Origin: an uncultured Solirubrobacteraceae bacterium
GTDB lineage: Bacteria > Actinomycetota > Thermoleophilia > Solirubrobacterales > Solirubrobacteraceae
Length of the DNA: 56,046 nucleotides
Direction: 5' to 3'
Assembly: GCA_902806205.1 (NCBI GenBank)
Contig: CADCVR010000071.1
Span: 1-56,046, forward strand
Both the position numbers and the translations under genes were made by a program. Below the pieces are notes generated by a model that saw only the letters and a list, made by a program, of their open reading frames with translations, was not told where the DNA came from and searched no databases. Positions 1 through 56,046 of the stretch are shown here, piece after piece. The first letter of the stretch is position 1. Each line of letters opens with the position of its first letter.

Positions 1-525
1 CCCTGGCGGAGCCCGCGCAGGAACTGCAAACCAACCGCAGGAGCTGTCGGCGTTCTCCGCCGGCAGACGCGGAGCGGTTCGTAGCGAGAGCACCGTCGCG
101 TCCGGCCGCACCGGAGTCGGTTCTCATCTGCTGCTCGCCGACGCCCACGCGAGCCCCGCCGCGACAGCGAGGAGGAGCTGGGCGCCCGCCGCGAGCAGGT
201 CGCCGGTCCGCTGGGCGTGCCGGCCGGCGCGGCCGGCGTCATGTCCAGACAGCGCGGCCTCGGTCAAGCGCCGGCCTCATTGGTTGGCGGTTCGGTCGGC
301 GAGGCTGTCACGCCGCGCCTGCGCGTCGAGCGGCTCGGGGGCCATCTCGCGGTCCCGTCGGGCCAGACGACCGTGGGCTTGCAGGAGACCTCCGCGCGGG
401 CCTCGGGTCTCGGTGGCTCACCGTCGAGTGTTCCGGACATGGTGGGATGTCGATCCGCGGCAGCGCCGTTCGTCGTCACTGCACAGACCGGGATCGGCCC
501 GGTCACGACCACCGAGGAGGAAGCC
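1..525. other. No gene recognised (left edge)
   Basis: I see no convincing coding sequence here. Frames are open in several directions, as expected at this GC content, but none gives a recognisable protein. An imperfect direct pair (cgcaggaactg at 16-26, cgcaggagctg at 36-46, 20-nt period) is too short to interpret. The region probably contains the promoter of the gene starting at 526. Confidence 0.4.
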
Positions 526-948
526 GTGCGCTTCATCATGTTCATGCACCCCAACACCGACGTCATCGGGGAGTCCTGGGACGCTGGCCCGAGCGTCGAG
601 GCCGTCGCCGCGATGACGGAGTACAACGAGGCGCTCACCCAGGCGGGTGTGCTCCTCGCGGCCGACGGACTGCACCCGCCCGTGGAGGGCGCCCGTGTGC
701 GCTTCGAGGGCGGGACCGGCAGCGTCACCGACGGCCCGTTCGCAGAGGCGAAGGAGGTCGTCGGCGGCTACTGGACGATCGACGTGAAGGACAAGGCCGA
801 GGCGGTGGCCTGGGCCACGCGGTGCCCCGCCGCCGACGGCGACATGATCGAGGTCCGTCGCGTCTACGAGCTGTCGGACTTCTCCGAGGAAGTGCAGGCG
901 GCCGCCGAGCTCTCCGCGACGCCGCCGGAGCAGACGAGCGCCTCCTGA
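526..948 (+). CDS. YCII-related (DGPF-domain) protein
   Basis: A 140-residue protein of the YCII/DGPF family, small dimeric alpha-beta proteins of unclear biochemical role. The family signature is visible in the middle of the protein (DGPFAEAKEVVGGYW, about residues 68-82), after an N-terminal strand VRFIMFMHPN. The GTG at 526 is chosen because a strong Shine-Dalgarno (gaggagg, 514-520) sits 5 nt upstream and homology begins there; the frame stays open further upstream but that part is low-complexity. It ends one base before the sigma factor start at 950, so the two are almost certainly co-transcribed. In many actinobacteria DGPF proteins are encoded next to ECF sigma factors of the ECF42 type, which matches this pair. 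Function is inferred only at family level. Confidence 0.85.
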   Translation: MRFIMFMHPNTDVIGESWDAGPSVEAVAAMTEYNEALTQAGVLLAADGLHPPVEGARVRFEGGTGSVTDGPFAEAKEVVGGYWTIDVKDKAEAVAWATRCPAADGDMIEVRRVYELSDFSEEVQAAAELSATPPEQTSAS

Positions 949-949
949 G

Positions 950-2236
950 GTGACGCCCGCGGCGGCTCCCGACGCCCGGCGGGCGGTCGAGGCGATCTTC
1001 CGGATCGAGTCCGCTCGGCTCGTCTCCGGCCTCGCCCGCATGGTGCGCGACGTCGGCCTCGCGGAGGACCTCGCGCAGGACGCGCTCGTGCGCGCCCTCG
1101 AGGTCTGGCCGCGGGCCGGCGTCCCCGACCGGCCGGGTGCGTGGCTCATGACGACGGCCAAGCACCAGGCGCTGGACCGTCTGCGGCGGGACCAGACGCT
1201 CGTCCGCAAGGAGGACCAGATCGCGCGCGACACGGGGGCGCGCTTCGCCGTCTCGGCGGCGGAGCGCGCCGCCGCGCGCGAGCACGACCTGGGCGACGAC
1301 CTGCTGACGCTCCTGGTCACCTGCTGCCACCCCGCGCTCGGTCGCGAGGCGCAGGTCGCGCTGGTGCTCCGCGCGCTCGGCGGCCTCACCACGGAGGAGA
1401 TCGCCCGCGCCCACCTGGTCCCCGTGGCCACCGTCCAGCAGCGCATCGTGCGCGCGAAACGGACGCTCCGCGCCGCGGGCGCCGGCTTTGAGGTCCCCGC
1501 CCGCGACGAGCTCGGCCCCCGCGTCGCGGCGGTCCTCGAGGTGATCTACCTCATCTTCAACGAGGGCTACAGCGCGACGGCCGGCGAGGACCTGGTGCGC
1601 CCGGACCTCTGCCGGGAGGCCCAGCGCCTCGCTCGGGTCCTCGTCACCCTCGTCCCCGAGGAGCCCGAAGCCCACGGGCTGCTCGCGCTCCTCGAGCTGC
1701 AGGCGTCGCGCCTCGGCGCGCGCACGGACGCGGCGGGGCGGCCGGTCCTCCTGCCCGACCAGGACCGCACGCGCTGGGACCGCCTGCTCGTGCGCCGCGG
1801 ACTCGCCGCCCTCGCCCGCGCCGAGGCGCTCGCCGGTGACCCCGGCCCGTACCTGTTGCAGGCGTCGATCGCCGCCTGTCACGCCCGCGCGCAGGGCCCC
1901 GACGACACGGACTGGGCGCGCATCGCCGCCCTCTACGCGGCGCTCGCGCGGCGTGCGCCCTCCCCGGTGGTCGAGCTGAACCGCGCCGTCGCGCTCGGCA
2001 TGGCGTTCCACCCGGCCGCGGGGCTCGCGCTGGTCGAGGCGCTCGAGCGCGACGGCGAGCTCGCGGGCTACCACCTCCTCCCGAGCGTCCGGGGCGACCT
2101 CCTCTGGAGGCTCGGCCGCCTGCCGGAGGCCCGCGCGGCCTTTGCGCATGCCGCGACGCTCACCCGCAACGCCCGCGAGCGGACGCTCCTGGAGGAGCGC
2201 GCCGCCGCCTGCGCAAGCGCGGGGCAGGGGGAGTAG
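950..2236 (+). CDS. ECF RNA polymerase sigma factor with C-terminal extension (ECF42-like)
   Basis: A 428-residue sigma-70-family factor, about twice the usual ECF length. Region 2 lies near residues 25-75 (AEDLAQDALVRALEVWP, then LMTTAKHQALDRLRRD). Region 4 with its helix-turn-helix lies near residues 118-170 (LTTEEIARAHLVPVATVQQRIVRAK). A long C-terminal domain follows, containing the FNEGYSATAG motif and helical TPR-like repeats, as in ECF41/ECF42 factors where the extension modulates activity. The GTG start overlaps the region just after the TGA of the YCII gene (1 nt spacing). No zinc-binding anti-sigma factor is visible nearby, consistent with control by the C-terminal domain or the YCII partner. 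Target promoters are unknown. Confidence 0.9.
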   Translation: MTPAAAPDARRAVEAIFRIESARLVSGLARMVRDVGLAEDLAQDALVRALEVWPRAGVPDRPGAWLMTTAKHQALDRLRRDQTLVRKEDQIARDTGARFAVSAAERAAAREHDLGDDLLTLLVTCCHPALGREAQVALVLRALGGLTTEEIARAHLVPVATVQQRIVRAKRTLRAAGAGFEVPARDELGPRVAAVLEVIYLIFNEGYSATAGEDLVRPDLCREAQRLARVLVTLVPEEPEAHGLLALLELQASRLGARTDAAGRPVLLPDQDRTRWDRLLVRRGLAALARAEALAGDPGPYLLQASIAACHARAQGPDDTDWARIAALYAALARRAPSPVVELNRAVALGMAFHPAAGLALVEALERDGELAGYHLLPSVRGDLLWRLGRLPEARAAFAHAATLTRNARERTLLEERAAACASAGQGE

Positions 2237-2449
2237 CCGGGCCGGATGCCCCAGCAGCGGGGGGTCGGGCCGCTTCCGCTGGATCGATCTCGCGGCGATG
2301 TCAGGCTTCAGGGCGTGGCTTCGACTTGGACCCGACGCTTCATCGAGGCAGCGCCGGCACTCGCCCGGCTCGCCATGCTTGTCGAGTCGCCCTGAACCGC
2401 CGCAGCCCGCCGCCCGGCCCACGCGGCGGGCGTTACCGCCGCTACGTGG

Positions 2450-2674
2450 TCACGCTCGCCCCTCACCGGGCATGACGATCCAGAGTGCCAGATAGGCGAC
2501 GATCTGCGGGCCGGGCAGCAGCATGCTTGCCAAGAAGACGATCCTGACCAGACTCGGGGAGACGTTGAATCGCCGCGCCAGGCCGGCCGCCACGCCGGCT
2601 ATGAGCTTGCCGCGGTGCGGACGCACGAGGCCACGCTGACCAACGTTGCTGCGGGTGTTCGTGAGGGAGGGCAT
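2450..2674 (-). CDS. PspC-domain small membrane protein
   Basis: A 74-residue protein carrying a PspC domain: a basic stretch (LVRPHRGKLIAGVAAGLARRFNVSPSLVR, split here by family convention into GVAAGLARRF and SPSLVRIVF) followed by one transmembrane helix (LASMLLPGPQIVAYLALWIVM). PspC domains occur in membrane stress sensors of the phage-shock type. The frame is open 27 codons further upstream, but the ATG at 2674 places the domain near the N-terminus as usual. It sits alone, convergent with the sigma factor gene. The exact start is uncertain. Confidence 0.75.
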   Translation of the reverse strand: MPSLTNTRSNVGQRGLVRPHRGKLIAGVAAGLARRFNVSPSLVRIVFLASMLLPGPQIVAYLALWIVMPGEGRA

Positions 2675-2807
2675 GACCCTGGGCTTCCCCGGGGGCCTGC
2701 GAGGAGAACGCGACGCGCCTTGCTCTCGAGAAGCGGCGCTCTGCTTCCAGAGCAACCACCATCTCAGCGCGATCAGCCCGCGGACCGGACTCCCGACGTC
2801 CTCGGCG

Positions 2808-3779
2808 TCAGGACAGGTCGCGGGTGAAGGTGCTGCCGTCCTCGAGCGGACGGTAGATCTGCTTGAAATCGAAGGCGTAATCGAAGTCGTCCTTCTCGGA
2901 CTCCTGGGCGCCCTCGATGTCCACGTTGTGCACGATCACCAGCTCCTCCTGGACATGCGAGGCCTGGATCAGGCAGATCCCCGACGGCGCCCAGATCCCC
3001 GAGCCACCCCAGAAGGGCACGCCGCTGACGCCGTGGCCGCCGACCGCGTTGCACGCGATCGTCCAGACCTGGTTGGTGGCCGAAGCGGCCGGCATCACGC
3101 AGTCCCACAGCTCTCCGTAGTAGTGGTCGGTCCGCCGGTTCATGCCGGCGTAGTCGCGTGCTCCGGCGGCCCGCCACGACGCGATCTGCACGATGGCGTC
3201 CACTTTCTCCACCATCGAATACTCGCGCAGCAGCTCACTGAAGAGGTAGTCGTAGCACGTGGTGAACCCGAGCCGCCCGTGGCGGGTCTTCAAGATCAGG
3301 CGGTCGTCGCGGCCGCTCTCGGTGTAGTCCTTCTCGATCCCCGGGAGGAAGACCTTGTCGTAGCTGTTCTCGTCGGCCAGGTAGTCGGAGCCGCGACCGA
3401 CGGCGAACGTGCGGTTGAGGAAGCGGTCCTTCTGCTTGGCCGCGGTCAGGTTGTTGAGCACGATCGTCTCGAGGTCGCCGTCGAGGAGGGGTTGCAGCTC
3501 GCTCTCGATCCACTCGACGTGCTTCTCGGCGACCGCCTCTCTCATGTAGGCCAGGCAGTCCTCACGCTCCTCCCAGAAGTACCCCGACAGGCAGAACTCG
3601 GGAAACACACCGACGTTCACGCCGCGTTCCTTGAAGATGCTCGCGATCCGCAGGATCTTGTCCTTGTTCGCCTCGACGTCCGGCACCTCGGCGTGGATGT
3701 TCGCCAAGCCCACCGAGAGCTTCGCTTCGTCGTCGCTGTAGCTGCGCTCCGCGATCAGGAACTCGTCAACGGTCTCCAT
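2808..3779 (-). CDS. Carbon-nitrogen hydrolase (nitrilase superfamily)
   Basis: A 323-residue member of the nitrilase/amidase superfamily, which hydrolyses non-peptide carbon-nitrogen bonds. The catalytic triad can be read as Glu61 (FPEFCLSG), Lys142 (YDKVFLPG) and Cys175 (FTTCYDYLF). No signal peptide is seen, so it should be cytoplasmic. The ATG at 3779 has a good Shine-Dalgarno (gaggaggc) just upstream. The gene is divergent from the glycosidase-like gene at 3856, sharing a 76-bp intergenic region. The substrate cannot be told from sequence; similarity is to the general amidohydrolase/N-carbamoyl-hydrolase type rather than to a named enzyme. Confidence 0.85.
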   Translation of the reverse strand: METVDEFLIAERSYSDDEAKLSVGLANIHAEVPDVEANKDKILRIASIFKERGVNVGVFPEFCLSGYFWEEREDCLAYMREAVAEKHVEWIESELQPLLDGDLETIVLNNLTAAKQKDRFLNRTFAVGRGSDYLADENSYDKVFLPGIEKDYTESGRDDRLILKTRHGRLGFTTCYDYLFSELLREYSMVEKVDAIVQIASWRAAGARDYAGMNRRTDHYYGELWDCVMPAASATNQVWTIACNAVGGHGVSGVPFWGGSGIWAPSGICLIQASHVQEELVIVHNVDIEGAQESEKDDFDYAFDFKQIYRPLEDGSTFTRDLS

Positions 3780-3839
3780 GGCCTCCTCGATCGCCCCGGG
3801 ACGGCGACAGTATCAGCGCCTCTCGAGCCTGGATGGCCG

Positions 3840-3845
3840 TACCCT
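3840..3845 (+). promoter_or_regulatory. -10 box TACCCT of the glycosidase-like gene
   Basis: TACCCT lies 10 nt before the ATG at 3856. It is one of many start-proximal TANNNT boxes in this window, suggesting a leaderless or nearly leaderless transcript. No clear -35 box is visible. Confidence 0.5.
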
Positions 3846-3855
3846 CAGACGGGGC

Positions 3856-4923
3856 ATGTCTCGTCGCCTCCTGCTCGCCGTGCTCGCGGTCTTCGTCGTC
3901 GGTGGGGGTGTGGCTGCCGCGGCGCTGCTCGGTGTCGACGACGAGTCGGGGCCTCCGGCGTCCAGTGCACCGCCGGCGGTGACCGACCCTCGGGCGATCG
4001 CTCCGCCCGCCACCACGCCGGCCAAGCCGGGCGCGCGGGCGCAGGGGACCGCGACGAGGAAAGCAGCCCCGGTCGAGCGCGCGGCCGACGGCCCGCAGAA
4101 GGGCATCGCCCGGGGGCTGGTGATCGGGCTGGGGGATCAGAACGCCAGCGCGCTGGACGCCCTCGCGTTCCGGGCGCTCGGGTTGCGCCACGCGCGGCTC
4201 GTCGTCCCCTACGACGCGATGGCCGTCGACTACGAGCGTGGGCTGCTCGCCGCCTGGTTCGGCGCGGCCGCCCGCGCGGGAGTGGAGCCGTTCGTCACGT
4301 TCGGCCATTCGCGCGAGAACCCCGAGCGGCTGCCCTCCGTCGCGCAGTACGGCCGAGCCGTGAGCGCCTTCCGCCGCGCCTATCCGCGGGTGCGGACCTT
4401 CGCGCCGTGGAACGAGATCAATCACCGCAGCCAGCCGACAGCCGGTGCGCCCGCCCGCGCGGCCGCCTACTACGACGCGCTCGTCGCGCGCTGCCCGGGG
4501 TGCACGGTGGTCGCAGGGGATCTCCTCGACCAGCCCGGCATGCTCGGCTACCTGCGCCGCTACCGGGCTGCCCTGCGCCGCCCCGTCCGGCTCTGGGGCC
4601 TGCACAACTACAGCGACACGAACCGCTTCCGCGCCTCGGGCACCCGGACCTTCCTCGCCGCCGTGCCCGGCGACGTCTGGCTCACCGAGACGGGCGGCAT
4701 CTTCCGCTTCGGGCGGGCCTTCCCCGCCGACCAGCGCCGGCAGGCCCGCGCCGTCGACTGGACGCTGCGCCTGGCCCGGCGCGAGCGCCGCCGGATCCGG
4801 CGGCTCTACCTGTACAACTGGACCGGCGCTCCGGCCGAGGCTCGCTTCGACGCGGGACTCGTCGACGCCCGAGGTCGCCCGCGCCGGGCGCTGCGCGTCC
4901 TGCGGGCCGCCCTGCAGGGCTGA
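3856..4923 (+). CDS. Secreted glycoside hydrolase-like protein (TIM-barrel, clan A type)
   Basis: A 355-residue protein with an N-terminal signal or anchor (MSRRLLLAVLAVFVVGGG) followed by a Pro/Ala-rich spacer to about residue 75, then a TIM-barrel-like domain. Two acidic motifs match the clan GH-A pattern: WNEINH with Glu187 as likely acid/base, and WLTETGG with Glu278 as likely nucleophile. Strand-end motifs (VEPFVTFGHSREN, LWGLHNYSD) fit the same fold. The frame continues 26 codons upstream, but the ATG at 3856 gives a clean signal sequence and lies downstream of a TACCCT box. It probably acts outside the cytoplasmic membrane. The polysaccharide substrate is unknown. Confidence 0.75.
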   Translation: MSRRLLLAVLAVFVVGGGVAAAALLGVDDESGPPASSAPPAVTDPRAIAPPATTPAKPGARAQGTATRKAAPVERAADGPQKGIARGLVIGLGDQNASALDALAFRALGLRHARLVVPYDAMAVDYERGLLAAWFGAAARAGVEPFVTFGHSRENPERLPSVAQYGRAVSAFRRAYPRVRTFAPWNEINHRSQPTAGAPARAAAYYDALVARCPGCTVVAGDLLDQPGMLGYLRRYRAALRRPVRLWGLHNYSDTNRFRASGTRTFLAAVPGDVWLTETGGIFRFGRAFPADQRRQARAVDWTLRLARRERRRIRRLYLYNWTGAPAEARFDAGLVDARGRPRRALRVLRAALQG

Positions 4924-5189
4924 CGCCCTCCCGCCCGGCCGGCGTTCGTCACGCTGCTGGTCCTCGTCCTCGGAGGGCTCGACGCGCACGCCTCATCGAG
5001 CTGACCGTGCGCTTGTCACTCGCCGACGTCGAGCGTACGATCCCGACATGCGCCGATGTTGATGCTCCACGCCCAGTAGTCGCCGCAGCGTTCGTCGAGC
5101 CCGCAGGCTGTCGGGTGCGTGGCCGCGAGCACCGCCTTCGCAGCGCCGGCTTCGGCCGGCATGCGTTCGGGTCGCCAGCGAACCCGCCT

Positions 5190-5711
5190 TCAGGCAAGGC
5201 CGGCGAGCCGGTAGAGCACCAGGCTCCCGGCGACGGCGACGTTCAAGCTGGCGCCGGTGCCGATCATCGGGATCTCGACGCACAGGTCGGCCGCGTCGAC
5301 GTGTTCCTCGGGCAGCCCGCCGGTTTCGTGGCCCAGCAGCACGACCGTGCGCTCCTCGGCCGCCGGAAGCCGGGGCAGGGCGACGGCGCCCTCGGCAAGC
5401 TCGACGGCAACGATGCGCCAACCGGCGGCGCGCTGCTGTCTCACCCACCGATCCTTTCCGGTGTCGAGCCAGTGGAGGCACGTCCGCTCCCGCAACCGGC
5501 GGGAATCACCGGTAGCCAGCGCCTGGCGGTAGTGGTCGGTGTCGGGCAGTGCCATGCAGGCGCCGACGGCGTCGCACGTGCGCAGGAGCGTGCCGAGGTT
5601 GGCCTGGTAGGCGACCCAGAGCGGGGCGATGATGAGATGGTCCCAGCACCGATGGCGACGCTGGCGGCGGACCCGCCGGATGTCACGAGCCCGAGACTTG
5701 GTGGCGCTCAA
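5190..5711 (-). CDS. TrmH/SpoU-family RNA 2'-O-methyltransferase
   Basis: A 173-residue SpoU-class (SPOUT fold) methyltransferase that would use S-adenosylmethionine to 2'-O-methylate tRNA or rRNA. The three family motifs are present: motif 1 NLGTLLRTCDA (about 38-48), motif 2 VVLLGHETGGLPEE (about 122-135) and motif 3 IPMIGTGASLNVAVAGSLVLYRLAG near the C-terminus, which contains the knot and the cofactor loop. The domain begins almost at the N-terminus, so no extra RNA-binding domain is present. The start is a TTG at 5711 that overlaps the TGA of a short upstream frame (TTGA). No good Shine-Dalgarno is placed for the TTG, so translational coupling is possible. The RNA target is not determinable. 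Confidence 0.85.
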   Translation of the reverse strand: MSATKSRARDIRRVRRQRRHRCWDHLIIAPLWVAYQANLGTLLRTCDAVGACMALPDTDHYRQALATGDSRRLRERTCLHWLDTGKDRWVRQQRAAGWRIVAVELAEGAVALPRLPAAEERTVVLLGHETGGLPEEHVDAADLCVEIPMIGTGASLNVAVAGSLVLYRLAGLA

Positions 5712-6012
5712 CGCGCCTGGGCGAAGCGCCCCTTCCGGTAGTTCATCGCATGACGCTTTTCGCGGCGGCGCCGGACCATCGACATGACCCGCTCAGCGCA
5801 GGCCGGGCGCTCAGCGTAGCGCGGGCCAACCGCCGACGCGTAGCCTGGATGACCGGCTCGGTCGGTGCCCGAAGCTGCGTGCACGGGGTTCAGACCAGGG
5901 TTCGGCACGGGGCCGAGAAGCTGTTCGAGCTCTCGGGGCAAGAGGCGATCGGCATCGATCACGCGTTGATCGAGCCGGCGCACTTCGCCTTGGCTTGCAG
6001 CCACGGCGCCTC
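5712..6012. other. Unassigned 300-bp stretch
   Basis: No recognisable gene. On the minus strand a 25-codon frame (5785-5708, ATG to TGA) encodes a very basic peptide and abuts the TrmH TTG start; it may be a leader peptide or chance. The rest resembles no protein I know. Confidence 0.35.
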
Positions 6013-6453
6013 TCAGCGATCGCGGCTTCGGCGGCGCAGGAGCCGGCGAGGCGGCGAGGTCAGGATCTCTCGCCACGTCGCGTTCGGCGGCGGATCCGCA
6101 GCGGCCTCCTGGTCTTCGTCGTCACCGGCCAGCGCGGCCTGCGCTGCTGCGTGCTCGTAGCTGATCCGGAAGAGCTCGACGATCTCTTCCACGTCCTGCG
6201 GGCCGTGGACGCGTCGGCTCACCCAGGGGGAGTCGGCGGCGACGTGATCGGGCGAGACGCGGCCGCTGGCGACCAGCGGGTCGCGGATGTGGGGGGGCAG
6301 GGGCAGGTCCGCGAGGGTCTCGCCGTGGAGATGTCCGATCTCCTGACGCCCGACGTGGAAGACGACGCCGCCGAATCGGTGCGAAGCCTCGGTGACCTCC
6401 GGATGGGCGAGCAGCGCGGTGCGGACCGCAGCGGTCAGCGATGGAGCCTCCAT
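6013..6453 (-). CDS. DUF5519 (luciferase-domain) protein
   Basis: A 146-residue cytoplasmic protein matching the family annotated as luciferase domain-containing protein or DUF5519. Typical features are the HRFGGVVFHVGRQEIGHLHG strand region (about 25-44), the DLPLPP segment, and the SPWVSRRVHGPQDVEEIVELFRISYE region (about 76-101). The enzymatic role of the family is not established, and the luciferase label comes from distant similarity to a dinoflagellate enzyme. The last 40 residues are acidic then basic and probably disordered. A TAGTCT box lies 9 nt before the ATG. Confidence 0.75.
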   Translation of the reverse strand: MEAPSLTAAVRTALLAHPEVTEASHRFGGVVFHVGRQEIGHLHGETLADLPLPPHIRDPLVASGRVSPDHVAADSPWVSRRVHGPQDVEEIVELFRISYEHAAAQAALAGDDEDQEAAADPPPNATWREILTSPPRRLLRRRSRDR

Positions 6454-6462
6454 GAGTGCCTG

Positions 6463-6468
6463 AGACTA
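6463..6468 (-). promoter_or_regulatory. -10 box TAGTCT of the DUF5519 gene
   Basis: Read on the minus strand, TAGTCT ends 9 nt before the ATG at 6453, compatible with a leaderless transcript. Confidence 0.45.
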
Positions 6469-6612
6469 CTACTGAGTTGCGGGCGCTCCGGTCGCCCATC
6501 GCCGCCGCGAGCGCGAGAAGCACCCCTTCGCCGGTGTCGGACGAGAGAGCGATGACGGCTAGGGTCCTGGATGCAGGGGTGGCCGGGCCGAGGACTTGCC
6601 GAGTTCTGAGTC

Positions 6613-8403
6613 ATGTGGCACCATCGCCCGATGGGATGGCATGGGGGAGGTTGGCGCCCGGGGGGGCGCCGGATCCTGTCGATCGGTGTGCTTGCCGCGG
6701 CGCTCACGGTGCCGGGCGTCGCACACGCGGGGACGCTCACCTACAACGCGAGTACGCGGGTGCTCACCTACACGGGGAGCAGCGCGGCCAACACCGTCTT
6801 CGCCGAGCATCCCAGCGAAGCGGACAAGGCGCACGTGCAGATCGTGGACGTCACCGAGCAGATGACCCGTGCCGGTGCTCAGGCGTGCGTGCCGGATGAC
6901 ATCGACTTCAGGCTGATCTGCCCCACGCCGGCCAAGCTGGTGCTGAACCTCGGCGGGGGGGAGGACTTCTTCGGCGACGAGAGCCCGTCGAGCGGGACCC
7001 CGATCGCGGTTCCCGTCGAGGCGGACGGGGGCGCCGGCAACGATATCTTCGACGGTGGTGAAGGCGCCGACACGCTGCGAGGCGGTCTCGGGAACGACGA
7101 GATCTTCGGTGACGGCGGCAACGACACCATCACCGGCGCGGACGGGGACGACACCATCGACGCCGGGGACGGCGACGACACCGTCGACGGCGGCGTGGCG
7201 AAGGACCACCTCACCGGCGGCGCCGGTCAAGACACGGTCCGCGGGGGCGACGGCGACGACGAGCTCGACTACAGCCCGCTCTACGCCCTCGACGGCCGCG
7301 ACATCTTCGAGGGTGGTACCGGCCACGACGCGGTCGGGTACTTCGGCCGCACGGTCCCGGTCAGCATCACCCTCGACGGGCAGCCCAACGACGGCCAGGC
7401 CGGCGAGGGCGACAACATCGGCGCGGACATCGAGGAGGTCGACGGCGGTGACGCCGACGACGTGCTCGTCGGCTCCGCCGGAGCGAACGGGCTCGCCGGC
7501 CGCAGCGGCGACGACCGGATCTCGGGCCTTGGCGGCAACGACATCCTCTACGGCGACACCGGCGTCGACACGATCGACGGCGGCGACGGGAACGACACCC
7601 TCGACGGCGGCTGCATGGACGACACGATCACCGGCGGTCCGGGCGTCGACGCGTTCAACGCCGACGGCACCTGTGCTGACCCCGTGCTCCGCGGGATGAA
7701 CGACGTGCTCAATGCCCGGGACGGCGTGAAGGACGCGCTGCTCATCTGCACGATAAGCGGTACCCCCGGGGACACCGCGATCGTCGACCCGGTCGACCCT
7801 ACGCCTACGGTCGGCCAACCCGGCGCCTGCCGGACGATCGACGCCGGGGCCACCGCGCCGTCCGGCGGCGGCACGACTCCTGGCGGGAGGCCCTCCGGCG
7901 GCGCGACGTCCGGTGCCACGACGTCCGGCGGCACCCCTTCCGGCGGCACGACGACCGGCGGCACGACGACCGCCAACCCGACGACCACCCCCAGCCCGGG
8001 CGCCACCGAGCTCAAGGGAACGCTCCGCGCACGACTGGGCTCGACGCTTCGCCTGCTCGCCGGGACCGGCCAGCCCGGGCAGGCCGTCCGGCAACTGGCG
8101 AAGCTGAAGGCCCGGCCGGCCGCGCTGACGCTCGGATCACTGGTCGCCTCCTCGACGTCACGGCTCACCGTGTCGGCCAGCATCGGCAGCGGAGCGCGGA
8201 GGGTGTCCCTGGGCAGCACCCGCCTGATCGTCAAGCCCGGGACGCCGCGTGCTCTGCGCGTCAGACTGTCCGTGCGCGGCAAGACGGCGCTCAAGCGCAT
8301 GAGAAACGCGAGCATCAAGGTGAAGTTCGTCGTGCGGCCCCCGACGGGGACGAGGATCAGCCACCAGTCGACGAAGACGTTCCGGATCACCGTCCAACGC
8401 TGA
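6613..8403 (+). CDS. Secreted RTX-type calcium-binding repeat protein
   Basis: A 596-residue exported protein. A signal peptide ends at about residue 37 (AAALTVPGVAHA). Two blocks of glycine/aspartate nonapeptide repeats of the GGxGxDxxx type follow (about residues 137-220 and 275-345; for example GGLGNDEIF, GGDGDDELD). Such repeats bind calcium and fold as a parallel beta-roll. A Thr/Gly/Ser-rich linker (about 412-460) connects to a basic C-terminal domain (about 460-596) resembling small beta-sandwich domains that are frequent in secreted proteins of this lineage. No protease, lipase or adhesin catalytic domain is recognisable, so the role is probably structural or adhesive at the cell surface. 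In proteobacteria RTX proteins leave by type I secretion; here the Sec-type signal suggests another route. Confidence 0.8.
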   Translation: MWHHRPMGWHGGGWRPGGRRILSIGVLAAALTVPGVAHAGTLTYNASTRVLTYTGSSAANTVFAEHPSEADKAHVQIVDVTEQMTRAGAQACVPDDIDFRLICPTPAKLVLNLGGGEDFFGDESPSSGTPIAVPVEADGGAGNDIFDGGEGADTLRGGLGNDEIFGDGGNDTITGADGDDTIDAGDGDDTVDGGVAKDHLTGGAGQDTVRGGDGDDELDYSPLYALDGRDIFEGGTGHDAVGYFGRTVPVSITLDGQPNDGQAGEGDNIGADIEEVDGGDADDVLVGSAGANGLAGRSGDDRISGLGGNDILYGDTGVDTIDGGDGNDTLDGGCMDDTITGGPGVDAFNADGTCADPVLRGMNDVLNARDGVKDALLICTISGTPGDTAIVDPVDPTPTVGQPGACRTIDAGATAPSGGGTTPGGRPSGGATSGATTSGGTPSGGTTTGGTTTANPTTTPSPGATELKGTLRARLGSTLRLLAGTGQPGQAVRQLAKLKARPAALTLGSLVASSTSRLTVSASIGSGARRVSLGSTRLIVKPGTPRALRVRLSVRGKTALKRMRNASIKVKFVVRPPTGTRISHQSTKTFRITVQR

Positions 8404-8490
8404 GCGGCGCCCTTGGGAGCCTGCTGAGATATTCGCGCGCCCGCCGGAAACCACCTCGCGCCGACGCCCGATCACCTCGACTGACGGGGG

Positions 8491-9876
8491 TCAGCCGCGG
8501 GCGGGCGCGCGCACGCGCGCGAAGACGACGTCCGAGCGTCCGCGGCGAGCGCTCGGCGGGGCCACGGCGACGAGGACGCCGAAGCCGCCGCGGACGGCAA
8601 CCAGCCCGATGTAGTCGCCCAGGAAGTACGCGCTTCCCGCGCGGGGAGCGCGACGCAGGTCGAACGGCCCGACGAGCCGGCGCGTCCGCCAGGTGCGGCC
8701 CGCGTCGGGCGAGGCCGCGAAGGCGACGTCCGTCGTCAGCGCTCGGTCTGCCGCCCGGTCACGCGCCGTCTCGGTCCAGCTCAGGCCGAGCGTGCCGTCG
8801 GGCGCGGCGGCCAGGGCGGGCGTGAAGACCTGGCCGGGGCGGCGCAGGACGACGCGTCCCCGCGACCACGAGCGGCCGCCGTCGCGCGAGACCGTGCGCA
8901 CGAGGCCCGAGCGGCGCAGGCGCGCCCGGGCCCACACCGCGACGACGGTGCCGTCCGGGAGCACGGCGACCCCCGGGAAGGCGCCGGCGCGCACGGGTCG
9001 GTCGCGCTCACGGTCCACCACGGCCGGCCCGGGAGCGCCGAAGGCCACCCGCCCACCCCACGTCCGCCCGCCATCGTCCGAGCCGACAGCGACGAACGCC
9101 GGGCGCCGGCCGAAGGCGAGCGCGGTCATCAGAAGGCGCCCGCCGGGCAGCGGATGGATCACGTGCCCGACCGTCCGCGGGAGCGCCTTCACCACGCGGG
9201 CCTGGCTCCAGGTGCCCCCCGCGTTCGCGGTGCGGCTGAGCAGCGTCCTCGCGCCGCGGTGCCAGACGACGTAGGCGACGCCAGGGCGCCGCGGGTCGGC
9301 GGTGACCGCCGGTTTGTCGTCGAACGCGCGGCCGGAGGTGAGGGCGGCCGGCGCAGACCACGCGGGGGGCGCGCCGCCGGCGGCCGGGGGCGCCCGGTGC
9401 ACGGTCACCGCGGCGCGGGTCGGCCGCTTCGCGCGGCGTGCGGCGAAGGGCAGCGCGGCCAGGTAGGCGGTGCCCTCCGGACCGATCGCCACCCACGGGT
9501 CGCTGGCCCCGGTCAGCCCGCGCGCTCCGCACGGCGCACCGCCGGGCACCGCCATGGCGCGCCACGTCGATCCGCCGTCGGTCGACTCGGCGGCAGTGAC
9601 CCCGACCGCCCCGCCCGCCGTCCGTCGATCCTGCTGCCAGGCGGCGACCAGGCGGCGCGGATCCCGCGGGCTGACCGCGAGGTGCGCCTCGACCTCGGCG
9701 TCGCGCTGGACCGAGCGGTCGCCGCGAGCGCAGCGCGCGTACGGCGAGGGAGCGCTCAGTGTCGTGAGGCTCACCGCGGCCGGCGGCACGGGCGCCGCCG
9801 GCCGGACCCCGCTTCCGGCGCAACCGGACACGCCGGCCAGCGCGGCGGCAACGACGGCGGCGAGACGGCGGCGCAC
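8491..9876 (-). CDS. Asp-box (BNR/sialidase-like beta-propeller) lipoprotein
   Basis: A 461-residue exported protein with a lipoprotein signal (hydrophobic stretch followed by LAGVSGC, lipidated Cys about residue 19). At least five Asp-box motifs of the S/T-x-D-x-G-x-T-W type are visible (STDGGSTW, SDDGGRTW, SRDGGRSW, SPDAGRTW, TANAGGTW), spaced as in a six-bladed beta-propeller. The family includes exo-alpha-sialidases, but the Arg triad and Tyr nucleophile cannot be assigned with confidence, so sialidase activity is not claimed. The start is GTG at 9876, with TAGCTT 6 nt upstream. It is divergent from the gene at 9937 and convergent with the RTX gene. Confidence 0.8.
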   Translation of the reverse strand: MRRRLAAVVAAALAGVSGCAGSGVRPAAPVPPAAVSLTTLSAPSPYARCARGDRSVQRDAEVEAHLAVSPRDPRRLVAAWQQDRRTAGGAVGVTAAESTDGGSTWRAMAVPGGAPCGARGLTGASDPWVAIGPEGTAYLAALPFAARRAKRPTRAAVTVHRAPPAAGGAPPAWSAPAALTSGRAFDDKPAVTADPRRPGVAYVVWHRGARTLLSRTANAGGTWSQARVVKALPRTVGHVIHPLPGGRLLMTALAFGRRPAFVAVGSDDGGRTWGGRVAFGAPGPAVVDRERDRPVRAGAFPGVAVLPDGTVVAVWARARLRRSGLVRTVSRDGGRSWSRGRVVLRRPGQVFTPALAAAPDGTLGLSWTETARDRAADRALTTDVAFAASPDAGRTWRTRRLVGPFDLRRAPRAGSAYFLGDYIGLVAVRGGFGVLVAVAPPSARRGRSDVVFARVRAPARG

Positions 9877-9882
9877 CTCTCA

Positions 9883-9888
9883 AAGCTA
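9883..9888 (-). promoter_or_regulatory. -10 box TAGCTT of the Asp-box lipoprotein gene
   Basis: TAGCTT on the minus strand ends 6 nt before the GTG at 9876 and no Shine-Dalgarno fits, consistent with a leaderless mRNA. Confidence 0.5.
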
Positions 9889-9936
9889 GCCGGGCGTGCT
9901 CGATACGGTTCACGCCCCCCGGGTAGTGGGTTCCTC

Positions 9937-10728
9937 ATGCTCGTGCATGTGGTCGCGGACTACGGTGTCGCCGGCGACCTGGCTTTCGCGGAGGTGGCCC
10001 AGCGTCTGGTCGCGGCGATCCCGGCGGCGACGATCGTCGCCACCCCCGTCGGGCCGTTCGACACGCTCGCCGCAGGCTTCGTGGTCGCGCAGCTCGCCCT
10101 CAACGAGGGGCCGGCGGAGCGCATCGTCTTCCACAACGTCGCGCCGCGCCGTGACGAGACCGACGCGCGCCATGCCAACGAGGGAGAGCGCTTCACGTCG
10201 GGCGAGGCGCCCGACGGCACGCTCGTCATCGGGCCGAACTCCGGGCTCTCGCTGGCCTTCCTGCGCGACGAGATGCCGCTCTCCTACCTCGACGTGCCGA
10301 CCGCCGGCTCGCAGTTCCGCTCGCGGGACTTCCTTCCCGCAGCGGTCGGCCGGCTCGTCGGGGGCGACCGCGGCGTGGTCGGCGAGCGCGTTCCGTCCGA
10401 ACTGGTGCCGGCCGTCCCGGGAGACGTCGTCGCCTATACCGACGGCTACGGCAACCTCAAGACCACGTGCGTGCAGCCGCCCGCGGACAACGGGGACCGT
10501 GTGCTCGTTCGTGTGGGGCACGCGGCGACGACGGCGATCGTCTCCGACGGAACCTTCTCGGTCGCGGAGGGTGAGCTCTCGCTGGCTCCGGGCTCCTCGG
10601 GGTGGCCGCTGGTCGCGGGCGGGGAGCGGCGCTTCTTGGAGCTCTTCCTGCGCGGCGGAAGCGCCGCCGCGCGACTCGGTCACCCGGCACCCGGGACGCC
10701 CGTCGTCGTCACCCGGATGCAGGTATGA
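9937..10728 (+). CDS. SAM hydroxide adenosyltransferase family protein (DUF62)
   Basis: A 264-residue protein of the DUF62 family (relatives of fluorinase and chlorinase), whose characterised members convert S-adenosylmethionine plus hydroxide into adenosine and methionine. Recognisable parts are an N-terminal VVADYG strand, the segment [10 protein letters not shown], and the IGPNSGLSL motif (about residues 98-106; the family pattern is GPDNGLL). The C-terminal domain contains [11 protein letters not shown] (about 168-178). The N-terminal Asp motif is altered from the usual LLTDFG, so activity is likely but not certain. The ATG at 9937 is chosen because family similarity starts there. Its 3' end overlaps that of glcF by 20 bp on the opposite strand. 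Confidence 0.75.
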
Positions 10729-11986
10729 GGGTCCCGGCGTAGGCACGGTCGAGTACCTGCACGGTGTGCAGCACCGGGACGTCTCGCCCGAGCGCGCCCA
10801 GATGGGTCTGGATCTGCGTGGTGCACCCGATGTTGCCGGTGGCGATCAGCTCTGCACTCGTCGCGAGCAGGTTGCGCGCCTTGCGCTCCCCCAGCTCCGC
10901 GGCGGTGTCCGGGCGCTCCACGTTGTACGTGCCCGCCGAGCCGCAGCACAGCTCCCACTCCGCGGGCTCGACCAGCTCGATCCCGCCGACGGCTTGAAGC
11001 AGCGCGCGCGGCGGGCTGCGGACTCCCTGGGCGTGGGCCAGGTGGCAGGCGTCGTGGTAGGCGACCTTGACCGGCCGCGCGAGCGCCGCGGGCGCCTGCC
11101 GGAGCCCGAGCGCGTCGAGGAAGACGCTCACGTCGACGACGCGATCGGCGAAGGCCTGCGCCGCGTCGTGCTCCGGCGCGCCCTTGAACAGCAGCCCGTA
11201 TTCCTTCATGCCCGAGCCGCAGCCCGCGGCGTTGGTGACGATGGCGTCCACCCCGGCGAAGGCCTCGAGGTTGCGCCGGGCCATCGGCTTGGCCTGGTCG
11301 GCCGCCCCGGTGTGCATGCCCAGGGCCCCGCAGCACCCCTGACCGGGCGGGATGACGGTCTCCACGCCGTTGCGCGCGAGCACGCGCAGCGTCGCCGAGT
11401 TGATGTCCGGCGCGAGCACCTGCTGGGCGCAGCCGGCCAGCAGCGCCACGCGCGCGCGGCGCTCGCCCTCGGCGGGGAGGACCGCCGGCAACGGCTCCGC
11501 CTTGGGGAGCCGGGCGGGCAGCAGGCGCAGCATCGCCGCCAGCGGCTCGGGCAGCCGGCCGGCCAGCAGCCGGGCGAGCCGGCCGAGCCGCGCCGCCGCC
11601 CGGAAGCGCCGCGGGTACGGCAGCGTGCGCAGCATCATCTCGCGCTGCACGCGGTCCATCGGCGCACGCTCGCGGTGCTGCTCGGCGTAGGCCTTGAACG
11701 GGGTGATCAGGTCGCCGTAGTCGACACCGGACGGGCAGGCGGTCTGGCAGGCCTGGCAGCCCAGGCAGTTGTCGATGTAGGGAAGGGCGGTCTCGAGCTC
11801 GAGCTGGCCCTCCAGCACCTCCTTCATGAGGAAGATGCGCCCGCGCGGGGAGTCCATCTCCTCGCCCATCGTCACGTAGGTGGGGCAGGTCGGCAGGCAG
11901 AAGCCGCAGTGCACGCACGACTCGACGGCCCCGGCCATCTCCGCGGTCTGGGGGCCGGCAGTGTCCGGTGGGATGGAGTGCTTCAG
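10709..11986 (-). CDS. glcF: Glycolate oxidase iron-sulfur subunit GlcF
   Basis: The iron-sulfur subunit of glycolate oxidase (glyoxylate pathway), passing electrons from the flavin subunits towards the membrane quinone pool. Two ferredoxin-type 4Fe-4S motifs are seen ([12 protein letters not shown] and [12 protein letters not shown]), followed by two CCG domains (GQGCCGALG and [11 protein letters not shown]). The start is uncertain. An in-frame CTG at 11986 lies 4 nt after the glcE stop and is preceded by AAAGGA at a good distance, giving 24 residues before the first cluster; the first ATG (11938) would leave only 7. I prefer the CTG. It is the last gene of a glcD-glcE-glcF operon. Confidence 0.85.
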
Positions 11987-11990
11987 AGAA

Positions 11991-13073
11991 TCAGTCCTTT
12001 GGGAAACGGTCGTCGGGGTCCAGCGCGGCGCGGATGCGGTCGGCGAATGCCCCGCCGCCCGGCGCCCCGAGCAGGCGCCGGTGCGAGGGGCCGGTGAGGA
12101 CCATTCCCGCGACCCCGAGCGCACTCAGGACCCCATCGAGCGCGGACAGGTCCTGGTCCTCGGGCCACGCGATCCAGGCGGCGTTCGCCCCCAGGCTATA
12201 GCGCACTGGCGCGCCCGCGGGCTCGAGCACCGCCTGCACCTCGGCCACGTCGCGCGCCGTCAGCCCGACGCGCACCGCGCGGCTGCCGGCGGGGACCCAG
12301 CCGAGCGCGCCGACCTCACGCCACAGCGCGGCGTCCTCGGGGCCGTCGATCCGCTCGCACGGCGCCGCCACGGCCGCGGCCAGGCGAGCGGCGCGGCCGT
12401 CCAGCAGCGCCGCGTCGCCGCCCACGCGCACGAGGACCCGTCCGGGGGGCTCGAGGTCGAGCGCGTCGAGGTCGAGGGCGGAGCGCCCGAGCGCGGCGAC
12501 CACCCCCAGCGCCGCTTGGGTGGACTCGAGCGCGAAGCTCAGCGTCGTGGTCGCCCGCGGCCGCGGGAAGACCTTCAGCGACAGCTGCACGATCACGCCG
12601 AGGCGCCCGGCCGATCCCACCATCAGCTTCGGCAGGTCGAATCCCGCGGCGTTCTTGACCACCCGCCCGCCGCCCGCGACCAGGCGTCCGGTGCCGTCGA
12701 CGAAGCGCACGCCGAGGACGAAGTCGCGCACGCCGCCGTGGCGGAAGGCGTTGGACCCGGAGGTGCCCGCGGCCACGACGCCGCCCAGCGTGGCGCCCGC
12801 CGCCGCCAGCGGCGGGTCGAAGGGCAGGTACTGGCCGTGCTCGCCCAGCGCCGCGTCGATCTCGGCGACCGGCGTCCCGGCCAGCGCCGTGAAGGTCAGC
12901 TCGGCCGGGTCGTAGTCGACGATCCCGCGCAGGCCCGACACGTCGACTGCGACCACGTCGTCCGACGGCGGCTCCGACTGCGCGGGCTTGGTCCCGCCGC
13001 CGACCGGCAGCACCCGCGGGCCTTCGCGCACCGCGTCCTGCAGCGCCTCGACGGTGTCGAGGGCGAGCGTCAC
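11991..13073 (-). CDS. glcE: Glycolate oxidase FAD-binding subunit GlcE
   Basis: A 360-residue PCMH-type FAD-binding protein, the second flavin subunit of glycolate oxidase. The FAD-binding core is visible: [10 protein letters not shown] near the N-terminus, [15 protein letters not shown] (about 95-109) and [19 protein letters not shown] (about 140-158), the last being characteristic of GlcE. The GTG start at 13073 overlaps the glcD stop (GTGA), indicating translational coupling, and the frame upstream of it is only glcD antiframe sequence. Length fits E. coli GlcE (about 350). Confidence 0.9.
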
Positions 13074-14455
13074 GCCGCGGCCTGCTCGAGCATCTTGCCG
13101 CGGTTGGCCAGCCCCTGCGGATCGACCGCGGCCCGCAGACGGTGCATGAGCGCGAAGTCGTCCGGGGAGAACATCAGCTCGAGGAAGTGCCGCTTCTCGA
13201 GGCCGACGCCGTGCTCGCCGGTGATCGAGCCCCCCAAGCGCACGCACAGGCGCAGGATCTCCGCCGCCAGCTCCTCCGCGCGCACGACCGCGCCGTCCTC
13301 GCGCCCGTCGAAGAGGATCAGCGGATGCAGGTTGCCGTCACCGGCGTGGAAGACGTTGGCCACGCGGATCTCGGCCTCCTCGCTCAGGCGCCCGATCTCC
13401 GCCAGGGCCTCGCCCAGCCGGGTGCGCGGGACGACGCCGTCCTGCACGATGTAGTCCGGCGCCAGCCAGCCGACGGCGGAGAAGGCGCTCTTGCGGCCCT
13501 TCCAGATCAGTGCCCGTTCGGTGACGTCCTCGGTGACGGTGATCTCGGTGGCACCCGAGGCGTCCAGCAGCTCGGCCAGGTGCGCGGCGTCGGCCTCGAC
13601 GACCTCAGGCTCACCCTCCAGCTCGACGATGAGCAGCGCCGCGCCCGCGGGATAGCCCGGCTTGACCGACGCTTCGGCGGCCTGCATCGCCAGCGCGTCC
13701 ATGATCTCCATGGCGACGGGCAAGAGCCCCGCGCCGACCACTCGGGCGACCGCGTCGCCCGCCGCCTCCAGGCTGGGGTAGACCGCGAGCGCCGTGCGCG
13801 CCGTCCCCGCGAGCGTGACCAGACGCAGCGTCACCTCCAGCGCGATCCCGAACAGGCCCTCCGAGCCGCAGAACATGCCCACCCAGTCAGGGCCGACGGG
13901 ATCGGTGGTGCCGCCCCCGAACTCCACGATCTCCCCGTCGGGCAGGACCGCGCGGATGCCGAGCACGTGGTTGGAGGTCATGCCGTGCTTGAGGCAGTGC
14001 GCTCCGCCGGAGTTGAAGGCGAGGTTGCCGCCGATGGAGCAGACGCCCTGGCTCGACGGGTCGGGCGCGTAGAGCAGCCCGTGCGGGGCCGCGGCCGCGG
14101 TCACGTCGAGGTTGATCACGCCGGGCTGCACGACGGCGATACGCGCGTCGGGATCGACGCGCACCACCCGGTCGAGGCGATTGAGCGCGATGACGATCCC
14201 CCCCTCGACGGGCACCGAGCCGCCGGAGAGCGACGTCCCGCTTCCGCGCGCGACGAACGGCACGCCCTCGCGGTGGCAGAAGCGGACGGTCTGCACGACG
14301 TCGTCCTCGCAGGCCGCGAGCACCACCGCCTCCGGACGCTGATGAAAGGCGGTGAGCGCGTCTGAGCCGAAGGCGGCCAGCGCGGCGGGGTCGGTGAGCA
14401 CCCGGTCTCCCAGCCCGAGCGACTCCAGTCCGGAGAGCAGTGCAGCTTGACCCAT
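13070..14455 (-). CDS. glcD: Glycolate oxidase subunit GlcD (FAD-linked)
   Basis: The 461-residue catalytic flavoprotein of glycolate oxidase, oxidising glycolate (or D-lactate-like 2-hydroxyacids) to the 2-oxoacid. The N-terminal PCMH FAD domain (residues about 38-216) has [11 protein letters not shown] and the [16 protein letters not shown] loop. The C-terminal FAD-oxidase domain has [13 protein letters not shown] and ends with the [14 protein letters not shown] motif that contributes to the active site. The first gene of glcDEF. Upstream on the minus strand, TTGACG (14490-14485) and CATATAT 17 bp downstream form a plausible promoter that reaches almost to the ATG. Confidence 0.92.
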
Positions 14456-14535
14456 CGCCCATATATGTCAGTGACCGTCGCGCGCGTCAAGGTACAGCGG
14501 ATGAACCGCCCCTCCCGAGTCGCGGCGGCAGCGGC

Positions 14536-14826
14536 ATGACGGTCGTCGCCATCCTGGGTGGACAGACCATCGCCCGCAGCGACGACACGGTCAGGGTCGA
14601 CGGCAGCCACTACTTCCCGATCGACGACGTACGCACCGAACTGCTCGTCGAGACGCGTCACCGCACCCTCTGCCCGTGGAAGGGCGTCGCGAGCTACTGG
14701 ACGGTGGAAGCCGACGGCGTGGTGGCCGAGCGGGGCGCCTGGATCTACCGGCATCCGTCGCCGTTCGCGCGGCGGATCCGCGGACGCGTCGCGTTCTCGA
14801 GCGGAGTCCAGGTTCACGAGGAATGA
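14536..14826 (+). CDS. DUF427 domain protein
   Basis: A 96-residue cytoplasmic protein that is entirely one DUF427 domain, a small beta-rich fold of unknown activity. Typical segments are YFPIDDVRTELL (about 28-39) and CPWKGVASYWTVEADG (about 50-65). The ATG at 14536 is preceded by a purine-rich stretch (cggcggcagcggc). It is a monocistron between the divergent glcD and the SUKH gene. Confidence 0.85.
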   Translation: MTVVAILGGQTIARSDDTVRVDGSHYFPIDDVRTELLVETRHRTLCPWKGVASYWTVEADGVVAERGAWIYRHPSPFARRIRGRVAFSSGVQVHEE

Positions 14827-14932
14827 GCCGGCGCACCGGGACCCGAGCGACCGCGGGCCGACGCCTGCGCGGTGAAGGACTGCGGCCGCACGGATCTTCC
14901 GAACCGGCCCCTGCAGCCGGGACGATGGACCG

Positions 14933-15562
14933 GTGAACGCGCCTGCAGGGCTCGCGCAACTGTTGTCGGTGGCGAGCCCGGCGCTCGGACCCGCCGGACC
15001 CTCGCTGCCCGCGTCGCTTCCCGCGCCCCTCGGGCCGCTGTGGGCGCAGCGCAACGGCTGGGTCGCGTTCTGGTCGGCACTGCAGGTCTTCCCGGTCGGC
15101 GCGACCGCGGGCGGCCCGGACGTCGTGACCGTCAACGCGGTGCTCCATCAGGCCTTCGGGGAGCTCGCGGTGGGCCATTTCGCGTTCGGCCAGGATCTCT
15201 TCGGAGTGCTCCTGACCTGGCACGAGGACCATGTCTGCGGCTTCGATACCGAGACGGCCGAGCACGAGCCGATCGCGGGGGACCTCGACGGCTGGGCGTC
15301 CGCCGTCCTGGCCGGGCCCGAGGAGCTCGTCGGCTCCGCGTTCGCCTTCGGTTGGCAGGAGCGCCACGGCGCGCTCGAGCCGGGGGAGCGTCTGGTGCCG
15401 TTGCTGCCCTTCGTGCTCGGCGGGGAGTACGACGACGCGAACCTCGAGCCGCGCGACGCCCTGCAAGCCCTGCGTGAGCGGGCGGCGCTCGCGCGCGTCA
15501 TCGCGACGCTGCCCGACGGCGCCGAAGTCGAGTGGCCGCTGCCCGGGACCCGGGAGGAGTGA
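14933..15562 (+). CDS. SMI1/KNR4-like (SUKH superfamily) protein
   Basis: A 209-residue protein resembling SUKH (SMI1/KNR4) proteins. The segment AQRNGWVAFWSALQVFP (about 39-55) matches the family opening with a conserved Asn-Gly and a following helix. FGQDLFGVLL (about 84-93), FDTETAEHEPIAGDLDGWASAVL (about 103-125) and PFVLGGEYDDANLEP (about 158-172) match the core. Many SUKH proteins are immunity proteins against contact-dependent toxins, but others are solitary housekeeping proteins. No toxin gene lies nearby, so immunity is not claimed. The start is GTG at 14933. Confidence 0.7.
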   Translation: MNAPAGLAQLLSVASPALGPAGPSLPASLPAPLGPLWAQRNGWVAFWSALQVFPVGATAGGPDVVTVNAVLHQAFGELAVGHFAFGQDLFGVLLTWHEDHVCGFDTETAEHEPIAGDLDGWASAVLAGPEELVGSAFAFGWQERHGALEPGERLVPLLPFVLGGEYDDANLEPRDALQALRERAALARVIATLPDGAEVEWPLPGTREE

Positions 15563-15589
15563 GCGACCGCGTTCCGGTGGGGGCTCTCC

Positions 15590-15922
15590 TCACGAGGCGG
15601 TGGGCCGCGTCTCCGCCCGGACCCAGTCCAGGTACCCGGCCAGGCCCGCCACCACGTCGGTGACGAGCACCTCGGGCAGTTCGTAGCCGTGCTCGGCGGT
15701 CAGGAACGCGACGAGCACGTCGACGCGATCGCCGGCGGTCTTCAACAGGGCCAGCCACTCCTGGGCCTGCTGGACATCGCCTTCCCAGCGGAAGGTGCTG
15801 GTCATCGGTCCGAGCAGTTGTCCACACGCGGCCAGGCGGCGCTCGACCGCCGCGGTGATCAGGCGCTGAAGTGCCTGGGGGTCGTCGTGGGCGACCTGGA
15901 CCTGGGCGACGCGGGGGCGCAT
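15590..15922 (-). CDS. cutA: CutA1-type protein
   Basis: A 110-residue protein of the CutA family, trimeric ferredoxin-like proteins historically linked to divalent cation tolerance. The central EGDVQQAQEWLALLKTAGDR and the following LTAEHGYELPEVL region with the conserved HxYxxPE pattern (HGYELPE) are diagnostic, and the C-terminal YLDWV matches the family tryptophan. It is a stand-alone gene convergent with the SUKH gene. Confidence 0.85.
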   Translation of the reverse strand: MRPRVAQVQVAHDDPQALQRLITAAVERRLAACGQLLGPMTSTFRWEGDVQQAQEWLALLKTAGDRVDVLVAFLTAEHGYELPEVLVTDVVAGLAGYLDWVRAETRPTAS

Positions 15923-16239
15923 GCCGGAGAGTCTGCCCGGAGCACCCCGCCGATCGCGCCGCGCCCAGCACGCTCACGACCAGCTTCGGGCAGCCGGCCG
16001 TGAGCATCCTCCCCGGCGCTCGACGAGTGATTCCACGAGATCCGGTGCCGCCTCGTGGCAGCAATCCTCTCTCAGTGCTCCGATTCCGAAGTTCCATGGC
16101 AGCATCCGGGCGCCTCGCCGGGCCGTGACGCTCGCCGACGGCCCCCGCAAGTACGCCCGGTACGAGCAGGGCCGCCGCCGAACGCCCCGGCGCGCCGATC
16201 CATCCCGGATCCCGCGACGGAACTTGCGAATCGGAGCAC
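15923..16239. other. Unassigned 317-bp intergenic stretch
   Basis: This lies between the start of cutA and the end of the CBS gene, both on the minus strand. I see no gene; it presumably contains the cutA promoter. A weak candidate is CAGACT ending 7 nt before the cutA ATG. Confidence 0.4.
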
Positions 16240-16662
16240 CTAGCTCGAGATCGCCTCCACGAGGTCTCCGACCTTCTCCTCGTCGTAGTTGCGGGCGATG
16301 TCGGCCTGGGAGACGAGGCCGACGAGGTCGTGGCCGTCGATGACCGGCAGGCGGCGGACCTGGTTCTCGGACATGGTCTTCAGCGCCTCTTCGATCGAGT
16401 CGTCGGCGCCGATGGTCACGACCTTCCCGTCGCCCTGGCCGAGCTCACCGGCTTTGGTCGTGGCCGGGTCCTTGCCCTCGGCGAGCACCTTCACGACGAT
16501 GTCACGGTCGGTCAGCATGCCCTTGAGGCGTTCGTCGTTCCCGCAGATCGGCAGGGCGCCGACGTCGAGCGACTTGAGCAGGTTCGCGGCGTCGAGGACG
16601 GTGTCGTCCTCGCCGACGCAGGTGGTGTCGGTGGACATGATGTCCCGTGCGGTCTTGGCCAT
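16240..16662 (-). CDS. Tandem CBS-domain protein
   Basis: A 140-residue cytoplasmic protein made of two CBS domains (about residues 8-62 and 78-135) with no fused enzyme or transporter. CBS pairs bind adenosyl ligands such as AMP, ATP or SAM. Conserved core motifs are present: ALPICGNDERLKGMLTDRDI in the first and RRLPVIDGHDLVGLVSQADI in the second. It resembles the hypoxic response protein 1 type of mycobacteria in size and layout. A good Shine-Dalgarno (gaggag) lies 6 nt before the ATG, so this gene is leadered, unlike many neighbours. Confidence 0.9.
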   Translation of the reverse strand: MAKTARDIMSTDTTCVGEDDTVLDAANLLKSLDVGALPICGNDERLKGMLTDRDIVVKVLAEGKDPATTKAGELGQGDGKVVTIGADDSIEEALKTMSENQVRRLPVIDGHDLVGLVSQADIARNYDEEKVGDLVEAISS

Positions 16663-16818
16663 GAGGGCTCCTCGTGGTGGGGTTGGTCGGCGACCGGGTG
16701 CTACCCGATGTCTCCTCGGTCGACACGACCGGGACGGCGTCTTTGCTCCGAAGCGCCTACCGGCGCAGCCCCCGTCCGGACTGGGCGCGAACGGGCCGGG
16801 ATCCCACCGGCGGATCGC

Positions 16819-16824
16819 TAGGGT
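16819..16824 (+). promoter_or_regulatory. -10 box TAGGGT before the 16835 gene
   Basis: TAGGGT ends 10 nt before the GTG at 16835. There is no convincing Shine-Dalgarno, so a leaderless or near-leaderless transcript is likely. Confidence 0.4.
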
Positions 16825-16834
16825 CCGGGCCTAC

Positions 16835-17347
16835 GTGCCCGCTGCCTACGCCACCCGACTGCGCCTGGAGGGCGGCGTCCTCGCCGCTGCGGGCCTCGCG
16901 GCGTCCGCCGCCCTGATCGTCCGCGCGCCGCGGTCGCGGCGCCGGCCGGCCTCGACGGTCGGCCAGGTCGCGCTCGTCGCCGTGGGGATCGGGGTACGCG
17001 GGCCGGCCACCGTCACGGCATGGATGAGCGCGGCCAAGCCGGTCGACGCCGTTCAGCTGACCGGGGAGCCGACGCCCCTGCACCACGTACCGGTGCCCAT
17101 GCTGCTCGGAGCGCTGGCGGCCAAGGCATTCGAGTCGGTCGGCGGCCCGCTGCGGCCGCTGACCCGTCACGCCGGCTGGGACGCCGCCCTGCGCGTCACC
17201 GCCGGCTGCGCGGTCGTCGGCGGCGCTCAGGCGCTCGTGCTCGCGCGGGCCGTCGCGGCCGCCGAGGCGCGCGAGGGCCGCACCTACTTCCGGCTTCCGG
17301 GCTCTCGCTTGGGGACGGGCACCCGGCTGGGCTACACCGAGCGCTGA
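16835..17347 (+). CDS. Hypothetical protein with hydrophobic segments
   Basis: A 170-residue protein I do not recognise. It has an early hydrophobic segment (GGVLAAAGLAASAALIV, about 13-29), a second (VGQVALVAVGIGVRG, about 42-56) and a more polar middle with LHHVPVPMLLGALAAKAFE. A third Ala-rich helix follows, and the C-terminus is basic (GSRLGTGTRLGYTER). It is probably membrane-associated. The GTG start is chosen because it follows the TAGGGT box and everything further upstream is antisense to the CBS gene. It ends 8 nt before the start of the cyclase gene, so the two are likely co-transcribed, which may mean it relates to cyclase function. Confidence 0.55.
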   Translation: MPAAYATRLRLEGGVLAAAGLAASAALIVRAPRSRRRPASTVGQVALVAVGIGVRGPATVTAWMSAAKPVDAVQLTGEPTPLHHVPVPMLLGALAAKAFESVGGPLRPLTRHAGWDAALRVTAGCAVVGGAQALVLARAVAAAEAREGRTYFRLPGSRLGTGTRLGYTER

Positions 17348-17355
17348 GCGCCGCG

Positions 17356-18702
17356 GTGGACGGCCGCATCGCCTACGCCCGCCGCGGCGAACGCGCGATC
17401 GCCTATCGCGTCTTGAACCCCGACGGGCCGGCCGACGTCAACCTGCTCTTCCTGCCCGGGATCATCTCGCACGTCGAGATCCTGCTCGAGGAGCCGCGGC
17501 TGCGGCGCTTCGTGGAGCGCATCGCGAGCTTCGCGCGGGTGACGCTGATGGACCAGGTGGGGACCGGGCTGTCGGACCCGCTCGACGGTTCACCGGGCTC
17601 CGGCGACGACGTCGCCGACGTCGTCGCCGTGCTCGACGCGGCGGGCGCCCCGCGGGCAGCGGTGCTCGGCTACACCTCCTCGGCGGGGATGGCGGTGCAG
17701 CTCGCCGCGACGCACCCCGAGCGCGTCCAGGCGCTCGTGATCTACGCGGGCATCTACCGGTCGGTCGCCGACGCGGGCTACGACTGGGCGTACGACCCCG
17801 AGGCGCGGCGGGTGATGATGGACGGCGTCTTGGAGCGCTGGGGCACGGGGGAGAACCTGGCCCGCGCCGCGCCGAGCCTCGTCGGCGACGCGGCTGCGGA
17901 GGAGTGGCTGGGCCGACTCGAGCGCTCCTCCGCGAGCCCGCGGGCGATGCGCAAGCTGACGGAGAACTTCGGCGGGGTGGACGTCCGCGAGCTCCTGCCG
18001 ACGCTTCACGTGCCGACCCTCCTGCTCCACCGCACCGACGACGCGCTCGTCGACGTCCGCCACTCGCGCTTCGCGGCCGAGCGGATCCCGGGAGCGCGCT
18101 ACGTCGAGCTCCCGGGCGTGGACTCCCTCCCGAGCGCGGGCGACAGCGAGGCGCTCGTCGGTGAGCTCGAGGAGTTCCTCACGGGCAGCCGCACGGGTCG
18201 CGCCCGGGAGCGTCCGCTGCTGACGATCGTGTTCACCGACGTGGTCGGCGCCACCGCACACGTCGCGCGCCTCGGGGACGCCGGATGGCGCGAGCTGCTG
18301 GGCGCGCACGACGCCGCGATACGGCCGGTCATCGCGCGCTTCGGCGGGGAGGAGGTCAAGACGATCGGCGACTCGTTCCTCGTGGCCTTCGCCGGCGCGC
18401 CGTCGCAGGCCGCGCGCTTCGCCGTCGCCGCCCTGAGGGCCGTGCGTCCTCTGGGCCTCGCCCTGCGCGCCGGGCTGCACACGGGGGAGTGCGAGCGTCT
18501 CGGCGACGATCTGGGCGGGATGGCGGTCCACATCGCCGCGCGCATCGCGGCGCTCGCGGGCTCGGAGGAGGTGCTCGCCTCGGGCACCGTCTACGGCACC
18601 GTCGTCGGCTCGGGCCTGGAGTGGGAGAAGCGCGGCGACGAGCAGCTCAGGGGTGTTCCCGGGGAGTGGCCGGTCTTCCGGCTCGTGACGTCCTCGGCTT
18701 GA
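17356..18702 (+). CDS. Alpha/beta-hydrolase - class III adenylate cyclase fusion
   Basis: A 448-residue two-domain protein. Residues about 1-278 form an alpha/beta-hydrolase fold (LLFLPGIISHVEILLEE, DQVGTGLSDPL, the elbow GYTSSAGMA, and LLHRTDDALV). Residues about 285-448 form a class III nucleotide cyclase: metal-binding Asp295 (FTDVVGAT) and Asp339 (TIGDSF), Lys335 as adenine-specifying residue, then GLHTGE and GGMAVHIAARI. This would make cyclic AMP. The hydrolase elbow has Thr where the usual GxSxG has its first Gly, so the domain may be a sensor rather than an active esterase. Such fusions are common in actinobacteria. The GTG at 17356 is the first start after the upstream gene. Confidence 0.85.
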   Translation: MDGRIAYARRGERAIAYRVLNPDGPADVNLLFLPGIISHVEILLEEPRLRRFVERIASFARVTLMDQVGTGLSDPLDGSPGSGDDVADVVAVLDAAGAPRAAVLGYTSSAGMAVQLAATHPERVQALVIYAGIYRSVADAGYDWAYDPEARRVMMDGVLERWGTGENLARAAPSLVGDAAAEEWLGRLERSSASPRAMRKLTENFGGVDVRELLPTLHVPTLLLHRTDDALVDVRHSRFAAERIPGARYVELPGVDSLPSAGDSEALVGELEEFLTGSRTGRARERPLLTIVFTDVVGATAHVARLGDAGWRELLGAHDAAIRPVIARFGGEEVKTIGDSFLVAFAGAPSQAARFAVAALRAVRPLGLALRAGLHTGECERLGDDLGGMAVHIAARIAALAGSEEVLASGTVYGTVVGSGLEWEKRGDEQLRGVPGEWPVFRLVTSSA

Positions 18703-18856
18703 CGAGCGTCTGCGGCTCCCGACCGCGGGCGCGGGCCCACGCCCAGCGCGTCGCGAGGACGGTCCAGTCGACGACGCCGCCGTAGAGGTGGCCGAGCGGC
18801 CCCGTGACGATCCACGCCGCGACACGGGTGGGAAAGGGCGGACCCCCGGGCTCCAT
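18647..18856 (-). CDS. Small membrane protein divergent from tig
   Basis: A 69-residue protein with one hydrophobic segment near the N-terminus (VAAWIVTGPLGHLYGGVVDWTV, written here only in part: TRVAAWIVTGPLGHLYGG) followed by a basic Arg-rich tail. I recognise the PTRVAAWxxTGPLGHLxGGxxDW pattern as that of short actinobacterial membrane proteins without assigned function. Its ATG lies 24 bp from the trigger factor ATG on the other strand, with a TACCTT box 7 nt upstream, and its last 56 bp overlap the 3' end of the cyclase gene. The function is unknown; the case for the gene rests on the pattern and on the promoter symmetry. Confidence 0.6.
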   Translation of the reverse strand: MEPGGPPFPTRVAAWIVTGPLGHLYGGVVDWTVLATRWAWARARGREPQTLVKPRTSRAGRPATPREHP

Positions 18857-18863
18857 GGGCTGA

Positions 18864-18873
18864 AAGGTACCCT
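18864..18873. promoter_or_regulatory. Bidirectional back-to-back -10 boxes (tig and small membrane protein)
   Basis: On the plus strand TACCCT (18868-18873) is followed by 7 nt and the tig ATG at 18881. On the minus strand TACCTT (18869-18864) is followed by 7 nt and the ATG at 18856. The two boxes share the TA at 18868-18869 within a GGTACC palindrome. Both genes would be transcribed without a leader from one AT step. The -35 regions would lie inside the opposite gene and are not recognisable. Confidence 0.6.
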
Positions 18874-18880
18874 GACGCCA

Positions 18881-20227
18881 ATGGCCGCAGACACCGTCAC
18901 CACCACCGTCGTCGAGCTTCCCGAGTCGCGCGTGCGCCTCGAGGTCGAGGTGACGCCGCAGGAACTCCAGCGGCGCGTGAACGAGACCGCTTCCAAGCTC
19001 GGTCGCGAGTTGCGCCTCCCGGGCTTTCGCAAGGGCAAGGTCCCACCGCCGGTCGTCGTACGCCAGCTCGGGCGCGAGGCCGTCCTCGACGAGACGATCC
19101 GTGGCCAGCTCGGCCGCTGGTACCTCGACGCGATCGACCACGCCAAGGTTCATCCGGTCGGCGATCCGGACGTCAACATGGAGGAGCTGCCCGGCGCCGG
19201 CGAGCCCTTCACGTTCTCCGTCGAGATCGGCGTGCGCCCGACCGCCCAGCTCGGCGAGTACAAGGGCGTCTCGGCGCCCCGGCGCGAGGCCGTGGCCGAC
19301 GCGGCCGCCGTGCAGGCCGAGCTCGACCAGCTCCGCGAGCAGGGCGCGCGCCTGGAGTCCAAGGGCGGCCCCGCCGCCCAAGGGGACTTCGTCGTCATGG
19401 ATTACAAGGGCTACGTCGACGGGGAGCCCTTCGAGGGCGGGGAGGGTCGCGATCAGCTCATCGAGCTCGGCTCGGGCCGGCTCATCCCGGGCTTCGAAGA
19501 GCAGATCACGGGCGCCGAGGCCGGCGAGGAACGGACGGTCGAGGTCGAGTTCCCCGCGGACTACCACGCCACCCACCTGGCCGCGAAGCCCGCGACGTTC
19601 GAGCTGCAGATCAAGGACGTCAAGGCCAAGGAGCGCCCCGAGCTCGACGACGACTTCGCCTCCGATGCCGCGGGCTTCGACACGCTGGAGGAGCTCGAGG
19701 AGGACATCGCGACGAAGCTGCGCGCCTCCGAGCAGGAGACGATCGAGGGCGAGTTCCGTGAGGCCGCGCTCGACGCCGTGGTCGCCGGCGCGACGATCGA
19801 GGTCCCCGCGGCACTTGTCGACGCGCGCGCCAAGGAGCTGTGGGAGCGCATGATCGGCACCCTCGCGCAGCAGGGCATCGACAAGGACACCTACCTCCGC
19901 ATCGCGGGCAAGTCGGAGGAGGAGCTCCTCGTGGAAGCCGGCCCGGACGCCGAGCAGGCATTGCGCCGTGAGGCCGTGATCGCCGCGGTGATCGAGGCGG
20001 AGGGGCTCGCGCCCTCCGACGGCGACCTCCTGGACGCGCTGCAGGAGTCCGCCCTGCGCGAGCAGACCACGCCGGAGAAGCTCCGCGAGCGCCTGCAGAA
20101 GGCCGGGCGCCTCGACGAGCTCTCCGACGACCTGGCCCAGCGCATGGCGGTCGAGCTGATCGCCGAGCACGCGACGGCGACGCCGGCGCCGGTCGCCGGT
20201 TCCGCGGTGGACACGAAGGAGAGCTGA
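18881..20227 (+). CDS. tig: Trigger factor
   Basis: The 448-residue ribosome-associated chaperone and peptidyl-prolyl isomerase. The N-terminal ribosome-binding domain contains the signature GFRKGKVPP (about residues 47-55). The FKBP-type PPIase domain spans about 155-250 (MDYKGYVDGEPFEGG, LIPGFEEQITG, EFPADYHATHLA). The C-terminal helical arm extends to about 430 and is rich in Glu and Arg. The ATG at 18881 is chosen over upstream in-frame codons because the domain starts there and a TACCCT box is 7 nt away. tig lies upstream of clpP-clpX as in many bacteria, but here separated by an IS relic and a TetR/MFS pair, suggesting an insertion. Confidence 0.95.
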   Translation: MAADTVTTTVVELPESRVRLEVEVTPQELQRRVNETASKLGRELRLPGFRKGKVPPPVVVRQLGREAVLDETIRGQLGRWYLDAIDHAKVHPVGDPDVNMEELPGAGEPFTFSVEIGVRPTAQLGEYKGVSAPRREAVADAAAVQAELDQLREQGARLESKGGPAAQGDFVVMDYKGYVDGEPFEGGEGRDQLIELGSGRLIPGFEEQITGAEAGEERTVEVEFPADYHATHLAAKPATFELQIKDVKAKERPELDDDFASDAAGFDTLEELEEDIATKLRASEQETIEGEFREAALDAVVAGATIEVPAALVDARAKELWERMIGTLAQQGIDKDTYLRIAGKSEEELLVEAGPDAEQALRREAVIAAVIEAEGLAPSDGDLLDALQESALREQTTPEKLRERLQKAGRLDELSDDLAQRMAVELIAEHATATPAPVAGSAVDTKES

Positions 20228-20503
20228 TATGGGCGGCGGGTTGTCAAGTGCTCGTGGGTGATCGCTGTCCTTTGCAGGCCGTTTGACGAGGTTGGTCGGT
20301 GCGGCGGGGCGCCGGGCTCGGTGTCGGCGTTGCCAGTCTGAAATGCGAGGGTTGGGTACCTCAGGGCCCGGTTTCGAGCTGCCGGCTTGTGCTGTCTAGG
20401 AACGGGCGTGGCCCTGGTGCGGGTTGCTCATAGCTCGAACGCGCGTGCCGGCCGCTGATGGCCCGGCGCCCCGGCCCACCGACCTTTTGGTTGTCGGCCG
20501 TGG
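20228..20503. other. Probable downstream flank of the IS110 relic
   Basis: Between tig and the transposase relic no gene is recognised. The segment 20341-20500 probably belongs to the non-coding end of the inserted element, but IS110 elements lack terminal inverted repeats, so I cannot place the boundary. IS110-family non-coding ends are known to encode a bridge RNA; whether a remnant persists here cannot be judged by eye. Confidence 0.3.
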
Positions 20504-21310
20504 TTAGTCGGCGGTGGCGGCGGCCCAGAGGAACCCGGCCAGCTGGCGGGCGCAGGCGACGACGACGACGTTGTGGGGCTTGCCGCGGGCCTTCATCGCC
20601 TTGTTGACCTTGTAGAGGCGTTGCTGGGCGCGGTTGCTGATCGCCAGTATCTGTTCGGGCTGCCCGGCCTGGCGGTTGGCGAGCGTGGCGCCCAGGCGGG
20701 GCTCGCGGCCGTAGTGCCAGGCGGACTCGACCAGCAGGCGCCGCGCGAGCATCGACCCCGTCTTGTTGATCGCGCCCTGCTGCGAGCGCTCTCCTGATTG
20801 CGAGAGCGAGGGCGTCAGCCCGAGCCACGCGCCGAGCGCCGGGGCGCGCTCAAAGCGCTTCCAGTCTGCGCCGAGCTCGAGATGCACTGACAGCGCCGTC
20901 AGCGTGTCGATGCCGCGAAACGCCCTGAGCCGCGCGACGGTCGGCCACCAGCGCTCGTCGGTCGCCACGTCTGAGAGGCGCAGCGCGATCGAGGCCTTGC
21001 GCGAGGTCAAGCCGTCGACGGCGGCCAGCAGGTCGGCGAACACCAGGTCGCTGGCCGGCTCTGAGAATTGCTGCTTGGCCAGCCAACGGCGATGCTCGAC
21101 CGTCCACGTCGTCGACTTCGGGTACCCGGTCGGCCCCGCCTCGTAGCACGCGCGGACCGGGCCGGGCAGCTCGCCCAGTCACGCCAGCGGACCCTCCAAC
21201 CCCGGACCAAACCGCTCACGCCGCAACTCGCCGGTCATCGTATTGATCGCCGCCGCATGCGTCGAGCGCGCATGGACATCGAACCCGACCCACGTCATCG
21301 TTCCGGTCAT
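20504..21310 (-). pseudogene. IS110-family transposase, nonsense mutation plus internal deletion
   Basis: The frame begins at ATG 21310 (MTGTMTWVGFDVHARSTHAA, the usual IS110 N-terminus with a catalytic-type Asp). It meets TGA at 21181-21179, where family members carry Trp (GPLA-W-LGELPGP), then continues in the same frame with ACYEAGPTGY. Immediately after GPTGY it jumps to TWTVEHRRWL, so roughly 80-100 residues including the TDRRDA catalytic region are missing. The C-terminal transposase_20 part is intact (FRGIDTLTALSVHLELGADW, then WLGLTPSLSQSGERSQQG). The total is about 270 codons against 350-400 in intact members. The element is therefore dead. Confidence 0.85.
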
Positions 21311-21433
21311 GGCCGGACCTCCTCACCGTTCTGGGGTCAGCCGGAGCCATTCTCCGGCCAGACAAACCCCGCGAGGAGCGTCCGGCCACCAGCTTCGGCA
21401 GTCAACCCGCGCAGGCCGACCGCCCCATAGGGT

Positions 21434-22903
21434 CTAGCCGATCGCCACCGCCGGCGCTTCGCCCCGCTGCGCCGCCTCGACGGTCTCCCGCGAGTCCCGC
21501 GAGGAGATCATCAGCGCCGCCGCGATCGCGCCGAGGATCGCGAAGCCGGCGCCGACCAGGAACGCGACCTGGAAGCCATCCGTGAGCTGCCCGAGCTGCG
21601 CCGGGTCGAGCCGCCCGCGCGGGTCGATACCGCCCGAGACCGACGTGGCGACCGAGGCGAGGATCGCCACGCCGAGCGCGCCCCCGACCTGCTGGGAGGT
21701 GTTGATGAGCCCCGAGGCGAGGCCGGCCTGGTCGGGCCGGGTGCCGGTGACGGCGGCGATCGTCACGGGGACGAACGAGAAGCCGAGGCCGGCGGCGGCC
21801 AGCAGCGACGGCCCGAGCACGTCGGCGGTGTAGGAGCCACCCTCGGAGATCTGGGTGAACCAGAGCAGCCCCGCGGTGACGAGCAGCAGGCCCGCGATGA
21901 GCGTGGGCTTGAAGCCGATCCGGGTCACGACCTGCGACGCCAACCCGGCCGAGACGATGATCACGATCGCCAGCGGGAGGTAGGCCAGGCCGGCCTCCAG
22001 CGCGTCGAAGCCGAGCACCTGCTGCATGTACAGCGAGATGAAGTAGAACATCGAGAACAGCGACATACCGACGAGAAGTCCGACGACGTTGGCCCCGCGC
22101 AGCGTCCGGAGACGGAACGTGCTCATCGGCAGAAGCGGCTTGCGGGCGCGCCTCTCGATGACGAGGAAGGCGGTGATCAGCGCCAGCGCTCCGCCGATCC
22201 CGACAAGCGTCTGTGCGGAGGTCCAGCCGGCGCGCTCCGCGTCCACGATCGCGTACACGAGCAGCGCCAGACCGGCGGTCACCGTGACCGCGCCGGGAAC
22301 GTCGAAGGACCGATGGTCGGCCTCGTCGCGGCTCTCGGGCAGCAGGCGCGGCGCGAGGAACGCGGCGGCAAGGCCGATCGGGACGTTGACCCAGAGGACC
22401 CACTCCCAGCCGAGGCCGTCGGTCAGGACCCCGCCGAGGAGGACGCCTGCCGCCCCGCCGGCGCCCGCGACCGCGCCCCAGACTCCCAGGGCCTTGTTGC
22501 GCTCGGCCCCCTCCGCGAAGGTGGTGGTGACGATCGACAGCGCGGCCGGGGAGACCAGCGCGGCGCCGAGCCCCTGGAAGGCGCGTGCGACGATGAGCTG
22601 GATGTCGCTCGTCGCCAGGCCGCCCGCCAGCGACGCCAGCGTGAAGAGGATGAGGCCACCGATGAACAGGCGCCGGCGGCCGAGCAGGTCGGCGAGGCGT
22701 CCGCCCAGCAGCAGGAAGCCGCCGAAGACGAGCGCGTAGGCGTTGACGACCCAGGAGAGGTCGTCCTGGGCGAACTGCAGCTCCGTGCCGATGGTCGGCA
22801 GTGCGACGTTCACGATGGAGACGTCGACCACGATCATGAACTGGGCCATCGCCAGGAGGATCAGTGCGGTGGTCTTCGCGCGGGGCGTGTCAAGGCTCTG
22901 CAT
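21434..22903 (-). CDS. MFS drug:H+ antiporter, DHA2 (EmrB/QacA) type
   Basis: A 489-residue 14-helix major facilitator exporter. The first helix carries the DHA2 motif (MAQFMIVVDVSIVNVALPTIG, here quoted as FMIVVDVSIVNVALP). Motif A is seen as LGGRLADLLGRRRLF (about 60-75), and motif C as GAAGVLLGGVLTDGLGWEWVLWVN in helix 5 (central part LLGGVLTDGLGW). It probably exports toxic or signalling hydrophobic compounds using the proton gradient. The ATG at 22903 follows gagagga at 8 nt; the frame is open 18 codons further but those residues overlap the operator. It is divergent from and presumably repressed by the TetR gene at 23008. Confidence 0.9.
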   Translation of the reverse strand: MQSLDTPRAKTTALILLAMAQFMIVVDVSIVNVALPTIGTELQFAQDDLSWVVNAYALVFGGFLLLGGRLADLLGRRRLFIGGLILFTLASLAGGLATSDIQLIVARAFQGLGAALVSPAALSIVTTTFAEGAERNKALGVWGAVAGAGGAAGVLLGGVLTDGLGWEWVLWVNVPIGLAAAFLAPRLLPESRDEADHRSFDVPGAVTVTAGLALLVYAIVDAERAGWTSAQTLVGIGGALALITAFLVIERRARKPLLPMSTFRLRTLRGANVVGLLVGMSLFSMFYFISLYMQQVLGFDALEAGLAYLPLAIVIIVSAGLASQVVTRIGFKPTLIAGLLLVTAGLLWFTQISEGGSYTADVLGPSLLAAAGLGFSFVPVTIAAVTGTRPDQAGLASGLINTSQQVGGALGVAILASVATSVSGGIDPRGRLDPAQLGQLTDGFQVAFLVGAGFAILGAIAAALMISSRDSRETVEAAQRGEAPAVAIG

Positions 22904-22942
22904 GTCCTGGTTCCTCTCAAAGAAGGTGAATCGCGGTTCCGC

Positions 22943-22971
22943 TTGTGCGGCAGACAATACGGAGCTATGGT
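22943..22971 (+). promoter_or_regulatory. Promoter of the TetR regulator gene
   Basis: TTGTGC (22943-22948), a 17-bp spacer and TATGGT (22966-22971) form a good sigma-70-type promoter pointing to the TetR gene. The -10 box lies inside the palindrome at 22953-22981, so autorepression is expected. Confidence 0.6.
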
Positions 22972-22981
22972 TCCGTTTGTC
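22953..22981. promoter_or_regulatory. Palindromic TetR operator
   Basis: The left arm GACAATACGGA (22953-22963) and right arm TCCGTTTGTC (22972-22981) are inverted repeats apart from one extra base, separated by 8 bp (GCTATGGT). It lies between the -35 and -10 of the exporter promoter and covers the -10 of the regulator promoter. This is the classic arrangement of a TetR-type repressor controlling a divergent efflux gene and itself. Confidence 0.7.
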
Positions 22982-22983
22982 AA
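22954..22983 (-). promoter_or_regulatory. Promoter of the MFS exporter gene
   Basis: On the minus strand a perfect TTGACA (22983-22978) and TATTGT (22959-22954) are separated by 18 bp. This is the best consensus promoter in the window, giving a leader of about 45 nt before the ATG at 22903. Confidence 0.65.
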
Positions 22984-23007
22984 CCCCGATTCACCAACCG
23001 GTCACCC

Positions 23008-23616
23008 ATGAGAACCCCCGACACCCCGGCCGCCCTTCCCGAGGCGGCGCGCCGCCCGCTGCGCGCCGACGCGCAGCGCAACCGGGACAGCATCCTCGCG
23101 GCGGCCGCCGCCACGTTCGCCGAGGACGGCGCCGGCGCCCAGATGGACGCGATCGCCGTGCGGGCGGGCGTGGGGGTGGGAACGCTCTACCGTCACTTCC
23201 CGACGAAGGAGGCGCTCCTCGGGGAGATGGTCCGGCGGAAGTTCGCGCTCATGGTCGGCCGCGCCCGCGCGGCGCAGGACCAGGACGGCGAGCCCTTCGA
23301 GGTGTTCGCCGGCCTGCTGCGCGACAACGCCGAGACGATGGCGGCCGACGCGGCCACCCAGGACGCCCTTGTGCGTCAGGGGCAGGAGGTGTGGGACGCG
23401 GCGGCGGCCGAGAAGGCCGAGCTCATGGCGCTCGTCGAGCCGCTCATCGAGCGGGCCAAGCGCGCGGGGACGCTGCGTGCCGACTTCTCGCGCTGGGACA
23501 TTCCCGTGCTGATGTGCGGCGTGTCGGCGACGATGGGCTCGAGCGGACCGGCGGGTGGCGACTGGCGCCGCCACCTCGAGATCGTCCTCGACGGCCTGCG
23601 GGCACGGCCCGCCTGA
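23008..23616 (+). CDS. TetR-family transcriptional repressor
   Basis: A 202-residue TetR regulator. The helix-turn-helix lies at about residues 20-66 (DSILAAAAATFAEDG, then MDAIAVRAGVGVGTLYRHFPTKEAL), with the usual LYRHF signature. The remaining helical part is the ligand-binding and dimerisation domain, resembling the common SbtR-like C-terminal type. It is divergent from the MFS exporter, with a palindromic operator overlapping both promoters, so it most likely represses the exporter until an exported compound binds. The ligand is unknown. The start is ATG 23008. Confidence 0.9.
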   Translation: MRTPDTPAALPEAARRPLRADAQRNRDSILAAAAATFAEDGAGAQMDAIAVRAGVGVGTLYRHFPTKEALLGEMVRRKFALMVGRARAAQDQDGEPFEVFAGLLRDNAETMAADAATQDALVRQGQEVWDAAAAEKAELMALVEPLIERAKRAGTLRADFSRWDIPVLMCGVSATMGSSGPAGGDWRRHLEIVLDGLRARPA

Positions 23617-23730
23617 GGGGCGCCGAGGCCCCCGGTCGTCGAGGAAGCATTGGTACGCTTGCCGCGGCTTCCCGCGTCCGGTTGAGCACCGGGAGGACAA
23701 AGCCTCACGAACTCAAACGAAGCGAGAACC
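23617..23730. promoter_or_regulatory. clpP leader and promoter region
   Basis: A TACGCT -10 box (23654-23659) lies about 70 nt before the clpP ATG, so clpP has a leader, unlike many neighbours. I see no clear CIRCE or ClgR-type operator, though ClgR control of clp genes is common in actinobacteria. Confidence 0.4.
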
Positions 23731-24315
23731 ATGAGCCCCCTAGTCCCCATGGTGGTCGAGCAGACGTCGCGAGGCGAGCGTGCCTTCGACATCTACTCCC
23801 GCCTGCTGTCCGAGCGCATCATCTTCCTGGGGACGCCGGTCGACGACCAGATCGCGAACCTCGTGGTCGCGCAGCTGCTGCACCTCGAGAGCGACGATCC
23901 CGAGAAGGACATCTCCCTCTACATCAACAGCCCCGGCGGCTCGGTGTACGCGGGGCTGGCGATCTACGACACGATGAACTTCATCAAGCCGGACGTGTCG
24001 ACGATCTGCGTCGGGATCGCCATGTCGATGGGCGCCCTGCTGCTCGCGGGCGGTGCGGAGGGCAAGCGCATGGCGCTGCCCAACGCGAAGATCCTCATCC
24101 ACCAGGTCAGTTCGGGCTTCCAGGGCCAGGCGACGGACATCGAGATCCATGCGCGTGAGGTCATCGACCTGCGCACCAAGCTTGACGAGATCATCGCCCA
24201 GCACACCAAGCAGGACATCGCCAAGGTCAAGAACGACACCGAGCGTGACTACTTCATGTCCTCCGAGGAGGCCAAGGAGTACGGGATCATCGACCGGGTG
24301 ATCTCGGAGCACTAG
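23731..24315 (+). CDS. clpP: ATP-dependent Clp protease proteolytic subunit
   Basis: A 194-residue serine protease that assembles into the two-ring ClpP barrel and degrades proteins unfolded by ClpX. The catalytic triad reads Ser99 ([11 protein letters not shown]), His124 (ILIHQ) and Asp173 (TERDYFM). The glycine-rich loop [11 protein letters not shown] is intact. The usual GQAASMGA around the serine is here GIAMSMGA, a tolerated variant. It is followed after 31 bp by clpX. Other actinobacteria often have two clpP genes in tandem; only one is present here, so a second may lie elsewhere. Confidence 0.96.
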
Positions 24316-24346
24316 GCTCCGCGCTGTAGCCGGCCCGGGGAGAGAT

Positions 24347-25624
<1,278 letters not shown>

Positions 25625-25964
25625 GCGCAGCCGATCACTCGCGGGCTGGACCCTCGATTGCGCGGGTGCCCGACGCACCGACGAGGCGTGGGTCGCAGCG
25701 GCGCGGCCCGGGCTGCCTGCGTGGTGGTCGTCGGCCGTGACGGCGTGGGGTAGGGCATCGGTCCTGCCGGCCAGGAGGCGACGTTCCTCGGCCGGGACGA
25801 GCTTCCTTGACGTTCGGGTCGTCTCGGACGATGGATCTGGTGACCTTCGAGAGATCGTGATGCCGCTCAGCTCCTGAGCACGAGGCGGCAGGCGCTGCCG
25901 AGGGAAGCGGTGTCGGACATGGACGCCCGACCCTTCCTGACGGCGCTCCGGCTAGGCTCGAATC
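25625..25964. other. Unassigned 340-bp stretch after clpX
   Basis: No gene recognised and no clear terminator. The right end carries the promoter of the small gene at 25965. Confidence 0.4.
25953..25958 (+). promoter_or_regulatory. -10 box TAGGCT of the 25965 gene
   Basis: TAGGCT ends 6 nt before the ATG at 25965 and there is no Shine-Dalgarno, so the mRNA is probably leaderless. Confidence 0.5.
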
Positions 25965-26222
25965 ATGGCGAAGATCCCGATCAAGGGCGCTCCCTGGCTG
26001 ATGATCATCCAGGCGGCGATAGCCGCTCGCAAGCACTGGGGCGTGCTGACACCGGCCGAGCGGATCGATCTCGCGCGCCTGTTGCGCAACACGCGCGGAC
26101 GTCCTGCCAACCTCACCGTGCAAGAGAAGGCCGAGCTGCGCCGCCTCGTCGGCAAGCTCGATCTCCCCGGCCTGAGCAAGGATCTGCTGCCCATCGCCTC
26201 CCGCAGGCGCAGGCGGCTGTAG
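25965..26222 (+). CDS. Small basic hypothetical protein
   Basis: An 85-residue basic protein I cannot assign. It begins MAKIPIKGAPWLMIIQAAIAAR, has a helix-rich middle (LTPAERIDLARLLRNTRG, then LTVQEKAELRRLVGKLDL) and ends with five consecutive Arg residues and Leu. The LTxxExxxLxxLL pattern occurs twice, suggesting two similar helices. It is alone between clpX and valS. The TAGGCT box directly upstream and the base composition of the reading frame support a real gene. Confidence 0.65.
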   Translation: MAKIPIKGAPWLMIIQAAIAARKHWGVLTPAERIDLARLLRNTRGRPANLTVQEKAELRRLVGKLDLPGLSKDLLPIASRRRRRL

Positions 26223-26480
26223 CGGGCCGCGGCGCTGCGTCGGCGCGGTGAGCACCTTCTTCTTCCGACGGGACGCTGTGCGTGTGCGTCACTCCGCCGA
26301 CGGGCGCCCTGGACTGCCGCCGCCTGCGCAAGAGCGAGGGGCATCCACGGGGCTGACGTGAAGCGGAGCGCGCGCTTCCCGCGCCGCGGCCCCGGCACCG
26401 ATCGCGCGAACTTCGCCCCGCTGGTCACGGGGCGGACGGACCTGGGGCCGGGCGCCACCTTCCGGCGCAGGGGCTGAACG

Positions 26481-26486
26481 TAGACT
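26481..26486 (+). promoter_or_regulatory. -10 box TAGACT of valS
   Basis: TAGACT ends 7 nt before the valS ATG at 26494. A leaderless mRNA would exclude a T-box riboswitch, and none is visible in the 270 bp upstream. Confidence 0.5.
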
Positions 26487-26493
26487 GCGGGCG

Positions 26494-29061
26494 ATGCCGC
26501 TGCAGGACAAGACGCGCTGGGAGCCCGCCGAGGTTGAGCCGCGGCTCACCCGGGCGTGGCTTGCCGCCGGGCTCAACCACCCCGACCCCGACGCGAGCGG
26601 CCCGGCGTACTCCATCGCGATTCCGCCGCCGAACGTCACGGGGGCGCTGCACATGGGTCACGCGCTCAACGGCTCGGTGCAGGACACGCTGATCCGCTGG
26701 CACCGCATGGGCGGTGCGCGCGCGAAGTGGATCCTGGGGACCGACCACGCGGGCATCGCGACCCAGACGCAGGTCGAGAAGCTCCTGAAGTCCGAGGGCA
26801 CCTCGCGTGACGCCGTCGGCCGTGAGGAGTTCACCCGTCGCACCTGGGAGTGGCGCGCGCGGTACGGCGGGACGATCGTCGAGCAGCTCAAGCGCCTCGG
26901 CGCCTCCTGCGACTACGAGGAGGAGCGCTTCACGCTCGACCCGGGCTACGTCGAGGCCGTGCTGCAGGTGTTCACGACCCTGTACGACAGGGGCCTGATC
27001 TATCGCGACAACTACATGGTCAACTGGGATCCGGGCTCGCGCTCGGCCATCTCCAACCTGGAAGTGGAGGAGCGCGAGGTCGAGGACGAGATGTACGAGG
27101 TCGCCTACCCCCTCGCCGACGGCTCGGGTGAGGTGGTGGTCGCGACCGTGCGCCCCGAGACGATGCTCGGCGACGTCGCCGTGGCCGTGCACCCCGACGA
27201 CGAGCGCCACGCCTCCCTGGTGGGCAAGTCGGTCGTGCTGCCGCTCGTGGGCCGCAAGCTTCCGGTCATCGCCGACGAGTACGTCCAGACGAACTTCGGC
27301 ACGGGCTGTCTGAAGATCACGCCGGGTCACGACCCCAACGACTTCGAGATCGGGCGCAGGCACGGCCTGCCCGAGCTGGCCGTGATCGGCGAGGACGGCC
27401 GGATGACGGCCCAGGCGGGTCCGGACTACGCGGGTCTGCCGGTCCTCGAGGCCCGCGAGCGCGTCGTGGCGGCACTGGGCGACGCGGTCCGCTCGAGGCG
27501 GCCCCATGTCCACTCCGTCCCGTTCTCCCACCGTTCGGGAGAGCGCATCGAGCCGCTCGTCTCCCTGCAGTGGTTCATGCGCGAGGCGGCGCTGGCGCAG
27601 CCCGCGATCGACGCCGTCCAAAGCGGCGACCTGCGCATCCACCCCGAGTCACAGCAGCGCCGTTACCTCCACTGGCTGGAGAACATCCGGCCGTGGTGCA
27701 TCTCGCGTCAGCTGTGGTGGGGTCACCGGATCCCCGTCTGGTACCGCGGGGAGGAGACCTACGTCGGTATCCGTCCACCCGAAGGCGACGGGTGGACGCA
27801 GGACCCCGACGTGCTCGACACGTGGTTCTCGAGCGCCTTGTGGCCCTTCGCCACCCTGGGCTGGCCGCAGGACACCGCGCAGCTGCGCGCCTTCTACCCG
27901 ACCGACGTCCTCTCCACGGGGCGCGACATCCTCTTCCTCTGGGTGGCGCGCATGGTGATGCTCGGCGTCGAGTTCACGGGCCGGCTGCCGTTCGCCGACG
28001 TGTACAACCACTCGGTGATCCAGGCGCCCGACGGCCGTCGGATGACCAAGTCCCTGGGCACGGGCATCGACCCGCTCACGCTCATCGACGGAGGGCCGCG
28101 GCCGCCGGTCTTCGCCGAGGGCGGCGACTTCCCCGCCTACGGCGCCGACGCGGTCCGCTTCGGGTTGCTGGCGATGAGCTCCACGCAGGACGTGCGGTTC
28201 TCGGAGGAGAAGGTCGCGCAGGGACGCGCGCTGGCCAACAAGCTGTTCAACGCGTCGCGCTTCGTGCTCGGCAAGGTCCCCGCCGACACGGTCGGCGCGC
28301 CTCGCCCGACCACGGTCGAAGACCGCTGGATCCTCTCGCGGCTGCAGGCGTTCAAGGCGGAGCTGGCCGAGCTCGTCGCCGCCTTCAACTTCTCCAGAGC
28401 GGCGCTCGGGCTCTACGACTTCGTCTACGGCGAGCTGTGTGACTGGTACGTCGAGCTGACCAAGGCGCGCGGCGTCGACGCCGATCTGGCGGCGACGCTC
28501 GTCCACGTCCTGCGCGAGACGCTCGCCGTGGCTCATCCCGTCATCCCGTTCGTCACCGAGGAGCTCTGGGCCAACCTGCCCGGCGCCGACGGAAAGCTGC
28601 TGGCCGCCGCGCGGCGCCCCGAGATCGACGAGGCCCTGCGCGATCCCGAGGCGGAGGCCACCGTCGCCGCCGTGATCGCGGCGATCTCGACGCTCCGCGC
28701 CTGGCGCCAGGACGCCGGCGTGCAGGCAGGCGCGCCGCTGCCCGTCCGGGTGAACGGGATCGCGCCCGAGAGCGCGGCGCTTGTGATGCGGATGGCGCGC
28801 CTGGAGGCGGGTGGCCCCGGACCGGCCGAGGCGACGATCACGATTCCCGGCGGGACCGTCGAGGTGCTCGCGGGGGCGGGCTTCGATCCCGCCCAGGCCG
28901 CGCGCAAGCTCGAGCAGCGGCGCGCGCGGCTCGGTCAGGAGATCGCCCGCGCGGAGGGCAAGCTGGCCGACGAGCGCTTCGTCGCCAAGGCGCCCGAGGC
29001 AGTGGTCGCGGCCGAGCGCGAGAAGCTCGCGCGCCTGCGCGAGGAGCTCGACGCCCTGTGA
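26494..29061 (+). CDS. valS: Valyl-tRNA synthetase
   Basis: An 855-residue class I aminoacyl-tRNA synthetase charging tRNA-Val. The HIGH motif appears in PPNVTGALHMGHALNG (about 43-58). The editing domain occupies about 180-340. Tryptophan-rich motifs GDLRIHPESQQRRYLHWLENI and ISRQLWWGHRIP are typical. The KMSKS motif is the variant MTKSL in GRRMTKSLGTGIDP (about 515). The anticodon-binding domain and the C-terminal coiled-coil arm (about 790-855, ending RLREELDAL) are complete. The TGA overlaps the folC start (GTGA), so valS and folC are translationally coupled, as in many Gram-positive bacteria. Confidence 0.97.
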   Translation: MPLQDKTRWEPAEVEPRLTRAWLAAGLNHPDPDASGPAYSIAIPPPNVTGALHMGHALNGSVQDTLIRWHRMGGARAKWILGTDHAGIATQTQVEKLLKSEGTSRDAVGREEFTRRTWEWRARYGGTIVEQLKRLGASCDYEEERFTLDPGYVEAVLQVFTTLYDRGLIYRDNYMVNWDPGSRSAISNLEVEEREVEDEMYEVAYPLADGSGEVVVATVRPETMLGDVAVAVHPDDERHASLVGKSVVLPLVGRKLPVIADEYVQTNFGTGCLKITPGHDPNDFEIGRRHGLPELAVIGEDGRMTAQAGPDYAGLPVLEARERVVAALGDAVRSRRPHVHSVPFSHRSGERIEPLVSLQWFMREAALAQPAIDAVQSGDLRIHPESQQRRYLHWLENIRPWCISRQLWWGHRIPVWYRGEETYVGIRPPEGDGWTQDPDVLDTWFSSALWPFATLGWPQDTAQLRAFYPTDVLSTGRDILFLWVARMVMLGVEFTGRLPFADVYNHSVIQAPDGRRMTKSLGTGIDPLTLIDGGPRPPVFAEGGDFPAYGADAVRFGLLAMSSTQDVRFSEEKVAQGRALANKLFNASRFVLGKVPADTVGAPRPTTVEDRWILSRLQAFKAELAELVAAFNFSRAALGLYDFVYGELCDWYVELTKARGVDADLAATLVHVLRETLAVAHPVIPFVTEELWANLPGADGKLLAAARRPEIDEALRDPEAEATVAAVIAAISTLRAWRQDAGVQAGAPLPVRVNGIAPESAALVMRMARLEAGGPGPAEATITIPGGTVEVLAGAGFDPAQAARKLEQRRARLGQEIARAEGKLADERFVAKAPEAVVAAEREKLARLREELDAL

Positions 29062-30335
29062 CGGCCGTCGTTCGCGCCGAGGACCGCGCGCTCGGCGAGG
29101 CCGAGGAGTACCTCCTGTCCCTCGAGTTGTTCGGCATGCGCTTCGGGCTGGACCGCATGCGGCGCCTGCTCACCGTGCTCGGCGCCCCCCAGGAGCGCTT
29201 CGACTCGATCCACGTCGTCGGCTCGAACGGCAAGAGCTCGACCACGCGGATGATCGCGGCGCTGCTCTCCGCGCACGGCCGGCGCACGGGCTCCTACCTG
29301 TCGCCGCACCTGGTCTCCTTCACCGAGCGCGTGCGCGTCGAGGCACGCGACGTCACGCCGGCGCGCTTCGCCGCCGCCGTCGCGGCCGCACGGCGCGCCG
29401 CAGCCCGGGTCGATCGGACGCTCGAGGCCGGGGACCAGGTCACGCAGTTCGAGGCGCTGACCTCCGCGGCGTTCTTCGAGCTCGCGGAGGCGCACGTCGA
29501 GGTCGCGGTCGTCGAGGCCGGTCTCGGCGGCCGCTGGGACGCCACGAACACCATCCCGTCGCGGGTGCAGGTGCTCACGAACGTCGGCCTCGAGCACACG
29601 CGCTGGCTCGGGCCGACAGTCGCGGACATCGCGGCGGAGAAGCTCGACGTCGTGCGGCCCGGCGGGATCCTGGTGGTCGGGCCGGACCTGCACCCCGATG
29701 CCCGGGCGGTCGCCGAGCGGGTGGGGGCCGAGCGCGCCGCAGGAATCGTCGTCGCCCCCGCCGCCCCGCCCACGGGCCTGCGCCTGCGCGCCGCCGGCAC
29801 GTTCCAGCGCACGAACTTCGCGCTGGCCTGCGCCGCGGCCGAGGCGTTCCTGGCGCGCCCGCTCGACCCGTCCGCCATCGCGGCGACGGCGGCCTCGACC
29901 CTGGTGCCCGGCCGCTTCTAGACCGTGGGGGAGCGCCCGCTGACGATCCTCGACGGTGCCCACAACCCTGCGGGCTTCGTCGCGCTGGCCGCATCGCTGC
30001 GCGAGGTGCTCGACGGCCGCCGGCTCGTGGCGGTGCTCTCGGTCCTCGACGACAAGGACGCCGCCGCGATGCTCTCCGAGCTGCTGCCGCTCTGCGCCGG
30101 GGGGATCGCCACCTCCACCGCGAACCCGCGCACGCTGCCGCCCGCGACGCTTCGGTCGCTCGCCGCGCAGATCGCCCCCGAAGTGATCTTTCGCGTGGAG
30201 CCCGACCCCCGCCGCGCGCTGGCCCGGGCCCGCGAGCTCACCGGACCGGACGGCGTGGTCCTCGCGACGGGCTCGCTCTACCTCCTGGCCGACCTCATGC
30301 GGCCCGCGGGAGCCCGACCGGGGTCGGCGCTGTGA
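29058..30335 (+). pseudogene. folC: Folylpolyglutamate/dihydrofolate synthase with in-frame TAG
   Basis: FolC adds glutamate to folates and to dihydropteroate. Residues 1-287 contain the Mur-ligase-type P-loop VVGSNGKSSTTRM (about 54-66), SPHLVSFTERVRV, EAGLGGRWDATN and GLEHTRWLG. At 29919-29921 a TAG interrupts the frame right after TLVPGRF, and the same frame continues with TVGERPLTILDGAHNPAGF, the family's DGAHNP motif, through to TGA 30335. Family members usually have Glu or another residue at this place (PGRFE/L), so a single change such as GAG to TAG explains it. The whole gene would otherwise give 425 residues. It may be a real lesion, a strain variant, a sequencing error or a readthrough site. 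Confidence 0.85.
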
Positions 30336-30448
30336 ACGAGGACGGGCCGAGCGTGCTGAGCATGGTCGTCGCCGTGGCGGTGATCGTCGCGACGGTCATC
30401 CTGGTGTTCTTCGCGATCGGCTACGGGCTCGGCCGCGTGTTCCTGTAA
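30332..30448 (+). CDS. Single-pass small membrane protein
   Basis: A 38-residue protein starting at a GTG that overlaps the folC stop (GTGA). After a short acidic N-terminus (VNEDGPSVLS) the rest is one transmembrane helix (MVVAVAVIVATVILVFFAIGY) ending GLGRVFL. The coupling to folC and the single clean helix argue that it is real. No function can be assigned. Confidence 0.6.
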   Translation: MNEDGPSVLSMVVAVAVIVATVILVFFAIGYGLGRVFL

Positions 30449-30458
30449 CCCGCTGCAC

Positions 30459-30464
30459 TACGAT
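30459..30464 (+). promoter_or_regulatory. Possible -10 box TACGAT upstream of 30478
   Basis: TACGAT lies 13 nt before the ATG at 30478 and could give a very short leader, making the zinc-ribbon gene partly independent of valS-folC. Confidence 0.35.
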
Positions 30465-30477
30465 CTCATCCTTCACC

Positions 30478-30999
30478 ATGACGAACCCCCTCGCAGTCTT
30501 CGGGATCAACTCCGACGGCCTCAACCTCGCCGTCAAGCTGCTCATCCTCCTGCTGGTGTTCGTCTACCTCGCGCTCGTGTACTACACGTACACCGATGCT
30601 CGCCGGCGGATCGCGGATCCCATCGTCATCGGGTGTGCCACCGCCGCCTCGCTGTTCCCGTTCGTGGGGACGATCATCTACATGATCGTGCGCCCGGCGG
30701 AGTACCTCGACGACGTGCGTGAGCGCGAGCTCGAGATGCAGGCGGCCGAGGCGCGGCTGCTCCAGATGGACTACTTCCTCTGCCCGCACTGCGACTACCA
30801 GGTCGAGAAGGACTTCCGGCGCTGCCCGAACTGCATGCGCAAGCTCAAGGACCCGTGCGTCACCTGCAACAAGCCGCTCGAGCCCGAGTGGAAGATCTGC
30901 CCGTACTGCGAGTCGGCGATTCCCGGCGTCACCCCCTCGGCTCCGCGGCGCCGGCGCCGCCGCGAGTCCGAGGAGGATCCCGCGATCTACGAGACGTAG
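30478..30999 (+). CDS. Membrane protein with double zinc ribbon
   Basis: A 173-residue protein with two hydrophobic helices near the N-terminus (about 18-42 LLILLLVFVYLALVYYTY; about 53-77 GCATAASLFPFVGTIIYMIV), a short amphipathic linker, then a C-terminal double zinc ribbon. Four cysteine pairs are visible: CPHC, CPNC, CVTC and CPYC, with spacing typical of zinc-ribbon pairs. The tail is basic then acidic. The protein is probably anchored with the ribbons in the cytoplasm. The function is unknown; zinc ribbons commonly bind nucleic acid or partner proteins. Confidence 0.8.
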   Translation: MTNPLAVFGINSDGLNLAVKLLILLLVFVYLALVYYTYTDARRRIADPIVIGCATAASLFPFVGTIIYMIVRPAEYLDDVRERELEMQAAEARLLQMDYFLCPHCDYQVEKDFRRCPNCMRKLKDPCVTCNKPLEPEWKICPYCESAIPGVTPSAPRRRRRRESEEDPAIYET

Positions 31000-31001
31000 C
31001 C

Positions 31002-31304
31002 GTGGACGCGCTGCTCAAGGAGCTCGCCGACGCCTCGATGGCCGTCGGTGCGGCCGAGGAGGCGCTCGGCGAGGGGGCCAACGTCACCGCCCGCGAGCGT
31101 CTCGACGACGCCGGCGCGATCCTCGCCGCGCTGCGCGAACGCTGGCCCGAGCTCTCCGGGGCCGAGCGCGCCGTCGTCGGCCCGACCGCCGCGCCGCTAC
31201 GGCGGCGCCTCGACGCCGCCCAGGCGCGGCTGCCGAAGCTCTCGGCGCTGCGCGAGGTGGCCGCGGAGCCCGATCCGCAGGACGAGCAGGCGCCGGAGGC
31301 GTAG
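31002..31304 (+). CDS. Small helical hypothetical protein
   Basis: A 100-residue Ala/Glu-rich protein, GTG start 2 nt after the zinc-ribbon stop, so co-transcribed. It is predicted by eye to be mostly helical (LLKELADASMAVGAAEEAL, DDAGAILAALRERW, LRRRLDAAQARLPKL) and perhaps coiled-coil forming. I do not recognise a family. No transmembrane segment or signal is present. Confidence 0.6.
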   Translation: MDALLKELADASMAVGAAEEALGEGANVTARERLDDAGAILAALRERWPELSGAERAVVGPTAAPLRRRLDAAQARLPKLSALREVAAEPDPQDEQAPEA

Positions 31305-31612
31305 CGGTGGACCTGACGGGATCCTCCCACCCCATAGGGTGACCGCAGGGTCGCGCACGCTCCGCGGACGGCGCGGATCTCGTGCGCCGGCAGCACTCGG
31401 CAGGCGCTCTGCGCCCCTGCCGTGGAAATCAGGGTTGGCACGTATTGCCCACTCTGCCTGCGAGTAGTACGGTCGCCGGAGTACGCGAAACCCTTGCGCG
31501 GTGAGGCGGTCCGGGCCCTGTCCGCGCTCCCGAAGCGTCAACCGCAGCGCCAGGAACGGATACCAAGAGCAACCTGTCTACGCCGCCATCGATCACCCGA
31601 AAGGCCGTCGTC
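31305..31612. other. 308-bp intergenic region before the protease cassette
   Basis: No gene recognised. It contains the candidate promoter at 31445-31473 and a leader of about 130 nt before the protease ATG, in clear contrast to the leaderless starts elsewhere. I find no obvious stable hairpin in that leader. Confidence 0.45.
31445..31473 (+). promoter_or_regulatory. Candidate promoter of the protease cassette
   Basis: TTGCCC (31445-31450), a 17-bp spacer and TACGGT (31468-31473). It is the only plausible sigma-70-type promoter pattern in the gap and would drive all four genes to 34460. Confidence 0.4.
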
Positions 31613-32545
31613 ATGTCCGATGCACCGCACACTCCCGCCTCGAGCGAGTCTGACCTTGTCGGGTTCGCCCCGGATCAACCGCTGTCGTCCCCGCCCTCCG
31701 AGGGCGCTGCCGGAGAGGGTGCCAGCGTCGAGGCCCTGGGCAGCGGATACGACGGGGTCGAGGATGTCGAAGGGTACGTTCACCCCGAGGGGGCTGCGTC
31801 GGACCTGTGGACGCCTCCCACGGCTGACCTTCCCGACGTCGGCGAGGCGTCCTTCGGACCGCTCCCGCCGCAGGCCGAGACCGTGCACGGTCCCGACGAC
31901 CGCGTCCAGATCGGCGATCCGAGCGTCTATCCCTGGCGCGCCCAGTGCTCGCTGGCGATGACGGCCGCCGACGGCTCGCGCTGGATCGGCAGCGGCACGT
32001 TCATCGGGCCGCGCACGGTACTGACGGCTGGGCACTGCGTCTACGTCAAGGGAAGTGGTGTTGCCGGCCGCGACGGCTGGATGCGGTCGATCCAGGTCAT
32101 GCCCGGGCGCAACGGTGCCAGCCTGCCCTACGGGTCGCAGACGAGCTCCACGTTCCGCTCGGTCACCGGCTGGACGGTCTCGGGCAACCAGGAGTTCGAC
32201 TACGGGGTGATCATCCTGCCGGCGAGCTTCAACGTCGGGTGGCTCGGATTCTGGAACTTCAGTGACGCCGACGTGCTTGCCGCGACCGGGAACATCGCCG
32301 GCTACCCGGGCGACAAGCCCGCCGGCACCTTGTGGTACGCCGCGCGGAGGGTCGCCTCCGTCGGACCCCGAAAGGTGCACTACGACATCGACACGGCGGG
32401 GGGCCAGAGCGGCAGTGGGGTCTACCGCTTCTTGAACAACGAGCGCCACGTCTTCGCCATCCATGCCTACGGCGGAGCGACGACGAACTCCGGCACGCGG
32501 GTCAACGGCGAGGTCGCCGGCAACCTGCTCGCCTGGAAGGTGTGA
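31613..32545 (+). CDS. Trypsin-like (V8/glutamyl endopeptidase-like) serine protease
   Basis: A 310-residue serine protease of the chymotrypsin fold. The triad reads His141 (VLTAGHCVY), Asp196 (EFDYGVIIL) and Ser266 (GGQSGSGVY), the serine motif resembling V8-type proteases (GNSGS) rather than GDSGG. The first ~100 residues are acidic and rich in Pro, Ser and Gly, like a propeptide or disordered extension, and there is no Sec or Tat signal, which is unusual for this class. The ATG has AGG at 8 nt. It heads a set of four tightly packed genes (protease, regulatory-like domain, subtilase, propeptide-like protein). The substrate is unknown. Confidence 0.85.
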   Translation: MSDAPHTPASSESDLVGFAPDQPLSSPPSEGAAGEGASVEALGSGYDGVEDVEGYVHPEGAASDLWTPPTADLPDVGEASFGPLPPQAETVHGPDDRVQIGDPSVYPWRAQCSLAMTAADGSRWIGSGTFIGPRTVLTAGHCVYVKGSGVAGRDGWMRSIQVMPGRNGASLPYGSQTSSTFRSVTGWTVSGNQEFDYGVIILPASFNVGWLGFWNFSDADVLAATGNIAGYPGDKPAGTLWYAARRVASVGPRKVHYDIDTAGGQSGSGVYRFLNNERHVFAIHAYGGATTNSGTRVNGEVAGNLLAWKV

Positions 32546-32549
32546 GGAA

Positions 32550-32819
32550 GTGAGCGGTGCGCCTCCGGGGCTGATCGCCGGCGTGGTCCGTGATCAGAGC
32601 GGCGCGCCCGTCGAGGACGCACGCGTGTACTTCACCGACGCCCCGGGAGCCATCCCGGATGTTGCCGCGCTCACGGGGGCGGACGGCTGTTTCTCGCTTG
32701 CCGCTCCGCTCGACGGCACCTACACCCTGGAGTGCGGCGCCGACGGCTTCGCCGCGGCCCGCGCGACCGTCGCCTCCCGTGACGGCGCCGGCGTGGAGCT
32801 TACGCTGCGGGCACGGTGA
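32550..32819 (+). CDS. Single-domain carboxypeptidase-regulatory-like protein
   Basis: An 89-residue protein consisting of one transthyretin-like beta-sandwich of the carboxypeptidase-regulatory-like type: IAGVVRDQSGAPVEDARVYF (about 8-27), then TGADGCFSLAAPLDGTYTLECGADGF. Such domains are normally parts of large extracellular proteins; here it stands alone without a signal peptide. The GTG start at 32550 lies 4 nt after the protease stop, with gagga just upstream, so the two are co-translated. It may be a binding or scaffolding partner of the proteases on either side, which is inference from position. Confidence 0.65.
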   Translation: MSGAPPGLIAGVVRDQSGAPVEDARVYFTDAPGAIPDVAALTGADGCFSLAAPLDGTYTLECGADGFAAARATVASRDGAGVELTLRAR

Positions 32820-32889
32820 CCAGCCGGCCCGCGCCCGCAGCGCACCTTGAAGACAATGATCACGACAATCAGACAGGGGACGATGAGCG

Positions 32890-34197
32890 ATGGAGTTCGA
32901 AACAGCCGGAGGGAGGGAGTACCCCGCGGGCACCACGACGGGCAGGTTCCTCGTGCTCTTCGAGGAGGGAACCGCGGAGGCCGGCGTCGCCGCGCTGAGT
33001 GAGGCCACCGGCGCGCGCACTGTCACGGCCACCGACGAGGCGACCGAACCCGAGCCGAACCAGGCCTTGTTCTTCGAGAGCCTGGGTGTGGCCGTGGTCG
33101 ACACAAGTCCTGAGCAGATGCAGGAGGCCGGCCTCAGGGCGGCGGGCGCCGACGGCATCCTCGCCGTGGAGGCGGAGCGCATCAACCACGCCATCGAGGC
33201 GCGCTCCTACGCGGAGGAAGGCACGCCCACGGGCGGTCGTTCGGCGGAGTACCTGCGGGGCTTTCGCGATGCGGTGCTGCACCTGACGACCGCGGACGCC
33301 GGTGGGCTGGGCATCGAGGCGGCGACCGCCGCCGCCGTCGACGAACTCCAGGCCACCTGGGGACTGCAGGCGGTCAGGGCGGTCCATTCGTGCTACAGCG
33401 GAAAGGCCATTCGTGTCGCGGTGCTCGACACGGGCTGCGATCTGCAGCATCCGGATCTGCAGGGGCGAGCGATCCAGAGCCGGTCGTTCGTCCCCGGCGA
33501 GGCCGTGCAGGACGCAAACGGCCATGGCACGCACTGCATCGGCACGTCGATGGGACCGAAGTGCCCGCCCGGGGGGCCGCGCTACGGCGTGGCCCATGAC
33601 GCCGAGATCTACGCCGGCAAGGTGCTGAGCAACGCCGGGTCGGGCAGCGATTCCCAGATCCTCGGGGGAATCAACTGGGCAGTGCAGGACAAATGCGTGG
33701 TGATCTCGATGTCGCTGGGCGCCGGCACCCGTCCGGGCCAGAGCTACTCGCGGGTGTTCGAGGCCGTCGCCGCGCGCGCCCAGCGGGCAGGGACGCTGAT
33801 CGTCGCCGCGGCCGGCAACGAGAGCAACCGTCCGGGTGAGGTGAACCCGGTCGGGCATCCGGCCAACTGCCCCTCGATCATGGCCGTGGCCGCGCTCGAC
33901 TCGGCCCTCGGTGTGGCGCGGTTCTCCAATCGCGGGATCAATCCCGACGGCGGGCAGGTCGACATCGCCGCCCCGGGCGTCGATGTCTACTCGAGCTACC
34001 CGTTGCCGACGCGCTACCGGCGGCTCAACGGGACCAGCATGGCGACCCCGCACGTGGCCGGGGTGGCCGCCCTCTTCGCCGAGGCCAACCCGGGCGCGCG
34101 TGGGGCGGCCCTCGGCCAACTGCTGACGACGCGGGCACGCCGGCTCACGAGCCTCTCCTCCGCCGACGTGGGCGCCGGGTTGGTGCAGGCCCCTTGA
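32890..34197 (+). CDS. S8 family subtilisin-like serine protease
   Basis: A 435-residue subtilase. The catalytic triad is Asp180 (VAVLDTGCD), His212 (NGHGTHCIG) and Ser383 (GTSMATPHVAG), and the oxyanion Asn lies in AAAGNESN (about 312-319). The N-terminal ~105 residues (FLVLFEEGTAEAGVAALSE, then LGVAVVDTSPEQMQ and GILAVEAERINHA) resemble an inhibitor-I9-type propeptide. Residues 105-160 form a spacer. There is no signal peptide. The ATG at 32890 is preceded by ggggacgatg. Its stop overlaps the TTG of the next gene (TTGA). It is probably made as an inactive zymogen; whether it acts inside or outside the cell is open. Confidence 0.9.
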   Translation: MEFETAGGREYPAGTTTGRFLVLFEEGTAEAGVAALSEATGARTVTATDEATEPEPNQALFFESLGVAVVDTSPEQMQEAGLRAAGADGILAVEAERINHAIEARSYAEEGTPTGGRSAEYLRGFRDAVLHLTTADAGGLGIEAATAAAVDELQATWGLQAVRAVHSCYSGKAIRVAVLDTGCDLQHPDLQGRAIQSRSFVPGEAVQDANGHGTHCIGTSMGPKCPPGGPRYGVAHDAEIYAGKVLSNAGSGSDSQILGGINWAVQDKCVVISMSLGAGTRPGQSYSRVFEAVAARAQRAGTLIVAAAGNESNRPGEVNPVGHPANCPSIMAVAALDSALGVARFSNRGINPDGGQVDIAAPGVDVYSSYPLPTRYRRLNGTSMATPHVAGVAALFAEANPGARGAALGQLLTTRARRLTSLSSADVGAGLVQAP

Positions 34198-34460
34198 GCC
34201 GGCCGGAGCCCCCGGGCGGGCAGCCGATCGAGGTCAGCGTGCTCGTGGACGGCGAGCACCTGGCCGCGATCGAGGCCGTGGTGGCCGAACTGGAGCGTAC
34301 CGGCCTCCGGATCAGCGCAGTCATGCGGACCGTCGGCGTCATCACGGGAACCACCGACGACACGTCTCGGTGCTCCGCGTTCGAGGCGCTCGAGGGCGTC
34401 GAGTCCGTCGAAGTCGCGCGAACGTTCCAGCTGCCACCGCCGGACTCCCCGATCCAGTGA
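34194..34460 (+). CDS. Free-standing subtilisin-propeptide-like (inhibitor I9-like) protein
   Basis: An 88-residue protein starting at TTG 34194, overlapping the subtilase stop (TTGA). The pattern EVSVLVDGEHLAAIEAVVAELE, SAVMRTVGVITGTTD, FEALEGVESVEVARTF and a terminal QLPPPDSPIQ has the beta-alpha-beta-beta-alpha-beta order of subtilisin propeptides. Small proteins ending FQLPPPDSP are sometimes mislabelled ketohydroxyglutarate aldolase; no aldolase motif is present. Translation coupled to the subtilase suggests an inhibitor or foldase of the protease, which is inference from fold and position. No signal peptide. Confidence 0.65.
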   Translation: MSRPEPPGGQPIEVSVLVDGEHLAAIEAVVAELERTGLRISAVMRTVGVITGTTDDTSRCSAFEALEGVESVEVARTFQLPPPDSPIQ

Positions 34461-34496
34461 GACGCCCGCCGGTGTCCGGCGCCCGTGGAAGCCTCC

Positions 34497-34502
34497 TAGC
34501 AT
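34497..34502 (+). promoter_or_regulatory. -10 box TAGCAT of ndk
   Basis: TAGCAT ends 9 nt before the ATG at 34512, giving a near-leaderless ndk transcript separate from the protease cassette. Confidence 0.45.
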
Positions 34503-34511
34503 CCGGTGGAC

Positions 34512-34919
34512 ATGGAACGCACCCTCATCCTCGTCAAGCCCGACGCCTTCGCGCGTGGATTGACCGGCGAGATCATCGCTCGCTTCGAGCGCAAGGGACT
34601 CACGCTTGTCGCCCTCGAGCGCCGGACCGCATCGCGTGAGACGGCGGAGAAGCACTACGCAGAGCACAAGGAGGCCGACTTCTTCGGGGAGCTCGTCGAC
34701 TTCATCACGGGCGGCCCGCTCGTCGCACTGATCCTCGAGGGCGACCAGGCCGTGGGGGCGGCGCGCCAGCTCATCGGCATCACGAACCCGCTCGAGGCCA
34801 ACCCCGGGACGATTCGCGGCGACTTCGCGGTACAGACGGGCAGGAACATGGTCCACGGCTCGGACTCCGCGGAGTCGGCGGAGCGCGAGATCGCCATCTG
34901 GTTCGGAGAACGCTCGTAG
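34512..34919 (+). CDS. ndk: Nucleoside diphosphate kinase
   Basis: A 135-residue enzyme transferring the gamma-phosphate of ATP to nucleoside diphosphates via a phosphohistidine. The catalytic His115 lies in the signature NMVHGSDS, and the N-terminal [11 protein letters not shown] is canonical. An in-frame GTG lies two codons earlier (34506), but ATG 34512 fits the family start. Its TAG overlaps the probable first codon of maf. Confidence 0.96.
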
Positions 34920-35467
34920 TACCACTCGTCCTCGCGAGCGCGTCGCCGCAGCGCCTTGCCCTCCTGACCCAGCTCGGCGTCGCGTGCGAGGTGCGCCCCG
35001 CAGGGGTCGAGGAGCTCAGGTCCGGTGATCCGGAGGCCGTCGCGCTCGAGAACGCGCGGCGCAAGGCCGACGCGATCGCGGCGGGACTCGGTCGGGGTGC
35101 TGAGACCCGGGTCCTCGGTGTCGACACCGTGGTCGTCCTCGACGGTGAGATCCACGGCAAGCCCGAGGACGAGGCAGAGGCGGTCGCGACCCTCACGCAA
35201 CTCTCCGGGCGCACCCACCGGGTGATCTCCGGGCTCGTCCTGCGCCCCGGGGGCGAGCGCATCGCCGTCACGCGGGTGACCTTCCGGACGCTCGCCCACG
35301 ACCAGATCGCGCGGTATGTCGCCACGGGGGAGTGGCGCGGGCGCGCCGGGGGCTACGCGATCCAGGAGCGCGGCGCTTGGCTCGTCGAGCGCATCGAGGG
35401 CGACTACGCCAACGTCGTCGGTCTCCCGGTCGGGGCCTTGCTCGATCTCGCCCCCGACCTTCTCTGA
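34916..35467 (+). CDS. maf: Maf-family nucleotide pyrophosphatase
   Basis: About 183 residues; Maf proteins hydrolyse non-canonical or modified nucleoside triphosphates. The essential N-terminal motif [10 protein letters not shown] (usually ASASPRR) is read in frame from 34922, then [18 protein letters not shown] and [10 protein letters not shown], and a [27 protein letters not shown] block follows. The start is odd: no ATG, GTG or TTG precedes the motif in frame. A Shine-Dalgarno (GGAG, 34905-34908) is placed 7 nt before GTA at 34916; the next option is CTG at 34898. The GTG at 34991 would delete the catalytic motif. Coordinates are given from the GTA. Confidence 0.8.
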
Positions 35468-35481
35468 TCACGAGTTCCTAA

Positions 35482-36681
<1,200 letters not shown>

Positions 36682-36725
36682 GACGTGCCGCGTCACGCGC
36701 CCCCCACTTCGGAGCCTTTCCCCGC

Positions 36726-37586
36726 ATGCACGACAAGACCATCAGGCGCCGACGACTGGTCCTTCTGGGCCTCGTCGTCGGATCCCTGCTGCTGCTGACC
36801 GCCTCGTTCGGCGACTCGGCGGGCGGTGGCCTAGGCGCCATCCAGCGCGGTGCCTCGGCGGTCCTGACGCCGGTCCAGGAGGGCGCGAGCCGCGCGCTGA
36901 AACCCGTGCGCGACGGGGCCGGCTGGGTGGGAGACACCTTCGAGGCCAAGGGCAAGAACAAGGAGCTGCGCGGCGACCTCGCCGAGGCGCGCCAAGTGCG
37001 CGTCGACATCGACGCGCTCCGCCGGGAGAACGCGGAACTGCGCCGGATGCTCGACATGAACGAACGCCTCCAGATCCAGGACATGGGCTTGGTGGCCGCC
37101 CGCGTGATCACCCGTTCGCCCAACGTCATCAACCAGACCATCAAGGTCAACCAGGGCTCCGCCCAGGGCGTGGCCAAGGGCCAACCTGTGCTCACGGGCA
37201 GCGGCCTGGTCGGCACTGTCGACGCGGTGGGCCCGAACTTCGCGATCGTCGAACTCGTGACCGACGCGGACTTCGGCGCGGGCGCGAAGGTCTCCCAGAG
37301 CGGCATCCCGGGCGTCGTGACCCCCGCCGCCGGCGCGCCGCGCGAGCTGCGGATGGAGTACACCGAGGCGACCGACGACGTCCGTAGGGGCAACACGCTG
37401 GTCACCTCCGGCACCAGCGATCCGGAGTTCCCCTCGCCCTTCCCGCCCGACGTGCCGATCGGGCGGGTCATCGAGGTCGAGGATCCCGGGTCCGACAGCC
37501 AGGTCATCCACGTGCGCCCGTTCGTCGACGTCCGTGACGTGAACTTCGTCGAGATCGTCACCAAGATGGATCCGAGTCGCTCCTGA
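36726..37586 (+). CDS. mreC: Rod shape-determining protein MreC
   Basis: A 286-residue bitopic protein: a basic cytoplasmic start, one transmembrane helix (about 11-30 VLLGLVVGSLLLLTASFG), a coiled coil (about 70-115, ENAELRRMLDMNERL) and an extracytoplasmic beta domain (AARVITRSPNVINQTIKVNQGSAQGV, GLVGTVDAVGPN). It links MreB filaments to the PBP2-RodA synthase. The stop overlaps the mreD ATG (TGATG). Confidence 0.93.
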   Translation: MHDKTIRRRRLVLLGLVVGSLLLLTASFGDSAGGGLGAIQRGASAVLTPVQEGASRALKPVRDGAGWVGDTFEAKGKNKELRGDLAEARQVRVDIDALRRENAELRRMLDMNERLQIQDMGLVAARVITRSPNVINQTIKVNQGSAQGVAKGQPVLTGSGLVGTVDAVGPNFAIVELVTDADFGAGAKVSQSGIPGVVTPAAGAPRELRMEYTEATDDVRRGNTLVTSGTSDPEFPSPFPPDVPIGRVIEVEDPGSDSQVIHVRPFVDVRDVNFVEIVTKMDPSRS

Positions 37587-38152
37587 TGGCCACGTCGGCC
37601 GTCCTGCTCGTCCGGCTGGGCGCCCTCGGGCTGCTCGCCGTCGTGCTCCAGGTCTCCGCGGTCTCCCAGCTGACGGTCTTCGACACCAACGCCGACGTCG
37701 TGCCGCTCGTGGTGGCCTTCGCAGCGCTGCTCACCGGGGCCGTCCCCGGGGCGATCTTCGCCTTCGTGGCGGGCCTGTTCATCGACACCGCGCTCGTCGG
37801 GACGCTCGGCGTGAGCTCGCTCGTCTACGTCGCGATCGGGTATGGCGCGGGCCGCCTGCGTGAGCTGCGCGACCCGCAGTCGTCGCTGGTGCCGCTCGCG
37901 CTCGGGGCTGCCGCGAGCGCCGCCGCCGCCTTCGGCTTCGCCCTCGTGCAGTTCCTGCTCGGGGCCGAGGCGCCCGTCTCCTTCGAGCTCATCCGTCAGC
38001 TCGTCGTGGCCACGCTCGTGTCGACGCTGCTCGCGCTCCCGGTCTACGCTGGAGTGCGACGCGCACTGGTTCCGGCCCTTCCCGACGACCCGCGCCGCCG
38101 GCGGCGGCGGGCGTACACCACGGGCGGCCTGTCCCCGCTGAGTCGCCCATGA
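37586..38152 (+). CDS. mreD: Rod shape-determining protein MreD
   Basis: A 188-residue integral membrane protein with about five hydrophobic helices (for example LGALGLLAVVLQVSAVSQL and VPLVVAFAALLTGAVPGAIF). MreD is poorly conserved in sequence; the call rests on size, topology, the FVAGLFIDTALVGTLGVSSL region with the family's typical Gly-Leu-x-x-Asp, and the place between mreC and mrdA. The start shares a base with the mreC stop, and the stop overlaps the next ATG (ATGA). Confidence 0.9.
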   Translation: MATSAVLLVRLGALGLLAVVLQVSAVSQLTVFDTNADVVPLVVAFAALLTGAVPGAIFAFVAGLFIDTALVGTLGVSSLVYVAIGYGAGRLRELRDPQSSLVPLALGAAASAAAAFGFALVQFLLGAEAPVSFELIRQLVVATLVSTLLALPVYAGVRRALVPALPDDPRRRRRRAYTTGGLSPLSRP

Positions 38153-40221
38153 TCGAGCCCACCGCAGATCGCCGCGCCCCCATCTCACCGCAGCTCGCCG
38201 TCCGCGTGGCGATGCTCGGAACCGTCGCCCTCATCCTCTTCGGGGTCATCTTCTTCCGTCTGTGGTTCCTCCAAGTGCTCTCGGGCGACCAGTTCCTCGC
38301 CGAGGCGACGCAGAACCGGGTGCGCACGCAGCCTCAGCCGGCGCCGCGTGGCTTCATCGTCGACCGCGACGGCAACGTACTCGTCAAGAACCGCAAAGCG
38401 AACGTGCTCCAGCTCGACCCGCGCGAGATCCCGGAGGAGGAGCGCGCCCTGGCCGCCGAATGGGGCGCCAAGAAGATCGCCCGATCGCGCAGGCGCCCTG
38501 CGTTCCGGGGCCCCGAGGTCCCGATCCCTCCGCCGCCGCCCGCGCTGCGCGCGCGGTTCGCGCGTCTGCGGAAGGTCTCCGGGCTCAGCGTCGCCGAGAT
38601 CCAGGAGCTCGTGATCGTCGGGCTGTACGAGGAGCCCTTCCTGCCCGTGCGTCTCACCGAGGACGTCAAGCCGGCCGTCCGCCAGTACGTCGAGGAGCAC
38701 CGCGAGGATTTCCGCGGCCTCGACGTCCGCACGGTCTACCTGCGTGAGTACCCCAACGAGCAGGTCGGGGCCCAGCTCTTCGGCACGGTCGGGGAGATCA
38801 ATCCGGACCAGATCGGCGAGGAGCGCTACCGCGGCGTGCGGGCCGGCGGAATCGTCGGGCAGGGGGGCCTCGAGCGCACCTACGACGAGTACCTGCGCGG
38901 CAAGGACGGCGTGGAGCGCATCTTCGTCGACGCCGCCGGCCAGCCGATCGCCACCGAACGATCGCAGCGCGGCCGGAGCGGGCGTCAGCTGCGGACCTCG
39001 ATCGACTCGAAGCTGCAGAAGGCCGCCCAGGCCGCGCTGGCGCGGGCGGGGCGCGGCAAGCCGGGAGCGTTCGTGGCGATGGACCCGTACACGGGCGAGG
39101 TCTTCGCGATGGGCTCGGCGCCGACGTTCGACCCGAACGAGCTCGCCAGGCCGCTCACCAAGAAGCGCGCGGCCGAGCTCTACGGCCCGGACTCCGACGC
39201 CCCGCTGGTCAACCGCGCCGTCTCGTCGCAGTACTCCACGGGCTCGACCTTCAAGCCGGTGACGGCCCTCGCGGCCCTGGCCGCCGGCGTGACGTCCCCG
39301 GGCCGCTCCGTGTTGGACCAGGGCAAGATCCAGCTCTTTCCGGGCAAGGCGGGGGTCCGCCAGAACGCGGGGGCCACGCCGTACGGGCCGGTCGACCTCC
39401 GTCGAGCCCTGTCGGTCTCCTCGGACATCTACTTCTACGTGGTGGGCAAGGGGATCTACTACTCCGAGCAGAGTCGCGCGCTGCAGTCCTGGGCCCGGCG
39501 GCTCGGCTTCGGCCGCCTGACCGGCGTGGACACCGGGGCCGAGACCAAGGGGGTCGTCCCGAGCCGCGCCTGGCGCGACGGCCTCAACGAGAAGGAGGCC
39601 GACTGCCGCGCGGGGAGGAAGTTCCCCTCGGGGGACCGAAAGCCCGAGGGTGCGCCCTGCGGCATCGCCGACGGGACGAACCGGCCCTACAGCGCGGGGG
39701 ACAACGTCAACCTTGCCATCGGGCAGGGCGACCTGCAGGCGACGCCGATGCAGGTGGCGCTCTCCTACGCGGCGATCGCCACGGGCGGGAGGGTCCCGAC
39801 ACCGCACCTCGGCTTGCGCATCGAGGACGAGCAGGGCAAGCTGATCCAGAAGCTCAAGCCGAAGCCCGCGCGCACCGTCGCGCTGCCCGACGCCGGGCTG
39901 CAGGCGATCCGCGACGGCCTGCGCTCCGCGGCGAGCGAGCCCGGAGGGACCTCGACCGACGTCTTCGCGGGCTGGGATCACGGGCGCTGGCCCGTCCACG
40001 GCAAGACCGGGACGGCCCAGACCTCCAAGGGCGACCAGTCGTGGTACGCGGCCTACGTCCCGCGGACGCCGACGAACACGCGCCCGCTGCTCGTGGTGGC
40101 GACCGTCGAGCGCGGCGGCTTCGGCGCGGAGGCCGCCGCGCCGCTCGCGCGCCAGATCTTCTCGCAGTGGTACACGAAGAACCTCGGTGAGTTCAAGGCC
40201 GGGGAGAACGCGACGCGATGA
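38149..40221 (+). CDS. mrdA: Penicillin-binding protein 2 (elongation transpeptidase)
   Basis: A 690-residue class B penicillin-binding protein, the transpeptidase partner of RodA. It has a cytoplasmic start, one transmembrane helix (about 23-45), a pedestal domain, and a transpeptidase domain from about residue 290. Active-site motifs are Ser366-Thr-Phe-Lys369, Ser424-Ser-Asp426 (an SxD form of the SxN box) and Lys619-Thr-Gly621. It is co-transcribed and overlaps both neighbours by ATGA. Confidence 0.95.
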   Translation: MIEPTADRRAPISPQLAVRVAMLGTVALILFGVIFFRLWFLQVLSGDQFLAEATQNRVRTQPQPAPRGFIVDRDGNVLVKNRKANVLQLDPREIPEEERALAAEWGAKKIARSRRRPAFRGPEVPIPPPPPALRARFARLRKVSGLSVAEIQELVIVGLYEEPFLPVRLTEDVKPAVRQYVEEHREDFRGLDVRTVYLREYPNEQVGAQLFGTVGEINPDQIGEERYRGVRAGGIVGQGGLERTYDEYLRGKDGVERIFVDAAGQPIATERSQRGRSGRQLRTSIDSKLQKAAQAALARAGRGKPGAFVAMDPYTGEVFAMGSAPTFDPNELARPLTKKRAAELYGPDSDAPLVNRAVSSQYSTGSTFKPVTALAALAAGVTSPGRSVLDQGKIQLFPGKAGVRQNAGATPYGPVDLRRALSVSSDIYFYVVGKGIYYSEQSRALQSWARRLGFGRLTGVDTGAETKGVVPSRAWRDGLNEKEADCRAGRKFPSGDRKPEGAPCGIADGTNRPYSAGDNVNLAIGQGDLQATPMQVALSYAAIATGGRVPTPHLGLRIEDEQGKLIQKLKPKPARTVALPDAGLQAIRDGLRSAASEPGGTSTDVFAGWDHGRWPVHGKTGTAQTSKGDQSWYAAYVPRTPTNTRPLLVVATVERGGFGAEAAAPLARQIFSQWYTKNLGEFKAGENATR

Positions 40222-41423
40222 GCGCCACGATCTCGCCGCCGCCGTCGCAGGAGCCCGGCCGCTTCGGCGGCGGCGGGCTCGGGCGCAGCGCGCTCGGCCT
40301 GCCCTTCGACTTCGTGATGCTCGTCGCCGTCATCGGGATCTGCGCCTGCTCGCTCGTGACGCTCAAGACCGTCGAGGTGCCGGGCTATCCCGCCGGGTTC
40401 TTCATGTGGCGCCAGGCCGTCTACTTCGGGTTCGGCGCGGTCATCGCCCTCGTCCTCTCCCGGGTCGACTACTCCCGGCTGCGCGAGCTCAAGTGGGGCC
40501 TCTACGTGCTCATGCTCGCCGGGTTGCTGGCCGTCATGGCCTTCGGCAGCGTCACGCGCGGCTCGCGCCGGGCGATCCAGCTGCCCTTCTTCTCCTTCCA
40601 GGCCTCCGAGCTCGGCAAGATCCTCATCGTCGTGGTGCTCTCGGCGTTCATCGTCGACCGCGCCCGCCGCCTCTCGGAGCGGGACACGACCGCGCGCACG
40701 ATGCTGCTCGCGCTCGTACCGGCCGCGCTCGTCATGCTCCAGCCCGACCTGGGCTCCGCCCTGGTCTACATCGCCATCGTGATGACGGTGCTCTTCGTCG
40801 CCGGGATCCCCGGCCGGCAGTTCGCCGGCCTCGGGGCCCTTGGGACGATCGCGATCGTCTTCGTCCTCGTCGCGGCGCCGGCCGCCGGCGTCGAGGTGCT
40901 GCACGACTACCAGAAGGAGCGCCTCACGGCGTTCCTCAACCCGACCAGCGACCCGAGCGACGCGGGCTATCAGCAGAACCAGTCGCGCATCGCGATCGGC
41001 TCGGGGGAGAAGATCGGACGGGGGGAGGCGGCCACGCAGACGCGTGACAACTTCCTTCCCGAGAACCACACCGACTTCGCCTTCGCGGCGCTCGGCGAGC
41101 GTTACGGCTTCGTCGGCGCCGCCATCCTGCTGTCGTTCTACTCCCTGCTGATCTGGCGAACGCTGCTCGCGTTGACGCTGGCCAAGAACCTGTTCGGCGC
41201 GATCGTCGCCGGCGGCATCCTCGCGATGCTGCTCTTCCAGGTCTTCGTCAACGTCGGGATGAACGTCGGGATCATGCCCATCACCGGGATCCCGCTGCCG
41301 CTCATGAGCTACGGCGGCTCCTCGGTGATCACCACTTTCGTGGCCATCGGCCTGCTGCTGTCGATTCACGCGCAAGGGCGCGCTGCGACAGCCGGCAAGG
41401 GCCGTGTGCTCGGATTCACCTAA
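40218..41423 (+). CDS. rodA: Peptidoglycan glycosyltransferase RodA
   Basis: A 401-residue SEDS-family enzyme with about ten transmembrane helices that polymerises lipid II during elongation. Family motifs: FQASELGKI (about 130-138), LQPDLGSALVY (about 174-184), the large loop with ENHTDFAFAALGERYGF (about 281-297) including the catalytic Asp, and the C-terminal PITGIPLPLMSYGGSS. It belongs to the same operon as mrdA, with an ATGA overlap. It is distinguished from FtsW by the neighbourhood. Confidence 0.95.
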   Translation: MSATISPPPSQEPGRFGGGGLGRSALGLPFDFVMLVAVIGICACSLVTLKTVEVPGYPAGFFMWRQAVYFGFGAVIALVLSRVDYSRLRELKWGLYVLMLAGLLAVMAFGSVTRGSRRAIQLPFFSFQASELGKILIVVVLSAFIVDRARRLSERDTTARTMLLALVPAALVMLQPDLGSALVYIAIVMTVLFVAGIPGRQFAGLGALGTIAIVFVLVAAPAAGVEVLHDYQKERLTAFLNPTSDPSDAGYQQNQSRIAIGSGEKIGRGEAATQTRDNFLPENHTDFAFAALGERYGFVGAAILLSFYSLLIWRTLLALTLAKNLFGAIVAGGILAMLLFQVFVNVGMNVGIMPITGIPLPLMSYGGSSVITTFVAIGLLLSIHAQGRAATAGKGRVLGFT

Positions 41424-41439
41424 AAGGACTGATCTTAAA

Positions 41440-43395
41440 TTGAAGAAGCAACTGCTCGTCAGCGTGGACCGCGGCGAGACCCGGGTGGCCCTCATGGAGG
41501 CGACCGGTACACCGGACTCCGCCGCGGCCAAGCCCGTGACCAGGCCCACCACCCGGGGGCGCACCAAGCAGGTCGAGATGGCCGAGGGCTACCGGGTCGC
41601 GGAGCTCTACTTCGAGCGCCGGGGTAACCGCTCCATCGTCGGCAACATCTACAAGGGCAAGGTCGACAACGTCCTGCCCGGGCTGGAAGCGGCGTTCGTC
41701 GACATCGGCCTGGACAAGAACGGCTTCCTGCACGTCGACGAGATCGTGCTGCCCGGCGTCGAGATCCCGCGCCGTGGCCGGGGGGGCGCCAACGGCAAGG
41801 ACGGACAGCCCGGCAAGAAGATCTCCGATCTGCTCAAGCCGGGTCAGGAGATCGTCGTGCAGGTCGTCAAGGACCCGCTGAAGACCAAGGGCGCCCGGCT
41901 CTCGATGGAGCTGACGATCGCCGGCCGTTACATGGTCTACACCCCTACGGGCGAGGGGATCGGTGTCTCCAAGCGCCTCGACGACAAGGAGCGCGAGCGC
42001 CTGCGTCGCGAGGCCAAGTCGCTCGAGATGCCGTCGGGCGGCGCGATCATCCGCACGGCGGCCCACGGGGCGAAGCGCTCGGACTTCGAGCGCGAGATGC
42101 TCTACCTGCACAAGCTGCACGAAGTGCTGCTCCGGCGCGTGGAGACGACTCCGGCGCCCGGACTGGTCTTCCAGGAGGCCGACCTGTCGGTGCGCGTGGT
42201 GCGCGACATCTTCGCCGCCCACTTCGAGCGGGCGATCGTCGACGACCCGAAGCAGCATCAGCGCCTGGTCTCGTTCTTCACGCGCACCGCGCCGGAGCTC
42301 GTCGACCGGGTCGAGCTGTGGCAGGACTCCACCCCGCTGCTGGAGGCCTACGGCGTCGAGAAGACGATCGACGGCCTGTTCTCCAAGCGCGTCGACCTGC
42401 CCTCGGGCGGCTATCTGATCATCGAGTACACCGAGGCGCTCACGGTCATCGACGTCAACTCGGGCTCCTTCATCGGCCGCGGCAAGCAGGCACGCCTCGA
42501 GGACACGATCACCAGAACGAACCTCGAGGCGGCCGAGGAGGTCGTCAACCAGCTGCGGCTGCGTGACATCGGCGGGATCATCGTCATCGACTTCATCGAC
42601 ATGGCCCGCGCGCGCAACCGCGACGCCGTCCTCAAGACGCTGCGCAACTCGCTCGACGACGACCGCACGAAGACCTTCACCGCCGAGATCTCCCGGCTCG
42701 GCCTCGTCGAGATGACCCGCCAGAACGTCACGGAGGGCGTTCGCGAAGTCATGTCGCGCCCGTGCCCGACGTGCGACGGCGAAGGGGTCATCCGCTCGGA
42801 GGCGACGATCGCCATCGAGTTCGAGCGCCGCCTGCGCGACCTGGCCGCCCGCGCGCCGCGGGGCGTCGAGGCGTTCCTCGTGCGCATGCATCCCGCCGTC
42901 TCGAGTGAGTTCACCGGGCAGGGAGCTCGCGTGCTCCGCCAGCTCGAGACCGAGACCGGCATGTTCTTTCACTTCACGGGCACCGAGGGGCTCCCGCTCG
43001 ACCACTTCGACGTGGTCAAGCAGGGCGTCGACGACGAGATCCTCGAGGAGGCGGTGCCGTTCCGCGAAGGGGACGAGGTGCTCGTGCAGATCGTCGAGCC
43101 GCACATGTACAACGTCGACGACGCGGTGGCCAAGATCGACGGGTACATCATCTCCGTGGAGGAGGGTGGGCGCTTCGTCGGCTCCAAGCGACTCGTGCGC
43201 ATCGAGGAGGCCGGCCGGACCGCCGCGGTGGCCGTGCTGGTCGGCGGCGATTCCCCCGGTGCGGACGCGGCGCAGGGCGTGGAGGCGGACGGCTCCCGCG
43301 GCGACGAGGCGGTAGACTCCACGTCCCGGCGCCGCGGCCGTAGAGGTGGGCGGCGCCGTTCGGCTGCCACGGCCGAAGCGACCTCACCCGAGTAA
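41440..43395 (+). CDS. rng: Ribonuclease E/G family protein
   Basis: A 651-residue endoribonuclease of the RNase E/G family, processing rRNA and degrading mRNA. The N-terminal S1-containing region has GNIYKGKVDNVLPGLEAAFVDIG. Catalytic magnesium ligands are Asp338 (VIDVNSGSF) and Asp384 (IDFIDM). The zinc link CPTC (Cys442, Cys445) joins protomers. A C-terminal extension after about residue 490 holds a TRAM-like segment (VPFREGDEVLVQIVEPHMYN) and an Arg-rich tail (RRRGRRGGRRR) likely to bind RNA. TTG at 41440 is chosen because it gives LKKQLLVSVDRGETRVA and follows aaaagga. The gene could equally be called rne. Confidence 0.92.
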   Translation: MKKQLLVSVDRGETRVALMEATGTPDSAAAKPVTRPTTRGRTKQVEMAEGYRVAELYFERRGNRSIVGNIYKGKVDNVLPGLEAAFVDIGLDKNGFLHVDEIVLPGVEIPRRGRGGANGKDGQPGKKISDLLKPGQEIVVQVVKDPLKTKGARLSMELTIAGRYMVYTPTGEGIGVSKRLDDKERERLRREAKSLEMPSGGAIIRTAAHGAKRSDFEREMLYLHKLHEVLLRRVETTPAPGLVFQEADLSVRVVRDIFAAHFERAIVDDPKQHQRLVSFFTRTAPELVDRVELWQDSTPLLEAYGVEKTIDGLFSKRVDLPSGGYLIIEYTEALTVIDVNSGSFIGRGKQARLEDTITRTNLEAAEEVVNQLRLRDIGGIIVIDFIDMARARNRDAVLKTLRNSLDDDRTKTFTAEISRLGLVEMTRQNVTEGVREVMSRPCPTCDGEGVIRSEATIAIEFERRLRDLAARAPRGVEAFLVRMHPAVSSEFTGQGARVLRQLETETGMFFHFTGTEGLPLDHFDVVKQGVDDEILEEAVPFREGDEVLVQIVEPHMYNVDDAVAKIDGYIISVEEGGRFVGSKRLVRIEEAGRTAAVAVLVGGDSPGADAAQGVEADGSRGDEAVDSTSRRRGRRGGRRRSAATAEATSPE

Positions 43396-43403
43396 GGCCC
43401 TTC

Positions 43404-43712
43404 ATGTACGCAATCGTCAAGACCGGCGGCAAGCAGTATCGCGTCGAGCAGGGTCAGACCCTGCTCGTCGAGCGCCTGCCCGAGGAGGCCGGCGCCAGCG
43501 TCGCCCTCCAGCCGCTGCTCGTCGCCGGCGACACGTCCGTCTTCGACGAGGCCGGCCTGGCCGGCGCGTCGGTCGATGCACGGATCGTCGAGCACCTCCG
43601 CGGCCCCAAGCTGCGCGTCTTCAAGTTCAAGCCGAAGCGCGGCTACAAGCGCCGGACGGGCCACCGTCAGGAGCTCACGCGCATCGAGATCACCTCCATC
43701 AAGGGGCAGTAG
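43404..43712 (+). CDS. rplU: 50S ribosomal protein bL21
   Basis: The 102-residue large-subunit protein. It starts MYAIVKTGGKQYRVEQGQ, has the AGASVDARIVEHLRGPKLRVFKFKPK core with KRGYKRRTGHRQ and ends TSIKGQ. It sits 8 nt after the RNase E/G gene and 3 nt before rpmA, the usual rplU-rpmA-obg order. Confidence 0.98.
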   Translation: MYAIVKTGGKQYRVEQGQTLLVERLPEEAGASVALQPLLVAGDTSVFDEAGLAGASVDARIVEHLRGPKLRVFKFKPKRGYKRRTGHRQELTRIEITSIKGQ

Positions 43713-43715
43713 ACA

Positions 43716-44021
43716 ATGGCGCACAAGAAGGGGCTCGGCTCCTCCCGCAACGGCCGCGACTCCAACTCGCAGCGCCTCGGCGTCAAGAAGTTCGCCGGCG
43801 AGGTCGTCACGGGCGGAGAGATCATCGTGCGCCAGCGCGGCTCGCGCTTCAAGGCGGGTGAGGGCGTCGGCATGGGCAAGGACGACACGCTGTTCGCCAA
43901 GGCCCCCGGCTTCCTCGAGTTCACCGAGGGTCGCCGCGGCCGCGTGGTCAACGTCGTCTCCGCCGACGCGCAGGCGAAGGCCGAGGCCGACCGCGAGACC
44001 GCCGCCGGCCCGTCGAAGTAG
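43716..44021 (+). CDS. rpmA: 50S ribosomal protein bL27
   Basis: The 101-residue large-subunit protein that reaches the peptidyl transferase centre. The N-terminus [20 protein letters not shown] is canonical and lacks the cleavable Firmicutes extension. [19 protein letters not shown] and [14 protein letters not shown] follow. The C-terminal ~18 residues are an Ala/Glu-rich extension. Confidence 0.98.
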
Positions 44022-44034
44022 CAGCGTCCCCGTC

Positions 44035-44424
44035 ATGCCCTCCCCGACCGCGCTGTCGACCCTCATGGCCGCGGGGCGCGTCGGTGTCGGAGCCGCACTG
44101 CTCGCCGCCCCCGACCAAGTCGCGCGACCGTTTCTCGGCGCGCCCGCCGAGAGCGGTGGCGGCGGCGTGGCCGTCCGCGCGTTCGGTGGCCGCGACCTGG
44201 TGCTCGGCGCGGTGACCGCCGCGTCGCTCTCGGGGCGGCTGGGCGAGGGTACGGCCCCCACGCTCGTCGCCGCGAGCGGCCTGTGCGACCTCGTCGACGG
44301 CGTGGCCCTGCTCGCCGCGCGCAAGGACCTCCCGGCCGCCGGCGCCGCGGCGGGCGTCTTCGCGTTCGGTTCGGCGCTGCTCGGCTTCGCGCTCGCGCGT
44401 CGCCTGCGCGCGGGCGCGACCTGA
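44035..44424 (+). CDS. Hypothetical membrane protein
   Basis: A 129-residue protein with three or four short hydrophobic segments (LMAAGRVGVGAALLAAP; GGRDLVLGAVTAASL; VAASGLCDLVDGVALLAA; AGVFAFGSALLGFALARR). The VRAFGGRDLVLGA motif is shared by small actinobacterial membrane proteins of unknown function. It follows rpmA by 13 nt and probably belongs to the same transcript, separating rpmA from obg together with two minus-strand genes. Confidence 0.65.
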   Translation: MPSPTALSTLMAAGRVGVGAALLAAPDQVARPFLGAPAESGGGGVAVRAFGGRDLVLGAVTAASLSGRLGEGTAPTLVAASGLCDLVDGVALLAARKDLPAAGAAAGVFAFGSALLGFALARRLRAGAT

Positions 44425-44496
44425 GGCGTCGCGGACGGCCGAGCGCCTGATGGCGCCCACCCCTCGGGCACGAACCGGCGTTCGAGCCGGCCCGGT

Positions 44497-44922
44497 TCAG
44501 CGGCCCACCGTGCGGCGCTTGGCCCGATGCCATGCCCGCCGCACGACCGGGCCGCTCGCGGCGTGAGCGGCGAGCAGTCCCGTGGTGGGCACGAGCAGGA
44601 TCGCCGGCCAGAAGAACCCCTCGCCCGCCAGGGCCCAGACGCCGACCGCGGCGCCGTTGCCGCCCGCGTAGGCGGCGGCGTGCAACCCCAGCGCGGCACG
44701 GTGGAGGCGGCCGAGCGTCCCGGGTGCGGGCCGTGGCGGCGTGAGCGGGAGGCCGCGCCGCGCGGCGCGCAACTCGAGCGACGTGCGCGCCGCGAGGACG
44801 AGATCGAGGCGCTCTTCGAGCTCGTCGTGGTCGATCCGGCCCGCGGCGTGCGCCTCGCGCAGCGCTCGGGCGCACCGCTCGCGGTCGGCCTCCGACACGA
44901 GAGTCCGGGCGGGGAGGGCCAA
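44497..44922 (-). CDS. DUF1707 (SHOCT-like) membrane protein
   Basis: A 141-residue protein with an N-terminal DUF1707 domain (VSEADRERCARALREAHAAGRI, DELEERLDLVLAARTSLEL, about residues 9-50), then a two-helix membrane hairpin (about 88-125, FFWPAILLVPTTGLLAA) and a basic tail. The start is TTG 44922, 1 nt beyond the stop of the SDR gene, with aggga 7 nt before it; GTG at 44898 is an alternative. It is co-transcribed with the SDR gene. DUF1707 proteins have no assigned activity. Confidence 0.75.
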   Translation of the reverse strand: MALPARTLVSEADRERCARALREAHAAGRIDHDELEERLDLVLAARTSLELRAARRGLPLTPPRPAPGTLGRLHRAALGLHAAAYAGGNGAAVGVWALAGEGFFWPAILLVPTTGLLAAHAASGPVVRRAWHRAKRRTVGR

Positions 44923-44923
44923 G

Positions 44924-45616
44924 CTAGGTTCCCTGCGCCGTCGGCCGCACGAGGATCTCGTTGACGTCGACCCGCCGCGGCTGCGAGATGGCGTACATGA
45001 CGGCGGCCGCGACGTCCTCGGCCTGGAGCGCTTCAAAGCGCGGCTTGGAGGAGAAGAACGGCGTCTCGACCATGCCGGGCGCGATGATCGTCGTGCGGAT
45101 GCCGGTGTCGGCGAGGTCGGCGCGGATCGCTTCTCCCATCGCGTGCACGGCGTGCTTGGTCGCCGAGTAGAGCGACCCCGGCAGCGGCCGGCGCCCGGCG
45201 ACCGAGCTCGTCAGGAAGACGTGGCCGCGGCTCTCCTTCAGCGCGGGAATCGCTGCGCGCACGGTGTACGCCGCGCCCAGGACGTTCGTGAGGACCATGT
45301 CGCGCCAATGCTCCGGAGTCTCCTCGAGCCAGCCGCGGCTCGCGCCGAAGCCGGCGTTCGCGAAGATCGCGTCGACGCGACCGAAGGCGTCGACCGCGGC
45401 CTGCACGAGGGCCTCGTTCTCCTCCCAGCTGGTCACGTCGGTCGGAACCGCCCGCGCGCGCCCGGGTCCGCCGAGCTCCTCGGCCAGCGCCGCGAGCTTG
45501 TCGGCGGAGCGCGCCGCGAGCACGACGCGGTACCCGGCCCGGCCTGCGGCGCGCGCCGTCGCCGCGCCGATTCCGGTGCTCGCACCCGTGATGATCAAGA
45601 CGTCGTCGGCAGCCAT
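44924..45616 (-). CDS. Short-chain dehydrogenase/reductase
   Basis: A 230-residue classical SDR oxidoreductase. The NAD(P) motif TGASTGIG (about 9-16), the NAG motif (IFANAGFG, about 83-90), catalytic Ser in FLTSSVAG (about 134-141) and the YSATK motif with catalytic Tyr and Lys (about 149-153) are all present, with PGMVETPF after the strand. An Arg after the glycine motif (AARSADK) suggests NADPH preference. The substrate cannot be told. The ATG at 45616 follows TAGTGT by 7 nt. Confidence 0.9.
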   Translation of the reverse strand: MAADDVLIITGASTGIGAATARAAGRAGYRVVLAARSADKLAALAEELGGPGRARAVPTDVTSWEENEALVQAAVDAFGRVDAIFANAGFGASRGWLEETPEHWRDMVLTNVLGAAYTVRAAIPALKESRGHVFLTSSVAGRRPLPGSLYSATKHAVHAMGEAIRADLADTGIRTTIIAPGMVETPFFSSKPRFEALQAEDVAAAVMYAISQPRRVDVNEILVRPTAQGT

Positions 45617-45623
45617 GCGCGTC

Positions 45624-45629
45624 ACACTA
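45624..45629 (-). promoter_or_regulatory. -10 box TAGTGT of the SDR gene
   Basis: On the minus strand TAGTGT ends 7 nt before the ATG at 45616; no Shine-Dalgarno. Likely leaderless. Confidence 0.5.
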
Positions 45630-45693
45630 GGCGACGATGCGCCGGAACAGGACGACACCTCCCATGGCCATGACCCGCGGGGTCTAGGCCACG

Positions 45694-47025
<1,332 letters not shown>

Positions 47026-47132
47026 GGGTCGTGCCGGGCGGTCCAGGCGGAGAGTCTGTTGCTGTATCGCCGTGTGGTCGTCGGGAGCCGTGAGGTGGTT
47101 CCGGCGGGCGCGCGAACATTCCAACAGGCGCC

Positions 47133-47138
47133 TAGAGT
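47133..47138 (+). promoter_or_regulatory. -10 box TAGAGT of proB
   Basis: TAGAGT ends 10 nt before the proB ATG at 47149; leader of at most a few nucleotides. Confidence 0.4.
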
Positions 47139-47148
47139 CCGGCGGGTC

Positions 47149-48243
47149 ATGGCCCGTTACGTCGTCAAGCTCGGGTCGAGCGTCGTCGCCCACGACACGG
47201 GCGAGCTGCGCGTCGACGCCCTGGAAGCCGTCTGCGACGAAGTCGCGGTCCGCCATCGCGCGGGCGATGAGTTCATCGTCGTCTCCAGCGGCGCGATCGC
47301 CCGGGGGATGCGAACGCTCGGCCTCGGGTTGCGGCCCAGGGCGATCGCCGACCTGCAAGCCGCGAGCGCCGTGGGACAGGGCGGGCTCTACCAGTCCTGG
47401 TACGAGCTGCTGGCCGCGCGCGACGTCCGCTCCGCCCAGGTGCTGCTCACGTTCTTCGATCTGCGCGCCCGGACGCACTACCTCAACGTCCGCCAGACGC
47501 TACGGCGCCTGCTCGACTGGCGCGTCGTGCCGGTCATCAACGAGAACGACACGACCACGACGGACGAGATCTCCTTCGGCGACAACGATTTCCTTGCCGC
47601 GCAGGTCGCGATACTTCTCGGCGCTGACCGGCTCGTGCTGCTGACCGTCACCGACGGCCTCTTCACCGCCGACCCACGCCACGACCCTGCTGCCACTCGC
47701 GTGCCGGAGGTCGTCGACTTCTCCGCGCTGGAGACGATGGCGATCGGCAACGAGACGTCTGCCCTCGGCTCGGGCGGAATGCGCTCGAAGGTCGTCGCGG
47801 CCGAGATGGCCACCGCCGCCGGGATTCCCGCTTCGATCGGCAGCGGCCTGGAGCGCGGTGACCTCGCCCGGCTGCTCGAAGGCCAGCGCTCCGCCGGAAC
47901 GCATTTCGAGGCGCGCGAGACGCGCTACTCGTCCTTCAAGCTGTGGCTGAAGTACGCCAAGCCGTCCACGGGGACGATCGTCATCGACGCGGGCGCCGCG
48001 CGGGCCCTACGCGACGCGGGTACCTCACTGCTGCCCGTCGGGATCACGATGGTCCGCGGGGGCTTCGAGGCCGGTGACGCGGTGGAGGTCGCCGAGGGCG
48101 GCGTGGTCATCGGCAAGGGCATCGTGTCCTACTCAGCAGAAGAGCTGCGCCGCGTGGTGGGGATGAAGAGCGCACAGGTCCGCGAAGTGCTGCCGCGGGC
48201 CACCGACGAGGCCGTCCACCGGGACTACTTCGTCCTGGCCTGA
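47149..48243 (+). CDS. proB: Glutamate 5-kinase
   Basis: A 364-residue enzyme phosphorylating glutamate in the first step of proline synthesis. The amino acid kinase domain occupies about 1-255 (VVKLGSSVVAHD, IVVSSGAIARGM, PVINENDTTTTDEISFGDND, GSGGMRSKVVAAEMA). The C-terminal PUA domain (about 275-360, GTIVIDAGAARALRDAG) is present, as in the long bacterial form inhibited by proline. It is followed by proA, but a separate -10 box precedes proA. Confidence 0.95.
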   Translation: MARYVVKLGSSVVAHDTGELRVDALEAVCDEVAVRHRAGDEFIVVSSGAIARGMRTLGLGLRPRAIADLQAASAVGQGGLYQSWYELLAARDVRSAQVLLTFFDLRARTHYLNVRQTLRRLLDWRVVPVINENDTTTTDEISFGDNDFLAAQVAILLGADRLVLLTVTDGLFTADPRHDPAATRVPEVVDFSALETMAIGNETSALGSGGMRSKVVAAEMATAAGIPASIGSGLERGDLARLLEGQRSAGTHFEARETRYSSFKLWLKYAKPSTGTIVIDAGAARALRDAGTSLLPVGITMVRGGFEAGDAVEVAEGGVVIGKGIVSYSAEELRRVVGMKSAQVREVLPRATDEAVHRDYFVLA

Positions 48244-48344
48244 GCAGCAGGCGCAGGGCTCCTTCCCGAGCGGCGGTCGGCGTGGCCGTCTCGCAGCATC
48301 GTCTACCCCGGTAGCGCGCTGCAGGCGACGGAGCGGCGCCTCGG

Positions 48345-48350
48345 TACCCT
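48345..48350 (+). promoter_or_regulatory. -10 box TACCCT of proA
   Basis: TACCCT ends 6 nt before the proA ATG at 48357, so proA probably has its own leaderless promoter as well as any readthrough from proB. Confidence 0.5.
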
Positions 48351-48356
48351 TCGGTC

Positions 48357-49631
48357 ATGGCCACCACCGCCGTGTCCGTCACCGACACCTGCCTTGCGGC
48401 GAAGGCTGCGTCGCGTCGCCTGGCCGCGCTGCCCACGACGGTGAAGGACGCTGCGCTGCTCGCCATCGCCGACGGCCTGGAGCAGCGCACCCAGGAGATT
48501 CTCGAGGCCAACGCGCGCGACATGGAGGCCGGCCGGGAGAACGGTCTCGGGGCCGCGCTGCTGGATCGTCTCGAGCTCACGCCGGGGCGCATCGCGACCA
48601 TCGCCGCGCAGGCGCGCGACATCGCTTCCCTCACCGACCCTGTCGGAGAGGTCGTCGAGGGGCGCCGCCTGCCCAACGGCCTTGACGTCAGGAAGGTGCG
48701 CGTGCCGCTCGGCGTGATCGCCGTCGTCTACGAGGCGCGACCGAACGTCACGATCGACGCCACCGCGTTGTGTCTCAAGAGCGGCAACGCGATCGTCCTG
48801 CGCGGCTCCTCCAGCGCCGCGCACTCCAACGCCATCCTCGCGACGGTCGCCTCCGAGGCCGCCACCAGCGCGGGGGTGCCGGAGGGCGCCGTCTCGCTCG
48901 TGGCCGGCGGCGGCCGTGAGGAGCTCGCCGAGCTCGCCACCCAGAGCGGCGTCGTCGACCTCGTCATCCCGCGCGGGGGCGAAGGGCTGAAGAACGCGCT
49001 GAGGGGCGTCGCGACCGTCCCGGTCATCTACGCCGCCTCGGGAAACTGTCACGTCTACGTCGACGCCGCGGCCGACCTCGCCTGGGCGCAGGAGATCGCC
49101 GTCAACGCGAAGGTCCAGCGGCCGAGCGCCTGCAACGCGGCGGAGACACTGCTCGTCCACGCCGACGTCGCCGCCGCGTTCCTGCCGGGCGCGCTGCGAG
49201 CGCTGCGCGACGCAGGAGTCGAGCTGCGCGTCGACGCCCGCGCGCGCGCTCTCGCGGGCGAGCAGCTCGCCGGCGAGCTGCTCGACGCCACCCGCGCCGA
49301 CTGGGACACGGAGTTCCTCGCGCTCACGCTGGCGGTGGCGGTCGTCGACGGCCTCGACGAGGCCATCGACCACATCAACGCACACGGCTCGGGTCACTCC
49401 GAGGCGATCGTCTCCGGCGACGCTGCCGCGTTGCGTGCGTTCGAGCTCGGCGTCGACGCAGCCTGCCTCTACCTCAACGCCTCGACCCGCTTCACCGACG
49501 GCGCGGAGTTCGGGATGGGCGCCGAGATCGGCAACTCGACCCAGAAGCTGCACGCGCGCGGCCCGATCGGCATGCGCGAGCTGTGCTCGGCGAAGTACGT
49601 CGTCCAGGGCGACGGTCACGTTCGGCCCTAG
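48357..49631 (+). CDS. proA: Gamma-glutamyl phosphate reductase
   Basis: A 424-residue NADPH-dependent reductase making glutamate semialdehyde in proline synthesis. The aldehyde dehydrogenase-like fold shows the conserved KVRVPLGVIAVVYEARPNV region (part: PLGVIAVVYEARPNVT), KSGNAIVLRGSSSA, and the catalytic Cys in QRPSACNAAETLLVH (about residue 259). The C-terminus HARGPIGMRELCSAKYVVQGDG is typical. The gene follows proB by 113 bp and precedes nadD by 5 bp. Confidence 0.96.
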   Translation: MATTAVSVTDTCLAAKAASRRLAALPTTVKDAALLAIADGLEQRTQEILEANARDMEAGRENGLGAALLDRLELTPGRIATIAAQARDIASLTDPVGEVVEGRRLPNGLDVRKVRVPLGVIAVVYEARPNVTIDATALCLKSGNAIVLRGSSSAAHSNAILATVASEAATSAGVPEGAVSLVAGGGREELAELATQSGVVDLVIPRGGEGLKNALRGVATVPVIYAASGNCHVYVDAAADLAWAQEIAVNAKVQRPSACNAAETLLVHADVAAAFLPGALRALRDAGVELRVDARARALAGEQLAGELLDATRADWDTEFLALTLAVAVVDGLDEAIDHINAHGSGHSEAIVSGDAAALRAFELGVDAACLYLNASTRFTDGAEFGMGAEIGNSTQKLHARGPIGMRELCSAKYVVQGDGHVRP

Positions 49632-49636
49632 ACGCG

Positions 49637-50281
49637 GTGAGCCGCTTGGGGATCCTCGGGGGGACGTTCAATCCGCCCCACGTCGCCCACCTCGTGTGCG
49701 CCCAGGAGGCGCGGTCACAGCTCGGACTCGACCGGGTGGTGCTCATGCCGGTTCACACGCCGCCGCACAAGGCGGCCGTCGACGACCCGGGCGGCGAAGT
49801 CCGCCTCGAGATGTGCCGCGCCGCGGCCGATGGCGATCCCGGGCTCGAAGTGTCCCGCTTGGAACTCGATCGCGGGGGGCCGTCCTACACGGTGGATACG
49901 CTGCGCGCGATCCATGCGAGTGCACCGGGTGACGAGCTGACGTTCATCGTCGGAGGCGACCAGGCCCAGGGTCTGCCGACGTGGCGTGAGCCCGCGGCGA
50001 TCCTCGCGTTGGCCGTGCTCGCCGTAGCCGAACGCGAGGGCATCGTCCGCGAGGACGTGCGCGCGCGCCTCGATGAACTGGCGCCCGCCGGGCGCCTTGC
50101 GTTCTTCGACATGCCACGCATCGACGTCTCGTCCTCGGACGTGCGACGCCGCGTCGCCGCCGGACGCCCGATCCGCCACCTCGTCCCCGATCGCGTGGCC
50201 GCGCTCATCGCGAAGCGCGGCCTCTACCGCTTGCCGCTCCCTGCCACACTGAAACCCATGGAGGCCTTGCCGCATGATTGA
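49637..50281 (+). CDS. nadD: Nicotinate-nucleotide adenylyltransferase
   Basis: A 214-residue enzyme of NAD synthesis transferring AMP to nicotinate mononucleotide. The nucleotidyltransferase motif GGTFNPPHVAH (about 7-17) with its HxxH-type pattern, TPPHKAAVDD, the FIVGGDQAQGLPTW motif and the C-terminal ISSxxxR-type motif (VSSSDVRRRV) are present. GTG at 49637 begins the homology, 5 nt after proA. The last bases overlap the rsfS start by 8 nt; the pairing of nadD and rsfS is common. Confidence 0.95.
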   Translation: MSRLGILGGTFNPPHVAHLVCAQEARSQLGLDRVVLMPVHTPPHKAAVDDPGGEVRLEMCRAAADGDPGLEVSRLELDRGGPSYTVDTLRAIHASAPGDELTFIVGGDQAQGLPTWREPAAILALAVLAVAEREGIVREDVRARLDELAPAGRLAFFDMPRIDVSSSDVRRRVAAGRPIRHLVPDRVAALIAKRGLYRLPLPATLKPMEALPHD

Positions 50282-50672
50282 TCCGGAGCAGCTGACGAAG
50301 CTGGCCGCCGCCTTCGCCGCCGAGAAGAAGGCCATCGACATGGTGGCGCTCGACCTGCGCGGCGTCGCCGGCTACACCGACTTCTTCGTCATCTGCCAGG
50401 GCAACACCCCCCGGCAGGCCAAGGCGATCCACGACGGGGTCCACCTCGGGATGAAGAAGGCCGTCGGCGCGCTGCCCCGCCGGGTGGAGGGCGTCAGCGA
50501 GGCGCGCTGGATCCTCATGGACTACCTCGACGTGGTCGTCCACGTCTTCGCCCCCGAAACGCGCGAATTCTACCGTCTCGACCAGCTCTGGGGCGAGGTG
50601 CCGCGCCTCCCGCTGGACCCGGACGAGCTGACGCAGCTCGCGGCGCAGGTCCCCGAAGCCGCCTCGGCCTGA
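50274..50672 (+). CDS. rsfS: Ribosomal silencing factor RsfS
   Basis: A 132-residue protein binding ribosomal protein uL14 to block subunit joining under starvation. Family motifs: KKAIDMVALDLRGVAGYTDFFVICQGNT (part: LDLRGVAGYTDFFVICQGN), RVEGVSEARWILMDYLDVVVHVF (part: WILMDYLDVVVHVF) and FYRLDQLWGE. It overlaps nadD. Confidence 0.95.
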   Translation: MIDPEQLTKLAAAFAAEKKAIDMVALDLRGVAGYTDFFVICQGNTPRQAKAIHDGVHLGMKKAVGALPRRVEGVSEARWILMDYLDVVVHVFAPETREFYRLDQLWGEVPRLPLDPDELTQLAAQVPEAASA

Positions 50673-50706
50673 GCTCCCCTCGTTCGAACGGCACACGCCG
50701 GCTCCA

Positions 50707-51237
50707 TCAGGGGCCCGGAACGACGAGAGCCGCCCTTCCGGACAGCTCTCGTGCGATGGAGCCAGGGGGGCTCGAACCCCCGACCTCCGCCATGCCATGG
50801 CGGCGCTCTCCCAGCTGAGCTATGGCCCCCAACCGGTACGTCTCGGCGAGTGTAACGCCGGAGCGCTGGTTGTTCCTCGCGGGTGCCAATCGGAGGCGCA
50901 GAGCCTTCCGACCTGCAACGTGCGAGATAGGAATCAGCCAGCACTCGTCGAGTTCGAGACAATATGCAGCGATGGCGTCGATCTCTGCGGCGGAATAGGT
51001 CGACCGGACATATCCCGACGCGGTGAGTCGACTGGTTCGGCAGCTGACGTTGATCGTCTCGCCGACTCGCTTCGCCCACTTGCACTGCACGCGCATGAGC
51101 GGTCCGCCCGTGTCGAAGATCAAGTCGTACCGTGATCCCTCGGTCATGGGGCGCGACACGCCAATGCCGAGCTTCGTCGCCTTCCAGGCGATGGCGAGCT
51201 CCGCGATACCGCCCTTCTGGTCTGGTGTCATGTCCAT
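50707..51237 (-). CDS. PD-(D/E)XK endonuclease (group I intron-associated type), frame running through tRNA-Ala
   Basis: A 176-residue frame. Residues 1-132 match the PD-(D/E)XK family named for group I intron homing enzymes (relatives of I-Ssp6803I): MTPDQKGGIAELAIAWKATKLG with Glu13, GSRYDLIFD with Asp38, VQCKWAKR with Gln51 and Lys53, then TYSAAEIDAIAAYCLE and DECWLIPI. From about residue 137 to 161 the reading frame is the tRNA-Ala gene itself (giving AIAQLGERR...GGSSPPGS) and it stops only beyond it. No intron is present in the tRNA. Local GC is clearly lower than in neighbours, suggesting transfer. ATG 51237 is chosen with TAGTGT 8 nt upstream; ATG 51231 is possible. Confidence 0.75.
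   Translation of the reverse strand: MDMTPDQKGGIAELAIAWKATKLGIGVSRPMTEGSRYDLIFDTGGPLMRVQCKWAKRVGETINVSCRTSRLTASGYVRSTYSAAEIDAIAAYCLELDECWLIPISHVAGRKALRLRLAPARNNQRSGVTLAETYRLGAIAQLGERRHGMAEVGGSSPPGSIARELSGRAALVVPGP
50757..50829 (-). tRNA. tRNA-Ala (anticodon GGC)
   Basis: A complete cloverleaf on the minus strand, 73 nt without encoded CCA: acceptor GGGGCCA/TGGCTCC with discriminator A, D arm GCTCAGCTGGGAGAGC, anticodon stem CCGCC/GGCGG with loop ATGGCAT (anticodon GGC), variable AGGTC, T arm GGGGG-TTCGAGC-CCCCC. It lies downstream of, and is overlapped by, the endonuclease reading frame. Confidence 0.97.
50849..50854 (-). promoter_or_regulatory. -10 box TACACT likely serving tRNA-Ala
   Basis: TACACT on the minus strand lies about 20 nt before the tRNA 5' end, inside the last part of the endonuclease coding sequence. 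Confidence 0.45.
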
Positions 51238-51245
51238 CCATGGGA

Positions 51246-51251
51246 ACACTA
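51246..51251 (-). promoter_or_regulatory. -10 box TAGTGT of the endonuclease gene
   Basis: TAGTGT ends 8 nt before ATG 51237; identical to the box before the SDR gene. Leaderless transcription likely. Confidence 0.45.
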
Positions 51252-51283
51252 GTTCGTACGTCGGACGTAGCCGGTCGGCCGGC

Positions 51284-52456
51284 CTACCGGCGCGGGCGCG
51301 GCGGATTGACGAACTCCGGCACGTCGAGGAACGGGTCGTCGGGCTGCAGCAGCCCGGTGATCTCGGGCGAGGGGGGCTTTGCCGCATCACGCTCCGAGCG
51401 GGCCTTGCGAGCCTCGTCTCCGTGGCCTGACGCGGACCGCCCCGGCTCCCGGATGGAGGCCGTCGCCCGGCGCGCCCGTGCTGTGGACGGAGGCTCGGCG
51501 AGCGACCGCGCCGGGGCCGGGATCCGGGGGGAGGCGGCCGGGCGCGGAGCGGAGACGCGCGGCGGGAGATCGCTCGGCATCACGGCGTCGAGGCGTGAGA
51601 CGAGCCGGCCGTGGACGAGCTGGACGTCGCGCATGAGCGTGTCCGCGTTGCGCACGAGCGACTGGGCGAGCGCCCGCAGGTCGTCCGTGAGCTTCTCGCC
51701 CTCGCGAACGACCTCGCGGGCGGCGCGGTGCGCGTCGTTCAGCACGTCGCGTGCCTCGCTTCTCGCCGAGCCCTTGAGCTCCGTTGCCTGCCGCTCGGCT
51801 TCCTCTACGAGCCGCGACACTTCGTCCTGCGCCTCGGCGATGGCCTGCACGCGGCGCTTCTCGGCCTCGGCGCGAACCTCCATGGCGCGATCGTGAGCCG
51901 CGGCGACCGCTGCCCGTGCCTCGGCCTGGGCGCCCGCGGCCTCTCTGCGGGCGTCGCCGACAATCTCGCGTGCCTCGGCTTCGGCCGCCACGACCCGCAG
52001 GTCTACCGCGCGGTCGGCCTCGGCGATCCGCTCACGGGCGCGCTGCTCGGCGCCGCGGCGCAGCCCTTCGGCGGCCCGCTCGGCGGCCTCGACGATCGTG
52101 GCGACCCGTGCCGAGGCGACGACGATCGCCGACGGCCGCTCCCCCCGGGGACCCGCGCGTTCGGCTGGGGGGCTGTCGTCGGCGACCGGGGGCGACGCTC
52201 GCTCGTCGGGTTGACCGATCGTGTCGGGGTCGCCGGTCTCGTCCGGGGTGGCTTCACCGAGGCCCGATGCCCTCCCGGGGCCCGGTCCCGCGCGGGCCGG
52301 GACGTCGGGGGGGCCGACCGATCCACCAGCGCCAGCGGCATCTCGACCACGTCCACGCCCGCCGCGCGGACCGCGCACGATCCCGCTGGCACGCTCGGCG
52401 TCGGGGAGGTCACCAGGCCCCGCATCGCGGTAGGGGTCCTTTGAGCGGTCAGGCAT
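51284..52456 (-). CDS. Coiled-coil protein, possibly DivIVA-like
   Basis: A 390-residue protein. Residues about 1-105 are Pro/Gly/Asp-rich and disordered. Residues about 110-275 are an almost continuous Ala/Glu/Arg heptad coiled coil (VASARVATIVEAAERAAEGL, ARREAAGAQAEARAAVAAAH, EAQDEVSRLVEEAERQA). A Pro-rich C-terminal tail ends with FLDVPEFVNPP. The layout recalls DivIVA/Wag31-type or cellulose-binding-like coiled-coil proteins, but the DivIVA N-terminal membrane-binding motif is not present, so I do not assign it. The ATG at 52456 follows TACGAT by 8 nt. Confidence 0.7.
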   Translation of the reverse strand: MPDRSKDPYRDAGPGDLPDAERASGIVRGPRGGRGRGRDAAGAGGSVGPPDVPARAGPGPGRASGLGEATPDETGDPDTIGQPDERASPPVADDSPPAERAGPRGERPSAIVVASARVATIVEAAERAAEGLRRGAEQRARERIAEADRAVDLRVVAAEAEAREIVGDARREAAGAQAEARAAVAAAHDRAMEVRAEAEKRRVQAIAEAQDEVSRLVEEAERQATELKGSARSEARDVLNDAHRAAREVVREGEKLTDDLRALAQSLVRNADTLMRDVQLVHGRLVSRLDAVMPSDLPPRVSAPRPAASPRIPAPARSLAEPPSTARARRATASIREPGRSASGHGDEARKARSERDAAKPPSPEITGLLQPDDPFLDVPEFVNPPRPRR

Positions 52457-52464
52457 GGGCGCCG

Positions 52465-52470
52465 ATCGTA
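52465..52470 (-). promoter_or_regulatory. -10 box TACGAT of the coiled-coil gene
   Basis: TACGAT on the minus strand ends 8 nt before the ATG at 52456; likely leaderless. Confidence 0.5.
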
Positions 52471-52575
52471 GGCCCGCCCGCCAGCGCGCGACGCAGGAAG
52501 CCCACCACCGCGCGGCAAGCTCGACGCGGGGCCGGGCCTCGGCTCCGGGAGACGAAGAAGAGCATGGGCTGACTC

Positions 52576-52581
52576 TATGCT
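52576..52581 (+). promoter_or_regulatory. -10 box TATGCT of leuS
   Basis: TATGCT ends 9 nt before the leuS ATG at 52591. No T-box-type leader is possible from this start. Confidence 0.5.
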
Positions 52582-52590
52582 CAGCCGCCC

Positions 52591-55062
52591 ATGGCCGAGC
52601 ATCGCTACGACCCGAAGGAGATCGAGCCCCGCTGGCAGCGCGTGTGGGAGCAGGAGCGCACCTGGGAGGTCGACAACGAGCTCGGCGCGGGTGAGACGTC
52701 CTACGTGCTCGAGATGCTCCCGTACCCCAGCGGCGAGCCGCACATCGGCCACCTGAAGGTCTACTCCGTCGGTGACGCGGTCGCCCACTACCACCGCCGC
52801 ACGGGCCGGCGCGTACTGCACCCGATGGGCTACGACGCCTTCGGTCTGAACGCCGAGAACCACGCGATCAAGACCGGGCAGCACCCCCGCGACTCGACAA
52901 ACGCCGCGATCGCCGCCTTCCAGCAGCAGTTTCGTGAGTGGGGAATCTCGATCGACTGGTCCCGCGAGTTCGCCACCTGCGATCCCGAGTACTACCGCTG
53001 GACCCAGTGGATCTTCCTGCAGCTCTTCGAGCACGGCCTCGCCTACCGCAAGGACGCGGTGGTCAACTGGTGCCCGCAGGACGCCACGGTGCTGGCCAAC
53101 GAGCAGGTCATCGACGGGCGCTGCGAGCGCTGCGGCCACGAGGTCGAGGCGCGCCAGCTCGAGCAGTGGTTCTTTCGCATCACCGCCTACGCCGATCGGC
53201 TGCTCGACGACCTCGACACGATCGAGTGGCCCGAGCACGTCAAGACGATGCAGCGCAACTGGATCGGCCGCTCGACGGGCGCCCAAGTCACCTTCCGCTG
53301 CGCGGAGCTCGAGCTCGACTACGCCGTCTTCACCACCCGGCCCGACACGCTCTTCGGCGCGACGTTCTTCGTCATGGCCCCCGAACACCCCGATCTCGAG
53401 CGGTTGACGGCGGGCACGGGCCAGGAAAGCGCCGTACGTGAGTACGTCAACCGGGCGTTGACGGAGTCCAACGAGACGCGGGGCGCCGCGGACAAGCCGA
53501 AGACCGGCGTCTTCCTGGGGCGTCATGTCGTCAACCCGGTCAACGGCGAAGCCATGCCGATGTATGTCGCCGACTACGTGCTCATGGAGTACGGCACCGG
53601 CGCGATCATGGCCGTCCCGGGCCACGACGAGCGCGACTACGCGTTCGCGAAGGCGTACGACCTGCCGATCCGCCGCGTCGTGGAAGGAACGGACCCCGAC
53701 GGCGACGAGGGCGGGCTTCCCTACACCGGCGACGGGCCCCTCGTCAACTCGAACCCCGACTTCGACGGCGCGCACAACCGCAAGGCGCTCGAGGAGATCG
53801 TCGCCTGGCTGGCCCAGGAGGGCAAGGGCTCCGCCTCGACGAACTACCGCCTGCGCGACTGGCTGCTCTCGCGGCAGCGCTACTGGGGCTGCCCGATCCC
53901 GATCGTCCACTGCCCGGCCTGCGGAACCGTGCCGGTGCCGCTCGATGAGTTGCCCGTCATGCTGCCGGACGTGGAGGACTACGCGCCCAAGGGACGCTCC
54001 CCGCTGGCCGCCGCCGAGGACTGGGTCGCGACGGCCTGCCCGCGCTGCGACGGCCCCGCGCGGCGTGAGACCGACACGATGGACACGTTCGTCGACTCCT
54101 CGTGGTACTTCCTGCGGTACACCGACCCCCACAACGACCAGGCGCCGTGGGATCCGGCGATCCTCGCGCGGTGGGCGCCCGTCGACCAGTACATCGGCGG
54201 CGTCGAGCACGCGATCCTGCACCTGCTCTACGCCCGCTTCTTCGTTAAGGCGCTGGCCGACCTCGGGCACCTCGACGTGCAGGAGCCCTTCGCCAAGCTC
54301 TTCACGCAGGGGATGATCACCAAGGACGGCGCGAAGATGTCCAAGACGCGCGGCAACGTCGTCTCGCCGCAGGAGATCATCAGCCGCTATGGGGCCGACA
54401 CGGCGCGCACATACATCCTCTTCATCGGCCCGCCCGACAAGGACGCCGACTGGTCGGACACCGGCATCAACGGCGTGGCCGACTTCCTGTCGAAGCTGTG
54501 GCGCCTCGCAGCGGCCGCGGCAGAAGGACCGGGAAGCGGCGCGGGGATGCCGAAAGCACCAGAGGGCCCGGGTCTCGACCTCGTGCGCGCCGCGAACGTG
54601 GCCGTCGAGAACGTCACCAGCGCGATGACCGGACGCTTCGCCTTCAACGCGGCGATCGCGCGCGTCATGGAGCTCGTCAACGCCTGCTCGAAGGAGTTCA
54701 ACGAGAACGGCAACCGCGACCCGCAGGCGCTGCGCTACGCGCTGGGCACCGCCGCCTCGCTGGTGTTCGGCTTCGCGCCCCACGTCGCCTCCGATGCCTA
54801 CCACCTGCTCACGGGCAAGCGCGTGTGGGAGGAGCCGTGGCCCGCGGCGGACCCGCGCTTCCTCGAGCTGCCGACGTTCGAGCTGGTCGTCCAGGTGAAC
54901 GGAAAGCTCCGCGATCGTGTCCCCGTGGCCCGCGACGCGTCCCCCGAGGAGCTCAAGGCCATCGCGCACGACGCGCCGCACGCCAAGGCGCAGATCGACG
55001 GGCGTGAGGTCGTCAAGGAGATCGTGGTTCCGGGCAAGCTCGTCAACATCGTCGTGCGCTGA
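52591..55062 (+). CDS. leuS: Leucyl-tRNA synthetase
   Basis: An 823-residue class I synthetase charging tRNA-Leu. The HIGH motif is in [15 protein letters not shown] (about 43-57). The CP1 editing domain spans about 220-400 ([34 protein letters not shown] with the conserved editing Asp). [18 protein letters not shown] follows. KMSKS is KMSKTRGN (about 582-589). A zinc-type insert with two CxxC pairs (CPACG, CPRCD) lies near residues 448-490. The anticodon-binding and C-terminal domains are complete. Confidence 0.97.
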
Positions 55063-55069
55063 GATCGCC

Positions 55070-55540
55070 GTGACGGACAGCCTGCGGGGCTTGCGCCTGG
55101 TCTCGGTCGCCGGACCGCGCCGGGCCAGCGACGAAGAGCTCGCCGACGCCGAAGATGTCGGTGCTCGCCTCGCGGACGCGGGCTTCGCGATCGTGACCGG
55201 GGGTCTCGGTGGCGTGATGGAGGCTGCGAGCCGGGGCGCGAAGTCGCGTCGGGGCATCACGGTCGGGGTGCTTCCGGGAACGGACGCCGGCGAGGCCAAC
55301 GGCTGGGTCGACCTCGCGCTGCCGACCGGGCTCGGCGAGCTGCGCAACGGCCTGGTGGCGCGGATGGGTCTCGCGCTGGTCGCGGTGGGTGGCGGACACG
55401 GGACGCTCACCGAGATCGGCTTCGCGCTCGGGGACGGCCGGCCGGTGATCGGTGTCGGGACATGGGCGGTGCACGGCGTGACGCAGGCTGGCAGCCCGCG
55501 GGATGCGGTGGAGTGGGTCGCGCGTCTTCTGTTGCAGTGA
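55070..55540 (+). CDS. LOG/TIGR00725-family (lysine decarboxylase-like Rossmann) protein
   Basis: A 156-residue protein with the Rossmann-type nucleotide-binding fold of the LOG/TIGR00725 family. FAIVTGGLGGVMEAASRGAK (about 43-62) and VGGGHGTLTEIGFAL (about 104-118, the PGGxGTxxE-type motif) are diagnostic. Characterised LOG relatives are cytokinin-activating phosphoribohydrolases; the TIGR00725 branch has no settled function. The GTG at 55070 lies 7 nt after leuS, so they are co-transcribed. Confidence 0.8.
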   Translation: MTDSLRGLRLVSVAGPRRASDEELADAEDVGARLADAGFAIVTGGLGGVMEAASRGAKSRRGITVGVLPGTDAGEANGWVDLALPTGLGELRNGLVARMGLALVAVGGGHGTLTEIGFALGDGRPVIGVGTWAVHGVTQAGSPRDAVEWVARLLLQ

Positions 55541-55589
55541 CTGCGCGGAGTTGATGCTTTTGGTGCAGAGCCGTGACGCGGTCCGCACC

Positions 55590-55595
55590 TAGCCT
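55590..55595 (+). promoter_or_regulatory. -10 box TAGCCT of comEA
   Basis: TAGCCT ends 7 nt before the comEA ATG at 55603; likely leaderless. Confidence 0.5.
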
Positions 55596-55602
55596 CGGCC
55601 TC

Positions 55603-56046
55603 ATGACCGAGATCAGCCGCCGTCAGTTCGCCGTCTACCTCGTCGCCGTGGTGCTCGTCGTGCTCCTCGGCGGGCGCGCCCTGCGCGCCGATGCGGGCCC
55701 GGCGAGCCCGGGCGCGATGCCGCCCGGCGGGTTCACCGCGCGGGCAGAGCCCGGGACCGCCGCCGGCGGCCCCTCGGGTGCGTCGGGGGCGCTGGGCACG
55801 GGCGACGTCGAGGTGACCGCAGGAACGGAGAGGCTGCTCGTGCACGTCGCCGGAGCGGTCCGGCGGCCCGGCGTGTACGACCTGCCGTCCGGCGCGCGCA
55901 TCCGGGACGCCCTCGCGCAAGCCGGTGGCGGGAGGGCACGGGCCGATCTCGACGCACTCAACCTCGCGGCCAAGGTGAGCGACGGCCAGCAGGTGCTCGT
56001 CGCGCGCCGGGGCCGGCCCGGGTCGGCGGGGGCTCCGACAGGGGCG
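55603..56046 (+). CDS. comEA: ComEA-type DNA-uptake protein (truncated by window end)
   Basis: The first 148 residues of a membrane-anchored competence protein. One N-terminal transmembrane helix (FAVYLVAVVLVVLLGG, about 9-24), a Gly/Ala/Pro-rich spacer, then an SLBB-type domain (LLVHVAGAVRRPGVYDLPSGARIRDAL, part: VHVAGAVRRPGVYDLPSG; about 76-125) as in ComEA of Gram-positive bacteria. The helix-hairpin-helix DNA-binding domain would follow beyond the window. comEC is expected next. Confidence 0.85.
   Translation, partial: MTEISRRQFAVYLVAVVLVVLLGGRALRADAGPASPGAMPPGGFTARAEPGTAAGGPSGASGALGTGDVEVTAGTERLLVHVAGAVRRPGVYDLPSGARIRDALAQAGGGRARADLDALNLAAKVSDGQQVLVARRGRPGSAGAPTGA

Follow-up and report, generated by a model that had tools for sequence, protein, structure and literature searches.

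Two protease gene pairs, a leaderless subtilase with a stand-alone I9-like protein and a glutamyl-endopeptidase-like zymogen with a CarboxypepD_reg neighbour, lie side by side in an insertion of an uncultured Solirubrobacteraceae bacterium

Two unrelated serine proteases, encoded together with two small proteins and all without an evident leader peptide, raise the question of whether such a set forms one proteolytic system, and of how leaderless proteases of this kind might be kept safe. The four genes lie in the window, that is, the whole 56,046-nucleotide stretch of DNA analysed here, and the initial annotation had suggested that they could make up a self-contained cascade. All four open reading frames were found on the forward strand at the positions first given, with one start revised. 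The first (31613..32545, 310 aa) encodes a glutamyl-endopeptidase-like (V8/S1B type) serine protease zymogen that matches Pfam Trypsin_2 (E 3e-6), referred to below as the trypsin. The second encodes a single CarboxypepD_reg domain (Pfam E 5e-13), as had been proposed, but its start is most likely not 32463 but the GTG at 32550, 4 nt past the trypsin stop, which is where the gene begins in relatives; it then spans 32550..32819 and its product has 89 aa. The third gene (32890..34197) encodes a subtilase of the S8 family with 435 aa (Peptidase_S8, E 1e-50), and the fourth (34194..34460) an 88-aa stand-alone I9-like protein, for which Pfam gave nothing above cut-off; its gene begins with TTG and overlaps the end of the subtilase gene by 4 nt. 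Both catalytic triads are intact, as first read: H141/D196/S266 of the trypsin is invariant in five relatives and D180/H212/S383 of the subtilase in ten. A promoter and terminator scan found nothing.

Relatives of the trypsin, subtilase and CarboxypepD_reg families are mostly extracellular, which would favour a site of action outside the cell. A hydropathy scan, however, found no hydrophobic N-terminal segment in any of the four cassette proteins, from the called or from alternative upstream starts, which bears out the earlier observation that an export signal is absent. The maximum over 12 residues was 0.5–1.3 for the first three genes, as against 2.4–2.8 in membrane proteins of the window, and in the subtilase just one segment scores higher (2.06), a strand of its folded N-terminal domain. 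The N-termini of the trypsin relatives likewise contain no hydrophobic segment. On these grounds the cassette proteases are predicted to be cytoplasmic, although a missing leader is no proof of location.

Each of the two gene pairs recurs as neighbours across many distant genomes, far beyond chance (genome searches used one genome per species, and codon-position G+C served to call genes where a locus had no annotation). In 24 of 26 loci the trypsin gene is immediately followed by the CarboxypepD_reg gene; the pairs include all 17 Streptomyces loci and two metagenome-assembled genomes of Burkholderiales, and the domain is probably a dedicated partner of the Glu-specific protease, be it an inhibitor, a chaperone or a targeting domain. 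The association of the subtilase with the small gene is tighter still. That gene directly follows the subtilase in all 27 loci from the genome search (26 from Streptomyces and one from another actinobacterium), in all eight plasmid loci read (from Methylobacterium, Rhizobium, Palleronia, Hymenobacter, Deinococcus, Vibrio and Streptomyces), in S. resistomycificus and in a genome from the same family as the window. By profile, it accompanies 36 of 37 loci of this subtilase family and none of 80 unrelated subtilase loci. The pair is thus near-obligate, across Actinomycetota, Pseudomonadota, Bacteroidota and Deinococcota. Viral contigs yielded no relative of the trypsin, and their subtilase matches were ordinary subtilases without the small gene. 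Around neither pair was a third gene conserved, and no secretion genes were conserved alongside.

The four genes fall into two distinct modules of two genes each, which happen here to stand side by side. Among 296 Streptomyces genomes, the trypsin is present in 17 and the subtilase in 26, and both occur together in 2, against 1.5 expected (P = 0.45); in trees of each protease, the joint loci fall in separate places, so that at least three changes are forced. A four-gene unit as a conserved entity is therefore rejected. The initial annotation had proposed to judge the set by its recurrence elsewhere, and by this measure each pair recurs but the whole set is rarely found together. The modules are adjacent in only four genomes, namely the window, Candidatus Siliceabacter (L012), S. 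resistomycificus and Streptomyces G520. This adjacency exceeds random placement and may reflect a functional link; a loose link of this sort and shared genomic islands are both possible causes.

Could the two modules nevertheless work as one cascade, in which the Glu-specific protease loses its propeptide to the subtilase, much as aureolysin activates SspA, with a threshold set by the I9 protein and substrates brought in by the CarboxypepD_reg domain? The gene order is the same in the window and in S. resistomycificus, the modules are also adjacent, on opposite strands, in Streptomyces G520, and the last activation step of V8-type enzymes usually needs another protease (PMC5508998; PMC12021127). 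Other trypsin pairs also have proteases next door, of papain type (L063), astacin/matrixin type (L067) or trypsin type (L041 and L011). Yet 22 of the 26 trypsin loci have no adjoining subtilase, and the trypsin of Candidatus Siliceabacter is truncated, without the regions of the catalytic His and Asp, next to three intact genes. Together with the chance-level co-occurrence, these observations make the cascade unlikely, and the sequence of the zymogen itself further weakens it.

A profile built from five relatives of the trypsin matched glutamyl endopeptidases when compared with the PDB, the first being that of Bacillus intermedius (1p3c, E 4.6e-20). The match begins at V91, which aligns to residue 2 of the mature 1p3c chain; residues 1–89 (31613..31879) are therefore taken as the propeptide. 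An N-terminal acidic extension of some 100 residues had been noted before, and the extension does exist, but it is better described as the propeptide of a glutamyl endopeptidase zymogen, with the conserved E89 as its last residue. This residue is invariant in the five relatives, and Glu occupies nearly all junctions read, with Lys in two further relatives. The S1-site residues T261 and H284 are also invariant and align with the Thr and His of the staphylococcal enzyme. With its triad, its relation to the solved glutamyl endopeptidases and these S1 residues, the protein can be assigned from its sequence as a V8-type glutamyl endopeptidase zymogen, albeit one without a secretion signal. In V8-type enzymes, the S1 site is completed by the N-terminus that cleavage sets free; autocatalysis removes the long part of the propeptide that serves folding, final activation usually proceeds via another protease, and self-activation has been reported for an enzyme whose junction residue is Glu (PMC5508998). 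Since the conserved junction Glu corresponds to the predicted specificity of the enzyme itself, the zymogen is predicted to process itself after E89, and the subtilase need not activate it. The suggested cleavage of one protease by the other is thus unnecessary, and, given the co-occurrence data and the rarity of adjacency, the notion of a self-contained four-gene cascade is not supported.

The surroundings of the cassette bear on a second alternative, that of an anti-phage or other conflict module whose proteases are freed as effectors once a threat removes the inhibitor. The cassette is part of a stretch of ~3.2 kb (31305..34505) that lies between a 100-aa open reading frame and ndk, at a site that is empty or otherwise occupied in relatives. 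Seven other genomes from the genus lack it, and in these a zinc-ribbon gene stands directly upstream of ndk; the 100-aa frame follows the zinc-ribbon gene in two of the seven. Six of these genomes have nothing else in the gap before ndk, and the seventh (G002) carries antitoxin-like and PIN-type toxin-like genes there (families read by eye). The ~3.2-kb stretch is therefore an insertion in the lineage of the window, a recent one, at a site receptive to small accessory units. The G+C content of the stretch does not stand out, and no convincing repeats were found at its ends.

This toxin–antitoxin-like pair at the same site in a sister genome would suit a conflict module, as would horizontal movement, with plasmids of several phyla involved, the conflict-type neighbours found on some plasmids, and a trypsin relative (L011) that adjoins an AAA_16 ATPase and an EAD5-trypsin. 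The last arrangement resembles the NTP-dependent conflict systems (PMC7159879), with which the cassette shares leaderless trypsin and subtilisin domains; unlike those systems, however, the cassette contains no ATPase, EAD, Trypco or NucA gene, and neither a STAND/MoxR-type NTPase nor effector-associated domains were found in it. No gene within the cassette encodes a sensor. A role in defence was likewise not borne out by the neighbourhoods of 15 Streptomyces subtilase loci, where PADLOC families numbered 10 among 106 proteins, compared with 56 among 106 proteins of control regions at a distance of ~250 kb, for the most part on the same contigs but in three cases in other Streptomyces genomes (these family counts overlap, as related models match the same protein). 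By Pfam, the neighbours at the Streptomyces subtilase loci are metabolic and regulatory. We thus consider a conflict module quite improbable. PADLOC also matched the window proteins themselves, which was put down to shared protease folds, and conflict-type neighbours are usual for plasmids.

To identify the small protein, a nine-member profile was run on 396 whole genomes and, besides members in the window and in genome G197, gave 13 outside matches, of which 11 were subtilase open reading frames, matched N-terminal to the catalytic domain. Of the PDB entries, a 36-member profile matched the Tk-subtilisin propeptide best, with E 0.013 along almost the entire domain. An AlphaFold2 model of the small protein (pLDDT 81) has the order strand-helix-strand-strand-helix-strand and aligns at Z 7–9 with pro-subtilisin E, the BPN' prosegment, the Tk propeptide, the PCSK9 prodomain and POIA1. 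The Pfam I9 model remained below cut-off in every member of the family. From its profile homology to propeptides and its ferredoxin-like, propeptide-type model, the small protein is identified as a free-standing domain of the I9 (subtilisin-propeptide) kind, in agreement with the first impression of a free propeptide-like module. The top structural match of the model was the Tat chaperone NapD (Z 10.2, rmsd 5.5); this match is kept as a caution, the ferredoxin-like fold being common.

The N-terminal part of the subtilase itself probably also contains a domain of this kind. Some 150 residues precede its catalytic core, and within them residues ~17–108 (32938..33213) form a putative I9-like domain: Inhibitor_I9 is matched weakly in 2 of 10 subtilase relatives (E about 0.05), profile comparison of the N-terminal domain with the small protein gave E 0.009, and a model of the full subtilase, which is of low confidence (pLDDT 41) and was used only for the order of strands and helices in this domain, has the corresponding order. 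These signals, though weak, support the earlier suggestion that a propeptide-like domain is built into the subtilase.

In the small protein, the C-terminal tail LPPPDSPIQ (34431..34457) is nearly fixed in the window and most Streptomyces, has one change in Methylobacterium, and is short or absent in the members from Rhizobium, Deinococcus and Vibrio. In known I9 proteins the C-terminal tail occupies the substrate groove (PMC6993865), and by analogy we propose that LPPPDSPIQ may sit in the substrate groove of the subtilase. Propeptides serve as both folding aids and inhibitors (PMC6993865), but it is very unlikely that the small protein is instead a folding chaperone acting in trans, which would be redundant for a subtilase that retains its own N-terminal propeptide-like domain, or that the proteins are exported by a non-classical pathway, or freed by lysis, to act outside the cell, with no secretion genes conserved beside either pair.

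We therefore return to a leaderless subtilase restrained by an I9 inhibitor acting in trans and, next to it in the same insertion, an independent, self-processing pair of Glu-specific protease and CarboxypepD_reg protein, which we regard as the probable arrangement. The subtilase would be made with the built-in domain for its folding, and the overlapping gene would supply a second, free I9 domain by co-translation. This free domain would bind the mature subtilase in trans, with its tail in the groove, and the bound subtilase would stay silent, in the manner of a toxin held by its antitoxin, until the I9 protein is lost or degraded; a leaderless protease might thus be safe to keep. The V8-type zymogen would meanwhile cut itself after E89, with the CarboxypepD_reg domain acting as its dedicated partner. 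A bolder and more tentative proposal is that of a widespread, horizontally moving protease–antiprotease unit, in which a cytoplasmic subtilase with its operon-encoded free I9 domain, toxin–antitoxin-like, digests proteins of its own cell or of an invader once the inhibitor is lost, and the Glu-specific protease with its CarboxypepD_reg partner is a second unit of the same logic; we hold this to be possible but doubtful.

If the former reading is true, a conserved pair of subtilase and free I9 genes gives bacteria a control device like the stand-alone I9 proteins of eukaryotes, though apparently an intracellular one, and provides a testable model for the safe keeping of a leaderless subtilisin. 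For a family of ~80-residue proteins that are labelled hypothetical in public records, it also suggests a function that can be put to the test. A description of the bacterial subtilase/I9 pair was not found in the open-licence papers searched.

Several known systems are similar in part. Stand-alone I9 inhibitors include POIA1, the yeast proteinase B inhibitor, Arabidopsis SPI-1, TgMIC5 and Plasmodium SUB1-ProM (PMC6993865); like the small protein, they are free domains with a subtilisin-propeptide fold and a C-terminal tail, and SUB1-ProM also adjoins subtilisin-like genes. These inhibitors are eukaryotic, however, whereas the pair described here is bacterial, leaderless and near-obligate, its inhibitor-like gene overlapping that of the subtilase. 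In Bacillus, Isp1 is a subtilisin that acts inside the cell and for which an intracellular protein inhibitor, IPI, has been proposed (PMC3901451). As in Isp enzymes, the subtilase of the window has no signal peptide, but the Isp1 propeptide is short (18 residues) and not I9-like, and the long N-terminal region found here places the subtilase outside the Isp type; IPI has an Ig-like fold, and its genes are reported not to lie near those of subtilisins. The staphylococcal sspABC operon likewise combines a V8-type zymogen, a second protease and the small inhibitor of the latter, namely V8 protease, staphopain B and the staphopain inhibitor (PMC12021127). Its enzymes are secreted and its second protease is of the cysteine type; the cassette has a subtilase rather than a papain-like enzyme, leaderless pairs that are separable, and an I9-like inhibitor candidate, and so does not belong to this type of operon. 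With the V8 and B. intermedius glutamyl endopeptidases (PMC5508998), the zymogen shares the catalytic domain, the propeptide junction and the conserved S1-site residues, and differs from them in its missing signal peptide and its dedicated CarboxypepD_reg partner gene. The likeness of the subtilase/I9 pair to toxin–antitoxin pairs is one of gene arrangement only.

The site upstream of ndk is a small insertion hotspot, since one and the same gap has two different occupants: the protease cassette in the window, and an antitoxin-like gene with a PIN-type toxin-like gene (families assigned by eye) in the sister genome G002, where the two lie between ndk and the 100-aa ORF that borders the cassette on its other side (locus L189). 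A gene for a double zinc ribbon protein with predicted membrane helices (window 30478-30999) is kept between folC and ndk in all 8 of the 8 genomes of the genus that were searched.

The protease adjoining the trypsin/CarboxypepD_reg pair seems to rotate between loci. At two Streptomyces loci the pair is followed by a papain-type protease (L063, 7594-8700) and by an astacin/matrixin-type protease (L067, 7323-8399), respectively, both without an obvious leader. In S. resistomycificus (L009), the four-gene set is followed, with nearly end-to-end spacing, by three extra genes (9007-11650), which encode an astacin-type metalloprotease with no obvious leader, an MvdD-type ATP-grasp ligase, whose family resembles graspetide synthetases, and a YbaY-like protein. 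In Candidatus Siliceabacter maunaloa (L012), the CarboxypepD_reg, subtilase and I9 genes are all intact beside a remnant trypsin gene (5755-6237), which retains only the final ~78 residues, joined to unrelated sequence; the parts that carry the catalytic His and Asp are missing.

Some relatives are found in conflict-type surroundings. After the trypsin relative of a Frankineae MAG come genes for a large AAA_16 ATPase and for an EAD5-trypsin protein (L011, 6001-12008), the same company as in the described NTP-dependent conflict systems (PMC7159879). A distant subtilase/small-protein pair is carried by the Vibrio plasmid pSEA2 (L020, 3777-9384), where it has a DndB-annotated gene on one side and a DNA cytosine methyltransferase on the other.
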